From Terriglobia bacterium (GTDB lineage Bacteria > Acidobacteriota > Terriglobia > 20CM-2-55-15): a stretch of 49,263 bases of DNA. A program made the translations under genes and the position numbers. The notes beneath the pieces were generated by a model, which saw only the letters and a program-made list of their open reading frames with translations, did not search any database and was not told where the DNA came from. Positions within the stretch are counted from its first letter, which is position 1. Every line of letters starts with the position of its first letter. The DNA lies in NCBI GenBank assembly GCA_036496425.1, contig DASXLG010000253.1:1-49263 (forward strand), given 5' to 3'. Of this stretch, positions 1 through 49,263 are shown one piece after another.

Positions 1-300
1 AAAAGTCTCTGGCTTACGGCTCGCGGTAAGGCAGAGAAGAAAAAAGTCTCTGGCTTACCGGCCGCGGTAAGGCAGAGTAGAAAAAAGTCTCTGGCTTACC
101 GGCCGCGGTAAGGCAGAGAAGAAAAAAGTCTTTGGCTTACCGCTCGCGGTAAGGCAGAGAAGAAAAAAGTCTCTGGCTTACGGCTCGCGGTAAGGCAGAG
201 AAGAAAAAAGTCTCTGGCTTACCGGCCGCGGTAAGGCAGAGAAGAAAAAAGTCTCTGGCTTACCGGCCGCGGTAAGGCAAAGAAGAAAAAGTCTCCGGTT
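1..300. repeat. 41-bp tandem hairpin array (array 1)
   Basis: Seven consecutive units start at 5, 46, 87, 128, 169, 210 and 251, exactly 41 bp apart, and a decayed eighth starts at 291 after a 40-bp step. Each unit is a near-perfect inverted repeat (left arm TCTCTGGCTTACCG, right arm CGGTAAGGCAGAGA, one mismatch in 14) around a 4-base loop, followed by an A-rich linker. The loop is GCCG or CTCG; the unit at 128 changes the loop and keeps the stem, while units 5 and 169 carry one stem mismatch. There is no spacer between units, so this is not a CRISPR. The array runs off the left edge of the window. Confidence 0.93.
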
Positions 301-591
301 TGACCGGCCTACATGGCTCGTCGAGATCAAATGTCCCGCTCGTTATCTATCGTTGGCCGGTTTGGGTGACCGCCGAGCCTTTAGTGTATGGTTTTGCCGC
401 AGGTTAGGCTCCATTTGCCTGGGAATGATAAAGCGTCCATCTTTAGTGACGTCATCCGGCCGTTCGGAGGCAGCCGGTTTCGAAAAGAGAATGGGGAGTG
501 TTAGTACCGGCCATACGGGTATAGATGAGCGTAAACATGCGACAATTCGCCGCATTGTCAACGAACGCCCGTCCGCCTAGCATTCGATTCC
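301..591. other. intergenic stretch upstream of TonB receptor
   Basis: About 290 bp lie between the hairpin array and the receptor gene. Short frames exist on both strands, but none has a ribosome binding site, a recognisable product or conserved-looking composition. I see no clear promoter. The receptor's promoter must lie here or in the array. Confidence 0.5.
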
Positions 592-2838
592 GTGAGAGAA
601 AACTCGGTTCCGGCTCTTGGATTACTGGCCGTAATTTGTCTGACTTGCGCGACGATGACACTTGCGACGGTGTTTGGCACCGTCCGGGGAATTGTGCACG
701 ATCCACAGCACCGGCCGATCCCGGGTACGAATCTGACATTAAAAGCGACGGACTCCGGCTACACCAGGGCAGCAACCAGTGACGCCGACGGCCAGTTCAT
801 TTTCGACGCGGTTCCTGTCGGAGTCTACACCATCACGGTGGCCAGTCCAGGGTTCGCGGCGGCGCAAGAGGCGGTGACGGTTCTTTCCGGATCATCGCCT
901 GTGCTTCATTTCGAGCTGCGGGTCGCCTCCAGGACAGAAACGGTCGATGTTGTAACCGAGGAGTCTCCCGGCCAGGTGGAATCCGTGACACCGACGACGC
1001 TGATTGACAAGGCGCAGATCGCGTCGACTCCAGGCGCGACGCGGACCAACAGCGTCGCGCTGATTACGGACTATGTCCCCGGTTCATACGTCACGCACGA
1101 TCAGTTGCACATTCGCGGCGGCCACCAGGTGACCTGGCTGATCGATGGAGTGCCGATTCCCAACACGAACATCGCCAGCAACCTCGGGCCTCAGATCGAT
1201 CCCAAGGACATCAACACGATGGAAGCGCAGCGCGGCAGCTACGCCGCAGATTATGGTGATCGTACGTACGGTGTGTTCAACGTGGTCCCTCGTACGGGAT
1301 TTGAGCGGAGCAATGAGGCGGAACTTCTGATCAGCGCGGGTAATTTCTATCAGACCGACAATCAGTTCAATCTGGGCAGCCACACCAACCGGTTTGCTTA
1401 TTACGCGAGCGCCAATGGGAACCGGACGAACCTCGGCCTTCAAACTCCGACCTCTGCGGTTATACACGACGCCGCAAACGGAAACGGTGGGTTCGCCTCG
1501 CTGATGTATAACGCGGGTGCCCAGGACCAGCTGCGGCTGGTGGGACAGATTCGACGGGACTTTTATCAGGTGCCGTTCGACCCGAACGATCCAAATACAG
1601 CGGGCCAGTTTCTTAAAGATGTGAATCGGGAAACCGATTCTTTCGCGACGTTCTCGTGGCTGCACACCGTCAGTCCTGGACTTGTCGCGACCGTTTCACC
1701 GTTCTATCACTTCAACAGCTCAAATTACGAAAGCAGCCCCCGCGACCTGCCGAGTTCCGCAACCGAGAGACGTTCGTCAAACTATGAAGGCGGCCAGGCC
1801 TCACTCTCCTGGGTCCGGCAACGCAATAACCTTCGCTCGGGCGTTTATAGCTTCGCGCAACAGGACAGCCAGTTATTCGGATTAATCTATAACGATCAGA
1901 GCGCGCCCAACCTCAGCCCTCCGGATGTCGAAAAGCCCATCGGGAGCCTTTTCGCGGCTTACATCGAAGATCAAATCAAACCGGCCTCATGGCTGACTCT
2001 GAACGGCGGCCTCCGTCAGACCCACTTTTCCGGCGCTGTGGTTGAGAATGCGTCCAGCCCGAGCGCAGGTATATCGATTCGAGTTCCGAAGCTTAACTGG
2101 GTCTTCCGCGCCTTCTATGGACACTTTTACCAGGCGCCGCCGCTCCTGACTGCATCCGGTCCTCTTCTGCAATTCGTTACCAACCAGAACCTGGGATTCG
2201 TTCCGCTGCAGGGGGAGAGGGACGAAGAGCATCAATTCGGCGTCACGATCCCGTGGCGAGGCTGGACCATCGACGCGGACAATTTTCTAACCCGCGCAAA
2301 GAACTTCTTCGATCACAACAATCTGAATAATTCTGATGTCTTCTTTCCCATAACGATCCAGGGCGCGCGCATCATGGGATGGGAACTAACACTGAGATCA
2401 CCTCACATCCGCAATCGCGGTCAGGTATATTTGACCTACTCGAACCAACTGGCGCTGGGTTTTGGCGACGTCAACGGCGGACTGACCGACTTCTCGTTCG
2501 GAGACGGGTTTGGCCTGCTCGACCACGATCAACGAAACACTTTGCATGCCGGCGGTCAATCCAGCCTTCCGTGGAGCCTGAGCGCCTCGACGGACGTGTA
2601 TTACGGCTCGGGCTTCACCAACGGCGATCCAACGATTCCCGGCGATCATCTTCAACCACACACGACATTCGATCTTTCCTTCAGCCGAACCATCGGTGAA
2701 AGCATGGTCCTCAGCCTCCAGGGAATGAATGTCGCGAATCGACGTGCGCTGCTGGACAACAGCTTTACCTTCGGTGGAACCCATTACCTCAATCCCCGCG
2801 AAATCGTCGTGCAGGTTAAGTATCGATTTCACTACTGA
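592..2838 (+). CDS. TonB-dependent receptor with N-terminal carboxypeptidase-regulatory-like domain
   Basis: Outer-membrane protein of 748 residues, probably importing a ligand I cannot name. A hydrophobic signal peptide covers about residues 8-28. A CarboxypepD_reg-like beta-sandwich follows (about 27-105, starting FGTVRGIVHD). The plug domain spans about 130-240 and includes LHIRGGHQ and WLIDGVPIP. The rest is beta-barrel, with alternating aromatic strands ending in VQVKYRFHY, a typical aromatic outer-membrane C-terminus. It is shorter than the roughly 1000-residue Oar-like receptors common in Acidobacteria. The GTG start is chosen because it keeps the signal peptide; no strong Shine-Dalgarno sequence is visible. 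It stands alone, with the repeat array upstream and decayed DNA downstream. Confidence 0.9.
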   Translation: MRENSVPALGLLAVICLTCATMTLATVFGTVRGIVHDPQHRPIPGTNLTLKATDSGYTRAATSDADGQFIFDAVPVGVYTITVASPGFAAAQEAVTVLSGSSPVLHFELRVASRTETVDVVTEESPGQVESVTPTTLIDKAQIASTPGATRTNSVALITDYVPGSYVTHDQLHIRGGHQVTWLIDGVPIPNTNIASNLGPQIDPKDINTMEAQRGSYAADYGDRTYGVFNVVPRTGFERSNEAELLISAGNFYQTDNQFNLGSHTNRFAYYASANGNRTNLGLQTPTSAVIHDAANGNGGFASLMYNAGAQDQLRLVGQIRRDFYQVPFDPNDPNTAGQFLKDVNRETDSFATFSWLHTVSPGLVATVSPFYHFNSSNYESSPRDLPSSATERRSSNYEGGQASLSWVRQRNNLRSGVYSFAQQDSQLFGLIYNDQSAPNLSPPDVEKPIGSLFAAYIEDQIKPASWLTLNGGLRQTHFSGAVVENASSPSAGISIRVPKLNWVFRAFYGHFYQAPPLLTASGPLLQFVTNQNLGFVPLQGERDEEHQFGVTIPWRGWTIDADNFLTRAKNFFDHNNLNNSDVFFPITIQGARIMGWELTLRSPHIRNRGQVYLTYSNQLALGFGDVNGGLTDFSFGDGFGLLDHDQRNTLHAGGQSSLPWSLSASTDVYYGSGFTNGDPTIPGDHLQPHTTFDLSFSRTIGESMVLSLQGMNVANRRALLDNSFTFGGTHYLNPREIVVQVKYRFHY

Positions 2839-2867
2839 ATCAGTAACGACTGCCGTAGGCGTCAGTT

Positions 2868-3038
2868 CTCTATGGGAGTTCGCTCTACCTGGTCGATAAC
2901 CAGAATTTCGACGGGGACGCGCTGCGCCTCGAGCCGCAGGTTGATTTGACCGTGACGGGCAAAAGCGTTGCGAGTATAAGGAGCCCCTTCATCGCCGGAC
3001 CTCCCGGGCCGCAGCCAGCTCTCTCTTATCGAGGCCGA
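2868..3038 (+). pseudogene. orphan protein-like fragment, unrecognised
   Basis: The plus-strand frame from 2868 reads like real protein for about 57 residues (contains YLVDNQNFDGDALRLEP and SPFIAGPPGPQP) but has no start codon or ribosome site. Its continuation runs antisense to the multicopper-oxidase fragment at 3106-3369. I infer a gene remnant; the family is not recognised. Composition alone is weak evidence. Confidence 0.3.
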
Positions 3039-3105
3039 TCCGAATCTCTACCTGCGAGTCGAGAGTCGGAATGATGCTCATCGCCAGATGTTCGGGATTC
3101 CGATC

Positions 3106-3369
3106 CTACGTCACGTTGAAGAGCAGCTTGAAACCGTAATCCATATGGAGCTGCTGGTGACAGTGGAACAGCGTAAGCCCTTCCATTGCAGGAACAAAAT
3201 CTACCGCGATTTTCCGGAAGCCCTTGACGAGAACCACATCCTTCATCACGCCGGAGGTTGGCCTTCCGTTAACGTTCGTCAGTTCGAAGCTGTTCCGGTG
3301 CAGGTGGACGGGGTGGGCATCGTCGGTCTGGTTATCGAAGATCAGGCGGTAGAAGGATAGGCAATTCAA
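3106..3369 (-). pseudogene. C-terminal remnant of a multicopper oxidase
   Basis: The frame encodes the last roughly 80 residues of a multicopper oxidase. HPVHLHRNSFEL holds the HxxHxH copper ligands, and LFHCHQQLHMDYG holds the HCHxxxH type 1/type 3 copper motif near the usual C-terminus. The two N-terminal cupredoxin domains are missing: the first residues (MNCLS) do not belong to the family, and stops precede them in this frame. A functional enzyme needs about 450 residues or more. I read it as a truncated gene left after a rearrangement; it lies beside another fragment and a repeat array. Confidence 0.8.
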
Positions 3370-3509
3370 ACGGGCTGTGGCCAGTGCCGAGGGGCGTTTC
3401 GTGTCCGGTGAATCGCGTGTAATGGGTTTTATGTAAACAAGGGGCTACTGGTGGGAGCTGCCCAGCAACAGACAGTCGAGGTGAGACCCACCGCCGATTA
3501 GCCGCAATG

Positions 3510-3826
3510 AGAAAACCCAACTTGTAATTCCTATGCCAGCCATCGCGCTTACAAGTTCGAACTTGAGATCCCCATGCCTGGCATGGGGATCACAAGTTTG
3601 AATTGAGAGTTCTCATGCCGGGCATCGTGAACACAAGTTCGAAATGGGAATTCTCATGGCCGGCATGGGGATTACAAGTTTGAACTGAGAAATCCCATGG
3701 CCGGCATGGGGACTACAAGTTCGAATTGGGAAATCCCAAGCCTGGCATGGAGACTACAAGTGTGAACTGGGAAATCCCGAGTCTGGCATCGCAACTACAA
3801 GTTCGGTCTTGGGATTCCCAGCAAAA
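3510..3826. repeat. 41-bp tandem palindromic array (array 2)
   Basis: Units begin with ACAAGT at 3551, 3592, 3633, 3674, 3715, 3756 and 3797, exactly 41 bp apart; a decayed partial unit precedes (about 3517-3550) and the last is incomplete. The first unit holds two adjacent perfect palindromes: CAAGTTCGAACTTG (3552-3565), and a 12-bp stem from 3567-3578 to 3580-3591 around one T (core CATGCCTGGCATG). Later units keep the second palindrome in degenerate form, often centred on GGCCGGC. The sequence is unrelated to array 1, but the period is the same. No spacers and no coding frame run through it. Confidence 0.93.
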
Positions 3827-4025
3827 AAATGTTTCGAAACGAAACATCCTGGTCTGATTTCCTGTAAATATTTTTCTGCCCTAACTCGTTCGTTTTCTCC
3901 CGCTCACGGCGATTTGCTCCCCGGAGACCTCATTTTCGCGTCTCAGTTCCGATTTTTAAAACGGTTCCATAAGTATGAGGCGCGAAAAACCGCCTCAAAT
4001 CGAACACAGAGAGGAGGTGATAACG

Positions 4026-4661
4026 ATGAAAAGGAAAGAGATCAAGGCATTGCTTGGCTTTGACGGCGTATCGGATGGGGATGTGCTCCACCGCGGCGTC
4101 AACCTTCAGACCAATTTGACCGGTAATTCGCATTTTCCGAATCCGCCGGTCGATCTTGCCGTCCTGCAGGCGGCGCTGGAGACGTTTGCGGCATTGATTG
4201 CGCAGGCGCTCGACGGCAGCAAGCAGGTGATCGCCCGGAGAAACCAGCAACGGGTGACTGTCATTCACATGCTGCGGCTCGTGGCGCGCTATGTGGAAAT
4301 GGCGTCCGGCGGTGAGTTCGCCGTGTTTCAGACCAGTGGCTTCCAGGCCGCTGAGATTACGCGGGCGACGCCGCCGCCGTTGTCGGAGAGGATCCGCAAG
4401 CTCAAGCGCGGAACCCATAGCGGAGAAATCGTCGCGTGGATACAACGGATGCGTGGCGCTTCCGGCTATCAATTCCGCTGGGGCCAGGCGGTGACCGGCA
4501 CAGTTCCGGCCGTGTGGACGACTCTCCCGCTTACACGTGTCAAGCAGGCGGTGACCATTACCGGCCTGACGGCGGGGATGACGTATATGTTCCAGGCGCG
4601 TGCATTGGCCCGGAACAAGTTCACCGACTGGAGCGATCCGGTCACGTTCGTCTGCGGATAG
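4026..4661 (+). CDS. hypothetical protein with C-terminal fibronectin-III-like segment
   Basis: 211 residues, no recognised overall family. The start is fixed by a strong Shine-Dalgarno sequence, AGGAGG at 4012-4017, 8 bases before the ATG. Residues about 1-110 are predicted helical, including an Ala/Leu-rich stretch (LAVLQAALETFAALIAQAL). The last 65 residues look like one fibronectin type III strand set (YQFRWG, VTITGLTAGMTYMFQARA, WSDPVTFVC). No signal peptide is visible, so it is probably cytoplasmic. Related acidobacterial proteins of this shape exist to my memory but without a function. A GC-rich inverted repeat follows at 4680. Confidence 0.7.
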   Translation: MKRKEIKALLGFDGVSDGDVLHRGVNLQTNLTGNSHFPNPPVDLAVLQAALETFAALIAQALDGSKQVIARRNQQRVTVIHMLRLVARYVEMASGGEFAVFQTSGFQAAEITRATPPPLSERIRKLKRGTHSGEIVAWIQRMRGASGYQFRWGQAVTGTVPAVWTTLPLTRVKQAVTITGLTAGMTYMFQARALARNKFTDWSDPVTFVCG

Positions 4662-4679
4662 CCAAGCCGAATCCGTCGG

Positions 4680-4721
4680 CACCAGCCCGGGGCGGTTTTG
4701 CAGTCCCGCACCGGGCTGGTG
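4680..4721 (+). terminator. hairpin after the fibronectin-like gene
   Basis: Perfect 11-bp arms CACCAGCCCGG and CCGGGCTGGTG with a 20-base loop begin 19 bases after the stop codon. There is no T-run, so it is either a weak terminator or an mRNA-stabilising stem. Confidence 0.45.
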
Positions 4722-4745
4722 ACAGGCGCACTTACCGATTGTGAT

Positions 4746-4768
4746 ATTCGGCATTGGTATTGCCGAAT
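4746..4768. promoter_or_regulatory. 8-bp inverted repeat upstream of AAA/DUF4143 gene
   Basis: ATTCGGCA (4746-4753) and TGCCGAAT (4761-4768) form a perfect inverted repeat with a 7-base AT-rich spacer, 29 bases before the ATPase start codon. Size and position suit a dimeric repressor operator. A small terminator for the preceding gene is the alternative, since TTT follows. Confidence 0.45.
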
Positions 4769-4797
4769 TTCCTGAAATATGGCAATGATGTTGCAGA

Positions 4798-5940
4798 ATG
4801 TACAAGCGGACACTTCCAATCCGGGACCTGGTGCGGCGGCGGTCACTGTTTCTGATGGGACCGCGGCAAACTGGAAAGAGCACGCTGCTTCGTCACCTGT
4901 TCCCCGACGCCCGCTATGTCGATCTTCTCGAGGCGAATACCTTTCGTGAATTAAGCGCGTACCCCGAAACGCTACGGCAATCGATCAAGCCCCATGAAAA
5001 TCTGATCATTATCGATGAGGTGCAAAAACTGCCGGTTCTTCTCGATGAAGCGCAAGCGATGATCGATCGAAATAAAGCGCTTCGATTTATCTTCACGGGG
5101 AGCAGCGCCAGAAAGCTGAAGAGCGGCCACGCCAACCTCCTCGCCGGCAGGGCATGGTTTTTGCGCCTGCATCCGCTGGTTTCTGAAGAAGTGTCGTACG
5201 GCCTCCTTAACAAAAGACTGAACGTCGGCAGTCTGCCGGCCGTGTTGGATTCGGCGGATGCGAGAGAAGATTTGAAGGCGTATGTCGGCGTCTATCTTAA
5301 GGAAGAGATCCGCGCGGAGGGGCTGGTGCGCTCGATTGAAAGCTTCTCGCGCTTTCTCGAGGTCGCGGCGCTCACCAATACTCACATCCTGAACTACACG
5401 TCTGTGTCGAGCGACACGGGCATACCGGTTCGCACAGTTCGTGAACACTATCAGATGCTGGAAGACACGCTCATCGGATTTCAGCTTCCGCCGTATCGCC
5501 GGAACCTTAAGCGCAAGCCGGTATCGACGTCGAAATTTTATTTCTTCGATGTCGGTGTCGCGAATGTCCTGATGAGAAGAGGCGAGATATTACCCGGCTC
5601 GGAACTGTTCGGAGCCGCCATTGAGCACCAGGTTTTTCTCGAGCTTCGTGCGTATTTGGACTACCGGCGCCTCGACAGGGAACTGACATTCTGGCGCACT
5701 CACTCGGGCTATGAGGTCGATTTTCTCGTTGGAGATCATGTCGGCATCGAAGTGAAGGCTTCAAAGCGGGTGTCCTCAGCCGATATGAAAGGATTGCGGG
5801 CTCTCTCGGAAGAAATAAAGCTGAAGAAGAAGATTGTCGTATCGACCGAACCGCTGGAGCGCATAACCGAGGAGGGAATTACAGTGCTTCCCATAAGAAC
5901 ATTTTTCGAACAGCTATGGGAAGACCGCCTGCTCGAGTGA
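4798..5940 (+). CDS. AAA_14 / DUF4143 family ATPase
   Basis: 380 residues, the usual length of this family. An N-terminal P-loop ATPase has Walker A GPRQTGKS at residues 21-28, Walker B LIIIDE at about 69-74, and the sensor-like FTGSSARKL. The C-terminal DUF4143 part carries GYEVDFLV and IEVKAS at about 303-320, the layout of a PD-(D/E)xK nuclease core. Members are widespread and patchy, often horizontally moved; their biological role is not settled, and some are discussed as defence or toxin-like. It is a single gene behind an inverted repeat. ATG start at 4798; no strong Shine-Dalgarno sequence. Confidence 0.88.
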   Translation: MYKRTLPIRDLVRRRSLFLMGPRQTGKSTLLRHLFPDARYVDLLEANTFRELSAYPETLRQSIKPHENLIIIDEVQKLPVLLDEAQAMIDRNKALRFIFTGSSARKLKSGHANLLAGRAWFLRLHPLVSEEVSYGLLNKRLNVGSLPAVLDSADAREDLKAYVGVYLKEEIRAEGLVRSIESFSRFLEVAALTNTHILNYTSVSSDTGIPVRTVREHYQMLEDTLIGFQLPPYRRNLKRKPVSTSKFYFFDVGVANVLMRRGEILPGSELFGAAIEHQVFLELRAYLDYRRLDRELTFWRTHSGYEVDFLVGDHVGIEVKASKRVSSADMKGLRALSEEIKLKKKIVVSTEPLERITEEGITVLPIRTFFEQLWEDRLLE

Positions 5941-6143
5941 CCATCGGTCGTGTTACAAGCTTATTCTGTAAATACGCAGGAAAATCAGTTAGATCCCTAA
6001 GAAAGACTAACGCAGAAGAGACGTAGATGTTAGTGCGGACACCTTCCGATAGACAAACGCGCCGAACGGGAACACGGCAATCAGCTTTGCATTAGCAATG
6101 CTTCCCACTCAATCAAGAGCCGTTGTAATCTGTGAGGCATCGT

Positions 6144-6671
6144 ATGCAGCAGAAGTGCATCCTGTTATCTCTACTGATCGCATTCTTTGGAGCCGGAATG
6201 CCGTGCATGGCGCAGACACCAGCGATAGTGAGTTAATCGCCATGCCAGTTCACCACGTTCCAAGCGCAGGCGGCGTTCGTGGAGCGGTATTACACCCAGA
6301 GCGAATACGAGGCAGCAAAGGATAGCCGCACTATTGAATGTTTCAGGATTCAATACCTCAGCGATGGGCTGAACGGAAACAGCCCCTTGCCGTCCTGCCG
6401 TGACGGAAGATATTTCGATTCCGGCGGCAACTGCAGCCCCGGAGCCACATGTCGTAGCAGCAGGCAGCTCACGCAAAAAATCGGCTCAGTACTCAGGCAA
6501 GGCTATCTTGTCGGCAATATCGCGGCCGACCACGAGATCAGCAATCCATGGAATCTTCATCAGACTCATCATCCGATTGCGCATGAACAGCGAAATTTTC
6601 GACCTCGGCGCAAAGTAGCCGGCAAAACGAAGCGCAGCTTCCTGTTTCTTGAGAACAAAGGGAGCGAATAA
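6144..6671 (+). pseudogene. broken gene for a small secreted Cys-containing protein
   Basis: ATG at 6144, preceded by GAGG, opens a clear signal peptide (CILLSLLIAFFGAG, then Ala-Gln after MPCMAQ) that ends at an in-frame TAA (6234-6236). The same frame then continues open for over 140 codons (CQFTTFQAQAAFVERYY, CFRIQYLSDG, several Cys). The simplest reading is a secreted protein gene killed by one stop codon. The last part, beyond 6486, is antisense to the FAD monooxygenase and may not be original sequence. The family is not recognised. Confidence 0.45.
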
Positions 6672-7697
6672 TTCTTGGTATCGCTCAAACGCGCGTGAGT
6701 AGTCACCTTGGCATCGGTGAAGCTCGCCGGCGACAATATATGCGGCCACCATGGCCAGAGCCGATCCTTGTCCTGCAAGCAAAGAGACACATGACGCCGC
6801 ATCACCGACCAGGGTAACGCGCCCGCGTGTCCATAGGCCCCGTTCCGGGTGCATCCGAATCTGGCTTACGCGGTCGAAGTAGAGATCGTTGCTATTGTCG
6901 AGCGCATTCAGTATCTGCGGACACTCCCACCCGCTGCGCCCAAAGCGCTTCCTGAGCAGAGCTTTTTGGTCGCGAACGCTATCATTTGCCGCCCGATCGA
7001 TTGATTCATCTTCAAAAATGAATAGGAACATTGTGCGGTCGCCGCGCATCGCGAATCGTGATACCTGCTGTCCCACCTCGGTATACATCACGTAGCCGAG
7101 TTCATCTCTCGGTCTGTACCCTGCGGCTTCGAAGGCTGCTACCCTGTAACCCAGGTATTTCTCATACTGACGTTCCGCACCGAACACGAGTTCGCGCACT
7201 TTCGAGTGAAGCCCGTCCGCACCGAACACAAGATCGAAATCCCGGGCAGGCCCCTTTTCGAAGCTAACGTGGACAGATGTTGGCGATTGGTCGATCCTGG
7301 TGACACTGTCGCCAAAGATGGTTTCAACCTTGCCTTCGATTTTCCCGAAGATTGAAGCAGCCAGATCGCCACGGGGAAGGCTGGTAAAGCGACCTTGAGC
7401 TGCCCGCGCGAAGGTTTCGGCGGAAAATCCAGCAACGCGTTGTCCCTTCCTGTTTGCAACCCGCACCTCCTTTACCCGATATCCCCTGCCGGTGATTTCT
7501 GGGAGCAGACCCATGCGCTCTGCGATCTCAAAACCTGCACCGAAGAAGTCGATGATGTAACCACCCGTTCGCAAATGAGGTGCTGCTTCCACGATAGTGG
7601 CCTGCATGCCATAGTGTGACAGCCAGTAGGCAAGCGTTGGCCCCGCAATACCGGCACCCGAAATCAGGACTTTTAGGACGTTAGGCAAATACGCCAT
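6486..7697 (-). CDS. FAD-dependent monooxygenase (PHBH fold)
   Basis: 403 residues, full length for class A flavoprotein hydroxylases. Dinucleotide-binding GAGIAG is at 14-19, followed by the acidic end of strand 2 (IVEAAPHLRTGG). The DG-type motif GADGLHSKVR lies near the middle, and GRVTLVGDAASC near 295 binds the FAD ribityl chain. It would hydroxylate or epoxidise an aromatic or polyketide-like substrate with NAD(P)H; the substrate is unknown. TetX-like relatives share this layout, so inactivation of a drug is possible but unsupported. The ATG at 7697 is used; a start nearer the GAGIAG motif is also possible. No operon partner. Confidence 0.88.
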   Translation of the reverse strand: MAYLPNVLKVLISGAGIAGPTLAYWLSHYGMQATIVEAAPHLRTGGYIIDFFGAGFEIAERMGLLPEITGRGYRVKEVRVANRKGQRVAGFSAETFARAAQGRFTSLPRGDLAASIFGKIEGKVETIFGDSVTRIDQSPTSVHVSFEKGPARDFDLVFGADGLHSKVRELVFGAERQYEKYLGYRVAAFEAAGYRPRDELGYVMYTEVGQQVSRFAMRGDRTMFLFIFEDESIDRAANDSVRDQKALLRKRFGRSGWECPQILNALDNSNDLYFDRVSQIRMHPERGLWTRGRVTLVGDAASCVSLLAGQGSALAMVAAYIVAGELHRCQGDYSRAFERYQELFAPFVLKKQEAALRFAGYFAPRSKISLFMRNRMMSLMKIPWIADLVVGRDIADKIALPEY

Positions 7698-7732
7698 CCT
7701 TGACTGGAAAACAAAAACCCACGACTACCTTA

Positions 7733-8542
7733 TTACCGGGCTTCGCTGCTAAAATCGAGCGAGACGTCCACGATTCCGATTTCCACACGGCGATTCTTGG
7801 CACGGGCTTCCGGCGTCGTACCGGGCACGCGTGGGCTGGATTTGCCATAGCCACGTGTCGTGATGATCGAGGAATTCAGACCGGCTTCGACCAGATAATC
7901 GCGCACGGTGCGAGCGCGGCGCTGAGACAGATCGAGGTTGTACTCGTCGGAACCAATGTCGTCGGTGTGGCCATAGACGTAGATGGAGTATCCCTTGGCG
8001 GTAAGAAGGACTCCAGCAATGCGACTCAGGAGTTCGCGATTGTCGGCACGCAGCGTGGCGCGGTCGAAGTCGAATTGAACGGCATTCTCTCCAAGATTCA
8101 TCACAAGACCAAGCGCCGTCCTTCGAGTCTCGACGAGCGCGCCTAGCGCTTTTTGCAGGCGACCCAGATCCTGCTCCCGCTGCTGGCGGATCTTTTCCGC
8201 TTCCGCGAGAGCCGAGCGCGCCTGTTCAGCCGATGTCTGCGCCTCGGCTTGCGCCTCGGCTGACTTCTTCTCCGCTTCTGCGCGCTCGGCCTGCGCCTTG
8301 TCCCGTACCTCGGCTGCTGTCCTTGCATTCTCCTCGGCGCGAACCGCTCGGGCGGAGGCCGCCTCTACGACTTCGGTGAGCAGGTCGATGCGGTTTGTCA
8401 TGCGCTCCAGTTGGTCGCGCAGGCTTGCGGTTTGCCGCTGCTGCGATTCGACTCGAGTCCACAGGTAAGCAACGAGGCCGAACAGGGAAACGGCCAACAA
8501 CACGGCAAGCCGGAAAGATTTGTTTGGAATAGCCATACTCAA
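7733..8542 (-). CDS. OmpA-family peptidoglycan-binding protein with coiled coil
   Basis: 269 residues. A single N-terminal membrane helix or uncleaved signal (about 11-28, LAVLLAVSLFGLVAYLW) is followed by a long Ala/Glu/Arg coiled coil (about 35-140). The OmpA C-terminal domain spans about 150-260, with GHTDDIGSDEYNLDLSQRRA and NRRVEI, the residues that bind diaminopimelate. It probably spans the periplasm and anchors the membrane to peptidoglycan. It sits on the minus strand just upstream (in transcription sense) of the FAD monooxygenase, 35 bp apart, so co-transcription is possible. Confidence 0.9.
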   Translation of the reverse strand: MSMAIPNKSFRLAVLLAVSLFGLVAYLWTRVESQQRQTASLRDQLERMTNRIDLLTEVVEAASARAVRAEENARTAAEVRDKAQAERAEAEKKSAEAQAEAQTSAEQARSALAEAEKIRQQREQDLGRLQKALGALVETRRTALGLVMNLGENAVQFDFDRATLRADNRELLSRIAGVLLTAKGYSIYVYGHTDDIGSDEYNLDLSQRRARTVRDYLVEAGLNSSIITTRGYGKSSPRVPGTTPEARAKNRRVEIGIVDVSLDFSSEAR

Positions 8543-8816
8543 ATTAAATCAAAAATTGGAAGGAAGATGTGAATCGCGTCGCAGGTCGACAAATTCCACT
8601 TCTTATTCAAGGCCGCGTGCAAAGCCTGTGGCCCTCGCAAGTTGACGTCATTGCTACAACGACAAGAATGAGTGTCTCTTCGAACATCCCGGTGACCATC
8701 CGTCCGCGAAAGCGCAAGGCGTTAAGCTTTCTCTCCGTCGTCCGGTTGCGCAGGTCGCTATCGATTTTGTTCGCTCCCGACCGCACCGAAGGAGCCGAAA
8801 GACGGCAAGCGACGGC

Positions 8817-9595
8817 ATGCTTCTCCAGTTGAATAACGGCAGCATCATTGTGACGGCGGCGAAACAGGGGAACGGCCACCTCTATGTTCGAACGAAGGAT
8901 GTGACGGTGTCCGTCGTCGGCACCGTATTTCTTGTGAATGCGGAGGAGATCGGGTCGCGAATCGCTGTGATTCAAGGTGAAGTTCAGGTATCGCAGGGAA
9001 CGAAATCGGACAAATTGCGTCCAGGCGAGCAGCTTTCAACCAATCCCCTCATGCCGTCGATTCCAGCAAGTGAAGAGCTTTCCTGGAGCCGGAATGCAAT
9101 CGCCCATCTGGCCCTGTTACAACAATCGATCGCGATTCCGGCCGCCGCTTCTTCCAGCGCAGCCCAGGAACGGCTTGAATTTGAAGTTGTATCGATCCGC
9201 GCTCCGTCATATCCCCGAGTCCCGCGGTTCGCCTGCCGGGGGACCGACGGCACCTTCGAGCCGCGCAATAGTTTGTTTTGGACGGCTTCCGCGTTTACGG
9301 AGGTCGGGTATAAGGATCAAGTTCGGGAAGGGCCGATGACCGTGCCTGTCGGAAGGTGCATCGGTCAGCCGGATTTTCCGAGTCTCGTATCGGCCGCATA
9401 TGACGTTCCACGCTACGACATCTCAGGCGGTCCGCAATGGGCTCAGGGTGTTCGGGTATCCGGTATGATCCAAAGATTCAGCATCGAGGCCAAAGCCGAA
9501 GATGTTACCAGCGCCACGAAGGAAAAGCTCCGGCAGATGCTTCAATCCATGCTGGCCGATCGATTCAAGCTCAAGTTCCATTGGGAGCCGAAAGA
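8817..9595 (+). pseudogene. truncated FecR-TIGR03435 protein
   Basis: The open frame starts inside a FecR domain (LLQLNNGSIIVTAAKQ, VSVVGTVFLVNAEE, RPGEQLSTNP) and passes into a TIGR03435 domain (LEFEVVSIRAP, then MLADRFKLKFHWEPKE). In intact relatives FecR is preceded by a membrane helix and more FecR sequence; here no start or N-terminus is found upstream in any frame. The TIGR03435 domain stops right after HWEPKE, where relatives continue for 100 or more residues. The ATG at 8817 is internal to the FecR fold, so it is not a believable gene start. Confidence 0.8.
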
Positions 9596-9880
9596 GTCGT
9601 CCGGGATATGTACGTCTATCTCCAGGCCTATGAACGCGACGCCGATGCGACTCAACCGGTCGGTGTGTTCGTGACGTTCTTTCGCGGCGCCGAACGCATT
9701 CTCGACTTGCCCTTCACGGTGACGGAGGGGATGGACCCGAAGTCCAAAGCGCTTCCCCTGAAGCTGTCCGTTTCATTGGAGTCACTCCAGGGAGGCGAAT
9801 ATGTCTGCCAGATCACGGTCATCGATCCCGCCACAAAGAAGGCAGCGTTCTGGCAAGCGCCTGTAAAAGTCGTGCCGTGA
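9596..9880 (+). pseudogene. C-terminal tail of a VWFA-related acidobacterial protein
   Basis: Directly after the TIGR03435 break the reading shifts frame and encodes about 93 residues (MYVYLQAYERDADATQPVGV, LDLPFTVTEGMDPKSKA, KAAFWQAPVKVV). This is the usual tail of VWFA-related (TIGR03436-like) secreted proteins, a Mg-binding and beta-sandwich type family. No VWA domain precedes it. It reads as the 3' end of a second gene fused by deletion to the first remnant. Confidence 0.75.
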
Positions 9881-9927
9881 CGCGCTTCGGCGCTCGGGTT
9901 CGGTTTCCTGTTTCAGCCGTGCTCGAT

Positions 9928-10743
9928 TCAATTCTCCGTAGGCGTCTTTTCCAGGTGCGTAATGACAAACATGTCGATGGTGTCCTTCCGGGCTTCGACG
10001 CGCAGGCCGTATTTCCTTACGGCTTCGGAGAAGGATGGCGCCGGTTCGGATGGACCACGATTACCTTCAAATCCTCGGGGCAATCCTGCGTCCGTTTCCG
10101 CCGCGAAAGTGAGGATGAAATCGTAATCACCATCGATGCCGGTAGCATCGACAACGGGCCGGCTGGTGAAACGGCTGGCGACACCTGTTAGTGTCAGGAG
10201 GCTCGCAGATGGCGCCGTAATGGTCATGGCAGACAACGATCCACCAAACGCTACGCCCGCCCTGGGTTTTCCATCCGTTCCCATGGCCATCGTCTGGTTG
10301 GGCGCTATCTTCTGCGCCGGCTTCAACTTGGGTCCGTCTTTGCCAACCAGGAGCGCGTAAATTTGCATTTCCTTTGGTTCGCGTCGCCATGTGAGCTTGA
10401 ATCTTTCCTCGAGCAGCGTCTGAAACATCTCTGGAATCTGATCGGTTGTCGCGCCGGCAGGGAGCTTGGCGTCGACCGCAAAGCGCACGCTGGACATCCA
10501 TTCCGGTCCAACAATCTGGAAATCGCTCACTTTATATGCCCCACGAATCGCATCGCGCAATGTGAGGTTTCGGTAACTGACCATCGAGGGATCCGCAGAC
10601 ATGGTTACAAACACGGAGTCGTTCGGATCCACGGGCTTCACAGTCGCAAGCTCAAAGGCGCGCTTCGCAGGCGGCTGCTGGGCCATGGCCCCAAAAACCA
10701 TAAGGCTGCATAAGAGGGGAAGAGAGCCGGCGATAAGCTTCAT
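9928..10743 (-). CDS. TIGR03435 family secreted protein
   Basis: 271 residues from the ATG at 10743, chosen because it begins a signal peptide (MKLIAGSLPLLCSLMVFG, Ala-Met-Ala cleavage). It has the family hallmarks: FELATVKP after the signal, the NLTLRDAIRGAY segment, LLEERFKLTWRREPKEM, and a C-terminal RPVVDATGIDGDYDF. Members of this family are abundant in soil Acidobacteria; their function is unknown. It lies convergent with the chimeric pseudogene, whose middle part is a copy of the same family, so recombination between relatives may explain that remnant. Confidence 0.88.
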   Translation of the reverse strand: MKLIAGSLPLLCSLMVFGAMAQQPPAKRAFELATVKPVDPNDSVFVTMSADPSMVSYRNLTLRDAIRGAYKVSDFQIVGPEWMSSVRFAVDAKLPAGATTDQIPEMFQTLLEERFKLTWRREPKEMQIYALLVGKDGPKLKPAQKIAPNQTMAMGTDGKPRAGVAFGGSLSAMTITAPSASLLTLTGVASRFTSRPVVDATGIDGDYDFILTFAAETDAGLPRGFEGNRGPSEPAPSFSEAVRKYGLRVEARKDTIDMFVITHLEKTPTEN

Positions 10744-10991
10744 ATGTGGGATTTTATCGTGAATTTCGTCAGGAATACGATGCGCCTGCCAGAGCATAGA
10801 GGGTCAATAACATGGCTTTACCAGCGAATTGCGGAAAGTAACTGCCCTGCCGAGCGGACGGACGATGTTGCCACTCACCTGCGATTCCCGTCAATCCGGC
10901 AAATGCCGCGGCAGCCAGCGAGAGACGGGCAAGCCGTGATCATAGGCGGGCGATGCTTCTCGACCGCCGGCTTTATGCTACAGTGCTAGGC

Positions 10992-11297
10992 ATGAAAGCC
11001 AAGAGACAGCGCCGTGCCGGAGCAACGGAAACCGTGGGAGTCTCGCTTGATCCTGCTACAAAGCGTATGCTCAAAAAACTTGCGGCACAAAAGCATCAAG
11101 GTAATGTGTCGGCGCTGATTGCGGAAATGGCGGAGAATGCCGTTCGACAGTCGGCGTTTGAAAAGGCTTGGGCTTGGTACGGCGGCCCTGAGCTGACCAA
11201 TGAGGCCAGAGATAACATAGACGCCGAGTTGGAAGAAGGCTGGCGTCTCGCACGAAGGCTTGTTGCAAAGAAGAAACGCCGCCGAAAAGCGGCATGA
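10992..11297 (+). CDS. antitoxin of PIN toxin pair (ribbon-helix-helix-like)
   Basis: 101 residues. The N-terminus ETVGVSLDPATKRMLKKLA and following NVSALIAEMAE fit a ribbon-helix-helix DNA-binding fold. The acidic middle would contact the toxin, and the tail is very basic (KKKRRRKAA). Its stop codon overlaps the next gene's ATG (ATGA), typical of antitoxin-toxin order. Start at the ATG right after a possible -10 (TATGCT). The pair is likely autoregulated, by analogy with known systems. Confidence 0.75.
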   Translation: MKAKRQRRAGATETVGVSLDPATKRMLKKLAAQKHQGNVSALIAEMAENAVRQSAFEKAWAWYGGPELTNEARDNIDAELEEGWRLARRLVAKKKRRRKAA

Positions 11298-11674
11298 CCA
11301 GCCAGGGGCTCACGTTCGATACCGGAATGCTGATCTCGCTTGAACGGCGCAAGCAGCGCGCATGGGACGTTTACCGGAGAGCTCGCGAGCGGCATGCTCC
11401 AATTACGATTCCCGCACCGGTGCTGGGTGAATGGTGGCGTGGGCGGACCGATCTCCGGCAGGCTATCGTCGATTCGGTTCGTGTTGAACCGCTCAGTGGC
11501 CCGATCGCAATTCTGGCCGGTGAGGCCTTGGCTGCCGTGACGGACGGCGGCACGATCGATGCATTCGTCATGGCCGTTGCGGCGCTTCGCGGCGATGTGG
11601 TTTATACCGGCGATGTAGCGGATCTGCAAAAACTAGGCGCCTTTTTCCCCGGCGTCCGGGTTCTGTCCATTTGA
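11294..11674 (+). CDS. VapC-like PIN-domain toxin
   Basis: 126 residues. The PIN ribonuclease acidic residues are present: D9 in TFDTGML, E46 in VLGEWW, D89 in TIDAF, and D107/D110 in YTGDVADL. Such toxins cleave tRNA or rRNA with Mg2+ until bound by the antitoxin. It overlaps the antitoxin gene by 4 bp, so translation is coupled. A second, unrelated PIN pair follows about 100 bp downstream. Confidence 0.85.
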   Translation: MTSQGLTFDTGMLISLERRKQRAWDVYRRARERHAPITIPAPVLGEWWRGRTDLRQAIVDSVRVEPLSGPIAILAGEALAAVTDGGTIDAFVMAVAALRGDVVYTGDVADLQKLGAFFPGVRVLSI

Positions 11675-11754
11675 AGGCCACGGACGCATGATGGATTCCC
11701 TTCTAAGGGATCTGAAGTATTTTTCATGAAATCCGCATAAGCGCATGGACAACA

Positions 11755-11772
11755 TGGTCTAGTTGGTCTAGT
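11755..11772 (+). promoter_or_regulatory. tandem 9-bp repeat, likely operator of the second toxin-antitoxin pair
   Basis: TGGTCTAGT occurs twice in a row, with no spacer, ending 8 bases before the antitoxin ATG at 11781. Placement on top of the probable promoter suggests binding of the Phd-like antitoxin; this is inferred. The repeat leaves little room for a Shine-Dalgarno sequence. Confidence 0.5.
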
Positions 11773-11780
11773 CTGATGTT

Positions 11781-12014
11781 ATGGGCAATAAATCAGGCTA
11801 CAACATTTACGAGGCGAAGACGCGATTATCGGAGCTGGTCGAAAAGGCGAGCCGGGGTGAAAAAGTGATCCTGATGAATCGCGGTGAACCGGTCGCCATG
11901 ATCGTCCCATTCCGTCCCGCACGGCGCGCGCGAAAGCTCGGATTCCTTAAAGGCAAGGGCCGTCTGCTCGCAGGATGGGATAAGCCGATCGAAGATTTCG
12001 CTGATTATCAGTGA
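11781..12014 (+). CDS. Phd/YefM-type antitoxin
   Basis: 77 residues. The N-terminal YNIYEAKTRLSELVEKA and GEKVILMNRGEPVAMIVP form the classic Phd/YefM dimer fold that binds DNA. The C-terminal part (FLKGKGRLLAGWDKPIEDF) is the usual toxin-wrapping tail. The stop overlaps the toxin's GTG start by 4 bases. Paired with the PIN toxin downstream, this is a VapBC-type module. Confidence 0.92.
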   Translation: MGNKSGYNIYEAKTRLSELVEKASRGEKVILMNRGEPVAMIVPFRPARRARKLGFLKGKGRLLAGWDKPIEDFADYQ

Positions 12015-12397
12015 AATACCTTCTGGATACGCATACGTTCTTATGGTCGGCGTTTGAACCGCGCAAGCTGTCGAAGGCAGCGCTCGCCGCGATTCAACAA
12101 CCCGATTGCGAAGTGCTCTTCAGCATGGCATCGCTCTGGGAAATTAGCATTTTGCAGAGCCTCGGGCGGATCGAGCTCAAGATCAGTATCATCGAGATTG
12201 CCCAACTTGCAGACTCTGAACTCGCCGCAACGCTTGTCCCGATCGAACCCGTTCACCTCGATAAGCTGCGCCTGCTTCCGTTCCATCATCGTGATCCGTT
12301 TGATCGATTGCTGATCGCGCAAGCCTTAACGTTGGAAGCCAAAATCATCGGCAAAGATGACGGCTTCGATGCCTATGGAATTCCGCGCGTGTGGTGA
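12011..12397 (+). CDS. VapC-type PIN-domain toxin
   Basis: 128 residues, with the sequence pattern typical of Phd-partnered PIN toxins: YLLDTHTFLW with D6, SLWEISI with E44, and HHRDPFDRLLIAQA with D95 and D98, then KDDGFDAYG. It is predicted to be an Mg2+-dependent ribonuclease acting on tRNA or rRNA. It starts with GTG overlapping the antitoxin stop. Its own stop abuts or overlaps the endonuclease III gene, so all three may be on one mRNA. Confidence 0.92.
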   Translation: MKYLLDTHTFLWSAFEPRKLSKAALAAIQQPDCEVLFSMASLWEISILQSLGRIELKISIIEIAQLADSELAATLVPIEPVHLDKLRLLPFHHRDPFDRLLIAQALTLEAKIIGKDDGFDAYGIPRVW

Positions 12398-12405
12398 CGT
12401 CCTTG

Positions 12406-13053
12406 ATGCGTTCTGAAGATATCCATCATGTCGTCCGCATCCTGCGGAAAGAGATCCGGCAATGGCCGCTTCCTGCCATCGGTCACTATGTCGAGACGCC
12501 GTTTACAACGCTGATTTCCTGTATTCTCAGCCTGCGTACGCAGGACAAGGCGACGAACGCCGCCAGTGCAAGGTTGTTTGCGATTGCAGATACGCCGGAA
12601 AAGACGCTCGCGACTCCGGTCGATGTTATCCAGGAGGCGATTTATCCGGTCTCGTTTTATCGGGTCAAAGCCAAGACCATACACAAGATCTGCGATCAGC
12701 TGATGACGCGGTTTGGAGGAAGGGTGCCCGGAGGGTTGGATGAGTTGCTGGAATTGCCGGGCGTCGGGCGCAAGACCGCGAATATCGTCGTGACGCTTGG
12801 ATTTCGCAAGGCCGGCATCGCCGTGGACACGCACGTCCACCGGATTTCAAACCGGCTGGGATATGTGCGAACGAAAACGCCGGACGATACGGAAATGGCG
12901 CTGCGGAAGAAGCTGCCGCGGCGGTATTGGATCATATTCAACGATCTGCTGGTCGCATACGGCCAGAACCTGTGCAAGCCGCTCAGTCCATTTTGTTCGA
13001 CGTGTAAGATCGCGGTGTACTGTAAGCGCGTGGGCGTCAAGACCAGAAGGTAA
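12406..13053 (+). CDS. nth: endonuclease III (DNA glycosylase/AP lyase)
   Basis: 215 residues from the ATG at 12406; GTG codons at 12391 and 12394 overlapping the toxin stop are alternatives. It removes oxidised pyrimidines in base-excision repair. The helix-hairpin-helix LPGVGRKTANIV carries the catalytic K123, AVDTHVHR the catalytic D141, and four cysteines (C190, C197, C200, C206; spacing C-x6-C-x2-C-x5-C) hold the 4Fe-4S cluster. All key residues are intact and the length is normal. A rho-independent terminator follows 19 bp after the stop. Confidence 0.95.
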   Translation: MRSEDIHHVVRILRKEIRQWPLPAIGHYVETPFTTLISCILSLRTQDKATNAASARLFAIADTPEKTLATPVDVIQEAIYPVSFYRVKAKTIHKICDQLMTRFGGRVPGGLDELLELPGVGRKTANIVVTLGFRKAGIAVDTHVHRISNRLGYVRTKTPDDTEMALRKKLPRRYWIIFNDLLVAYGQNLCKPLSPFCSTCKIAVYCKRVGVKTRR

Positions 13054-13072
13054 GGGGAAATCAGCCAAAAAA

Positions 13073-13095
13073 GGCACAAAAAATCATTTTGTGCC
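13073..13095. terminator. bidirectional rho-independent terminator
   Basis: GGCACAAAA (13073-13081) pairs with TTTTGTGCC (13087-13095). A-run before and T-run after make it a terminator on both strands. It separates convergent nth and the minus-strand nuoBCD operon; the stop codon of the last operon gene (13084-13086) lies in the loop. Confidence 0.88.
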
Positions 13096-13422
13096 TTTTG
13101 TGGCTAATTGTCTTAGTTCCTCAAGGAGATCCAGCCGGAATTCGTTTGCTTCAGCGAAGCCTTCAAGGTCGGGCACCTTATTCAAATCGACCTCGCGAGC
13201 GCAGGTATTACAGCCGTCGGTCGCGTAAAGAACGTGATCTGTGCTGGAATATGCCAGCATACGGGGACTCTCACTGTCGCGGAGAACCCGCCCATTCTTC
13301 TCGTATGCATCGGGGTCCACCAGCCAGACATCCGGGCTTCCCAGCCGCCGGATGGAGTCGGCATCGAAATGAATCAGCTCTGAAGCGGCCGCGGAGAGCG
13401 AACGCTCGTGAAAGAAATTCAT
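13084..13422 (-). CDS. hypothetical protein coupled to nuoBCD
   Basis: 112 residues, family not recognised. It contains [19 protein letters not shown], the pair [13 protein letters not shown], and a CNTC motif in DGCNTCARE. There is no signal peptide or membrane segment. Its ATG overlaps the nuoBCD stop (ATGA), so it is translationally coupled to a complex I gene, and its stop lies inside the terminator loop. That context suggests a role with complex I or its Fe-S clusters; this is inference only. Confidence 0.7.
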
Positions 13423-15725
13423 TTTTCCAGCTCGCCGGCTACGATGTTCAGTGAGCCGAGTGCCGCGACGGCGTCGGACAGGTATCCGCCCTTAACCATG
13501 TGGCTGAAGGCCTGGAAAATGTAGAAGCAGGTGCCGCGGCAGCGCAGGCGGTACGGGCGTTTCGTGCCGTCGCTGATGAGATAAAACCCGAGTTCTCCGT
13601 TTGCCGCTTCCCAGTAGGAATAGACTTCGCCGACCGGGGGCAGGATGCCGTCCTGAATCAGTTCGAAGTGATTCATCAGATCTTCGATATTCGAGTAGAC
13701 GCCTTTCTTCGGCGGCAGGCTGATCCTGCGGTCGTCGATCTGGACCGGGCCTTCGGGAAGATTCTCGAGCGCCTGTTTGATGATGCGGAGGCTTTGCCGG
13801 ATCTCTTCCACCCGGACGAGGTAGCGGTCGTAGACATCGCCCTTCTCGCCGACCGGTATGTCGAACTCGAACTTGTCGTAGTCGTAATTGGGGAACCACT
13901 TCCGGACATCGTAAGGCACGCCGCAGGCCCGCAGCGTCGGACCGGTGAAGCCCCAGTCGATGGCGTCTTCCGCTGAAATCGGAGTGATGCCCTCGGTGCG
14001 CATCTTGAAAATCTTGTTCTGGCGATTCATCTTCTCGATATCATCGAGATATTTCGGAATCGTGTCGAGCAGCGTCCGGGAACGCGTGACGAAGTCTGCA
14101 GGAATGTCATCGGCCAACCCGCCGATGCGGACGTAGCTGACCGTCAGGCGTCCGCCGCAACAGGATTCGAGCAGATCGTAGATCTCTTCACGCGGCCGGA
14201 ATCCATACCAGAAGTTGCTGATCGCGCCCATATCCACGAGATTCGTGCCGATGCAGACAAGATGATCGGCAATCCGGCTGAACTCCGAGAGGATGACGCG
14301 GATATATTGCGCGCGCTTCGGAATTTCGACGCCGAACATTTTTTCAACCGACATCGCGTAGGCGACGCCGTTCATCATGGCCGACATGTAATTCAGGCGA
14401 TCCGTGTAAGGAATCACCTGCCAGTACACGTGGGTTTCGGACATCTTTTCGAAGCAGCGATGGAGATAGCCGATCTCGGTGTCGGCGTCGATGATCCTTT
14501 CACCGTCCACCGCAACCTGCAGGCGGAAGGTGCCGTGCATCGCCGGATGCTGCGGGCCGACGTTCAGGATCTGAGGGTGCGCCAATCCCATCGATTCGGC
14601 ATATTTCTTCGCGCGCTCGACGACGGGCAGGTCGTCGGTTGTCGTGCACGGCGTGCGCAGGCCGGGAGGGAAGTCCTTCCGGAGCGGATGCCCGACAAAT
14701 TGGGAGTGCGTCAGCACGCGCCGCAGGTCGGGATGACCGTTAAACCGGATCCCGTACATGTCGTACGCTTCACGCTCGGACCAGTCGGCGCCTTTCCAGA
14801 TATCGGTTGCCGTATCGATTGTCGGATCGTCGCCCGGAACCGGCACCTTCAGCCGCAGCCGGTGCTTATTCGAGAGCGACAGCATGTGATAGACAACGTC
14901 ATATCTCGATGCGCGCTCGTTGAGATAATCGACGGCCGTGACGTCGAGGAGCATTTTGAAATCGAATTCCGGATCGCTTTTCAGCGCGCGCAAAACCGAT
15001 TTGGAACTCTCACGTTTGACCGTTATGGAAAGATCGCCGCGGAATTCGCGCATGTGGAGCACATCGTTCGGAAACTTCCGCCGGAAGGCATCTGCGATCG
15101 GCCCCTGAACTTCCTGGTTTTCTTCGAGGAACCGGACCAGGCCGCGCGGCGGGCCCTCGAGGCCGTGAACCGTGGCGTCGAGTTCGGGTGTTTTCAGCTT
15201 GGTCTGGCGCGGGTGGCGCTCGTAGGAGAGCCTGGTATCGTTTTCGACTTGCTGTTGCAGTTTGATAACAGCATCCAGCACGGCTTCCGGTGTCGGAGGG
15301 CAGCCTGGAATATAGACGTCGACCGGAATGATCTCGTCGATACCCTGCATCACATGGTATGCGCGATAGAAGCCGCCGCAAGTCGCGCAAGCGCCCATGG
15401 AAATGACCCATCGGGGCTCCGCCATCTGATCGTAGATCTGTTTCAGAATCGGGCCCATTTTGTCGTTAATGGTGCCCAGGACCATCAAAACATCCGACTG
15501 CTTTGGCGAAAACCGTACGACTTCCGATCCAAACCGGGCGATGTCATAATGCGACGACACGGTCGCCATGAATTCGATTGCGCAACACGCCGTCCCGAAG
15601 GGATAAGGCCAGAGGGAACTCTTGCGCGCCCAGTTGATGAGGGAGTGATAGGTGGTGGTGAAAAAGCTCTCGTGCTCTCGCTTGGTTTCGACTTCGGCGA
15701 CACTCATAAACTTTGATTGTAGCAT
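13419..15725 (-). CDS. nuoBCD: NADH-quinone oxidoreductase, fused subunits NuoB-NuoC-NuoD
   Basis: 768 residues joining three complex I peripheral-arm subunits. NuoB (about 1-160) has tandem C47-C48 plus C113 and C142, the N2 cluster ligands, in [19 protein letters not shown] and IPGCPPTPE. NuoC (about 190-370) has the signature [16 protein letters not shown]. NuoD (about 385-768) starts at [18 protein letters not shown] and is complete. NuoCD fusions are common; a B-C-D fusion is rarer. The start at 15725 or at 15707 (MSVAEVE) are both possible. No other nuo gene is adjacent. The only partner is the 112-residue protein overlapping its stop. Confidence 0.95.
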
Positions 15726-15786
15726 TTGAGTGAGGCCGCCATCTCACATGAAGGCGTTTTTCGAATACCTCGAAGCGCAACATGGT

Positions 15787-15838
15787 TTGTGAGCGACCCC
15801 CTGACGGCCGCTTCGCGGCGCCAGGGGGTCGCTCACAA
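15787..15838. repeat. 17-bp-stem palindromic element
   Basis: TTGTGAGCGACCCCCTG (15787-15803) and its perfect complement (15822-15838) flank an 18-base loop that itself folds as GCCGC-TTC-GCGGC. The right arm includes the stop codon of the homocysteine methyltransferase gene. It could end that transcript, but it has no T-run and looks like an extragenic palindromic (REP-like) element. Confidence 0.85.
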
Positions 15839-16759
15839 GCCATTTCGAAATGGAACGCGTGGTTTCAGGCCGTGCATCGACTGCGCAATAGCGGCAATGT
15901 GCTGCGGCGTCATGCCGCAGCAGCCGCCTGCGATGTTCAGCCAGCCGTGGGCGGCAAAGTCCCGCAGAATCGCAGCGCTCTGCTGCGGTTTTTCGTCGTA
16001 GCCGCCGGATGAATTCGGCAAACCCGCATTGGGGTGACAGCTGATATAAACATTCGCGATCCCCGAGACCTTTTCGATGTACGGCTTCATGTGCCGTGCG
16101 CCGAAACCACAATTGATGCCGACGGAGAGTAACGTTGCACCGGAGATAGCTTTCCAGAATGCTTCGAGAGTCTCACCGGCCAGAGTGCATCCCTCCTGCG
16201 TGATCGTCAGCGAGACCATGACCGGCACGCGGCGGCCGGCTTCGCGAAAGTATTGGTCGAAAGCAAAGAGCGCCGCTTTAGCGTTGGTGGTATCGACAAC
16301 GGTTTCCGCCATCAGGAGATCCACGCCGCCATCCATCAGTCCGCGTGTCTGCTCGTAATAGGCAGCGGTGAGCGCCTCGAAGGGAACAGGGTTTGACGGA
16401 TTCCGGTTCGTCGGTCCGACCGCGCCGGCAACGAAACGAGGTTTATCCAGGGCGGCGCTTGCCGCCTGGTCTGCGGCGATCCGTGCGATCTTCGCCGCCG
16501 CGAGATTCAATTCGTAAACGGGCGGCGCCGTCCCGCGGCCGGACATCGAGATCGCATTCGAATTGAAAGTGTTGGTCTCGATGATGTCGGCGCCGGCATC
16601 GAGATATTGCTTGTGGATGTCTTGGATGAGATCCGGTTGCGAGATATTCAGGAGATCGGGAGGGCCTTCTATGCCGGGGCGGTGTGCCTGGATCATCGTG
16701 CCCATCGGTCCGTCGAGAACGAGAATTCGTTCGCGGAGGAGCCGCTCGATGGCATTCAT
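15833..16759 (-). CDS. homocysteine S-methyltransferase (MetH N-terminal domain, stand-alone)
   Basis: 308 residues, one complete homocysteine-binding barrel. It starts LLRERILVLDGPMGTMIQ, as in MetH. Zinc ligands C217 (GINCGFG) and C280-C281 (GGCCGMTP) are intact. The folate, cobalamin and activation domains of MetH are absent, so it either works with separately encoded MetH parts or uses another methyl donor such as S-methylmethionine or betaine. MetH-like motifs (AGAVGPTNRNPS, FNSNAISM) favour a split MetH. It is the fourth gene of a tight minus-strand row, 12 bp after the PagL-like gene. Confidence 0.9.
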   Translation of the reverse strand: MNAIERLLRERILVLDGPMGTMIQAHRPGIEGPPDLLNISQPDLIQDIHKQYLDAGADIIETNTFNSNAISMSGRGTAPPVYELNLAAAKIARIAADQAASAALDKPRFVAGAVGPTNRNPSNPVPFEALTAAYYEQTRGLMDGGVDLLMAETVVDTTNAKAALFAFDQYFREAGRRVPVMVSLTITQEGCTLAGETLEAFWKAISGATLLSVGINCGFGARHMKPYIEKVSGIANVYISCHPNAGLPNSSGGYDEKPQQSAAILRDFAAHGWLNIAGGCCGMTPQHIAAIAQSMHGLKPRVPFRNGL

Positions 16760-16771
16760 GTCACACCCGGA

Positions 16772-17335
16772 TCAATCGTGGTGCCTGGGCAACCGGATGC
16801 CGATACTGACCATATTGCCGTTGAAACCGTGATTGGGTTGCGTCAGCCCGGCGTTCGACATATGGAAGTAGCGCCACTCGATCACGTACCTCGAGCGTTC
16901 AATGCCGACGCCGCCTTGCGAGAGGAACTGGACGTTGCCGCCCAGTTCCGAGGCGCGATTGTTGATCGTCGTGTTTAACGGTCCGGATCCGACATCGACG
17001 ATCGGCGTGGTTCCAAGCAAATGTCCGCCGGTAAAGCGAAACAACAAGGTGTCGCCGTACATGTGCCCGCCTGGATGGACAGAATTCCCCAGGATGCCTT
17101 CGCTGATGACCTCAAAGCGCTTCATCGGCAGCCGCGAATTCGGGGAGTTCCACGCGATGATTCCGATCTGCGGCTGCGCGTAAAACATATTGATGTGAGA
17201 AATGTTCCGGGGAATCGCGTCTTCCACGCCATAGGCGGCCTGAAAGCCGAAAACAACACGGTCGCTCAGGCCTTCAGAATAAACGGGGAAGGAACACAAG
17301 AGGCACAACAGGCACAAGAAAACGATAGCCTTCAC
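16772..17335 (-). CDS. PagL-like lipid A 3-O-deacylase (acyloxyacyl hydrolase family)
   Basis: 187 residues from a GTG one base after the upstream stop; this start gives a clean signal peptide (VKAIVFLCLLCLLCSF). It is predicted to be a small outer-membrane beta-barrel. The C-terminal WRYFHMSNAGLTQPN matches the PagL active-site region, with H158 and S160 as catalytic pair and N161 following. PagL removes an acyl chain from lipid A. Similarity elsewhere is low, as is normal for this family, so the motif carries the call. Coupled to the DUF4159 gene. Confidence 0.75.
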   Translation of the reverse strand: MKAIVFLCLLCLLCSFPVYSEGLSDRVVFGFQAAYGVEDAIPRNISHINMFYAQPQIGIIAWNSPNSRLPMKRFEVISEGILGNSVHPGGHMYGDTLLFRFTGGHLLGTTPIVDVGSGPLNTTINNRASELGGNVQFLSQGGVGIERSRYVIEWRYFHMSNAGLTQPNHGFNGNMVSIGIRLPRHHD

Positions 17336-17336
17336 G

Positions 17337-18113
17337 TCAGTGCGTGAGCGCGTACATAAAGAAGTTGACGGCCATACGGAAGGCGTATCCCGAGAAGCGG
17401 TCGGGATATCTGGGGTCGTCGGACCACTCGTAGGCATCTCCGAGATCGGTATTGTGGTTGATGACCATCATCAGCCGGCCGTTGTCATCCCAGATTCCTT
17501 TGCATTCGGCCTGAAATCCATCCGTCTCCCAGGTGACTCCGCCGTTAAACGCATAGGCCATGCTCGGCGTTTGAATCAGATGGTCGATGTCATAGAAGAC
17601 GTGAAAGATCGGATGCTCGCGGGGAATGTCTTTGATTTCGCGGTTGGGAAAGACCTTGCGGATCTGCCGCTCGAAAGCCGACCACTCGAAGGTTCCCCAG
17701 AAATCATCGACGATCCAGAAGCCGCCGCGCTCCAGATATTGCCGCATGGTGGCCGCGTCATCGTCGGTGAGAACCATCTGTTCGACTTCGCTGGAATAGA
17801 CCAGCGGGTATTTATAAAGGTCGGGATCGTTGATCGGAATGAGACGTTCGCCATCCGCGATATTGATGTTCGTCAATCGCTTCAGTACGTCAATCAGATG
17901 CCGGTCGGCGCGAGGATAGTCCGTATACCAGTTCTTGTAATATCCGGGTATTCGCCCGTTGTAGATCAAACGGGCGAATACGAATTGGTTCGTCTCTTGT
18001 GTGAAGTTGTGGGGAACGCGGTGAACATCATCGTAGCTGCCGATGAATCCGAACTCGTCTTCTTCCTGCGCGTACACAACGGCAGCGGTAATGAGCGCTG
18101 CCATAATGATCAA
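17337..18113 (-). CDS. DUF4159 domain protein, exported
   Basis: The mature protein (from EEDEFGFIGSYDD) is a DUF4159 domain: FVFARLIYNGRIPGYYKNW, VEQMVLTDDDAATMRQYLERGGF, and a C-terminal NHNTDLGDAYEWSDDP. The frame is open back through the tatA gene, but that upstream part is antisense-free overlap in another frame and not real. The hydrophobic leader would best begin at KRFRFF (about 18137), yet no ATG, GTG or TTG lies between the tatA stop and there; TTG 18113 and ATG 18104 are the first usable codons. The start is therefore uncertain. DUF4159 function is unknown; the fold resembles a glutamine-amidotransferase-like domain. Confidence 0.8.
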   Translation of the reverse strand: MIIMAALITAAVVYAQEEDEFGFIGSYDDVHRVPHNFTQETNQFVFARLIYNGRIPGYYKNWYTDYPRADRHLIDVLKRLTNINIADGERLIPINDPDLYKYPLVYSSEVEQMVLTDDDAATMRQYLERGGFWIVDDFWGTFEWSAFERQIRKVFPNREIKDIPREHPIFHVFYDIDHLIQTPSMAYAFNGGVTWETDGFQAECKGIWDDNGRLMMVINHNTDLGDAYEWSDDPRYPDRFSGYAFRMAVNFFMYALTH

Positions 18114-18157
18114 ACCAGTAAAAAACCGAAACCGCTTAACTGGCGTACCGCTACCCT

Positions 18158-18325
18158 CTAGTCGTGCTTTTCGGGCTCCGGCGTTTCGCTCATTGCCTTC
18201 TTGAAGCCGCGGATTCCTTCGCCAAGACCTTTGCCGAGTTCCGGGAGCTTCTTCGGGCCAAAGGTAAACATGGCGATAATCAGAATCACGAGCAAGTGCA
18301 TCGGTTGAAGCAAACCTTCGAACAT
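18158..18325 (-). CDS. tatA: twin-arginine translocase subunit TatA
   Basis: 55 residues: a short N-terminus, one membrane helix (about 8-21, PMHLLVILIIAMF), then the TatA hinge and amphipathic helix (FGPKKLPELGKGLGEGIRGF) and a short charged tail. It begins with ATG and ends TAG. TatA oligomers form the pore that exports folded proteins. It is shorter than typical TatA (about 70-90) mainly in its tail. It heads a minus-strand row with DUF4159, PagL-like and homocysteine methyltransferase genes; tatC is not in the window. Confidence 0.9.
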   Translation of the reverse strand: MFEGLLQPMHLLVILIIAMFTFGPKKLPELGKGLGEGIRGFKKAMSETPEPEKHD

Positions 18326-18423
18326 ATTGAGACACCTTTCCTTCGTTGAAATCGGACCCCTATTTTAAACCAAATTTGCCCTCTTGTCCGGATAGAGTTA
18401 GAATCGGTTAAAATCTGTGTTTT

Positions 18424-18732
18424 ATGCATATTAGCGATCCTGAAGAGGTAGAAACCGTACTCGCGTTCTTTCGCACCCACCTGGGGCGGGAACTCAATCT
18501 GGCAATCGCGGTATTCGACGGACTGACCCAGCATGAGCGAGTCAAAGTCACGGAAGTCGAGGCAGCGCCGGCGCGCATCGAGCTCGACGTGGTGCAATCG
18601 AAGCGTAAGCTGACGATCGACCCGAACCAGTTTTCCTTTTCAACCGTTTCTCCGGACCATACCCGGCTCGAGATCGGCCGGCTTCTCGGCTCCAGCATCA
18701 TGATCCGGCTAACGGTAACTGAAACCACTTGA
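18424..18732 (+). CDS. hypothetical protein, 102 residues
   Basis: No family recognised. It is a small soluble protein without signal or membrane segment: an acidic helix-rich start (DPEEVETVLAFFRTHLG), then alternating strands (RIELDVVQSKRKLTID, GSSIMIRLTVTET). It is transcribed opposite to tatA, about 100 bp away, and its stop lies 2 bp from the stop of the RND pump gene. Coding-like composition and clean boundaries support a real gene. Confidence 0.6.
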   Translation: MHISDPEEVETVLAFFRTHLGRELNLAIAVFDGLTQHERVKVTEVEAAPARIELDVVQSKRKLTIDPNQFSFSTVSPDHTRLEIGRLLGSSIMIRLTVTETT

Positions 18733-18734
18733 TC

Positions 18735-21700
18735 CTATGACTCCTGGGGCTCTTCGGCTTCGTCCGTGCCGGGTGCGACTGCAGGGGCGCGGCGTTCTGC
18801 CCAGCGGTGAACAAGCAGGTACATTGCGGGTAATACCAGCAATATCAAGACGGAGGAGGTCAGCATTCCGCCGACGACAACCCGGGCCAGGGGTTTTTGC
18901 GTTTCCGACCCGATGCCCGTTGCGACTGATGCGGGAAGCAGACCGATCGCGGCGGACAGCGCCGCCATCAAGACCGGCCGCAATTGCAGCTCGGACCCGC
19001 GCGAGACCGCATCGCGAAGCGGTACGCCATCCTCCCGCAATTGCTGAATCCGTGAGACCAGAATCACTCCTCCCAGCACCGAGACGCCGAACAGCGAGAT
19101 GAAGCCGACGGCCGCAGCGATGCTGAAATTAGTGTGCGTTACAAGGAGGGAAAGCATGCCTCCAATCAACGCCAGAGGTACTGTTCCGATCAGAAGCAGC
19201 GCATCGCTCATGCTCCGGAACGCGCTATACAGCAGGAAGAAGATAATGAGGAGGCTGATCGGCACGACCACCTCAAGGCGGGCAACAGCGGCTTGAAGCT
19301 CCTGAAATTCGCCGGCCCATTCGTAGTGGTATCCCGCCGGAAGCTGGACCTGGTCTTTCAACTTTTTCTCGGCTTCCGCGATCGTACTCTGCAGGTCGCG
19401 GCCACGGACACTGAATTTGACGGGAATGTATCGAGCGTTGTCTTCTCTATAAATAAAGGATGCGCCGGTTTGCTTGACCACATCGGCGACCTGCTTCAGC
19501 GGTATGCGTCCGCCGTCCGGCGTACTAACCGGAATATTCGAAATCGCATCGACGCTCTCGCGATATTCGGGCAGAAAACGAACGACGACATCGAAACGAC
19601 GCTCTCCATCGAGCACCTGTGTCACCGCCTGTCCGCCGATCGCCGCCTGCACAACGCCGTTGACGTCGTTCGGCAGGATACCGTAACGCGCTGCGCGTTC
19701 CCGGTCGACTTGAATGAGCAGATTTGGCTGGCCGAGCTCGCCGATCACGCTGAGATCTTCGACTCCCTGCACGGTGCCCATCACTTTGGCGATCCGGTCG
19801 GCGGTCGACTCCAGGTCTTCCAGGTTATTTCCGAATAATTTGATTGAGTTCTCGCCTTTCACTCCGGACATCGCCTCTTCGACATTGTCCTGAATGGTTT
19901 GCGAGAAGTTGTAGTCCACCCCCGGAATCTGACGCAGCTCGGCTTCGATCTGCCTGACAAGTTCTGGTTTGTCGATGCCCGGCCGCCATTGGTCACGGGG
20001 CTTCAGGTTGACAAAGAATTCGCAATTGAAATAGCTGGTCGGATCGGTGCCATCATCCGGTCTGCCGAGCTGGCTGACGACGTCCGTTACTTCGGGATAT
20101 TTTTTGAAGGTGAGCCGCATCTGGTCGGCGAGCTGCCGCGCATATGAAAACGAGACCGTGTTCGGCATGTTCGCGCGAACCCAGAGGTTTCCTTCCTCGA
20201 GCTTCGGCATGAATTCGCCGCCGATGAACGGCAGCGTGGACAGCGTGACGGCCAGCACGAGAACCGCGATAATTACGGTCACCCACGGTCTGGTCAGCGC
20301 ACTGCCGAGGCACTTCGAATACACGCGCCGGATTCCCCGGACAACGAAAGTTTCGTGTTCCTCGGCCTGAGGTTTCAACACCAGCGAAGCCATGACCGGC
20401 GAGAACGTCAGAGCCAGAAGCAGCGCTCCCGTCAGCGCGAAGCCGTAGGTGAGGGCCATCGGGCCGAAGACTTTGCCTTCGACTCCCGTCATGGTGAAGA
20501 GTGGAATGAACGCCGCGACAATGATGGCAGACGAAAAGAAGATGGGTTTGCTGACTTCCTGCGCGGCGAGCACGGTGGTGCGGCGGATGTTATGACGATA
20601 GGGATTGGGCTCCGATAAATGGCGGTAGATGTTCTCCACCATGACGACCGACGCATCGACGATGATGCCGAAGTCGATCGCGCCCATCGAAATCAGATTC
20701 GCGGATTCGCCTCGAAGCACCATCAGAATGAACGTGAATAGAAGTGACAACGGAATGGATAGCGCGACGACCAGCGAAGCACGAAGGTCACCGAGAAAGG
20801 CCAGAAGAATCAGCGCAACGAGCAGCATTCCCTCGATCAATGTGTGAGTCACGGTGTGCGTCGTGAGGTCGATCAGGTTGGTGCGGTCGTAATACGGAAC
20901 AATCTTCATGCCCGGCGGCAGAATTCCGTTGTTCAGCACCTCCACCTTCTGCCGAACGCGTTCCAGCGTCGGCAGCGATTTCTCGCCTCGCCGCATCAAA
21001 ACCACGCCTTGAACGATGTCGCTCTGTTCGTCCTTGCCGACTTTGCCGACCGGCACCTTGGCCCCGATGCTGATTTCGCCAAGCTGTTTCAAATAGACCG
21101 GCGTTCCATTCTTCGCCGCAACCGCGACGTTGGCCATGTCGGTGGTGTCTTTGAACAGACCGATGCCGCGAACGTTATAGCTTTGCGCTCCGATTTCGAG
21201 ATAGTTGGCGCCAACGTTCGAGTTGCTCGCGGCGATCGCGCTCATCACCTGGGAAACCGATACGTTGAAGGCGATCAGTTTGTTCGGGTCCAGATCGATA
21301 TGGTATTCCTTCGTGTCTCCGCCGAAGCTGACGACATCGATGACGCCCGGCACCTGTTTGAACTGGCGCTCGAGGATCCAGTCCTGCGCAACTTTCAGGT
21401 CCATCAGGCTGGCGCCGTTTCCGACCAGCTGGTAACGGTAAATTTCACCGACCGCCGATGTCGGCGACAATTCCGGCTGAACGCCCGCGGGAAGATCGAC
21501 CATCTGCAGGCGATTGAGGACTTCCTGCCGGTCGTAGTTGTAATCCGTTTCGTACTGGAAATAGCACTTGATATCGGTGAGCCCGAAAAGAGAAATCGAG
21601 CGGATGTGATCGAGTCCCGGCATGCCGTTCAGCTGCGTCTCCACGGGTACGGTGATCTGACGTTCCATCTCTTCGGCCGACCAGCCCGAGTTCTGCGCGA

Positions 21701-21848
21701 TGACTTCGATGGTCGGAGGCGAAGGATCCGGGTACGCCTCGATGTTGAGGGCCTTGAATGCATAAAGGCCTCCGACAACCAGAAACAGAGCCGCCGCGAC
21801 GATCAGCAGCTTTTCGCGCAGAATGAAATCAATGAGCTTGCCTACCAC
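18735..21848 (-). CDS. heavy-metal efflux RND pump (CzcA/CusA family)
   Basis: 1037 residues, normal for the HME-RND inner-membrane proton antiporter that pumps Co/Zn/Cd or Cu/Ag outward. The N-terminal helix and EAYPDPSPPTIEV are typical. The TM4 motif AIDFGIIVDASVVMVEN at about 390-405 carries the two proton-relay aspartates and the Glu of the HME signature, with VDAS instead of the common VDGA. Methionine pairs that would mark a Cu/Ag pump are not obvious, so the metal is uncertain. It is the last gene of TolC-adaptor-pump, with a 6-bp gap after the adaptor. Confidence 0.93.
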   Translation of the reverse strand: MVGKLIDFILREKLLIVAAALFLVVGGLYAFKALNIEAYPDPSPPTIEVIAQNSGWSAEEMERQITVPVETQLNGMPGLDHIRSISLFGLTDIKCYFQYETDYNYDRQEVLNRLQMVDLPAGVQPELSPTSAVGEIYRYQLVGNGASLMDLKVAQDWILERQFKQVPGVIDVVSFGGDTKEYHIDLDPNKLIAFNVSVSQVMSAIAASNSNVGANYLEIGAQSYNVRGIGLFKDTTDMANVAVAAKNGTPVYLKQLGEISIGAKVPVGKVGKDEQSDIVQGVVLMRRGEKSLPTLERVRQKVEVLNNGILPPGMKIVPYYDRTNLIDLTTHTVTHTLIEGMLLVALILLAFLGDLRASLVVALSIPLSLLFTFILMVLRGESANLISMGAIDFGIIVDASVVMVENIYRHLSEPNPYRHNIRRTTVLAAQEVSKPIFFSSAIIVAAFIPLFTMTGVEGKVFGPMALTYGFALTGALLLALTFSPVMASLVLKPQAEEHETFVVRGIRRVYSKCLGSALTRPWVTVIIAVLVLAVTLSTLPFIGGEFMPKLEEGNLWVRANMPNTVSFSYARQLADQMRLTFKKYPEVTDVVSQLGRPDDGTDPTSYFNCEFFVNLKPRDQWRPGIDKPELVRQIEAELRQIPGVDYNFSQTIQDNVEEAMSGVKGENSIKLFGNNLEDLESTADRIAKVMGTVQGVEDLSVIGELGQPNLLIQVDRERAARYGILPNDVNGVVQAAIGGQAVTQVLDGERRFDVVVRFLPEYRESVDAISNIPVSTPDGGRIPLKQVADVVKQTGASFIYREDNARYIPVKFSVRGRDLQSTIAEAEKKLKDQVQLPAGYHYEWAGEFQELQAAVARLEVVVPISLLIIFFLLYSAFRSMSDALLLIGTVPLALIGGMLSLLVTHTNFSIAAAVGFISLFGVSVLGGVILVSRIQQLREDGVPLRDAVSRGSELQLRPVLMAALSAAIGLLPASVATGIGSETQKPLARVVVGGMLTSSVLILLVLPAMYLLVHRWAERRAPAVAPGTDEAEEPQES

Positions 21849-21854
21849 GATGTC

Positions 21855-23081
21855 TTATTCCTTCACTTTGCTTAATTCGTTCAGGAGCAGCGCTCCGCGA
21901 GTCGCGACAACGTCGCCTGGATGTACGCCGGAGTCGACAATGAAACCACCCGCCACTTCCTGGCCGACATGGACGCTCCGGCGGTGAAAATGGCCCGGCG
22001 TATCCGCGACGAACACCACCGAATCATTTCCGTCGACGACGACGGCGCTTGAGGGCAGTGTGGCCATCGGCTGCTGTGCGGCGGAGCCGATCTTGATGGT
22101 TGCGAACATGTCCGGTTTCAGCAGGCCATTCGGATTTGGAACCAGGCACCGGACGCGCAGTGTGCGTGTCGCGGGGTCGACTGTCGGACTGATGAAAGAG
22201 ATCCGGGCGGGGAAGACTTTATCGGGATAGGCGGAGACCATGACCTGGACAGGCATATTCAAATGAATGGCGGCGACGTCGCTTTCATAGACGTCGACCA
22301 GAACCCATAATTCGTTCAGATCGGTAATCAGAAAAAGAGGATCCGGCGCATCGGGCTTGACATATTGTCCCGGTCCCACTTTCCTGTCGACGATCGTTCC
22401 GGTAATCGGCGCGCGGAGCGTGACTTTCGGATCGACGGCGGTGGTTTCATCCGGCTCTTTCCCGAACAGCCGCAGACGGTTCTCGGCTGCGGCTACTGCG
22501 GCTTGCGAGCGGCGGACATCATCCTGGGCTCGTGCCAGGTCGCTTTCCGACTGTTGCAGGTCCTTTGTGGCAATTGCCTCCTGATCGTGCAGCCGCTTGG
22601 CGCGTTGCTCGGCGACCTGAGCGGCGTCCAGTCCGATCTTCGCTTTGACGAGATCGGAACGCGCCGCAGACACGTCATTCTGAGCACCAACGAAATCGGG
22701 AGATTCAACGACGGCGAGGGGTTGTCCCGCCCGGACGTTGTCTCCCTTGTTTGCAAGCAATTCGACAACGCGCCCCGAGAACGGCGTGAAGACGGGCGTC
22801 AAACGGTCTTCGTTGAAACCGACTTTGCCGGTCGCCTTCCGGTCTACGGTCACCATGTGTTCTTTCACCATGTCGGTCGAGATCTGCTTGAGCTGCTGGT
22901 CATCGACCGCGATGGCATCGCCCGAGGGTTTCTCCGCCACGGCTTTTTCCGCCGGCTTGTCCGCGGCCGTTGGCGAGGGCGCCATCCATCGCCACGCGAT
23001 GAATGCAATGGCGACGGCTATGACGATTCCTAAGATCGGCCAGATCTTTGAGCGTGATTGGGATGAGGTGGGCACTTTCAT
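21855..23081 (-). CDS. RND efflux periplasmic adaptor (CzcB/CusB-like)
   Basis: 408 residues. An N-terminal membrane anchor (about 13-31, WPILGIVIAVAIAFIAW) is followed by a barrel-sandwich (FSGRVVELLANKGDNVRAGQ), a long helical hairpin (about 130-210), the second lipoyl half (LRAPITGTIVDRKVGPGQYV), a beta-barrel, and a membrane-proximal domain. It joins the pump to the TolC channel. The SD sequence AGGAG directly precedes the ATG. It starts 13 bp after the TolC gene ends, so the set is one operon. Confidence 0.93.
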   Translation of the reverse strand: MKVPTSSQSRSKIWPILGIVIAVAIAFIAWRWMAPSPTAADKPAEKAVAEKPSGDAIAVDDQQLKQISTDMVKEHMVTVDRKATGKVGFNEDRLTPVFTPFSGRVVELLANKGDNVRAGQPLAVVESPDFVGAQNDVSAARSDLVKAKIGLDAAQVAEQRAKRLHDQEAIATKDLQQSESDLARAQDDVRRSQAAVAAAENRLRLFGKEPDETTAVDPKVTLRAPITGTIVDRKVGPGQYVKPDAPDPLFLITDLNELWVLVDVYESDVAAIHLNMPVQVMVSAYPDKVFPARISFISPTVDPATRTLRVRCLVPNPNGLLKPDMFATIKIGSAAQQPMATLPSSAVVVDGNDSVVFVADTPGHFHRRSVHVGQEVAGGFIVDSGVHPGDVVATRGALLLNELSKVKE

Positions 23082-23094
23082 TTCTCCTGATGGC

Positions 23095-24501
23095 TCAACG
23101 TTGAGCCGTAGTCGCCGCTAACCGTAATTGCTGGCCGGTGGCTTGTTCCAGTTGCCACAGGCTGAGCTGATAGTCGGACAACGCCTGGTTGTATGAAACC
23201 ATCGACTGGTTATAGGTTCGTTGCGCATCCAGCAACTCCAGCAGGCTCGCCGCCCCCTCGTTGAAGCTGAGGGTCGAAATGCTCTTGAGCTTTTCGACCT
23301 GCGACAGATTTTCGGAGTTATAAAGGTCGAGAATCCGCCGCGCGGATTCATACGAGCGGTAGGCCTTCTCGACGTCCGTCACTGCCTGGAATTCCGCCGC
23401 TTTGAGTTGCGCTTCCGCCGCGTGTTGCTGGGCGTCCGCCTGAGTGATCGCCGCCTGATTGTTGTTGTACATGAACAGAGGAAACTGGAAGACGATTCCC
23501 AGTGAATGATCGTCGCCGACGCGCTGATATTCATAACTGACATCGAGATCGCGCCTCCGCTGCGCCTGGGCGAGGAGCAGTCCGCGTCCCGCGCCCTGAA
23601 ACGTGTTTCGGGCGGCAATCACATCCGGCCGCTGGGCCAGAGCGAGCTGGCGTAATTCCGCAATCGGCTGCGCGATGGGACGGGTATCAAACGAACCGAC
23701 GACCTGCAAAGGCGCGCTCCGCAGCGCATCCGGAAAGGTCGTTTGCGGATCTCCGCCGAGGGCGGCGTTCTGAGCAATCGGTACAGGCGCAACCTGCTCG
23801 GTCCGCGCGCCCAGCAGGTTGAGGATGTCCCGGGTTGCCTGATCGTAAGAGGACTGGGCCTGAAGCACTGCCGTCTGATACTGCAGTTTCCCGGCGCGTA
23901 CACGATAAAGCTCCACGGGCGGAAGATCTCCGTTATCCAATCGGACCTGCGTGAGCTTCTCGGTCTGCTCGTACTGTTGCTCCGTGCCTTGCGCGAGAAT
24001 CAGATTCTGGCGGGCGAGAATGGCATTGTTGAATGCCTGCCGCAGTTGAAACAGCTGATTCCGGATCGCGTCGAGCATCTGGGCTTCGGAGGTCTTCAGC
24101 TGAAAGTCCGCCTGCTCGGTCCGCAACTCCCGCTTGCCGCCGCGTTCAGTGATTTTGTCGAAGCGGAGGGTATAGGTGGGCTGGGCCCCGGCATTGGAGT
24201 CCGTTGAGAAAAACCGCGGGACATCGCCCAGCGGAGAATAGATCGGAAACTGCTCGGCGCCGACCGTAAGGACCGGATTCGGTTTGTAGCTGGCCATCAG
24301 GCGTGCCGCGCGCGCGGCGTCCACCTGATACCGCTGTGCCACGATCGTCAGATTTCTCTGCATCAGCAGGTTTTCCGCATCGGCAAGAGTCAGCCGGGAC
24401 GGAATCGTTTGCTGGGTGTCCTGAGCCTGCAGATTGGGTATGCCAAAGAGAATGAGAGTCAGCGTGAAAGATATAAAGACGTTGGTTTTTCGGGAAAACA
24501 T
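23095..24501 (-). CDS. TolC family outer-membrane channel
   Basis: 468 residues from the ATG at 24501, chosen for GAGG 8 bases upstream and a proper signal peptide (VFISFTLTLILFG, then LQAQ). It has the two TolC repeats of long helices and two short strand pairs (KPNPVLTVGAEQ, RDLDVSYEYQR), and ends with the usual coiled segment (YNQSMVSYNQALSDYQLS). It provides the exit duct for the metal efflux pump. First gene of the three-gene operon; the FG-GAP protein gene lies 73 bp upstream on the same strand. Confidence 0.92.
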   Translation of the reverse strand: MFSRKTNVFISFTLTLILFGIPNLQAQDTQQTIPSRLTLADAENLLMQRNLTIVAQRYQVDAARAARLMASYKPNPVLTVGAEQFPIYSPLGDVPRFFSTDSNAGAQPTYTLRFDKITERGGKRELRTEQADFQLKTSEAQMLDAIRNQLFQLRQAFNNAILARQNLILAQGTEQQYEQTEKLTQVRLDNGDLPPVELYRVRAGKLQYQTAVLQAQSSYDQATRDILNLLGARTEQVAPVPIAQNAALGGDPQTTFPDALRSAPLQVVGSFDTRPIAQPIAELRQLALAQRPDVIAARNTFQGAGRGLLLAQAQRRRDLDVSYEYQRVGDDHSLGIVFQFPLFMYNNNQAAITQADAQQHAAEAQLKAAEFQAVTDVEKAYRSYESARRILDLYNSENLSQVEKLKSISTLSFNEGAASLLELLDAQRTYNQSMVSYNQALSDYQLSLWQLEQATGQQLRLAATTAQR

Positions 24502-24574
24502 TCGTTGATCCTCAGAGTCGATACTGCCGCCCGGAGCGGCAGGATGACACACCGGTCGGAACGGCTTCAGATGG

Positions 24575-25249
24575 TTACAAAGGAAAGGCAGCCGGAGGAG
24601 CGCGGGGAACAAGGAAACGATGCGAGGCTTCGACAGGATATACATCTTGAGAGGTCATCAAACCCGGCGATGAGGGCATCACCGGCCGATCGAGCCGGAT
24701 CCCGTCCGGGTCGTCCGCCGATCTTCGTTCGAGCGGCACGGCCAGCGTTTCGCGCGGATTGAGCGTTTCGAAGGTGGCCGCTGCGTGGGTTTTGGCGTCC
24801 GCTTGAAGGAAATCGTCGGTGTTTCCCTGCTGGAAACCACCGCGTCCGTTATTCAGCCACACGCCCGCGATTCTGCCGCTGAGCGCATGGGTCAGGACGA
24901 TGTCGAGGTCGGCGTCATTATCCAGATCGACAATGGAAACCTTTAACGCGGAATCCGATGAGCGGAAGTGGAAGATCTGATTCCCGGCATGAGAAAGGCT
25001 CAGCTCCAGTTTGTAGCTGTAGCCGTACGCGCCGGAGCTTGTCCGGTCCGCGACCGCGAAATCAAGCTGCTGGTCGGCGTCCAGATCCGCAACTGCGGTA
25101 GCCCAGCCAAACGGCATGGCTGCGGTCCCGAGACGAAATGGTTGTGCCGGCGCTCTTTCGGCAGACGCCATTCCGGGAAGAATCAGATAGAGCGCAACCA
25201 GTGCAGCAATAAACACATTTGTATGGCGGGACTCGGACACGTACTGCAT
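24575..25249 (-). CDS. secreted FG-GAP/VCBS-repeat protein
   Basis: 224 residues from the ATG at 25249 (a TTG at 25267 is also in frame). The signal peptide is VFIAALVALYLILPG with Ala-Ser-Ala. Two calcium-binding loops of VCBS/FG-GAP blades are visible: DLDADQQLDFAV and DLDNDADLDIVLTH. Two or three blades are too few for a closed propeller, so it may be a short or reduced member. The Pro-rich C-terminus is unstructured. It may be the first gene of the efflux operon, a link not known to me for metal pumps. Confidence 0.72.
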   Translation of the reverse strand: MQYVSESRHTNVFIAALVALYLILPGMASAERAPAQPFRLGTAAMPFGWATAVADLDADQQLDFAVADRTSSGAYGYSYKLELSLSHAGNQIFHFRSSDSALKVSIVDLDNDADLDIVLTHALSGRIAGVWLNNGRGGFQQGNTDDFLQADAKTHAAATFETLNPRETLAVPLERRSADDPDGIRLDRPVMPSSPGLMTSQDVYPVEASHRFLVPRAPPAAFPL

Positions 25250-25304
25250 GCGCTGACATTGTATCAAATGAATAGGGGTGCCTTTGTTAAAAGGGGTTAA
25301 CGGG

Positions 25305-25338
25305 AATGCAAGCCGCCGGACGCATGGCGGCTTGCATT
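25305..25338. terminator. 13-bp perfect hairpin
   Basis: AATGCAAGCCGCC (25305-25317) and GGCGGCTTGCATT (25326-25338) with an 8-base loop lie between the VWFA gene stop and the FG-GAP gene start, both minus strand. No T-run follows on the minus strand. It may end the VWFA transcript or be another palindromic repeat. Confidence 0.55.
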
Positions 25339-25392
25339 AATCAGGGAGCGGAGAATTTCGAATAGTTTCTTTAGCGGAGCTTAACTTTCTGT

Positions 25393-26295
25393 TTATCCCG
25401 TCGCGGCGTAGTATCCCGTTTTGGCCCGCACCTTCAGAGGCGGCAAGCCCTTCGGCGGATCGACGTCGACGTGGATTTCACGCCAGGTTCCATCCTTGGC
25501 CTGGTTCGTCGACCGGTAACCCAGCAGGTACTGGTTCTTCAATTCGATCGCAATTCTCGTGCAGATATCGGAAAGCTGGTTGGGTGAACTCGGAAAGAAG
25601 GCGCGCCCTCCGGTCGTTTCGACAAGGTCCCGGATCGTCGTTTGGCCTCTCGTGGTGCCGATCAAGCCGATGGCGTAGATCTGGACATCTTGATGGCGCG
25701 TGAACTCCCGGATATCCGGGAACGAGTAGTGACTGTTGTTGTCTTCGCCGTCGGTGATAATCAGGAGCGCTTTTTTCGTGTTTCTTCCGCTCTTGATTTT
25801 CTCGAGTCCCATCTGCACGGCGTCGAACAGCGGTGTCAGCCCGTGCGCCGAAGCCGAGAAAATCCGCTTTTCCAGGCGCGCCAGATCGGTCGTGAAATCC
25901 TCGATGAGGGTCGGTGTATCGCTGAATTCCACTAGAAAATACTCGTCGCGGGGATTACTGGTTTTGAGGAAGGCGGTTGCGGCGTCGCGTGCCGCGGGGA
26001 ACTTATCCACCATGCTGCCCGTTGCGTCGAAGATGAGTCCGACGCTGACCGGCAGATCTTCGACCGAGAAATATTCGACCTTCTGTTCGACGCCGTCTTC
26101 CAGCAAGCGGAAATTCGGGCGGTCCAGGCCGGCGACGAGGCGGTTATTCATGTCGGACACCGTCGCATTGACCAGGACAAGATTGACGTCAACTTTGAGC
26201 GTTTCGTTCTGGGCTTTGAGGGCCGGGCGGTAGCATAATAAGGGAACCAGGGAGAGGACTATGATTACGACCGCTTTCCTCATTATGCAGTTCAT
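25393..26295 (-). CDS. VWFA-related secreted protein (TIGR03436-like)
   Basis: 300 residues. The signal peptide (VVIIVLSLVPLLCY) is followed by LKVDVNLVLVNATVSD and LDRPNFRLLEDGVEQ, the conserved N-terminal strand set of the acidobacterial VWFA-related family. The von Willebrand A domain has a metal site DATGSM (MIDAS-like DxTGS) and ITDGEDNNSHYS. The C-terminal RAKTGYYA is typical of the family. Function unknown. The ATG at 26295 has GGAG just before it. Its 5' end overlaps the divergent FecR-like gene. Confidence 0.9.
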   Translation of the reverse strand: MNCIMRKAVVIIVLSLVPLLCYRPALKAQNETLKVDVNLVLVNATVSDMNNRLVAGLDRPNFRLLEDGVEQKVEYFSVEDLPVSVGLIFDATGSMVDKFPAARDAATAFLKTSNPRDEYFLVEFSDTPTLIEDFTTDLARLEKRIFSASAHGLTPLFDAVQMGLEKIKSGRNTKKALLIITDGEDNNSHYSFPDIREFTRHQDVQIYAIGLIGTTRGQTTIRDLVETTGGRAFFPSSPNQLSDICTRIAIELKNQYLLGYRSTNQAKDGTWREIHVDVDPPKGLPPLKVRAKTGYYAATG

Positions 26296-27094
26296 TATCT
26301 CCGCAAAAGCGGGATTGGTGAATGCCGTTGATGGTACAGCAAACGTCCGGGTTCAGGAACAGGTTGCTGTCGGCGAGCCGATTCAGACCGGACCTTCGTC
26401 GCGGGTGGAAGTTCTCTTGAATCCGAGTACGTTCTTGCGGGTGGACGAAAATTCAGAGGTTGTGCTCGACTCTGTCGATCTGGCCAATGTGCAGGTTCGG
26501 ATTATCTCCGGCTCCGCCATTGTCGACTGCGGCGCCGTCGAGAAAAATAGCCCGATCCAGGTCACAGATGGTACCGAGACTCTCTCGATCTCCCAACCCG
26601 GCACATACCGCTTTCCGGACGGCGCAGCCGCGCCTCAGCTTGAAGATTGGAACCAGCAGCGTTCCGGAGAAATTGCCGCGGCCAACGCCAGGTCGGCGGA
26701 TACGGACGCCGCGCTGAACCATCCGGGATTCCCGGATCAAGGATATCCGTACGGAACGCCCTATGGAACGCCGTACTATCCCGGCCCGGCGTGGCCCAAT
26801 AGTTTAATCATGCCGGGTATCGGCGCACCCCTTGGAGCTTTCTCCTATTTTTCGCCGTACGGCGGATATGGTTTCTATCAGCCGTTCATAAACACTGCTC
26901 CGATTGTCTTGTTTAGGCCCGTCATCCGGCCTCTGCCTCGTCCTGTGGTTCGTCCTGGAGTTCGTCCGCTGCCGGTGCTGACACCGCGTCCGACGGTGCC
27001 GGTTTCGCGTCCGACGCTTATTCCATCGGGTCCGCGGGGCCCGGTACGTCCTGCCGGCGCCGGACACGTTGCTGTCGCGCACGGTCACAGATAA
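26261..27094 (+). CDS. FecR-like protein with Pro/Arg-rich tail
   Basis: 277 residues. The ATG at 26261 is supported by GGGAGAGG 5 bases upstream. A weak leader (TTAFLIMQFIISAKAG) is followed by a FecR-type beta domain (VDGTANVRVQEQVAVG, RVDENSEVVLDSV, ISGSAIVDC). Then come Gly/Tyr/Pro-rich low-complexity sequence with YGTPYGTPYYPG and a repeated Arg-Pro tail. It probably acts at the cell surface or periplasm; there is no sigma factor nearby, so classic FecR signalling is not supported. It is head-to-head with, and overlaps by 35 bp, the VWFA gene. Confidence 0.8.
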   Translation: MITTAFLIMQFIISAKAGLVNAVDGTANVRVQEQVAVGEPIQTGPSSRVEVLLNPSTFLRVDENSEVVLDSVDLANVQVRIISGSAIVDCGAVEKNSPIQVTDGTETLSISQPGTYRFPDGAAAPQLEDWNQQRSGEIAAANARSADTDAALNHPGFPDQGYPYGTPYGTPYYPGPAWPNSLIMPGIGAPLGAFSYFSPYGGYGFYQPFINTAPIVLFRPVIRPLPRPVVRPGVRPLPVLTPRPTVPVSRPTLIPSGPRGPVRPAGAGHVAVAHGHR

Positions 27095-27104
27095 AAAGGG
27101 GAAG

Positions 27105-27132
27105 GAACATATTGCAATGTTGCAATATGTTC
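27105..27132. terminator. bidirectional terminator
   Basis: GAACATATTGCAA (27105-27117) and TTGCAATATGTTC (27120-27132) form a perfect 13-bp stem with a 2-base gap, flanked by AAGG and CTTT. It separates the convergent FecR-like gene (+) and nucleotide transporter gene (-). The second arm is followed by a T-rich stretch. Confidence 0.8.
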
Positions 27133-27142
27133 TTTGCCTCTT

Positions 27143-28477
27143 TTAGGCGGCCAGCGGGGTTTCTTTATCAGGAGCTGTTTCTGCCTTCTGCTTTCTTCTC
27201 AAACGCAGGATCGCGACCACGACGCCCAACCAGATAAGCACCGACAGGGCATCCACCACGGCGAAACTCCGGATTCCGAAAGCGAGACGCGTCCCAGTAA
27301 ACACCAGCAGGGCGGAGAAGCCGTCGCCGGCCCGGGCGAAGAAGCTGTCGATCGCCAGCTTTGCCTTGTATTTCGCTTCGCGGCTTGTCCGAAGGAACAA
27401 AGCATTCCGCGCGGTATTTTGAATCGAGTAGTCGGCGCTGTTCTCGGCGATCTTCGCAATACGGATGAAACTCAGGATCGGGACAAATGCAAGGATGCTG
27501 TAGCCGCCAAGCGCGATCACCGGCAGACAGAAGAGCGCGGCGCCGATACCCATGTATTTCATCACGCGCGACACGGCGAACATCTGGATGGCGGCGCTCA
27601 CCAGGTTTACCCAGAAGTAAAAGTCGGCATAGAATTCGCCGATGTACGCCTCGGCAGTGATGTGACCACCGCTCGCTGCTGCGATCGCGACAGCGTGCTG
27701 GGCCACTGTTTTTCCGAGGATGAACTCGCCCGTCGTCTTGGCGAAGTTCGACAGCAACACCAGGACGGCGATCAGCAGCAGGTAACGCTGTTTGAACACC
27801 AGTTGAAATCCGCCCGCCGCTCCGATGGGTTGCTGCGCGACATGGGCCTGCGATCGGGTCTTGTTCTTCTCCCGATAGTGAACCCAGTTGGTCAGGATCA
27901 TGCAAACGCCCAGCATCGCCGCAGTGACCAGCATCATTAAATAAGGGCCGAGCGGTTTGAACATCCAGCCCGCGGCCTGAGCTCCGAAGATGGCTCCGAC
28001 CGAGCTGCCGATACCGACGATCGCGAACAGCCGTTTCCCCTGCTCCTGGGTGTAGATATCGTTGGCGAACGACCAGAATTGGGCCACGATCATCAGGTTG
28101 AACAGCCCGACCCAGAGGAAGAAAACGACGCCGATCGAGAACTTCATCCGGCCCGCCAGATAGAACAGCGCAAGATTCGATATGAAAAACGCCGTCACAC
28201 CATTGATCAGGTGCAAACGATTCAGCCGGGTTGCGATCGCGCTGTAGGCGGGAACGATCAGGATCAACAGCAGCGCCTGGCCGGCGCCGGCGTAGCTCTT
28301 GATCTCGGCGCCGGCGCCACCCAGGATCAGCGCTTCACGCACGGGTTTGATGATGTAGTAAGCCGTCAGAAGAGTGAAGACATTCGCCATGAGAAGCAGA
28401 GCGGTTAATCCTTCCCCCGGTTGGACGGGCGCGAAAAGAGACAAGCTCCGCTCCAGAATGTTCGGACGTTTCCCCAC
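27143..28477 (-). CDS. Npt1/Npt2-family nucleotide transporter (ATP:ADP antiporter-like)
   Basis: 444 residues with about 12 membrane helices. It resembles the nucleotide transporter family: the start GEGLTALLLMANVFTLLTAYYIIKP, LILGGAGAEIKSY, and NALFLRTSREAKYKAKLAID are hallmark stretches of these MFS-like carriers. True ATP/ADP exchangers occur in plastids and intracellular parasites; free-living Acidobacteria and others carry relatives with unproven substrates. It is divergent from the Mg2+ ATPase, sharing a 380-bp intergenic region. Confidence 0.8.
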   Translation of the reverse strand: MGKRPNILERSLSLFAPVQPGEGLTALLLMANVFTLLTAYYIIKPVREALILGGAGAEIKSYAGAGQALLLILIVPAYSAIATRLNRLHLINGVTAFFISNLALFYLAGRMKFSIGVVFFLWVGLFNLMIVAQFWSFANDIYTQEQGKRLFAIVGIGSSVGAIFGAQAAGWMFKPLGPYLMMLVTAAMLGVCMILTNWVHYREKNKTRSQAHVAQQPIGAAGGFQLVFKQRYLLLIAVLVLLSNFAKTTGEFILGKTVAQHAVAIAAASGGHITAEAYIGEFYADFYFWVNLVSAAIQMFAVSRVMKYMGIGAALFCLPVIALGGYSILAFVPILSFIRIAKIAENSADYSIQNTARNALFLRTSREAKYKAKLAIDSFFARAGDGFSALLVFTGTRLAFGIRSFAVVDALSVLIWLGVVVAILRLRRKQKAETAPDKETPLAA

Positions 28478-28858
28478 GCTCTTGCATGTGCAAGTCGCCT
28501 GCCAATCGCTGGAACCGCTTCTTGATTTAAGGGTTCCGGACCGTTTGTGGCGTGTGTTACTGTGGTGTTACGAAGAGGTTTTGGAAATTTTGTCACCAGT
28601 TTGCAACCTCTGAGTGCAACGCCAGCAAAGGATTTATGGACGACGGATCATCTTTTAAGGAGCCTCCGGGTAGATGGAAGGCTCCGTACTTCCGCGGAAT
28701 AGCGCGCAGGAAGTGATAACCCGCACGGCTCGCTAGCCTCGCCTGTTTATCGCCTCCACTCGCTGATCTCCGGAAGCGGGTGAGTGGCGGCCTCCGCCGG
28801 TAATCCGGCAATCGGTTCGCACTCCTCCTTTTTAATATTCAATTCCGATGTGGGCCTG
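28478..28858. promoter_or_regulatory. 380-bp region between nucleotide transporter and Mg2+ ATPase
   Basis: The region has several inverted repeats on the mgtA side: GGAGCC (28659-28664) with GGCTCC (28680-28685), CTTCC (28689-28693) with GGAAG (28709-28713), and GCCGG (28796-28800) with CCGGC (28805-28809), then a pyrimidine-rich CTCCTCCTTTTT before the start. This could be a structured mgtA leader. The conserved M-box core was looked for and not found. No gene is evident here. Confidence 0.4.
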
Positions 28859-31594
28859 ATGATTAAGGAAACAACCGCCCAGATTACGCCCCCGAAGCCG
28901 GCCGCCAGGAAACCGGAGGTAAAGCGGTCTGCCCGCAAGACCTCCGGCGTTTCCGAACTGCTGATCGAGGCTTCAAAGGCGGACGTTCAGGGCGCTCTCA
29001 GCCTGACGGACACCACCCTCCGCGGCCTGTCATACGAACAGGTTCAGGAGCGGCGCGAAGAGTTTGGGCTCAACGAAGTCAGCCACGAAAAGCCTCCCGC
29101 CTGGTACGTGCAGTTGATGCATGCCTTCATGAATCCGTTTATCGGCGTGCTGGTGGCGCTGTGTATCGTCTCGTTCGTAACGGATGTCGTTCAAGCGAAG
29201 CCGGAAGACCGCTCTTATAAAGAGATCATCGTCCTGTTGGCCATGGTGGGCATCAGCGCGCTGCTTCGTTTCTGGCAGGAGTACCGCTCGACTCAGGCGG
29301 CGGAAGCTCTCAAAGCGATGGTGCGGACGACAGCCTCCGTCGTCCGCGAGGCGGAAGAGAGGGTGCAAGAGATCCCGATGGAAGAGCTCGTCCGCGGCGA
29401 CATCGTGCGATTGTCGGCCGGAGACATGATTCCGGCGGATGTGCGACTGCTGACCTCGAAAGACCTGTTCATCAGTCAGGCCGTGCTTACCGGCGAGTCC
29501 ATCCCTGTCGAGAAGTATGACACGCTGGGCGCGCTGGTTCAGAAATCGGCGGGAGATGGAATCGACCAGGTCGCGAGCCCGCTCGAGCTTGGAAACGTCG
29601 GCTTTATGGGGACGAACGTGGTGAGCGGCTCGGCCACGGCGATCGTCGTCGCGACCGGCGACGACACCTATTTCGGCTCGATGGCGAAGGAAATTGTGGG
29701 CCGCAGGCGGGCGCTCACCAGCTTCGATATCGGCATCAATAAAGTCAGCTGGCTGCTCATCCGCTTCATGTTCGTGATGGTTCCGATCGTTTTCCTGATC
29801 AACGGCATCGACAAGCATGACTGGAAACAGGCATTTTTATTCGCAGTCTCGATCGCCGTCGGCCTGACGCCGGAAATGCTGCCGATGATTGTGACCGCCA
29901 ACCTGGCCCGGGGCGCCGTCGCGATGTCGCGCCGCAAAGCCATCGTTAAGCGGCTGAACTCGATCCAGAATTTCGGCGCAATGGATATTTTGTGCACCGA
30001 TAAAACCGGAACCCTGACGCAGGACAAGATCGTCCTCGAGCAGCATTACGACATTCACGGCAACAGCGATGAGCAGGTGCTCGATTATGCCTGGCTGAAC
30101 AGCTTCCATCAGACCGGTCTGAAGAACGTGCTGGATCGCGCGGTCCTGGAATACGGCGGTACGCAGGGCGTCTCGCAGCGGTTGCGCGAATACCGGAAGA
30201 TCGACGAGATCCCGTTCGATTTTGCGCGCCGCCGCATGTCCGTCGTGGTGAGAAACGGCGGCACGCACAATCTCCTGATCTGCAAAGGCGCCGTGGACGA
30301 AGTTCTCAGCGTCTGCACCGACGCCGATGAAAACGGCGGCCGCGAAGGCGGCATCGTCCCGATGACTCCGGAGTTGAGCGAGACGGTTCATAGCTTCACG
30401 ACGGACCTTGCCGAAGAAGGCCTCCGGGTTCTCGCCGTGGCTTATAAGTGGATGCCCGCCGAAGACCGCGCCTACGGCCTTTCCGACGAAAACGAGATGG
30501 TGCTGACGGGCTTTATCGCCTTGCTCGATCCTCCAAAGGAGTCGGCGAAGGAAGCGATAGCCGCGCTCGGGCAGCACGGAATCGCCGTGAAAATCATCAC
30601 CGGCGACAACGAAGTCGTGACCCGCAAGATCTGCAAGTACGTTGAACTTCAGATCCAGGGCGTTCTGCTCGGCAAGGAGGTCGAAGCGCTGTCCGACGCG
30701 CAACTCGTCGACAAGGCGAAGACCACAAATATCTTCGCCAAGATGTCGCCGATTCAAAAATCGCGCGTTATACGCGCGCTTCAAGGCGATGGCCATACGG
30801 TTGGTTACCTCGGTGACGGCATCAACGACGCGCCCGCATTGCGGGACGCGGATGTCGGAATTTCCGTCGACACGGCCGTCGACATCGCGAAAGAGTCCGC
30901 CGACATCATCCTGCTCGAGAAAAGCCTGATGGTTCTAGAGGAAGGCGTGCTCGAAGGACGCCGCACGTTCGGCAACATCATCAAGTACATCAAGATGACG
31001 GCGAGCTCGAACTTCGGAAATGTTTTCAGCGTCCTGGCGGCAAGCGCCTTTCTGCCGTTTCTGCCCATGCTGCCGATCCATCTGCTCGTTCAGAATCTGT
31101 TGTACGACATTTCGCAGATTTCCATTCCGTGGGACCGCATGGACGACGAATACCTGCGGCAGCCGCGCAAGTGGGAAGCCGGCGGGATCGCGCGCTTCAT
31201 GATTTTCATCGGCCCGATCAGTTCGATTTTCGATATCACGACGTACTGCCTCCTGTGGTACGTGTTCGGCTTCAATACCGCCGCGCGTCAGTCCTTTTTC
31301 CACTCGGGCTGGTTCATTGAAGGCCTGTTATCGCAGACGCTGATCGTTCACATGATCCGAACCCAGAAAATTCCGTTCATCCAGAGCGTGGCGGCGACAC
31401 CCGTGATGCTGCTCACTCTCGCGATCATGGCCATCGGCGTTTACATTCCGTTTTCGCCTCTCGGAGCGAATATCGCGCTCTCGCCGCTGCCGGGACGTTA
31501 TTTCCTGTGGTTGACTCTGACGCTGCTTTGCTACTGCGGACTCATTCAAATCGTGAAGCGCTGGTACATGCGGCGCTTCAATCAGTGGTTGTGA
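28859..31594 (+). CDS. mgtA: magnesium-translocating P-type ATPase
   Basis: 911 residues from the ATG at 28859; the frame is open further upstream, but that sequence does not look like MgtA. Type IIIB P-type ATPase importing Mg2+. An N-terminal cation-ATPase segment (LRGLSYEQVQERREEFGLNEV) comes first, then the actuator domain (LTGESIPVEK), the phosphorylation motif CTDKTGTLT with Asp near 380, KGAVDEVL for nucleotide binding, ITGDNEVVT, and GDGINDAPAL near 650. About ten membrane helices. The C-terminal helices with NLLYDISQ are typical of MgtA/MgtB. It is a single gene; likely induced by low Mg2+ by analogy. Confidence 0.95.
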   Translation: MIKETTAQITPPKPAARKPEVKRSARKTSGVSELLIEASKADVQGALSLTDTTLRGLSYEQVQERREEFGLNEVSHEKPPAWYVQLMHAFMNPFIGVLVALCIVSFVTDVVQAKPEDRSYKEIIVLLAMVGISALLRFWQEYRSTQAAEALKAMVRTTASVVREAEERVQEIPMEELVRGDIVRLSAGDMIPADVRLLTSKDLFISQAVLTGESIPVEKYDTLGALVQKSAGDGIDQVASPLELGNVGFMGTNVVSGSATAIVVATGDDTYFGSMAKEIVGRRRALTSFDIGINKVSWLLIRFMFVMVPIVFLINGIDKHDWKQAFLFAVSIAVGLTPEMLPMIVTANLARGAVAMSRRKAIVKRLNSIQNFGAMDILCTDKTGTLTQDKIVLEQHYDIHGNSDEQVLDYAWLNSFHQTGLKNVLDRAVLEYGGTQGVSQRLREYRKIDEIPFDFARRRMSVVVRNGGTHNLLICKGAVDEVLSVCTDADENGGREGGIVPMTPELSETVHSFTTDLAEEGLRVLAVAYKWMPAEDRAYGLSDENEMVLTGFIALLDPPKESAKEAIAALGQHGIAVKIITGDNEVVTRKICKYVELQIQGVLLGKEVEALSDAQLVDKAKTTNIFAKMSPIQKSRVIRALQGDGHTVGYLGDGINDAPALRDADVGISVDTAVDIAKESADIILLEKSLMVLEEGVLEGRRTFGNIIKYIKMTASSNFGNVFSVLAASAFLPFLPMLPIHLLVQNLLYDISQISIPWDRMDDEYLRQPRKWEAGGIARFMIFIGPISSIFDITTYCLLWYVFGFNTAARQSFFHSGWFIEGLLSQTLIVHMIRTQKIPFIQSVAATPVMLLTLAIMAIGVYIPFSPLGANIALSPLPGRYFLWLTLTLLCYCGLIQIVKRWYMRRFNQWL

Positions 31595-31638
31595 GCTCCG
31601 GAATTGAGCCGCGCAGCGGCGGCACTTGCTTTAACTCC

Positions 31639-31725
31639 CGCCTGACTCAGGCGATGACGCGGATGCCGCAGATGGAACGTATTAACAGAGTGTTCTTTCG
31701 TTCCATCTGCGGCATCCGCGTCATC
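31639..31725. repeat. palindromic element with 27-bp perfect stem
   Basis: Arms at 31653-31679 and 31699-31725 are perfect complements over 27 bp (contains GATGCCGCAGATGGAACG) with a 19-base loop. A smaller palindrome, CGCCTGACTCAGGCG, abuts it at 31639-31653. It lies after mgtA and before the next gene on the same strand. It has no T-run, so a REP-like element is more likely than a terminator. Confidence 0.88.
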
Positions 31726-31820
31726 TGCGGCTAGCTGAGAGTTCTCCCCGCCGGTATTCCTCTAATCCATGTGTTTCAGCGGTTTGCGACCCGGCAGCCC
31801 GCTTGCTTCTAGCCTGAGGA

Positions 31821-32489
31821 ATGAATTTGCTGCGGATCTACCGTTCGGTTTGCAGGACCGCTCGTAACCACGGCAGCTGGCCCGCGCTGTACGACGTGGT
31901 CATGCGGACGACAAACCGGTGGATTTATTACAAAAACCTTCAGTGTCTGATTGTCGAAAGCATCAATACACGGTCTTTCGATTTGCCGCCGGGCTTTCGA
32001 TTCCTCCGATTGGAAGAGCAGGCGCTGCTGGACTTTTCGAAGGATCCGGCAAACGAACTGCGTCCGGACTTTGTCCGCTACGCATTGGCCAAAGGCGATG
32101 AATGTTATGGCATTTTCGAAGGAGACCAGCTGGCCAACTACGGCTGGTATTCCCGAAAACCGACCCTGATGGATAACGAGGAACTGTTCCTTCATTTCGA
32201 TCCGCAGATCGTCTACATGTACAAAGGATTCACTCTGGATCGTTATCGCGGCTTGCGCCTCCACGCGATCAGCAAGACGCGCGCTCTCGCCGAATTCCTG
32301 TCGCGCGGCTCGAGGGGGATGGTCTTTTACATCGAGTCCAACAACTTCAACTCCATCAAGTCGGCTTATCGGATGGGCGCGCGCGACTGCGGGCGGATTC
32401 GGGTCGTGCGGCTGATGGGACGATACATCGTTCGCGTGCAATCCGGATGCCGGCAATACGGCCTCACGCTGAATCCGAATCCCGCCTAG
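31821..32489 (+). CDS. GNAT-like acetyltransferase family protein
   Basis: 222 residues, no signal peptide. Features that suggest a GNAT or FemAB-type fold are ECYGIFEGDQLANYGWYS, then IVYMYKGFTLDRYRGLRLHA (strand followed by a pyrophosphate-loop-like RGLRLH segment), and VFYIESNNFNSIKSAYRMGA, the usual C-terminal Asn-x-Ser-helix of GNAT enzymes. Substrate unknown. It is followed after 12 bp by a thioesterase gene, so the two may form an operon. The assignment rests on motif shape. Confidence 0.55.
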   Translation: MNLLRIYRSVCRTARNHGSWPALYDVVMRTTNRWIYYKNLQCLIVESINTRSFDLPPGFRFLRLEEQALLDFSKDPANELRPDFVRYALAKGDECYGIFEGDQLANYGWYSRKPTLMDNEELFLHFDPQIVYMYKGFTLDRYRGLRLHAISKTRALAEFLSRGSRGMVFYIESNNFNSIKSAYRMGARDCGRIRVVRLMGRYIVRVQSGCRQYGLTLNPNPA

Positions 32490-32501
32490 AATCAAGAGTG
32501 C

Positions 32502-32969
32502 ATGACTGCGATTCAGGATCTCTACCCCGAAGACGTGGCCCATTGTTTCGGTTGCGGACGCAGTAATCCGCAGGGGCATCAGCTGAAGAGTTATCCCGAA
32601 GGCGGCGAAGTCGTCGCCCATTTCACGCCGGGGCCGGCCTACACATCGCTTCCGGGTTTTGTGTACGGCGGCTTGCTGGCGTCTCTGGTCGATTGCCATG
32701 CCATGGCGACCGCAGCCGCTGCGGATCTTGCCGGAATGCCAGTCGATTCCGTTGCGCCGCGATATGTGACCGGCGCGCTGCGGGTCGATTATCTCAAGCC
32801 GACTCCACTTGGAGTCGAACTTGAAATTAGAGGCCGGGTTAAAGAGCAGAGCGAGAAAAAGAAGGTCGTGGAACTGACAGTCTCCGCCGCGGGAACCGTC
32901 ACCGTACGCGGGGAAGCAGTAGCAGTCCGTATGCCGAGGAGCATGGAGCAGCCTCCGCCAAAGGCGTGA
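32502..32969 (+). CDS. PaaI-type hotdog thioesterase
   Basis: 155 residues. HCFGCGRSNPQGHQLK is the start seen in a group of hotdog thioesterases. The active-site helix is FVYGGLLASLVDCHAMATA, and YLKPTPLGVELEIRG is the conserved strand. It is predicted to hydrolyse an acyl-CoA; the substrate is unknown. It forms a likely operon with the upstream GNAT-like gene. It is convergent with the membrane protein gene that ends 11 bp away. Confidence 0.85.
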   Translation: MTAIQDLYPEDVAHCFGCGRSNPQGHQLKSYPEGGEVVAHFTPGPAYTSLPGFVYGGLLASLVDCHAMATAAAADLAGMPVDSVAPRYVTGALRVDYLKPTPLGVELEIRGRVKEQSEKKKVVELTVSAAGTVTVRGEAVAVRMPRSMEQPPPKA

Positions 32970-32979
32970 TCGGGCATGT

Positions 32980-33369
32980 CTAAGAATGGAGAGAACGGTT
33001 TCCAGGCATTCGTTCTTCGTGGATGTCGGTAACGTCTCGAACGTCCCGGATGTCGCGAATATCTTCCTTCGACGAGCGAGCGCGCTGCCAGGTGACATAC
33101 GCGACGGCGGCGGTCCAGGTCGGGAAGAGGTCGAGGCCGGGAACCAGTTCGGCAAGCAGCGTCGGTATGAATGCCCAGTGCCAGCCCAAGATACCTGAGA
33201 GAATCGCCGCCGCAGCGACGTCGACAAGGGTATCCGCCGGCGAGAGGCCGCCAAAAGCAAACAACGGCAGCCCGATTATCTGAATTGCATCCGCCGCAAT
33301 CGCCACGGTCCACGCCATGCGCACGTCGCGGGAACGGACCAGCTGCTGGAATATCTGGGTCAGGCGCAT
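32980..33369 (-). CDS. small membrane protein
   Basis: 129 residues with three or four predicted membrane stretches (VAIAADAIQIIGLPLFAFGG, DTLVDVAAAAILSGILGWHWAF, IPTLLAELVPGLDLFPTWTA) and a charged cytoplasmic tail with imperfect repeats (DIRDIRDVRDVTDIHEE). No family with known function recognised; similar short proteins occur in Acidobacteria. The promoter region is shared with trmL, transcribed the other way from 33441. Confidence 0.7.
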   Translation of the reverse strand: MRLTQIFQQLVRSRDVRMAWTVAIAADAIQIIGLPLFAFGGLSPADTLVDVAAAAILSGILGWHWAFIPTLLAELVPGLDLFPTWTAAVAYVTWQRARSSKEDIRDIRDVRDVTDIHEERMPGNRSLHS

Positions 33370-33440
33370 TTATCATCAGAATACACCGCTTTGGCCTTGT
33401 GCCTCTTGTGCTTTTTGTGGTTTCGTTCCGTTTACCGGCA

Positions 33441-33920
33441 ATGGCAACGCATGTCGTGCTCGTGCATCCCGAAATTCACTGGAACACCGGAAACGCGGGC
33501 CGGACATGCCTCGCCGCCGGCGCGATTCTCCACCTCATCCAACCGCTCGGGTTTTCGCTCAACGAACGTCAGGTGAAGCGGGCCGGCCTCGACTACTGGG
33601 AACATGTCGAGCCGCGGGTGTGGCCGGCCTGGGATGCGTTTGAGCGCGAACTTCCGTCACTGGGCGTTCCGTACTTCTTCTCGGCGAAGGCCAGGCGGCT
33701 TCTTTGGGATGTGCCGTTCGGCGATCCGGAAAATGTCGTTCTCATTTTCGGTGGTGAAACCGCCGGCCTGCCGCAGGACCTGCACGAGCGCTACGCCGGC
33801 AGCTTCGTTGGAATGCCTGTCCTATCGTCTCATGTCCGCTCACTCAATCTTTCAACGGCTGTGGCCATCGCGGTTTATGAGGTCCTCCGGCAGCGGCGGC
33901 AACCTCACCACGAGGCCTGA
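33441..33920 (+). CDS. trmL: tRNA (cytidine(34)-2'-O)-methyltransferase
   Basis: 159 residues from the ATG at 33441 (MATHVVLVHPEIHWNTGN). SPOUT-class enzyme that methylates the wobble base of tRNA-Leu. Diagnostic stretches are NTGNAGRTCLAAGA, LIQPLGFSLNERQVKRAGLDYW, the knot region IFGGETAGLP, and MPVLSSHVRSLNLSTAVAIAVYE. The length matches the family. The longer upstream frame overlaps the minus-strand membrane protein and is not used. It overlaps convergent prmA by 16 bp at the 3' ends. Confidence 0.93.
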   Translation: MATHVVLVHPEIHWNTGNAGRTCLAAGAILHLIQPLGFSLNERQVKRAGLDYWEHVEPRVWPAWDAFERELPSLGVPYFFSAKARRLLWDVPFGDPENVVLIFGGETAGLPQDLHERYAGSFVGMPVLSSHVRSLNLSTAVAIAVYEVLRQRRQPHHEA

Positions 33921-34732
33921 AATACGAGGACCGTCCATCCGCTGCGCGTACCCGAACGGATATGCCGCATTCCCAACCGCAGGTACGCGAAGCGCACCTC
34001 GGATTCGAGGGACTCCGGGATGCCGGAGAGAATGAGCCGGCCGCGGCCGCCTACGCGCCGAACGAGAATCGGCGCTATCTCGACCAGCGGAGCGGCGAGC
34101 ACGTTTGCCACGACGAGCGGCCAGGTCCCTTCGACAGCATCCGGTCCGCCTGGGAGAAGGTGCAGGCGGTCCGCCAGATGATTCAGTCGCGCATGCTTCG
34201 CCGCGATCCTCAGCGCATCGGCGTCTATGTCGATGCCGGTCGCGCGTGGCACTCCCATCATCAGCGCGGCCAACGCCAGCACGCCCGAACCTGTGCCGAC
34301 ATCGAGCACGCTTTCTGAAACGTCAATGGCCAGCGCTTCCTCGATCGCCTCGATGCAGAGCGCCGTCGTTGGATGATGTCCGGTTCCGAAGGCGGTGGAA
34401 TCGGTCAATCGAAGGGCGCCCGGCGGAGCGCAAGCGCGATAGCGCGCAGCCGTAAATAGCGGAGCAGGACCTTCCTGTGGAGCGATCACAATGCCCGCGA
34501 TACGAACCGCCCGCGGACTCAGCAGCCAGACCGACCCGTTGTCGCGTGCAACCGCGCGGGACACGGCCACGCCGGCCAGACCCAATGCGCCGGCTACATC
34601 GCCCGGCCTTACTCTGTCCGGCAGGATGGCTGCGATTCCGCCATGAACCGCCTCGATATCGAGCGCGCCCAGCTGAATCAGCCGGTCCAGCGCGTCGTCA
34701 GGCGGGATCGGGATGTCGATTCGATAGGGCAT
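33905..34732 (-). CDS. prmA: ribosomal protein L11 methyltransferase
   Basis: 275 residues from ATG 34732 (MPYRIDIPIP). The N-terminal substrate-recognition domain (about 1-90) is followed by the class I SAM domain. It has the PrmA motif DSTAFGTGHHPTT, the SAM loop LDVGTGSGVLALAA, the acidic GIDIDADAL, and NVLAAPLVEIAP in the position of the NPPxxL motif. It trimethylates lysines of L11. The N-terminal domain is weakly conserved, so a related protein methyltransferase is possible. Divergent from the TIGR03435 gene, with repeat element A between them. Confidence 0.85.
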   Translation of the reverse strand: MPYRIDIPIPPDDALDRLIQLGALDIEAVHGGIAAILPDRVRPGDVAGALGLAGVAVSRAVARDNGSVWLLSPRAVRIAGIVIAPQEGPAPLFTAARYRACAPPGALRLTDSTAFGTGHHPTTALCIEAIEEALAIDVSESVLDVGTGSGVLALAALMMGVPRATGIDIDADALRIAAKHARLNHLADRLHLLPGGPDAVEGTWPLVVANVLAAPLVEIAPILVRRVGGRGRLILSGIPESLESEVRFAYLRLGMRHIRSGTRSGWTVLVFQASW

Positions 34733-34834
34733 AGCGGCCTTCAAATTGTATCGTCGCGGGCTCGCCGGGCCACACGTAAAGGCCCGTATCCCGTCCTTCG
34801 AGGAAGGAGGCTTTTCACAAACAGTCCGTGCAGT

Positions 34835-35029
34835 GGACATTCCCCGCCTTTTCAAGGCGGGGTGCCCGAGCGACCAAACGTTAGAACGCTCGGGCGGGGC
34901 GGTTATTAACGAACCGCGAAGCGCACCTATTTTGTTTGAACTTACTAACCGCCCCGCCTGCGCCGCTAAGGAACCGGATCATTTTGTTAATGGCGCAGCC
35001 TCCCCGCCTTTGAAAGGCGGGGAGTGTCC
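34835..35029. repeat. five-hairpin dispersed element, copy A
   Basis: About 195 bp with terminal inverted repeats (GGACATTCCCCGCC and GGCGGGGAGTGTCC, 13 of 14). Five hairpins follow each other: CCCCGCCTT/AAGGCGGGG (34842-34862), GCCCGAGCG/CGCTCGGGC (34864-34895), GGGGCGGTTA/TAACCGCCCC (34896-34955), CTGCGCC/GGCGCAG (34958-34998) and CCCCGCCTTT/AAAGGCGGGG (35002-35022). It lies in the divergent region between prmA and the TIGR03435 gene. Open frames across it are shadows. No transposase is nearby. Confidence 0.93.
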
Positions 35030-35127
35030 ATCTCACCGACTGCCTTGTTCCAGATTGTTCCAATTCATCACATCTTCGCGTCAGATCAACCTTCCGGCAT
35101 CCTTTATATATAGGTTACTCTTGGTTG

Positions 35128-35973
35128 ATGGAAGCCGTGCGAATCCTGGTATTTGCCTTTCTTGTCTTTACTTTTCCGCAATCCACCCGTCCTTCATTCG
35201 ATGTGGCGGCGATCAAACGCGACACCTCGGCCGAGGGAAACGCCAGCATTGCCGCCCAGCCGGGCGGTCGTTTTGTGGCTTCCCGGATCGCGCTTCGGCG
35301 GGTGATTCAGTTTGCATACCGGGACAATCAGGAATTCATCGGCGGTCCCGACTGGCTCGATACCGACCGCTGGGACATCGAAGCGAAGGCGCCGGACGGG
35401 ACCGTCCTTCCGCGCGCAGGCGTCCTGGATATCGCCACTCCCGACACCATCGCGCTGATGGTGCAATCCCTGCTGGAGGACCGCTTCAAGTTAAAGGCTC
35501 ACAAAGAAATGCGGGACCTTCCTTTATATGAATTGAGGGTTGCCAAGGGCGGCTCGAAAGTGAAGGCTTCGGACGATCAGACTCCGCCCGAAGCCTTGCT
35601 CGGCGGTGGCGGCGGAGGCGGCGGCCGTCGCGGCGGCGGAGTACCCCGCGGCGGCATACGAATGGGAAGAGGCGATCTCGAAGGTCAAGCCATGTCGATG
35701 TCGATTTTTGCGACAGCTCTCGGCGCCCTTTATGCCGGCCGTCCCGTCGTCGATCAGACCGGGCTGAAGGGTTTATACGACATTCGGCTTCAATGGACTC
35801 CTGACCCGGGATTGAACGCCAACATCGGTCCCGGCGGCCCGGTGCCGGCAGCTCCCGCGGGTCCGTCTCTCTTCAACGCTCTCGACGAGCAACTGGGCCT
35901 CCGCCTGGAATCGGCCAAAGGCCCGCTGCCCGTTCTCGTGATCGACAGTATCCAGCGCCCGTCGGAAAACTAA
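35128..35973 (+). CDS. TIGR03435 family secreted protein with Gly/Arg-rich insert
   Basis: 281 residues from ATG 35128. The signal peptide is VRILVFAFLVFTFPQS. The family pattern is present: FDVAAIKRD, RIALRRVIQFAYRDNQEFIG, WDIEAKAPDG, MVQSLLEDRFKLKAHKEMRD, RPVVDQTGLKGLYDI and a C-terminal LPVLVIDSIQRPSEN. A Gly/Arg-rich stretch (GGGGGGGGRRGGG) sits in the central variable region. Function unknown; probably periplasmic. Second intact member in the window. Confidence 0.9.
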   Translation: MEAVRILVFAFLVFTFPQSTRPSFDVAAIKRDTSAEGNASIAAQPGGRFVASRIALRRVIQFAYRDNQEFIGGPDWLDTDRWDIEAKAPDGTVLPRAGVLDIATPDTIALMVQSLLEDRFKLKAHKEMRDLPLYELRVAKGGSKVKASDDQTPPEALLGGGGGGGGRRGGGVPRGGIRMGRGDLEGQAMSMSIFATALGALYAGRPVVDQTGLKGLYDIRLQWTPDPGLNANIGPGGPVPAAPAGPSLFNALDEQLGLRLESAKGPLPVLVIDSIQRPSEN

Positions 35974-36154
35974 GCGGGGGCAGGGACCTGATCTGTCTGT
36001 CCACCTCGGCATGGTTGCATCATGTCATCAACTTTGACTGCAGTGATCTGGATCTAGTTCCGGTTTCAAGGGAGGGCTGCGCCATAAACTAAATCCCGTT
36101 TCCAAATGGCGCACCCTTTCTTGGAGTACTGCGTAACCTGCTATCCTGGGCTCC

Positions 36155-36787
36155 ATGAGTCATTCCGACGGAGACATTCCTCCAGGCGTCGATTTCCTAT
36201 CCGAACAGGCCGCGAAGCAATGGGCAGAAGAAGCGGAGGCAAAGCTCCCGTCGCGAATCAATTTTTTCGCTGCCTTTGCGGACGCAATTATGGAACGGAG
36301 GTCCGCGATCCGTCAGGCCCTTGAAATCGGCAGCGGCCCCGGATTTTTAGCGGAATACATTTTGTCGCGCTGCGCCGGGATTGAGCGCTATACGCTGCTC
36401 GACTTCTCGCCGACGATGCTCGAGCTGAGCCGCAAACGGCTTCAGGTGTTTGGCGACCGTGTCGCGTATCTACAAGTGGATTTTAAGCAGGCGGCGTGGG
36501 CGGACAAGGTTGGCGCTGCTTATGATTGCATTCTCACCATGCAAGCCGTCCATGAATTGCGTCACAAACGGCATGCCTTGAAGTTTTATGGGGAGTGCCG
36601 TCGTCTGCTCAAGAAAGACGGGCTTCTTTTGGTTTGTGACCACCTTCCTAAAACGGATTCCGGGCGGGATCGGGCATTGTTCATGACTGAGGTAGAACAG
36701 CTGGACGCAATACAATCAGCGGGCTTCAGTCATGTCGAGATGCTCTTTCAAACGACTGAAAGACTTGCCTGCCGGGCGATTGAGTAG
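36155..36787 (+). CDS. class I SAM-dependent methyltransferase
   Basis: 210 residues. Motif I LEIGSGPGFLAEYIL at about 51-65, acidic TLLDFSPTMLELSR, motif AYDCILTMQAVHEL and post-motif LLKKDGLLLVCDHLP are complete. There is no domain that would show the substrate. It ends just before half-element B and is convergent with the aldehyde oxidoreductase operon. Confidence 0.9.
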   Translation: MSHSDGDIPPGVDFLSEQAAKQWAEEAEAKLPSRINFFAAFADAIMERRSAIRQALEIGSGPGFLAEYILSRCAGIERYTLLDFSPTMLELSRKRLQVFGDRVAYLQVDFKQAAWADKVGAAYDCILTMQAVHELRHKRHALKFYGECRRLLKKDGLLLVCDHLPKTDSGRDRALFMTEVEQLDAIQSAGFSHVEMLFQTTERLACRAIE

Positions 36788-36815
36788 TGGATAGGTGCTT
36801 TATCGTGCTTTATAA

Positions 36816-36937
36816 GCGAACCGCGAAGGGGACCCTTTTTCCTGTCGGAGATTACTAACCGCCCCGTCTGCGCCGCTAAGGAACGGGACCTTTTCATTAG
36901 TGGCGCAGCCACCCCGCCTTGGAAAAGCGGGGAATGT
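36816..36937. repeat. five-hairpin dispersed element, half copy B
   Basis: This copy holds only the right half of element A: the middle GCGAACCGCGAAG segment, the right arm of the third hairpin (TAACCGCCCC), the fourth hairpin (CTGCGCC/GGCGCAG) and the fifth (CCCCGCCTT, degraded partner AAGCGGGG), ending GGAATGT. The stems match copies A and C while the loop of hairpin four differs. It lies between convergent genes. Confidence 0.88.
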
Positions 36938-36967
36938 GAGCACCCGTCACCAAGAAGTATTACAAAA

Positions 36968-37849
36968 TCAGACTCTACCCGAAAGTTTGTCGGGCGTAAT
37001 CGGCAAGTCGCGGACTCTCTTCCCGGTGGCATGGAAGACGGCGTTGGCGATGGCGGCTCCGGTGCCTGTGATTCCGATTTCGCCGATGCCGCGGGCGCCG
37101 AGCCGGTCCACATGCGTGTCAGGAACACCGATGGCGGAGACCTGGATATCGCCAATGTCCGCATTCACAGGTACGTGATATTCGCTGAGATTTGCGTTCA
37201 AGATCCGGCCCGTGTGCGGATCGACGTGAGTCGCCTCATGCAACGCGAGGCTGATGCCCCACACGATACCGCCGATGAATTGGCTTTTCGCGGTCTTCTC
37301 GTTGATGAGCCTGCCGACGTCATAGACGGCGACGACTCGCCGGACCCGAATAACACCCAGCGCCGGATCGCAGGCGACTTCAGCGAATATCGCTCCGAAG
37401 GAGTGCGGCGAAAATCTCTTCTTGAGATCAGGGTTCGGTTCGACCTTGGCCGTCGCCTCGAAGGGCGGTGTGTTGTTCTTCATCCTCGTCCGAACCTGCA
37501 GAGCAGCCTCATACACGGCCGGTGTCACGCTGGCCGTCGTCATGGAACCGGCGGAGATCGGCGCTTCGGGCAGATTCGTGTCGCCGATAACGACATCGAT
37601 TTTGTCGGGTGACATTTCGAGGGCTTCGGCGGCAACCTGCGCAAGGATTGTGTAGGTGCCGCCACCGATCTCGTGTGTACCCGTTGCGACCAGGGCACGC
37701 CCGTCCGGCTTGATTCGAACCAGTGCCTGCGCAGGCCTCCTGTTGGCCGGATATGTTTCCGTCGCCATACCCCAGCCGATCAGCCAGGGGCCATCCTGCA
37801 TCGAACGAGGGTGGCCGTTCCGCTTCGCCCAGCCGAATTGTTCAGCCGC
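36968..37849 (-). pseudogene. PaoC-like molybdenum subunit, C-terminal part after stop
   Basis: C-terminal 293 codons of the aldehyde oxidoreductase large subunit, in the same frame as the N-terminal part and separated from it only by TAA at 37850-37852. The junction reads CYT-stop-AAEQFGWAKRN, just as an uninterrupted homologue would. It holds the rest of the molybdopterin site, including EIGGGTYTILAQVAAEAL and the region with the base-catalyst Glu, LGARGIGEIGITGTG. The first in-frame ATG is at 37801. Without readthrough or reinitiation it is not made with the rest. Confidence 0.75.
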
Positions 37850-39028
37850 TTATGTGTAACAGTCGCGCAGGTGTTTTCCGGTGAAAGGCAATTGTGTTTG
37901 AGGATCGGCTTCGGCGTAATTCACCAGACGCAGCTGAAGCGGATCCATATTCAGCGAATACGCCAGTTCGTCCATAGCGACTTCGAGCGCGTAGGTTCCG
38001 GTCGCGACACCGGGCGCCCGCATATACGTCGGAGTGCCGAGATTGAGAGAGACCAGCCGGGAGGTTGTGGACACGTTCGGACACGAATACATCACGCGCG
38101 TCGGGAACGCGGACGATTCCAGATAGTCCTCGAGAAACGACGTATTCGCGTAGACTTCATGCCATATGGCCGTAAGCTTGCCTTCACGCGTCGCGCCGAG
38201 GACGATCCGCTGCTGGGTACGCGGCCGCGCACCCACCGGCCCGAACATTTGCGGGCGTTCGAGAACGAGCTTGACCGGCCTGTTGATCTGTCTGGCCGCC
38301 ATCGCGGCAAGCACGGTATGCGACCACACTTCGCCTTTGCAGCCAAACGCCCCGCCCACGAACCGGGTAATCACGCGGACGTTGTCTTCCGGTATCGCGA
38401 AGATCTTCGCCAGTGTTTTCCTGTGGCCGCTGATATTTTGTGTGGTGTCGTAGACGGTAAGACGATCCCCGTTCCAATGCGCGATCGTGGCGTGCGGCTC
38501 CATCGGATTGTGATGTTGAATCGGCGTCGTGTATATCTGATCGACGATCACATCCGCCTCGCTACCGAGCCCTTTTGTGACATTGCCGAAGCTGAGGTCT
38601 CCGGGCTCTCCGTTATGCGTTCCCGGATGTGCGTTGGCGAAGCCGGCCTTGAAGTCCATGTGCGGAGTGGACGGACGATAATTGACCCGTAGAAGTTCCG
38701 CCGCATGCTGCGCCTGCTCCAGAGTCTCGGCGACAACGACCGCAATCGGCTGATTGTTGTAATGCACCGCGTTGTCCTGGAGTAAAGACAGCCGTTTTTC
38801 CGGCTCGGGCGCCTTCGGACCGGCGAAGGGAGTCAGTACCGCGAGGACGCCCTTTTGAGTGTTCGCCGCGGATGTATCGATGCTTTCGATGCGTCCGGAG
38901 GGAATGGTGCTCTGGACCATGACGGCATAAGCGATATCGGGGATCTGGAACTCGGCAGTATAGGTCGCCTGACCGGTGACCTTGGCTTTTCCATCGATGC
39001 GGGACAGGGGAAGGCCGATCGTGTTCAT
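37850..39028 (-). pseudogene. PaoC-like molybdenum subunit, N-terminal part, truncated by TAA
   Basis: Starts at ATG 39028 (MNTIGLPLSRIDGKAKVTG), overlapping the stop of the FAD-subunit gene by 4 bases. It encodes about 392 residues of the xanthine-dehydrogenase-family large subunit: PIQHHNPMEPHATIAHW, the FVGGAFGCKGE molybdopterin loop, and ALEVAMDELAYSLNMDPL. It ends at TAA (37850-37852). Homologues run to about 690-730 residues, and the remaining frame downstream is intact, so this is a recent nonsense change, a sequencing error, or a suppressed stop. The longer upstream frame to 39205 is antisense-free overlap and not used. Confidence 0.8.
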
Positions 39029-40014
39029 GCCAGACCTCCGGCAATGTGCAGAGCGCGAACAATGGCCTCGCGGGTCATATCTACTTTGAATTTGTTGAAA
39101 GTGTATGGTTTCGCGCCTTGAACGGCGCGCCGGGCCGCGCTTTCGAAAACCGCTAGACTTGCTGTGGCACCGGCAAGCGATTGTTCGGCGGACCTGGCGC
39201 GCCATGGCTTATGTGCCACGCCACCAAGCGCGATCCGGGCGCTGCGGATGCGGTTGCCCTCGAGTTCCAGCGCGGCAGCCACCGAGATCAGAGCGAACGC
39301 GTAGCTGGCGCGATCCCGCACTTTTAGGTAATGAGAGTGGGCGGCGTATGGAGAGGGAGGAAGATCGATCGAAAGGATCAGTTCGTCGGGCTGCAGCACC
39401 GTGTCCAGCCACGGCGAGTCGCCCGGTAACCTGTGGAATCTCCCCATCGGAATCCAGCGCTGGCCGTGAGCGCTGCGCACACGGATGGTGGCATCCAGAG
39501 CCGCGAGAGCCACGCACATATCGGACGGGTGAGTGGCAATGCACGACTTGCTCGCGCCGAAAATGGCATGGATTCGATTAAACCCGTCGATGGCGCCGCA
39601 GCCGCTTCCGGGCGCACGCTTGTTGCATTCCGGAGATCCGGTATCCATGAAGTAATAACAGCGCGTTCGCTGTAGAAGGTTGCCCGCGTTGGTCGCCTGG
39701 TTTCGCAATTGCGGTGATGCGCCGGAGAGAATGGCCTGGCTGAGAAGCGGGTAGTTCGAACGCACGAGCGGGTGGGCCGCCGTGTCGCTGTTTCGCGCGA
39801 CGGCGCCCAGGCGGAGGCCGCCGTCGGGCAGTGCCTCGATCGCGTTCAACGGCAGCCGGTTGATGTCGACCAGGCGCGTGGGTGTTTCGACGCTGCCTTT
39901 CATGAGATCGACAAGGTTTGTGCCGCCGGCTAGAAATCTGGTGTGATTGGGACGGACAACAGACTGGACCGCGTCGTCGGCGGTGCTGACGCGCTCGTAT
40001 TCGAAAGGATTCAT
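39025..40014 (-). CDS. PaoB-like FAD-binding subunit of aldehyde oxidoreductase
   Basis: 329 residues, complete. The FAD-binding segment FLAGGTNLVDLMKG is at 28-40, and the second one is SGASPQLRNQATNAGNLLQ. It has four cysteines C119, C130, C139 and C158 (RTRCYYFMD, ECNKRAPGSGCGA, KSCIA), the extra 4Fe-4S cluster known in E. coli PaoB (YagS). The C-terminal CO-dehydrogenase flavoprotein domain is complete. It lies between the 2Fe-2S and molybdenum subunit genes; it overlaps the latter by ATGA. Confidence 0.9.
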   Translation of the reverse strand: MNPFEYERVSTADDAVQSVVRPNHTRFLAGGTNLVDLMKGSVETPTRLVDINRLPLNAIEALPDGGLRLGAVARNSDTAAHPLVRSNYPLLSQAILSGASPQLRNQATNAGNLLQRTRCYYFMDTGSPECNKRAPGSGCGAIDGFNRIHAIFGASKSCIATHPSDMCVALAALDATIRVRSAHGQRWIPMGRFHRLPGDSPWLDTVLQPDELILSIDLPPSPYAAHSHYLKVRDRASYAFALISVAAALELEGNRIRSARIALGGVAHKPWRARSAEQSLAGATASLAVFESAARRAVQGAKPYTFNKFKVDMTREAIVRALHIAGGLA

Positions 40015-40023
40015 GACATCTCC

Positions 40024-40641
40024 TCAGGTCTGTCTGTAACTGGCGCGAACGGCTTCGACGATACCCGGGTAGGCGCCGCACCGGCAGATGTTGCCGCTCA
40101 TGCGCTCGCGAATCTCATCGGTCGTCAGTTCGATGGCTTTGGGATGCGCCAGATCCGGCGTTACAACGCTAGGTACGCCGCGGCGCACCTCACTCAGAAG
40201 GCCGATCGCGGAACATATCTGTCCGGATGTGCAGTATCCGCACTGCAAGCCGTCGTATTCGATGAATGCGGATTGTACGGGATGCAAGTCGTCGCCGCCG
40301 GCCACGCCTTCGATGGTCGTCACCTTGTCGCCATGGTGTACCGCGGCCAGCGACAGGCAGCTATTGCTCCGGCGGCCGTTAACCAGAACCGTGCACGCAC
40401 CGCACTGTCCGTGATCACAGCCTTTCTTTGTTCCGGTAAGCGCAAGGTGTTCGCGAAGAAGATCCAGGAGGGTCGTCCGCGGATCGATCGTGAGGTTGTA
40501 ATCCTGTTCATTGATCGTCAGATCCAGAGGAACACCGTTTTGCACCGCAGCGCCCGCTTCCTCCGGCAGGACAGGAACGCCGATTACCATCGCTCCGGTC
40601 AGAACACCCGCAGTTTTCACAAAGTCACGGCGCGTTGCCAT
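40024..40641 (-). CDS. PaoA-like 2Fe-2S subunit with Tat signal
   Basis: 205 residues. The N-terminus TRRDFVKTAGVLTGAMVIG is a twin-arginine signal, as in periplasmic PaoA (YagT). First 2Fe-2S site C75, C80, C83, C95; second C134, C137, C186, C188, in QCGYCTSGQ and NICRCGAYPG. It passes electrons from the molybdenum centre to FAD. First gene of a three-gene operon in the paoABC order; a PaoD-type chaperone is not seen. Broken partner subunit: see 36968-39028. Confidence 0.92.
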   Translation of the reverse strand: MATRRDFVKTAGVLTGAMVIGVPVLPEEAGAAVQNGVPLDLTINEQDYNLTIDPRTTLLDLLREHLALTGTKKGCDHGQCGACTVLVNGRRSNSCLSLAAVHHGDKVTTIEGVAGGDDLHPVQSAFIEYDGLQCGYCTSGQICSAIGLLSEVRRGVPSVVTPDLAHPKAIELTTDEIRERMSGNICRCGAYPGIVEAVRASYRQT

Positions 40642-40794
40642 GTGTGTCGCCTCCCGAGGATCTGGGACTGAACAGCAACTGGCGCGCCGCTGCGCGTGAT
40701 TCTATTTCCACCGTGTTATCGCTTCGATGTGGTCCTCAAGGACGGTCGAGTGGAATCTGAGGGGGGCGAGGGAGAGGAAAAATGCCAAACGTCA

Positions 40795-42243
40795 TCAAGC
40801 GGCCTGGAGCGAAAAAACGATAAAGCCTTGCGGATCGGTTTCTTCATGATAACCGTGCGTGCGTAAAAACTGAGCGTAGGCCGGGAGCAGGGTCAGGCGT
40901 CCCGATACAATAACGATCAGGACCGGACGGAAGGCTTCCGTGTCTATTTCCAGCCGATCCTCGGTTAAAAGTCTGTTTTGAATCCGAAGGATCGAGGTGT
41001 CGACCAGGTCTGGTGGTGTGTCCCGGTTGGCCAGATAAAGGACAATCGGGTCATCAACCACTACATAGTCTCCAGGGCGGCTGTGCTGATCAATGCTGGA
41101 AGCGGCTGCCTGCAGGGCTTGATCATACCTGTCGGCAGCCGGACTGATAATGGATTGCAAGGTATTCTGCTGCAGGGAGACTCGAAAGACAATCCAAACG
41201 AGTACGAAAAACAGCCCCACCGCGGCCAACCTGGTGGTGGATCGTTTGCACAATTCCTGCACGGCAATGCTCGCTGCCAACGTGCAGGGTAGAATGAAAA
41301 ACACCAGGTGGTGACGGAAAAGAGCCGTATACACGCTGAAAGCGGCCACAGTGGTCAATAACCAGACCAGACTCAGAATCAAGAAGAGCCCGCGGGTGGT
41401 TGCGATTTTACCAGGGCGTATCCAGGCTAAGCCAAGTAAGGCAAGAAGAATCACCGGCCACTCATCCTTGATAAGCCCCGCGCGCAAGCCTGCAGTCCAG
41501 TCCTGCAAACGAGGACCAACAGTATGGATTCGGATTCCCACGGTATCGACGTAGAACCTGTGCAGCTCGTTCGCAGGGACAGCCAGCAATAAAATAACGG
41601 CAGGGAAGAGCGCAAAGACGATGATGTTCAGGCTGTATTTCCAGCCACGGATTGGCGTGGCCAAAAGAAAATAACCGGCCAGAACCGCTATAAAAATGGG
41701 GTTCACCTTCAGGAGCAAGCTCATACCGAAAAAAAGACCGGAGACGTAAATCTGCAACCGCTTGCCGGTGTGATGGAATTGAAGCAGAAAGTAGAAGGAG
41801 GCAAAGGAAAAGGCGGTCCACGGAATATCGATTTGAAAAGTACGGGACACCGCAAGAACAGTAGTGTTCACGGCAAGGTAAGCTGCGGTGAAAACGGCGG
41901 CGCTTCGGCCAACGTGCTGATCCACTAATCGGTAGGCAAAGTAGATGATGGCAAGGCTGCACAGCACCGGAAAAAGACGAAGGGCAACGAGGCTCGGAGA
42001 GACTCTGTAAAACAGTTCAGATATGTAAATGAAAAGTGGTCCTTGCGAGCTAAAAGTCTGCGAAATCAGGGGAAAGCCATGCGCGACAGAGCGGACAGTC
42101 GCGGTATAGATGCCCTCGTCAAAATCGCCAAACGGAAAGCGCAGCGATAGTAACCGGAGCGTGATCGCAACGGCAAAGATGAGCAAGAACAGAAGGTTAG
42201 AGTAAATCTGATTCAGGAAATATTGAAGCCGGCCTCCGGGCAT
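40795..42243 (-). CDS. membrane glycosyltransferase, GT39/ArnT-like
   Basis: 482 residues from ATG 42243 (a TTG at 42279 is upstream). It has about 10-12 membrane helices. The first periplasmic loop has FPFGDFDEGIYTATVRSVAHG, matching the catalytic acidic loop of polyprenyl-phosphate glycosyltransferases, and it ends in a soluble C-terminal domain. It would move a sugar from a polyprenyl-phosphate donor to lipid or protein. The acceptor is unknown. It is on the same strand as, and downstream of, the secreted hydrolase gene; the next gene in sense is 55 bp away. Confidence 0.82.
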   Translation of the reverse strand: MPGGRLQYFLNQIYSNLLFLLIFAVAITLRLLSLRFPFGDFDEGIYTATVRSVAHGFPLISQTFSSQGPLFIYISELFYRVSPSLVALRLFPVLCSLAIIYFAYRLVDQHVGRSAAVFTAAYLAVNTTVLAVSRTFQIDIPWTAFSFASFYFLLQFHHTGKRLQIYVSGLFFGMSLLLKVNPIFIAVLAGYFLLATPIRGWKYSLNIIVFALFPAVILLLAVPANELHRFYVDTVGIRIHTVGPRLQDWTAGLRAGLIKDEWPVILLALLGLAWIRPGKIATTRGLFLILSLVWLLTTVAAFSVYTALFRHHLVFFILPCTLAASIAVQELCKRSTTRLAAVGLFFVLVWIVFRVSLQQNTLQSIISPAADRYDQALQAAASSIDQHSRPGDYVVVDDPIVLYLANRDTPPDLVDTSILRIQNRLLTEDRLEIDTEAFRPVLIVIVSGRLTLLPAYAQFLRTHGYHEETDPQGFIVFSLQAA

Positions 42244-42297
42244 ACGGCAGTATAACGAGTTGTCCAAATCGCAGGACAACTGTTTGACCGTTTGACC

Positions 42298-43446
42298 TTA
42301 CTTTCCTGCCCTGGCAAGCATCAGCAACAAGGCGGAGGCCGCTTCCGCCTTGTTCACGTTGCAATGTCCATACGCGACGGCAGGAATCTCCGTCAATTCC
42401 GCGGAACTGCCTTTCGCCTGGGCCTTCGCCGCGTATAAGAGCTCCTGCCGGAAAGGTATGATCGGATCCGCTATCGTATGGAGCGTGACTAGAGGGTCGT
42501 GAAGTATCCCGGTGGTTTCATACGGGCTGAGATTCACCGGACTCTCCGCGAAGCGGGCGACCATGGCATTCATTCTGGCGTCGTTTAAAGACCCATGATA
42601 CACACGTGACAGGTTGCCGTAGGGATTGCCATTCAAAGTTGCTATTGCATCGTTGGTGGCAAACACGTTGTACCACAAGGCACCGGTGATGGACTCGCCG
42701 ACGGTTGACGTCGTCAAGCCGACGGGAATATCGGCTGCGAGTAATAGTTGCAGCGTCGCCAACGGGTTTGCGGCAAGAGCCTTCAGCACGTTCGGTTCAT
42801 AAACGGTGAACCAGTTCTGCTGGAGGGCAGGCGGAATCGAAATGGCGCTTTCGCCCGGTGTGCCGGTTTTCAAGACGCCCGGGAAGAAGTAGTCGAACAG
42901 GACACGGACGTCGCCAAAATAGTTGATCTGCTGCTGAAAACTGCCGATGGGTCCGCAAACGGCCACGGCGCCGCTGTAGAGCGCCGATTGGGTTTCGAGT
43001 GATTTGGCTGCAACCAGCCCGCCCTCCGATGCGCCGGTTATGAAATACTTTCCTGCCGGAATGCCGAGGGCCTTGAGGACGTCAGCAAGTCCTGCCGTGT
43101 CCTGTACACCCTCGGGGATCGACAAGCCGTTTCTGGAAAAACTGGAGGCCGCAAACCCGAAGCCAAAACTGTTCACCAGCCCTGGAAGGCTGGTGCCGTC
43201 CGGCAAAACCAACTGCGATAACCATGCGTTTGCGGGGGATCCCTGCGCCACATACCCATGCGCAAAGAAGATCATTTCACCGTTATAGCAATTCGCCGGT
43301 GATGGCATGCTGAGCACATACTGAGCCGGACCATCCGCTCCAGCGTAAATGCCGCTCACGGGAGTGGCGCTCGAGCATGGAGCCGCATATAGACTAACCC
43401 GCAGCGGGAAGATCAGGATTGCCAGAAAGCAAACGAGTTTGCGCAT
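42298..43446 (-). CDS. secreted alpha/beta hydrolase
   Basis: 382 residues from ATG 43446, which opens a signal peptide (VCFLAILIFPLRVSLYA). Fold and residues: EMIFFAHGYV as oxyanion-side strand, nucleophile elbow TGASEGG with the Ser, and a C-terminal AYGHCNV with a likely catalytic His. It resembles extracellular lipase- or depolymerase-like hydrolases; the substrate is unknown. The longer frame to 43620 overlaps the 5' region of the divergent aldehyde dehydrogenase and is not used. Confidence 0.8.
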   Translation of the reverse strand: MRKLVCFLAILIFPLRVSLYAAPCSSATPVSGIYAGADGPAQYVLSMPSPANCYNGEMIFFAHGYVAQGSPANAWLSQLVLPDGTSLPGLVNSFGFGFAASSFSRNGLSIPEGVQDTAGLADVLKALGIPAGKYFITGASEGGLVAAKSLETQSALYSGAVAVCGPIGSFQQQINYFGDVRVLFDYFFPGVLKTGTPGESAISIPPALQQNWFTVYEPNVLKALAANPLATLQLLLAADIPVGLTTSTVGESITGALWYNVFATNDAIATLNGNPYGNLSRVYHGSLNDARMNAMVARFAESPVNLSPYETTGILHDPLVTLHTIADPIIPFRQELLYAAKAQAKGSSAELTEIPAVAYGHCNVNKAEAASALLLMLARAGK

Positions 43447-43558
43447 CGGAACCGCCTTTCTGCGTGGAGAGTAATTGCCGGCCTGAGCATACCCGATTCG
43501 AATTCGTTTGTTCAGATATACTTCTGTAACTGTTTTTAAAGCCGGGAGGATCGGAAAT

Positions 43559-45070
43559 ATGAGAGAAGCCACAAATGTGCTTGAGTTCGCGGACCTGCGT
43601 CCGGCGGTCCGGGAGTTCATCGCGAAGCCCCGGAGACTTTACATCGATGGCCGGTGGGTGGAGGCTGCTTCGGGTAAGACCTTCAGCACGATTGATCCAG
43701 CCAGTGAAGAGGTGATCTGCGAGGTTGCCGAAGGTGATCGGGAAGATGTAGATCGTGCTGCGAAGGCAGCGCACAAGGCCTTTTATGAAGGCGAATGGTC
43801 GCGGATGCTACCGGCGGTTCGTGAATCGTTGTTGCTCAAGTGGGCCGAGTTGGTGGAAGCCAACGCCGATATGCTGGCGGAATTGGAATCGCTGGACAAC
43901 GGCAAGCTGGTGATGTACGCGAAGATGATCGACGTACCGGCCAGCGTGCAGTTGATCCGTTACTATGCCGGCTGGGCCACCAAGATCGGGGGCGTGACGG
44001 CTAACGTCTCGATCGGCATTCCCAACACGGAATTTCACGCCTACACTCTTCGTCAGCCCGTCGGCGTCGTCGGTCAGATCATTCCCTGGAATTTTCCGCT
44101 CGTGATGGCGGCTCTGAAACTGGCGCCGGCACTGGCCTGTGGTTGTACCAGCATTCTCAAGCCGGCCGAACAAACACCCTTGAGCGCGATTCGTCTGGTG
44201 GAACTGGCTGAGGAAGCAGGCATTCCCAAAGGCGTGATCAATCTGATCACGGGTTTCGGCGAAACCGCAGGGCAGGCCATTGTCGAGCATCCGCTCGTTC
44301 GAAAAGTTGCCTTCACCGGTTCCACAAGCGTCGGCAAGCAAGTCGGCAAGCTCGCGATGGACAGTCTGAAGCGCGTGTCGTTGGAACTGGGAGGCAAGAG
44401 CCCGGTAATCATCGCCAGGGACGCTAATCTCGACGAGGCCATCGCCGGCGCCGCCAACGCCATCTTCGTCAATCAAGGCCAGGTTTGCGTGGCGGGCTCC
44501 CGCTTGTTCGTGGAAGAGCCCATCTTTGACGAAGTGATGAGCGGGATGAAGGAAATTGCGGGTTCCATGAAACTCGGCGGCGGCCGCGATCCCGACTCGC
44601 AGATGGGACCGTTGGTCAGCAAGGAACAACACGAGCGCGTTCTCGGCTACATTGAGCGCGGGATTCGCGAAGGCGGTGAAGTGCTTACCGGCGGCGGCAG
44701 ACACGCCGGCAAGGGTTACTTTGTGCAACCGACCATCTTCAAGAATTGCAGCTCCGCGTCCACCGTATATAAGGAAGAAATCTTCGGCCCCGTGCTGGTC
44801 GCAAACAGCTTTAAGAACGCCGACGACATCGCCGCGCAGGCGAACGACACGGTCTACGGTCTGGCTGCCAGCGTTTGGACCCAGAATTTGAGCCTCGCCC
44901 ATCGTCTGGCTAAACGGATCGAAGCCGGTACGGTCTGGGTGAACTGCCACCACCTGATCGATCCGGCGCTGCCTTTCGGCGGTTTCAAGCAGAGCGGCAT
45001 CGGCCGTGAACAGGCGGCCGACGGAATAGAGTTGTATACCGAAACAAAATCCGTCTTGATGCGAATATAA
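43559..45070 (+). CDS. aldehyde dehydrogenase (NAD(P)+)
   Basis: 503 residues. The ATG at 43559 has GGGAGGA about 10 bases upstream. Oxyanion N178 (IPWNFPLVMAAL), coenzyme K201 (ILKPAEQTP), general base E276 (LELGGKSP) and catalytic C310 (NQGQVCVAGS) are all present. C-terminal PFGGFKQSGIGRE. It is close to the classical ALDH1/phenylacetaldehyde dehydrogenase group by look, so small aliphatic or aromatic aldehydes are likely substrates. Monocistronic; divergent from the hydrolase gene. Confidence 0.95.
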   Translation: MREATNVLEFADLRPAVREFIAKPRRLYIDGRWVEAASGKTFSTIDPASEEVICEVAEGDREDVDRAAKAAHKAFYEGEWSRMLPAVRESLLLKWAELVEANADMLAELESLDNGKLVMYAKMIDVPASVQLIRYYAGWATKIGGVTANVSIGIPNTEFHAYTLRQPVGVVGQIIPWNFPLVMAALKLAPALACGCTSILKPAEQTPLSAIRLVELAEEAGIPKGVINLITGFGETAGQAIVEHPLVRKVAFTGSTSVGKQVGKLAMDSLKRVSLELGGKSPVIIARDANLDEAIAGAANAIFVNQGQVCVAGSRLFVEEPIFDEVMSGMKEIAGSMKLGGGRDPDSQMGPLVSKEQHERVLGYIERGIREGGEVLTGGGRHAGKGYFVQPTIFKNCSSASTVYKEEIFGPVLVANSFKNADDIAAQANDTVYGLAASVWTQNLSLAHRLAKRIEAGTVWVNCHHLIDPALPFGGFKQSGIGREQAADGIELYTETKSVLMRI

Positions 45071-45094
45071 AAGTTGTCCCGCGAATCTTGAAGG

Positions 45095-45679
45095 TCAGTG
45101 TGGGGTGATGGCCTTTCCCGTCACGGCGATATGGATGAGCAATGCCTGCCAGTCGGCGCCATTCTTCTTGAACGTCATGGTAACGGTTCCGTTGATTTCG
45201 TTTGGAGATGCGGTGGACTGTCCGCGAGGCGTGACATTTTCTTTCAGGTTGTAGTTGAAAGCCGCCCAGGCAATGTCTCCGGTCTCAGCGACTTTCAAGG
45301 GGCTCAGTCCTCTGCCGCCAAGGACGGTCAGCGTTTTGGGTCCGGTACCGGTCAGTTTTGTAATCCAGAGCCCGACCGGGTCGAAATGGCCATCCTCATC
45401 GACCAGCACGGCATCTTCGGTGACCATTTTCTGCAGAGCCGCCGCATCCTGCTTATTAACGGCGTCGGTAAACTTCGTGACCATGTCGGCGATCGGGCCG
45501 GTGGCGGGAGGAGCCGGTGTGCCGCGTCCGCCGCGCCGGGCGCCAGAACCAGCCCCGGCCCCGCCTGGAGCCGAATTGCCGCCCGGCTCACGCTGACCAA
45601 CGGCCGCAGGTGCCTGCGCTATCGCCGCGGCGGCAAATACCGCCATGGCCATGATGAATACAAGAACGGATCTCTTCAT
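45095..45679 (-). CDS. secreted SnoaL/DUF4440-like protein
   Basis: 194 residues from ATG 45679, with AAGGAG ahead. The signal peptide is VLVFIMAMAVFAAAAIA. A Gly/Ala/Pro-rich linker (about 25-60) leads to an NTF2-like cone domain (FTDAVNKQDAAALQKMVTEDAVLVDEDG, then strands ending LLIHIAVTGK). Such domains bind small ligands or are structural; no catalytic set is clear. The frame continues upstream but without a signal. Confidence 0.78.
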   Translation of the reverse strand: MKRSVLVFIMAMAVFAAAAIAQAPAAVGQREPGGNSAPGGAGAGSGARRGGRGTPAPPATGPIADMVTKFTDAVNKQDAAALQKMVTEDAVLVDEDGHFDPVGLWITKLTGTGPKTLTVLGGRGLSPLKVAETGDIAWAAFNYNLKENVTPRGQSTASPNEINGTVTMTFKKNGADWQALLIHIAVTGKAITPH

Positions 45680-45735
45680 ATTGCTCCTTGTCCGGATTTC
45701 CCGGGAAGCGATTCTTCCATGGTTATTCTTCGTTT

Positions 45736-46395
45736 TCAATCTCCGTCAGCCGCGGCCTTGCGCAAAAAGATATGCATGGCGCGTTCGCCCGAGACCTGCT
45801 TGAAGCAGTCGTAGCCCAATGCACGCATGTCGATGTTGTGCCAGAGGTGCTCACCTTTACCCAGCAAAACCGGACGAATGGCGAGGTGGAGTTCGTCGAC
45901 CAATCCGGCCTGAAGATACTGCCGGACGGTGGCTACTCCGCCTCCAAGGCGCACGTCGCGTCCGCTCGCTGCTTCCCGCGCTTGTTCGAGCGCGGCGTGA
46001 ATTCCGCCTGTAACAAATCGAAACTCTGTTCCACCGGCCATCTTCAAGGTAGGACGTGGATGACGTGTCAGAACAAACACCGGCGTGTGATACGGCGGTT
46101 CCTCGCCCCACCATCCTTTCCAACTTTCATCCGGCCATGGGCCTCGCACAGGACCAAACATGTTTCGCCCGAGAATCCAGGCGCCGAAGCCGGCAAAGCC
46201 GAGTTCGGCCATCTCGTTATCGATGCCGGTCTCGCCATCCGATTGGCCATGCATGTGGCGCCACACGCGGGTGGGAAAGAACCACTCCATCAACTTTTCG
46301 CCGTTAACGCCGAGGGGATGCTGAAGATCCTGGTTTGGTCCGGCGCTATAGCCGTCAATCGAAGCTGCAAAGCTTCGGATGCAAAGTTTTGACAC
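45736..46395 (-). CDS. dihydrofolate-reductase-like (RibD C-terminal) protein
   Basis: 219 residues from GTG 46395, preceded by GGAGAG; a start at 46437 is also possible. It resembles the DHFR/RibD C-terminal family: FAASIDGYSAGP at the start, ILGRNMFGPVRGPW, PVFVLTRHPRPTL, VRLGGGVATVRQYLQAGLVDELHL and RPVLLGKGEHLW. Family members are NADPH-dependent reductases of unproven substrate. Same strand as the secreted NTF2-like gene, 56 bp before it. Confidence 0.88.
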   Translation of the reverse strand: MSKLCIRSFAASIDGYSAGPNQDLQHPLGVNGEKLMEWFFPTRVWRHMHGQSDGETGIDNEMAELGFAGFGAWILGRNMFGPVRGPWPDESWKGWWGEEPPYHTPVFVLTRHPRPTLKMAGGTEFRFVTGGIHAALEQAREAASGRDVRLGGGVATVRQYLQAGLVDELHLAIRPVLLGKGEHLWHNIDMRALGYDCFKQVSGERAMHIFLRKAAADGD

Positions 46396-46475
46396 CGTGT
46401 GCTCTCCGTTCACGCCGCTTGACGTGAATTGTCGCACGATAGCTTATTTCAGGTTCTTGCCGCCAGTTTCAATCA

Positions 46476-46940
46476 TCAAAAGCGGATCAGCGGACGTCCG
46501 ACTGTCTCGCCAGGCCACGGAATCGAACCGATGATCGCAACGAGAGCGAGGCCGAAGAAGATAGTTACCATGAGGTGTTTGCGCACATCAGTTGATGCCT
46601 TCCGAACCTTAACGCGCCCTATGTGCGCGAGCGCGATACCGACGATCATCCCGGCGATGTGCTCCACGGCCCAGAATCGCAGGTTGGGGTTCGTCATGGC
46701 GCCGGCGAAGTTCTGGAACGCAATCTTAGTGAAGGGGCTGAGAAACGCATAGAGCCCCAGTCCAACAAGGAACTGTATATCGAGCGTGGTGATGAAGATT
46801 GTCCCCCACATCTCGTCATTCCCCGTCCACGGTCGTCTTCCGATACCGCCCTTGATCGACAGGAACCAGGCCGCCACGCCGCTGACGAGTATTGCCCAGC
46901 GCAACAACGAATGAAGCCAGAGCGCCGATGAATAAACCAT
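46476..46940 (-). CDS. four-helix membrane protein, cytochrome-b-like layout
   Basis: 154 residues with about four membrane helices. Histidines in or near helices (LWLHSLLRW, AVEHIAGMIVGIALAHIGR) are spaced as in small heme-b membrane proteins, but no family is recognised, so heme binding is only a possibility. It starts at ATG 46940, facing repeat element C and the amidohydrolase gene. It is upstream of the RibD-like gene on the same strand. Confidence 0.7.
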   Translation of the reverse strand: MVYSSALWLHSLLRWAILVSGVAAWFLSIKGGIGRRPWTGNDEMWGTIFITTLDIQFLVGLGLYAFLSPFTKIAFQNFAGAMTNPNLRFWAVEHIAGMIVGIALAHIGRVKVRKASTDVRKHLMVTIFFGLALVAIIGSIPWPGETVGRPLIRF

Positions 46941-46984
46941 TAGGGGATTCTATTGTGAGATGGGGCTTTGCGCAAAAGTCGATG

Positions 46985-47186
46985 AGACGAACATTCCCCG
47001 CCTTTCCAAGGCGGGGTGGCTGCGCCATCAATCAATGGGCCCGTTCTTTAGCGGCGCAGACGGGGCGGTTAGTAACTTCAAAACAATAAGGTGCGCTTCG
47101 CGGTTCGTTGATAACCGCCCCGCCCGAGCGTTCTAACGTCTGATCGCTCGGGCACCCCGCCTTGAAAAGGCGGGGAATGTCCGTCT
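46985..47186. repeat. five-hairpin dispersed element, copy C (inverted)
   Basis: 202 bp, opposite orientation to copy A. The terminal inverted repeats are AGACGAACATTCCCCGCC and its complement at 47169-47186, 17 of 18. All five hairpins of copy A are present in reverse order: CCCCGCCTT/AAGGCGGGG at both ends, CTGCGCC/GGCGCAG, GGGGCGGTTA/TAACCGCCCC, GCCCGAGCG/CGCTCGGGC. It lies in the divergent region between the membrane protein and amidohydrolase genes. Apparent reading frames through it are shadows. Confidence 0.93.
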
Positions 47187-47284
47187 CTCCGACTTTTTGT
47201 GCAAAGCCTGCGCACACAATCGGCCGAGAGCAAATCGACCTGATAATGCTCTCGCAGTTGTAGAGAAATGAGATAGCCTGAATC

Positions 47285-48781
47285 ATGCATTTCCTGAGCG
47301 ACGAGGATAAACAAAATCTTTTGCCGGCCGAAGAAGCGTCTTTTCCGGCTCCGGTACCCACCCAGGTGGTCTCGAGCGACGAATATTTACCTCCGCCGCA
47401 AACCCGCCAGCAGAAGGAGGTGGAGGCCCGGCTTATCGAACTTGCCGATGGCATCGCGAAAAAGCAGGGAGTCTCCCGCAGGCGATTCTTCCAGACTGCT
47501 TCCGGAATGGCGGCTTCCTTCTACATCATGAATCAGGTGTTCGGCGGTCTGTTCGACGTGAGTCTGGCGGAGGCTCAAACTCCGGAAATGGCAAACCAGC
47601 GGGCGAAGGCGCTGCGGGGCCAGTTCATCATGGACACGCATACACACTTCCTTCGCGACGACACCCGGCTCACCAGTTTCGTTTCGATGCGCGAGGCTGT
47701 GGGCAAAGCCGGATGGAACAAATCCATCGGGGACAAACCCCAAACCATCTACGATCTCAAATACGCCAACTACTTCAAGGAAATATACCTGGACAGCGAC
47801 ACCAAGATCGCGCTGATCAGTAACGCTCCTTCGGAGATTCCGGAGGACTGGTTCCTGACCAACGACATGGTGTTCCAGACGCGCGCGAAAGTGAATGAGA
47901 ATGCCGGCTCGAAGCGCATGCTGGCTCACTACATCATCACGCCCGGCCAGAAGGGCTGGCTCGAAGGCATTGACCGCGCCATCGAGGTCGGCAAGCCGGA
48001 TTCCTGGAAGGGGTACACCGTCGGCGACAACACGCACAAGGAACTGAGCACCCATCCCTATCGTCTGGACGACGAGAAATTGATGTATCCGGCGTATGAG
48101 AAATTCGCCAGGTCCGGAATCAAGAATGTCTGCATTCATAAGGGGCTTTGGGCTCCCGCCGTGGAAGCGCGATTCCCCAAACTGACCCCGTATGCAAAAC
48201 CAGACGACGTGGGCAAAGCGGCTAAGGACTGGCCGCAACTCAACTTCATCATTTATCACTCGGCCTATCGCCATATCGGCGGTGATCCGGCAGTGGCGTG
48301 GGACGAGTGGGAGAAGGCCGGACGCATTTCCTGGGTCTCCGATCTCGCCGGGATTCCAGGCAAGTACGGCGTCAAGAACGTCTACGCCGACCTGGGACAG
48401 GTGATGGCCTACTCCACGGTGGTGAATCCGCGGCTCGCTGCTGCGCTGCTCGGCGTCTTGATCAAGGGGCTCGGCGTGGATCACGTCATCTGGGGTACGG
48501 ATGCCGTCTGGACGGGCTCGCCGCAATGGCAGATCGAAGGCTTACGCCGGCTGGAGATCCCGGAGGAAATGCAAAAGAAGCACGGCTTCAAGCCGCTGGG
48601 AGCTGCCGATGGACCGGTGAAGAATGCCATCTTCGGCCTGAATGTCGCCAGGCTCTACAACTATCCCGTGGAAGCGTTTCAGAAGAGCAAGGATCGCTTC
48701 GCCGATCTGCGGACACAATACGAGGAGCAAGGGCCGGCCCGCAGCAATCTCCGGTACGGCTACGTTCCCAAACCGGCTTAG
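47285..48781 (+). CDS. amidohydrolase family protein with internal twin-arginine motif
   Basis: 498 residues. Metal-dependent barrel of the amidohydrolase-2 type: MDTHTHF near 117-122 starts the domain, with later histidines (FIIYHSAYRH) and VIWGTDAVW with the terminal Asp. It would hydrolyse or decarboxylate a substrate that is unknown. A Tat-like motif, SRRRFFQTASGMAASFY, occurs at about residues 64-80, behind a long hydrophilic N-terminus, an unusual position. ATG 47285 is the start; a shorter start was not found. Alone, downstream of element C. Confidence 0.85.
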   Translation: MHFLSDEDKQNLLPAEEASFPAPVPTQVVSSDEYLPPPQTRQQKEVEARLIELADGIAKKQGVSRRRFFQTASGMAASFYIMNQVFGGLFDVSLAEAQTPEMANQRAKALRGQFIMDTHTHFLRDDTRLTSFVSMREAVGKAGWNKSIGDKPQTIYDLKYANYFKEIYLDSDTKIALISNAPSEIPEDWFLTNDMVFQTRAKVNENAGSKRMLAHYIITPGQKGWLEGIDRAIEVGKPDSWKGYTVGDNTHKELSTHPYRLDDEKLMYPAYEKFARSGIKNVCIHKGLWAPAVEARFPKLTPYAKPDDVGKAAKDWPQLNFIIYHSAYRHIGGDPAVAWDEWEKAGRISWVSDLAGIPGKYGVKNVYADLGQVMAYSTVVNPRLAAALLGVLIKGLGVDHVIWGTDAVWTGSPQWQIEGLRRLEIPEEMQKKHGFKPLGAADGPVKNAIFGLNVARLYNYPVEAFQKSKDRFADLRTQYEEQGPARSNLRYGYVPKPA

Positions 48782-49074
48782 ATCGGTCCACGATCAAAAC
48801 ACCGGCGATGTAGACCACGCGGAGAAACCTGGCGAGAACTGATACAGGGCACATGGCTTTGCAACGGAAAAAGGTCACCGAAGGCTCCCGCTGTGCAAAG
48901 CCGCGTAACATCACAGAATCTGATCGAACTCTGGGCCGTCTGTAAAGGACCAACGGGTCCATACATCCCGTTTTGCACCGAGGCAGTCCGAGCAGGCCCG
49001 TATCTAATTGAACAGTAACGTGAATGTTTCGTTCTCGGCGGCCGCGACCCGTATGGCAGAGAAGCAAACCCCTC
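48782..49074. other. intergenic stretch before array 3
   Basis: About 290 bp after the amidohydrolase stop. It has no convincing gene, tRNA or palindrome. Short frames on both strands lack ribosome sites. Confidence 0.5.
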
Positions 49075-49263
49075 TGCAAGCGAGGAGTTTAGAAATGCTG
49101 GCTGCAAGACGCGACTGCAAGCGAGGAGTTTAGAAATGCAGGCTGCAGGACGCGACTGCAAGCGAGGAGTTTAGAAATGCAGGCTGCAGGACGCGACTGC
49201 AAGCGAGAAATTTAGAAATGCAGGCTGCAGGACGCGACTGCAAGGGAGAAATTTAGAAATGCA
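49075..49263. repeat. 41-bp tandem array (array 3), cut by the window edge
   Basis: Units starting TGCAAG begin at 49075, 49116, 49157, 49198 and 49239, exactly 41 bp apart; the last is cut off. Typical unit words are GAGGAGTTTAGAAATGCAGG and GCTGCAGGACGCGA. A short palindrome TGCAGGCTGCA recurs in most units, but no long stem is present. Units differ by a few bases (GCGAGG, GCGAGA, GGGAGA). It is unrelated in sequence to arrays 1 and 2. 41 is not a multiple of 3, so it is not a coding repeat. Confidence 0.92.

What the first reader, a model, noticed from the sequence alone, without database searches (positions are those of the whole stretch)
3551..3838. Array 2 unit is made of two abutting perfect palindromes
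The first unit is almost entirely palindromic: a 14-bp palindrome plus a 12-bp-arm palindrome fill 39 of 41 bp. Later units decay away from it, as if it were the ancestral or most recently copied one. Array 1 units are also hairpins. Arrays of adjacent hairpins could be targets of a structure-binding protein, or single-strand substrates.
Basis: seen in the sequence. Interest (0 to 1): 0.6.

Follow-up and report, generated by a model that had tools for sequence, protein, structure and literature searches.

The report
Two-turn-spaced palindrome arrays upstream of genes
This acidobacterial genome carries many intergenic arrays whose DNA sequences are unrelated to each other but which nearly all repeat every 20-21 or 40-41 bases, mostly as palindromes, and many sit just upstream of one genus-specific, roughly 50-copy gene family, so they look like control arrays kept for their spacing and not their sequence.

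Summary
The palindromic unit is real: 14 bp (3552-3565) plus 12+1+12 bp (3567-3591) fill 39 of 41 bp. But it is one of seven units of a 41-bp tandem array (3519-3820). The other units mostly fold little better than shuffles, show no compensatory changes, and do not decay in order from it.

The array is one of about 20 in 1.21 Mb of this genome. They fall into about 14 families with no detectable sequence similarity, yet 20 of 22 periodic intergenic regions repeat at multiples of 20-21 bp (two helical turns). Most are palindromic, so dyads recur about every 20.5 bp.

The gene just downstream (4026-4661; helical plus fn3 domain) is one of about 50 paralogues, found full-length only in this genus and one other genome of the phylum. 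Arrays lie directly upstream of 5/8 such genes here versus 17/797 other genes (p=5e-7), and 3/9 versus 4/265 in sister species. They end upstream of conserved promoter-like blocks; one clade has sigma-54-like promoters, and at two loci a divergent activator-type gene lies across the array.

Most likely: double-stranded operator/enhancer arrays with conserved spacing and diversifying sequence. The binding protein is not shown, and about two thirds of sampled arrays lie elsewhere.

The parts
3519..3820 (.). Array 2 (family B): 7.4 copies of a 41-bp dyad-symmetric unit
   Evidence: TRF; dyad test; whole-array fold; only one place in this genome and no match in 40 relatives at E<=0.001
3552..3565 (.). 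14-bp perfect palindrome CAAGTTCGAACTTG (axis 3558.5)
3567..3591 (.). Palindrome with 12-bp perfect arms and a 1-nt centre (axis 3579)
3829..3847 (.). Separate promoter-proximal dyad ATGTTTCG-AAA-CGAAACAT (axis 3838), comparable in position to the promoter-proximal dyads of other loci
   Evidence: sequence; dyad scan; counterparts
3970..3996 (+). Conserved promoter-like block TAAGTATG followed by a short stem-loop (GAGGCG...CGCCTC)
   Evidence: alignment with paralogues and the G004 relative; not sigma-54-like and not a consensus sigma-70 match; function inferred
4026..4661 (+). Gene of the expanded family: 211 aa, N-terminal helical bundle plus C-terminal fn3 domain
1..309 (.). Array 1 (family A): 7.5 copies of a 41-bp hairpin unit at the contig end; the family occurs at about 10 places in the genome
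49074..49263 (.). Array 3 (family C): 4.6 copies of a 41-bp unit at the contig end; dyad symmetry not significant
   Evidence: (p = 0.06)

Best explanation
Shown: the genome holds many intergenic arrays from about 14 families without detectable sequence similarity, nearly all repeating at multiples of 20-21 bp and mostly dyad-symmetric, so successive dyads face the same side of the double helix. Shown: a subset, including array 2, lies directly upstream of genes of a roughly 50-copy fn3-domain family and ends upstream of conserved promoter-like blocks; the link recurs in sister species. Inferred: these are double-stranded operator/enhancer arrays. A dimeric regulator (for the sigma-54-like clade plausibly the divergently encoded FHA-GAF-AAA+ activator) binds the dyads cooperatively along one face of the DNA and controls the downstream gene. 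Selection keeps the spacing while the recognised sequence diversifies between paralogues, perhaps so that copies are regulated separately. Inferred: arrays away from such genes are decayed, dispersed, or serve other genes.
For: 20 of 22 periodic intergenic regions have lags at multiples of 20-21 bp, 0 in shuffles; families do not match each other by blastn. Dyad symmetry significant for families A, B, D, E, F, G, J; most arrays hold about 2-6 times more dyads than shuffles; arrays match their own reverse complement. Gene link: 5/8 versus 17/797 (p = 5e-7) here and 3/9 versus 4/265 (p = 8e-4) in sister species. Homologous H arrays beside sister genes of two species. Arrays lie upstream of conserved promoter-like blocks; five genes have a sigma-54-like element in the top 0.7-3% of background genes; divergent FHA-GAF-Sigma54_activat gene across the array at L158, and a divergent FHA-domain homologue at L170. 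CGCAACCTRYARGTTGCG occurs at four places only, all beside F arrays.
Against: About two thirds of the sampled arrays are not beside a family gene, and family A lies at both 5' and 3' sides of unrelated genes. No binding or expression data. The window gene lacks a sigma-54-like promoter. Families C, H, I, K and M show no or marginal dyad symmetry over the whole unit. Three of eight family genes here and at least four of nine in sister species have no array.
Confidence: 0.5

Rival explanations
1. Dispersed palindromic repeat elements (REP/BIME-like) that were spread and amplified by a hairpin-processing transposase or by slippage; the gene link arises because gene and upstream DNA were duplicated together.
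For: Family A is at about 10 places beside unrelated genes; families M, I and F have several loci at 70-93% identity; one pair of family A loci shares flanking DNA.
Against: About 14 families share the period but no sequence, whereas REP families are defined by sequence. No transposase was among the annotated neighbours. Arrays are enriched upstream of one gene family in several species.
Confidence: 0.2
2. A mutational process with a two-turn ruler (for example a nuclease, topoisomerase or wrapping protein acting at 20-21 bp) makes tandem duplications of this length anywhere in non-coding DNA; the arrays have no function.
For: Fixed period with arbitrary sequence; arrays beside unrelated genes; hairpin centres of family A occur in both orientations, as template switching would give.
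Against: Does not predict an excess upstream of one gene family or homologous arrays beside sister genes in two species.
Confidence: 0.15
3. The arrays are transcribed and act as tandem RNA hairpins in a leader or a separate small RNA.
For: Whole array 2 folds with z = -7.8; array 1 units are strong hairpins; weak excess of G-T over A-C mismatches on the gene-sense strand, 42 to 23 (p = 0.025, cells not independent).
Against: No covariation in most arrays; most units of array 2 do not fold better than shuffles; no Rfam family at gathering score; the promoter-like blocks lie between array and gene; a fixed 20.5-bp spacing is not needed for RNA hairpins.
Confidence: 0.1

Closest known systems
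Upstream activating sequences (enhancers) of sigma-54 promoters bound by bacterial enhancer-binding proteins (established knowledge)
   Same: Dyad sites upstream of a GG-N10-GC promoter element, sites on one face of the DNA, activator gene divergent at L158
   Different: Usually a few sites of one sequence; here about 7-25 dyads per array, a different sequence for each gene group, and arrays also upstream of promoters without a sigma-54-like element, as in the window
REP/BIME palindromic repeats (PMC3733652)
   Same: Short intergenic palindromes, some in tandem, some dispersed through the genome
   Different: REPs share sequence and a GTAG or CGTC tag; here about 14 families share only the period, and no transposase was seen next to them
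Plasmid iterons (established knowledge)
   Same: Tandem protein-binding repeats at about two helical turns
   Different: About 20 chromosomal-contig arrays in a 1.2-Mb sample, beside unrelated genes; no Rep gene or origin shown
Tandem and palindromic repeats upstream of Mycoplasma hyopneumoniae genes (PMC5179023, abstract read)
   Same: Intergenic upstream repeats proposed as cis-regulators
   Different: The abstract states no common period and no link to one gene family

Membership tests
Sigma-54 enhancer (UAS) array | Sigma-54-type promoter (GG-N10-GC) downstream | tested here: inconclusive
   Five linked genes in the top 0.7-3% of background and an aligned TGG-A-CGTGC block in six genes of two clades; absent at the window gene
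Sigma-54 enhancer (UAS) array | Sites bound by an enhancer-binding protein | not testable with these tools
   Only gene neighbourhood: divergent FHA-GAF-Sigma54_activat gene at L158 and an FHA homologue at L170
REP/BIME elements | Families share a sequence with a GTAG or CGTC tag | tested here: not met
   About 14 families without blastn similarity; the tag was looked for by eye only in the consensus units and no common tag was seen
REP/BIME elements | Tyrosine transposase gene linked to the repeats | tested here: inconclusive
   None among annotated neighbours of the arrays examined; the whole genome was not searched for it
CRISPR array | Conserved repeats separated by unique spacers | tested here: not met
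   Every position of the unit recurs; paired and unpaired columns of array 2 are similarly conserved (0.84 and 0.80)
Structured RNA | Covariation of paired bases | tested here: not met
   Array 2: 50 against 52.1 expected, 0 double changes; 444 against 443 over 14 arrays. Family F has a few double changes
Plasmid iterons | Replication origin with a Rep gene | not tested
   About 20 arrays beside unrelated genes make one origin unlikely

The most novel reading that the evidence does not exclude
A lineage-specific regulatory code: members of a roughly 50-copy gene family carry their own arrays of many dyads at two-turn spacing, read by matching regulators, where spacing is the conserved trait and sequence is the variable address. 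It would be a bacterial counterpart of multi-site enhancers on a genome scale.
Probability: 0.25. Interest if true: 0.85.

Novelty: new variant of a known kind. Interest (0 to 1): 0.66.

Why it matters
Repeat arrays in bacteria are normally recognised by shared sequence. Here unrelated sequences share only geometry, and that geometry follows a rapidly expanded gene family across species. If the arrays are regulatory, they are a natural series for asking how many sites, at what helical phase, long cooperative assemblies on bacterial DNA need, and how regulator and site diversify together in dozens of paralogues. If they are a mutational product, they point to a process with a two-turn ruler. 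I found no report of either.

Tried and rejected
Hairpin-RNA reading: per-unit folding, covariation, Rfam and G-T/A-C asymmetry, rejected as the main explanation. Protein-coding repeat: 41 is not a multiple of 3 and no called gene overlaps an array. The palindromic unit as ancestor: the unit identity matrix shows no ordered decay. A common transposon flank for family A: flanks differ apart from one shared pair. All arrays linked to family genes: rejected, about a third are. Plasmid relatives of the protein: none. PHROGs gave weak fn3-type matches to tail proteins for two paralogues; no NCBIfam family passed its cut-off; Foldseek matched the fn3 half and not the helical half. Paper searches gave no report of such arrays in Acidobacteria.

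Full report
Observation. The described unit exists. CAAGTTCGAACTTG (3552-3565) and GATCCCCATGCC-T-GGCATGGGGATC (3567-3591) are perfect palindromes with axes 20.5 bp apart. It is one copy in a 41-bp tandem array of 7.4 copies at 3519-3820, and it is the second copy, not the first. Only this copy is nearly fully palindromic; the later ones keep 5-9 of 12 and 3-5 of 7 pairs and mostly fold no better than shuffles. Copies are 27-35 of 41 identical with no gradient away from the palindromic one. The arms do not covary. The consensus unit is 83% dyad-symmetric against 47% for shuffled units, and the array matches its own reverse complement.

Geometry. A tandem repeat of period P with one dyad axis must have a second at P/2. 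A 41-bp dyad unit therefore places dyads every 20.5 bp automatically, which explains why the unit looks like two abutting palindromes.

Genome context. The window is one contig of a 6.16-Mb, 407-contig assembly. A sister genome (G004) carries a family member identical to one in the public record QHWY01000035.1, an acidobacterium labelled gp5. Both ends of the window are 41-bp arrays of other sequences. I sampled 1.21 Mb of the genome. Among 22 intergenic regions with strong internal periodicity, 20 have best lags of 20, 40, 41, 80-82 or 124 bp and two of 14 bp; shuffled regions gave none. By blastn the arrays form about 14 families without detectable similarity. None overlaps a called gene, although 82% of the sample is called coding. 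In family J the ~20.7-bp units occur in both orientations (by inspection of the consensus), and in family A hairpin centres occur in both orientations. Sister species have arrays of 20, 21, 40, 41 or 80 bp. The shared property is spacing, about two turns of B-DNA.

Gene link. The gene just downstream of array 2 (start 4026 chosen by its ribosome-binding site) encodes a 211-aa protein with an N-terminal helical bundle and a C-terminal fn3 domain. A search gave 52 matches in this genome (a few are fragments of one gene), 22, 8, 6 and 2 in four of five sister species and none in 25 other genomes of the family and class. In about 300 genomes of the phylum, full-length matches outside the genus came from one genome only. 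Counting only genes reached by protein search or by plain contig sampling, 5 of 8 here have a periodic array within 700 bp upstream against 17 of 797 other genes (p = 5e-7), and 3 of 9 in sister species against 4 of 265 (p = 8e-4). A decayed family member lies beside one more F array. Some copies stop at a contig end just upstream, so the true fraction is uncertain. The nearest relative of the window gene, in G004, has a short stretch resembling array 2 before its contig ends (score 28, maximum 27 in 300 shuffles).

Conservation. Sister genes L076 (this genome) and L165 (another species) have homologous H arrays; at L076 a frame with a sigma-54 activator domain, apparently disrupted towards its end, lies between gene and array. 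The F clade (L062, L122, L158 here; L170 in another species) keeps 40- or 80-bp arrays; promoter regions are 69-72% identical, but array similarity is about 67% and does not reach E = 1e-4 in an array-only comparison. In this comparison the period outlasts the sequence.

Promoters. Gene-linked arrays end roughly 110-250 bp before the start codon (read). Between array and gene lie separate dyads and a conserved block. In six genes of two clades the block contains TGG-N-A-N5-CGTGC, a sigma-54-like GG-N10-GC element at -60 to -84; five score in the top 0.7-3% of 841 background genes. At L158 an FHA-GAF-Sigma54_activat gene is divergent across the array; at L170 a divergent FHA-domain homologue, cut by the locus end, lies in the same place. 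CGCAACCTRYARGTTGCG occurs at only four places in the genome, all beside F arrays. The window gene and its closest paralogues have a different conserved block, TTTAAATAGTATGGGGC, followed by a short stem-loop, which matches neither sigma-54 nor consensus sigma-70.

Interpretation. Position, dyads, helical spacing and the divergent activator favour double-stranded operator or enhancer arrays. The binding protein and any effect on expression are unproven. About two thirds of the sampled arrays, including the multi-locus family A, are not beside a family gene, so a dispersed-repeat or mutational-ruler origin for part of them remains open.

Limits. Draft genomes, a 1.21-Mb sample, a simple home-made gene caller, and shuffles as null models. 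The sigma-54 matrix was written from memory of the published consensus. Pair counts within one array are not independent. Arrays were merged into families only when blastn found similarity, so some families may share a remote origin.

Noticed in passing
L079 5574+, L134 6145-, L164 1439+, L171 2310- (and L169 by eye): Family genes without an upstream array share a 5' leader GAAGG-N-CGGCCG-N-CCTTC-N8-40-CGGCC, a possible H-type RNA pseudoknot; the pattern was found only at these genes in all fetched DNA, with no Rfam match.
   Followed up: partly
window 13419-15725 (-): One reading frame matches the 20-kDa, 30-kDa and 49-kDa subunits of respiratory complex I, a NuoB-NuoC-NuoD fusion.
   Followed up: no
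window 3109-3369 (-): Short multicopper-oxidase fragment between the TonB receptor gene and array 2, probably a gene remnant.
   Followed up: partly
L110 1501-1748 compared with other family A arrays: The hairpin centre appears inverted (TCCCGC for GCGGGA) while the arms keep their orientation, as template switching would give.
   Followed up: no
G000 contig C115 at 17634 and 17855: An F array with a CGCAACCTATAGGTTGCG dyad but no family gene detected nearby.
   Followed up: no
L079 1372-1445: Group II intron match at gathering score, between an 81-bp-period array and the next gene.
   Followed up: no
L085 and L099: Homologous 81-bp-period arrays lie next to related HSP20-like frames, so array and neighbour were probably duplicated together.
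   Followed up: no
window 1 and 49263: Both contig ends lie inside 41-bp arrays, so the arrays probably break the assembly and the true number and lengths are underestimated.
   Followed up: no

What the first reader, a model, noticed from the sequence alone, without database searches (positions are those of the whole stretch)
36968..39028. Single in-frame TAA splits an otherwise intact molybdenum subunit
CYT-stop-AAEQFGWAKRN at 37850 is the only defect in a PaoABC-like operon. Both halves and their key motifs are preserved. It is either very recent, a base error (CAA or GAA to TAA), or a site read through.
Basis: seen in the sequence. Interest (0 to 1): 0.5.

Follow-up and report, generated by a model that had tools for sequence, protein, structure and literature searches.

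The report
Single stop codon in aldehyde-oxidizing enzyme
A bacterium's gene for the molybdenum subunit of an aldehyde-oxidizing type of enzyme carries one stop codon in its middle and is otherwise in good order, which most likely reflects a very recent loss-of-function mutation or a sequencing error rather than anything new.

Summary
On the minus strand, TAA at 37850-37852 is codon 393 of a 686-codon molybdenum subunit, third gene of an Fe-S/FAD/Mo (PaoABC-like) operon. The gene shows no decay: 0 of 74 near-invariant columns broken, dN/dS against the nearest intact relative 0.12 in both halves (dS saturated), no other stop or frameshift. Relatives carry varied sense codons there; none of 43 other matches that passed E <= 1e-130 in 399 genomes of the class has a stop. 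A loop about 43 residues shorter than in the nearest relatives is also short in 21 of 98 homologues. The stop lies between the two molybdopterin-binding domains, near where nicotinate dehydrogenase is made as two chains, but the codons after it still look like protein and the next ATG has weak ribosome-binding pairing (a weak argument: 11 of 17 other listed starts are weaker). No UAA-reading tRNA was found among 48 matches. Best reading: a very recent nonsense allele removing the second Moco domain, in an accessory operon with an intact paralogue. A consensus base error is the main rival. Read-through or a two-chain enzyme is unlikely, not excluded.

The parts
40024..40641 (-). Fe-S subunit gene (PaoA-like, 205 aa, twin-arginine signal at residues 3-30, two [2Fe-2S] domains)
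   Evidence: NCBIfam PRK11433 PaoA 276.5 bits (cut-off 322), TAT_signal_seq over its cut-off; Pfam Fer2 and Fer2_2; PDB 5g5g_A E 8.2e-70
39025..40014 (-). FAD subunit gene (PaoB-like, 329 aa)
   Evidence: Pfam FAD_binding_5 and CO_deh_flav_C; PDB 5g5g_B PaoB E 2.2e-95, aligned 1-315
36968..39028 (-). molybdenum subunit gene (PaoC-like, 686 codons plus terminal stop), interrupted by one in-frame stop
37850..37852 (-). in-frame TAA, codon 393
   Evidence: sequence and translation; variable column with sense codons in relatives
37916..38608 (-). MoCoBD_1 domain (residues 141-371), before the stop
   Evidence: coordinates converted by hand
36983..37846 (-). MoCoBD_2 domain (about residues 395-682), after the stop
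   Evidence: coordinates converted by hand
37799..37801 (-). first ATG (codon 410) after the stop; no GTG or TTG before it in frame
   Evidence: codon list; anti-SD energy -3.9 against -10.3, -8.3 and -10.2 for the three operon starts
37421..37480 (-). shortened loop (residues 517-536)
   Evidence: coordinates converted by hand
37079..37081 (-). codon 650, the glutamate aligned with Glu692 of PaoC (catalytic role recalled, from no call)
   Evidence: alignment; E in 96 of 98 relatives

Best explanation
A real, evolutionarily very young nonsense allele. [quoted passage not shown] Translation of the third gene stops after residue 392, giving a fragment with the hammerhead and first Moco domain but without the second Moco domain and the active-site glutamate; such a fragment should not give a working enzyme, so the operon is expected to be inactive in cells with this allele. 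Shown here: the stop, the domain layout, the lack of decay, the uninterrupted paralogue. Inferred: that the base is real, that the product is inactive, and that the loss is tolerated because the operon is accessory and partly redundant.
For: One stop only; 0 of 74 near-invariant columns broken (36 of 94 relatives also break none). dN/dS against G381 0.116 (N), 0.119 (C), FAD gene 0.104. Relative to G381, the window protein is not accelerated with 3 of 4 outgroups (59:63, 50:57, 57:63). GC3 is alike in both halves (0.704, 0.720) and the FAD gene (0.700). 43 of 43 other matches at E <= 1e-130, in 40 of the 398 other genomes searched, have no stop inside (two candidates scored per genome). The same genome has a paralogous operon with an uninterrupted Mo subunit, 43-45% identical (C250). 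The 5 same-genus genomes have no match at E <= 1e-130 and at best 6.1e-101, so the operon looks accessory. Belinky et al. 2021 (PMC7918605; abstract and passages seen) report that in-frame stops are widespread in bacterial genes and tend to persist only on the time scale of population polymorphism.
Against: The genome is a draft in 407 contigs and reads are not available, so a consensus error gives the same picture. No second genome of this species was at hand. dS is saturated (2.0-2.8), so dN/dS says little about recent time. With L109 as outgroup the window has more unique changes than G381 (89:49), perhaps because L109 is closer to G381 (not tested). Belinky et al. argue that many such genes are not pseudogenes and suggest frequent read-through (abstract).
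Confidence: 0.55

Rival explanations
1. Consensus base error in the draft assembly: the gene is in fact uninterrupted and encodes a normal enzyme.
For: All signs of constraint are intact; the genome is a 407-contig draft with 4.2% estimated contamination. Other disrupted frames exist in it: an ADOP gene on C209 lies in three pieces in different frames, and 2 of 32 ADOP matches below the cut-off have internal TGA or TAG stops; whether these are errors or decay is not known.
Against: No internal stop in 84 ABC_tran, 15 ADOP and 18 ACR_tran matches over the cut-off, so the sequence is not full of stop errors; this does not exclude one.
Confidence: 0.3
2. Stop-codon read-through: ribosomes decode this UAA at some rate and make a full-length subunit, the stop acting as a brake on dose.
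For: Column 393 is variable (L 30, Q 17, E 12, R 10, A 10, I 8, V 6, M 2, W/T/K 1 each of 98), so most inserted residues should be tolerated; constraint is kept on both sides. Belinky et al. 2021 suggest that read-through of in-frame stops in bacteria is frequent (abstract).
Against: No tRNA with a UAA-reading anticodon among the 48 tRNA matches (genome 95% complete, 150 of 182 candidates scored); RF2-like and RF1-like genes present; 10 of 34 frames that I took as genes in the window end in TAA, so TAA is an ordinary stop; no unusual structure around the stop (z -0.32 and 0.51); none of the 43 other class matches shares the stop. UAA is recalled as the least leaky stop.
Confidence: 0.08
3. Gene fission: the two Moco domains are made as two polypeptides that assemble, as in nicotinate dehydrogenase of Eubacterium barkeri.
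For: The stop falls between MoCoBD_1 (ends 371) and MoCoBD_2 (starts 395); 3hrd chains A (425 aa) and B (330 aa) are separate large and medium molybdopterin subunits that match the two pieces. Pairing before the ATG at codon 410 (-3.9) is no weaker than before 11 of 17 other starts that I listed in the window (uncurated starts), so a start there cannot be excluded.
Against: The three operon starts pair far better (-10.3, -8.3, -10.2), and -3.9 ranks only 19th-20th of 96 in-frame internal ATGs, this one included. Residues 394-409, untranslated in this model, match the ten nearest valid rows at 8-11 of 16, with F398, W400 and R403 kept (the same in 96, 98 and 93 of 98 relatives); a recent event would keep them too. 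None of the 43 other class matches is split.
Confidence: 0.05
4. Old pseudogene in decay.
For: A stop and a loop about 43 residues shorter than in the nearest relatives.
Against: 0 of 74 near-invariant columns broken, no frameshift, equal dN/dS in both halves; the loop is short in 21 of 98 relatives.
Confidence: 0.02

Closest known systems
PaoABC, periplasmic aldehyde oxidoreductase of Escherichia coli (PDB 5g5g, 5g5h)
   Same: Order Fe-S, FAD, Mo (the order in E. coli is recalled); TAT signal on the Fe-S subunit (for PaoA, passages of PMC3958847); FAD subunit aligns to PaoB over 1-315 with the CYYF..CNKR..GCGA..SCIATHPSDM stretch; best NCBIfam model of the Mo subunit is PaoC (623 bits)
   Different: Scores lie under the equivalog cut-offs (PaoC 623 of 1180, PaoA 276.5 of 322); no paoD-like gene among the neighbours tested; one in-frame stop; shorter loop after residue 516
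Aldehyde oxidase 5y6q (PDB; large, medium and small subunit)
   Same: Closest solved Mo subunit by score (546 bits against 431 for PaoC)
   Different: Its small subunit chain (162 aa) aligns only from residue 37 of the window's Fe-S subunit, so the TAT region has no counterpart in the chain as deposited; no stop
Nicotinate dehydrogenase of Eubacterium barkeri (PDB 3hrd; organism recalled)
   Same: Mo subunit in two chains that match the two pieces here
   Different: There two proper subunits; here no clear start signal for the second piece
In-frame stops in otherwise constrained bacterial genes (Belinky et al. 2021, PMC7918605; abstract and passages seen)
   Same: Stop inside a gene with signs of purifying selection
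   Different: That study required the stop in two or more genomes (passage); here only one genome has it

Membership tests
Xanthine oxidase family, three-subunit molybdenum hydroxylase | Fe-S, FAD and Mo subunits with the family's Pfam domains | tested here: met
   Fer2, Fer2_2; FAD_binding_5, CO_deh_flav_C; Ald_Xan_dh_C, MoCoBD_1, MoCoBD_2
Xanthine oxidase family, three-subunit molybdenum hydroxylase | Active-site glutamate near the end of the Mo subunit | tested here: met
   E650 aligned with Glu692 of PaoC, E in 96 of 98 relatives; it lies after the stop
PaoABC | Equivalog score of the Mo subunit (NF041671, 1180 bits) | tested here: not met
   623.2 bits for the read-through frame, so PaoC-like, not filed as PaoC
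PaoABC | TAT signal on the Fe-S subunit | tested here: met
   TIGR01409 28.2 bits, cut-off 16.7
PaoABC | paoD chaperone as last gene of the operon (abstract of PMC3909100 in the listing) | tested here: not met
   Downstream is a methyltransferase on the other strand; the only XdhC_C match of the genome is on another contig, C181
PaoABC | Oxidizes aldehydes in the periplasm | not testable with these tools
   needs an assay
Stop-codon read-through gene | Stop conserved among relatives, or a decoding tRNA, or a stimulating structure | tested here: not met
   None of 43 other matches has a stop; no UAA-reading tRNA among 48 matches; folding ordinary
Split Mo subunit (nicotinate dehydrogenase type) | Own start signal for the second chain | tested here: inconclusive
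   Pairing -3.9, far weaker than the operon's other starts but no weaker than 11 of 17 other listed starts
Old pseudogene | Several lesions and relaxed constraint | tested here: not met

The most novel reading that the evidence does not exclude
The stop is real and tolerated: the cell makes both a 392-residue fragment and some full-length subunit by reading through UAA at a domain linker, or makes the two Moco domains as two chains, so that the enzyme stays active.
Probability: 0.12. Interest if true: 0.5.

Novelty: already known. Interest (0 to 1): 0.12.

Why it matters
If real, it is a snapshot of the first step of losing an accessory molybdoenzyme, before any decay, and a reminder that a gene caller would report two genes here. 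It opens no new mechanism. If it proved to be read through, it would be an unusual native case at UAA; if made as two chains, a second case of the nicotinate dehydrogenase layout arising by one base change.

Tried and rejected
Old pseudogene: rejected by the absence of decay. Loop as a second lesion: set aside, because 21 of 98 relatives have short loops. Codon reassignment: rejected, because TAA ends 10 of 34 frames that I took as genes in the window, RF1-like and RF2-like genes are present (told apart by the PAT and SPF motifs, recalled), and no stop lies inside 117 of 117 matches over the cut-off in three large families (150 of 171 ABC_tran candidates were scored); below the cut-off, 2 of 32 ADOP matches had stops (TGA, TAG), none TAA. 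A second copy with another codon in the same genome: a DNA search found only the window itself and 101 bases of the paralogue at 71%. A stop in a same-genus relative (G001, 1 TAA; the other 16 matches from other genomes in that call had none): its open frame begins near query residue 158, so the stop lies near residues 153-158 of a broken 36%-identical gene, not at the same site. RNA structure at the stop: nothing. One search also flagged L031 and L003 for an internal stop; one search shows that these are the natural ends of the genes. Rows dropped: L001, L002 (same place as L022), L003, L006, L007 before the alignment of 98 relatives; L013, L019, L025, L085 before the column test with 94 relatives. 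In one search the row L028 was read in a wrong frame and is not used. Paper searches: PaoABC, nicotinate dehydrogenase, stop-codon read-through with pseudogene; only PMC7918605 (abstract, passages) and PMC3958847 (passages) were opened, the rest seen as listings.

Full report
What is there. The window's minus strand carries three adjoining genes: an Fe-S subunit (40641-40024), an FAD subunit (40014-39025) and a molybdenum subunit (39028-36968). Each has a strong Shine-Dalgarno sequence (anti-SD energies -10.3, -8.3, -10.2). The Mo subunit reads as 686 codons with one TAA at codon 393, 37850-37852. Domain searches place Ald_Xan_dh_C and MoCoBD_1 before the stop and MoCoBD_2 after it, and solved homologues align in register across it. 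The operon is PaoABC-like: the Fe-S subunit has a TAT signal, the FAD subunit matches PaoB best among solved chains, and the Mo subunit's best NCBIfam model is PaoC, though under its cut-off (623 of 1180 bits). No paoD lies beside it; the only XdhC_C match of the genome is on another contig. The organism was not identified.

Relatives. The first relatives were at 55% identity or less. A search of 399 genomes of the class, with the two best candidates of each scored, found closer ones: G381 (67%), G298 (63%) and G208 (59%) over about the first 516 residues. G381 has an uninterrupted Mo subunit of 725 residues, an FAD gene and an Fe-S gene that runs off the stretch held. None of the 43 matches at E <= 1e-130 in the 40 other genomes that had one has a stop inside, and all 43 have open frames of at least 739 residues. 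At the stop's column, 98 relatives show L 30, Q 17, E 12, R 10, A 10, I 8, V 6, M 2 and W, T, K once each: the site varies freely, while F398 (96 of 98) and W400 (98 of 98) a few residues later hardly do.

No decay. Of 74 columns that are at least 95% one residue among 94 relatives, the window protein breaks none; 36 of the 94 relatives, each tested against the rest, break none either. Against G381, dN/dS is 0.116 before and 0.119 after the stop and 0.104 for the FAD gene; dS is 2.0 to 2.8 and thus saturated, and for the Fe-S gene (161 codons) it could not be computed. Unique changes of window and G381 are 59:63, 50:57 and 57:63 with outgroups L110, L117 and L026, but 89:49 with L109, which may be closer to G381. 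GC3 is alike in both halves. So constraint held until very recently, or still holds.

A second difference. The loop after residue 516 is about 43 residues shorter than in G381 (hand count); the nearest relatives all have the long form. It is short (39 residues or fewer) in 21 of 98 relatives, 14 of them with 21 to 24 residues, two of the 21 being incomplete frames. I take it as a tolerated variant, not a lesion.

How it most likely works. Translation ends at residue 392. The product lacks MoCoBD_2 and the glutamate that aligns with Glu692 of PaoC, so the enzyme should be dead (inference). Loss is plausible: the same genome has a paralogous operon whose Mo subunit, 43-45% identical, is uninterrupted, and the 5 same-genus genomes have no match better than 6.1e-101. 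In-frame stops in constrained bacterial genes are a described phenomenon that tends to live on the time scale of polymorphism; the same authors, however, argue that many such genes are not pseudogenes and suggest frequent read-through (PMC7918605, abstract and passages). A base error in this 407-contig draft would look the same; I give recent mutation 0.55 and error 0.3. Other disrupted frames exist in the genome, such as an ADOP gene on C209 in three pieces.

Why not something stranger. Read-through: the 48 tRNA matches of the genome include none with an anticodon for a stop codon (one weak match has an unassigned four-base anticodon, catg), RF1-like and RF2-like genes are present, 10 of 34 frames taken as genes end in TAA, 117 of 117 matches over the cut-off in three large families have no internal stop, and folding is ordinary. 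The genome is 95% complete and the tRNA search scored 150 of 182 candidates, so a missed tRNA is possible. Two chains: the position of the stop between the two Moco domains recalls nicotinate dehydrogenase (3hrd chains A and B). The first ATG after the stop is codon 410 with anti-SD pairing of -3.9, about 19th of 96 internal ATGs; but 11 of 17 other starts that I listed in the window, uncurated, pair less well, so this test is not decisive. The 16 codons before that ATG still match relatives at 8 to 11 of 16 positions in the ten nearest valid rows (the paralogue has 9), which argues against an old split but not against a new one.

Verdict. Observation confirmed; interpretation right in outline; ordinary. 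Only reads, a second strain or proteomics can decide between mutation, error and read-through.

Noticed in passing
window 34840-35030, 46991-47177 and a partial copy at 36810-36937: A dispersed repeat of about 190 bases with inverted, palindromic ends (CCCCGCCTT...AAGGCGGGG), MITE- or REPIN-like (recalled terms). A search of the own genome listed 37 near-full-length places, the window's own two included, and 3 partial ones (40 of 140 candidates scored, so a lower bound); the palindrome occurs 5 times in the window with up to 2 mismatches against 0.00 expected. The partial copy lies just downstream of the Mo subunit gene.
   Followed up: partly
window 13419-15725, minus strand: A single 768-residue frame holds the 20, 30 and 49 kDa subunit domains of respiratory complex I (NuoB, NuoC, NuoD) in one protein.
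   Followed up: no
L174 (G000:C365:6222-6591): Two unusual tRNA-like genes in a row: tRNA-Gly with anticodon acc, and one with an unassigned four-base anticodon catg scoring only 33.3 bits.
   Followed up: no
L022 (G000:C250, match 5722-7299 with flanks): A second operon of the same type in the same genome, with uninterrupted Mo and FAD frames and an Fe-S frame that runs off the stretch; Mo subunit 43-45% identical to the window's.
   Followed up: partly
G000:C209:4844-6538: An ADOP permease gene lies in three pieces in different frames (profile positions 248-599, 608-752, 749-803): another disrupted gene, or assembly errors.
   Followed up: no
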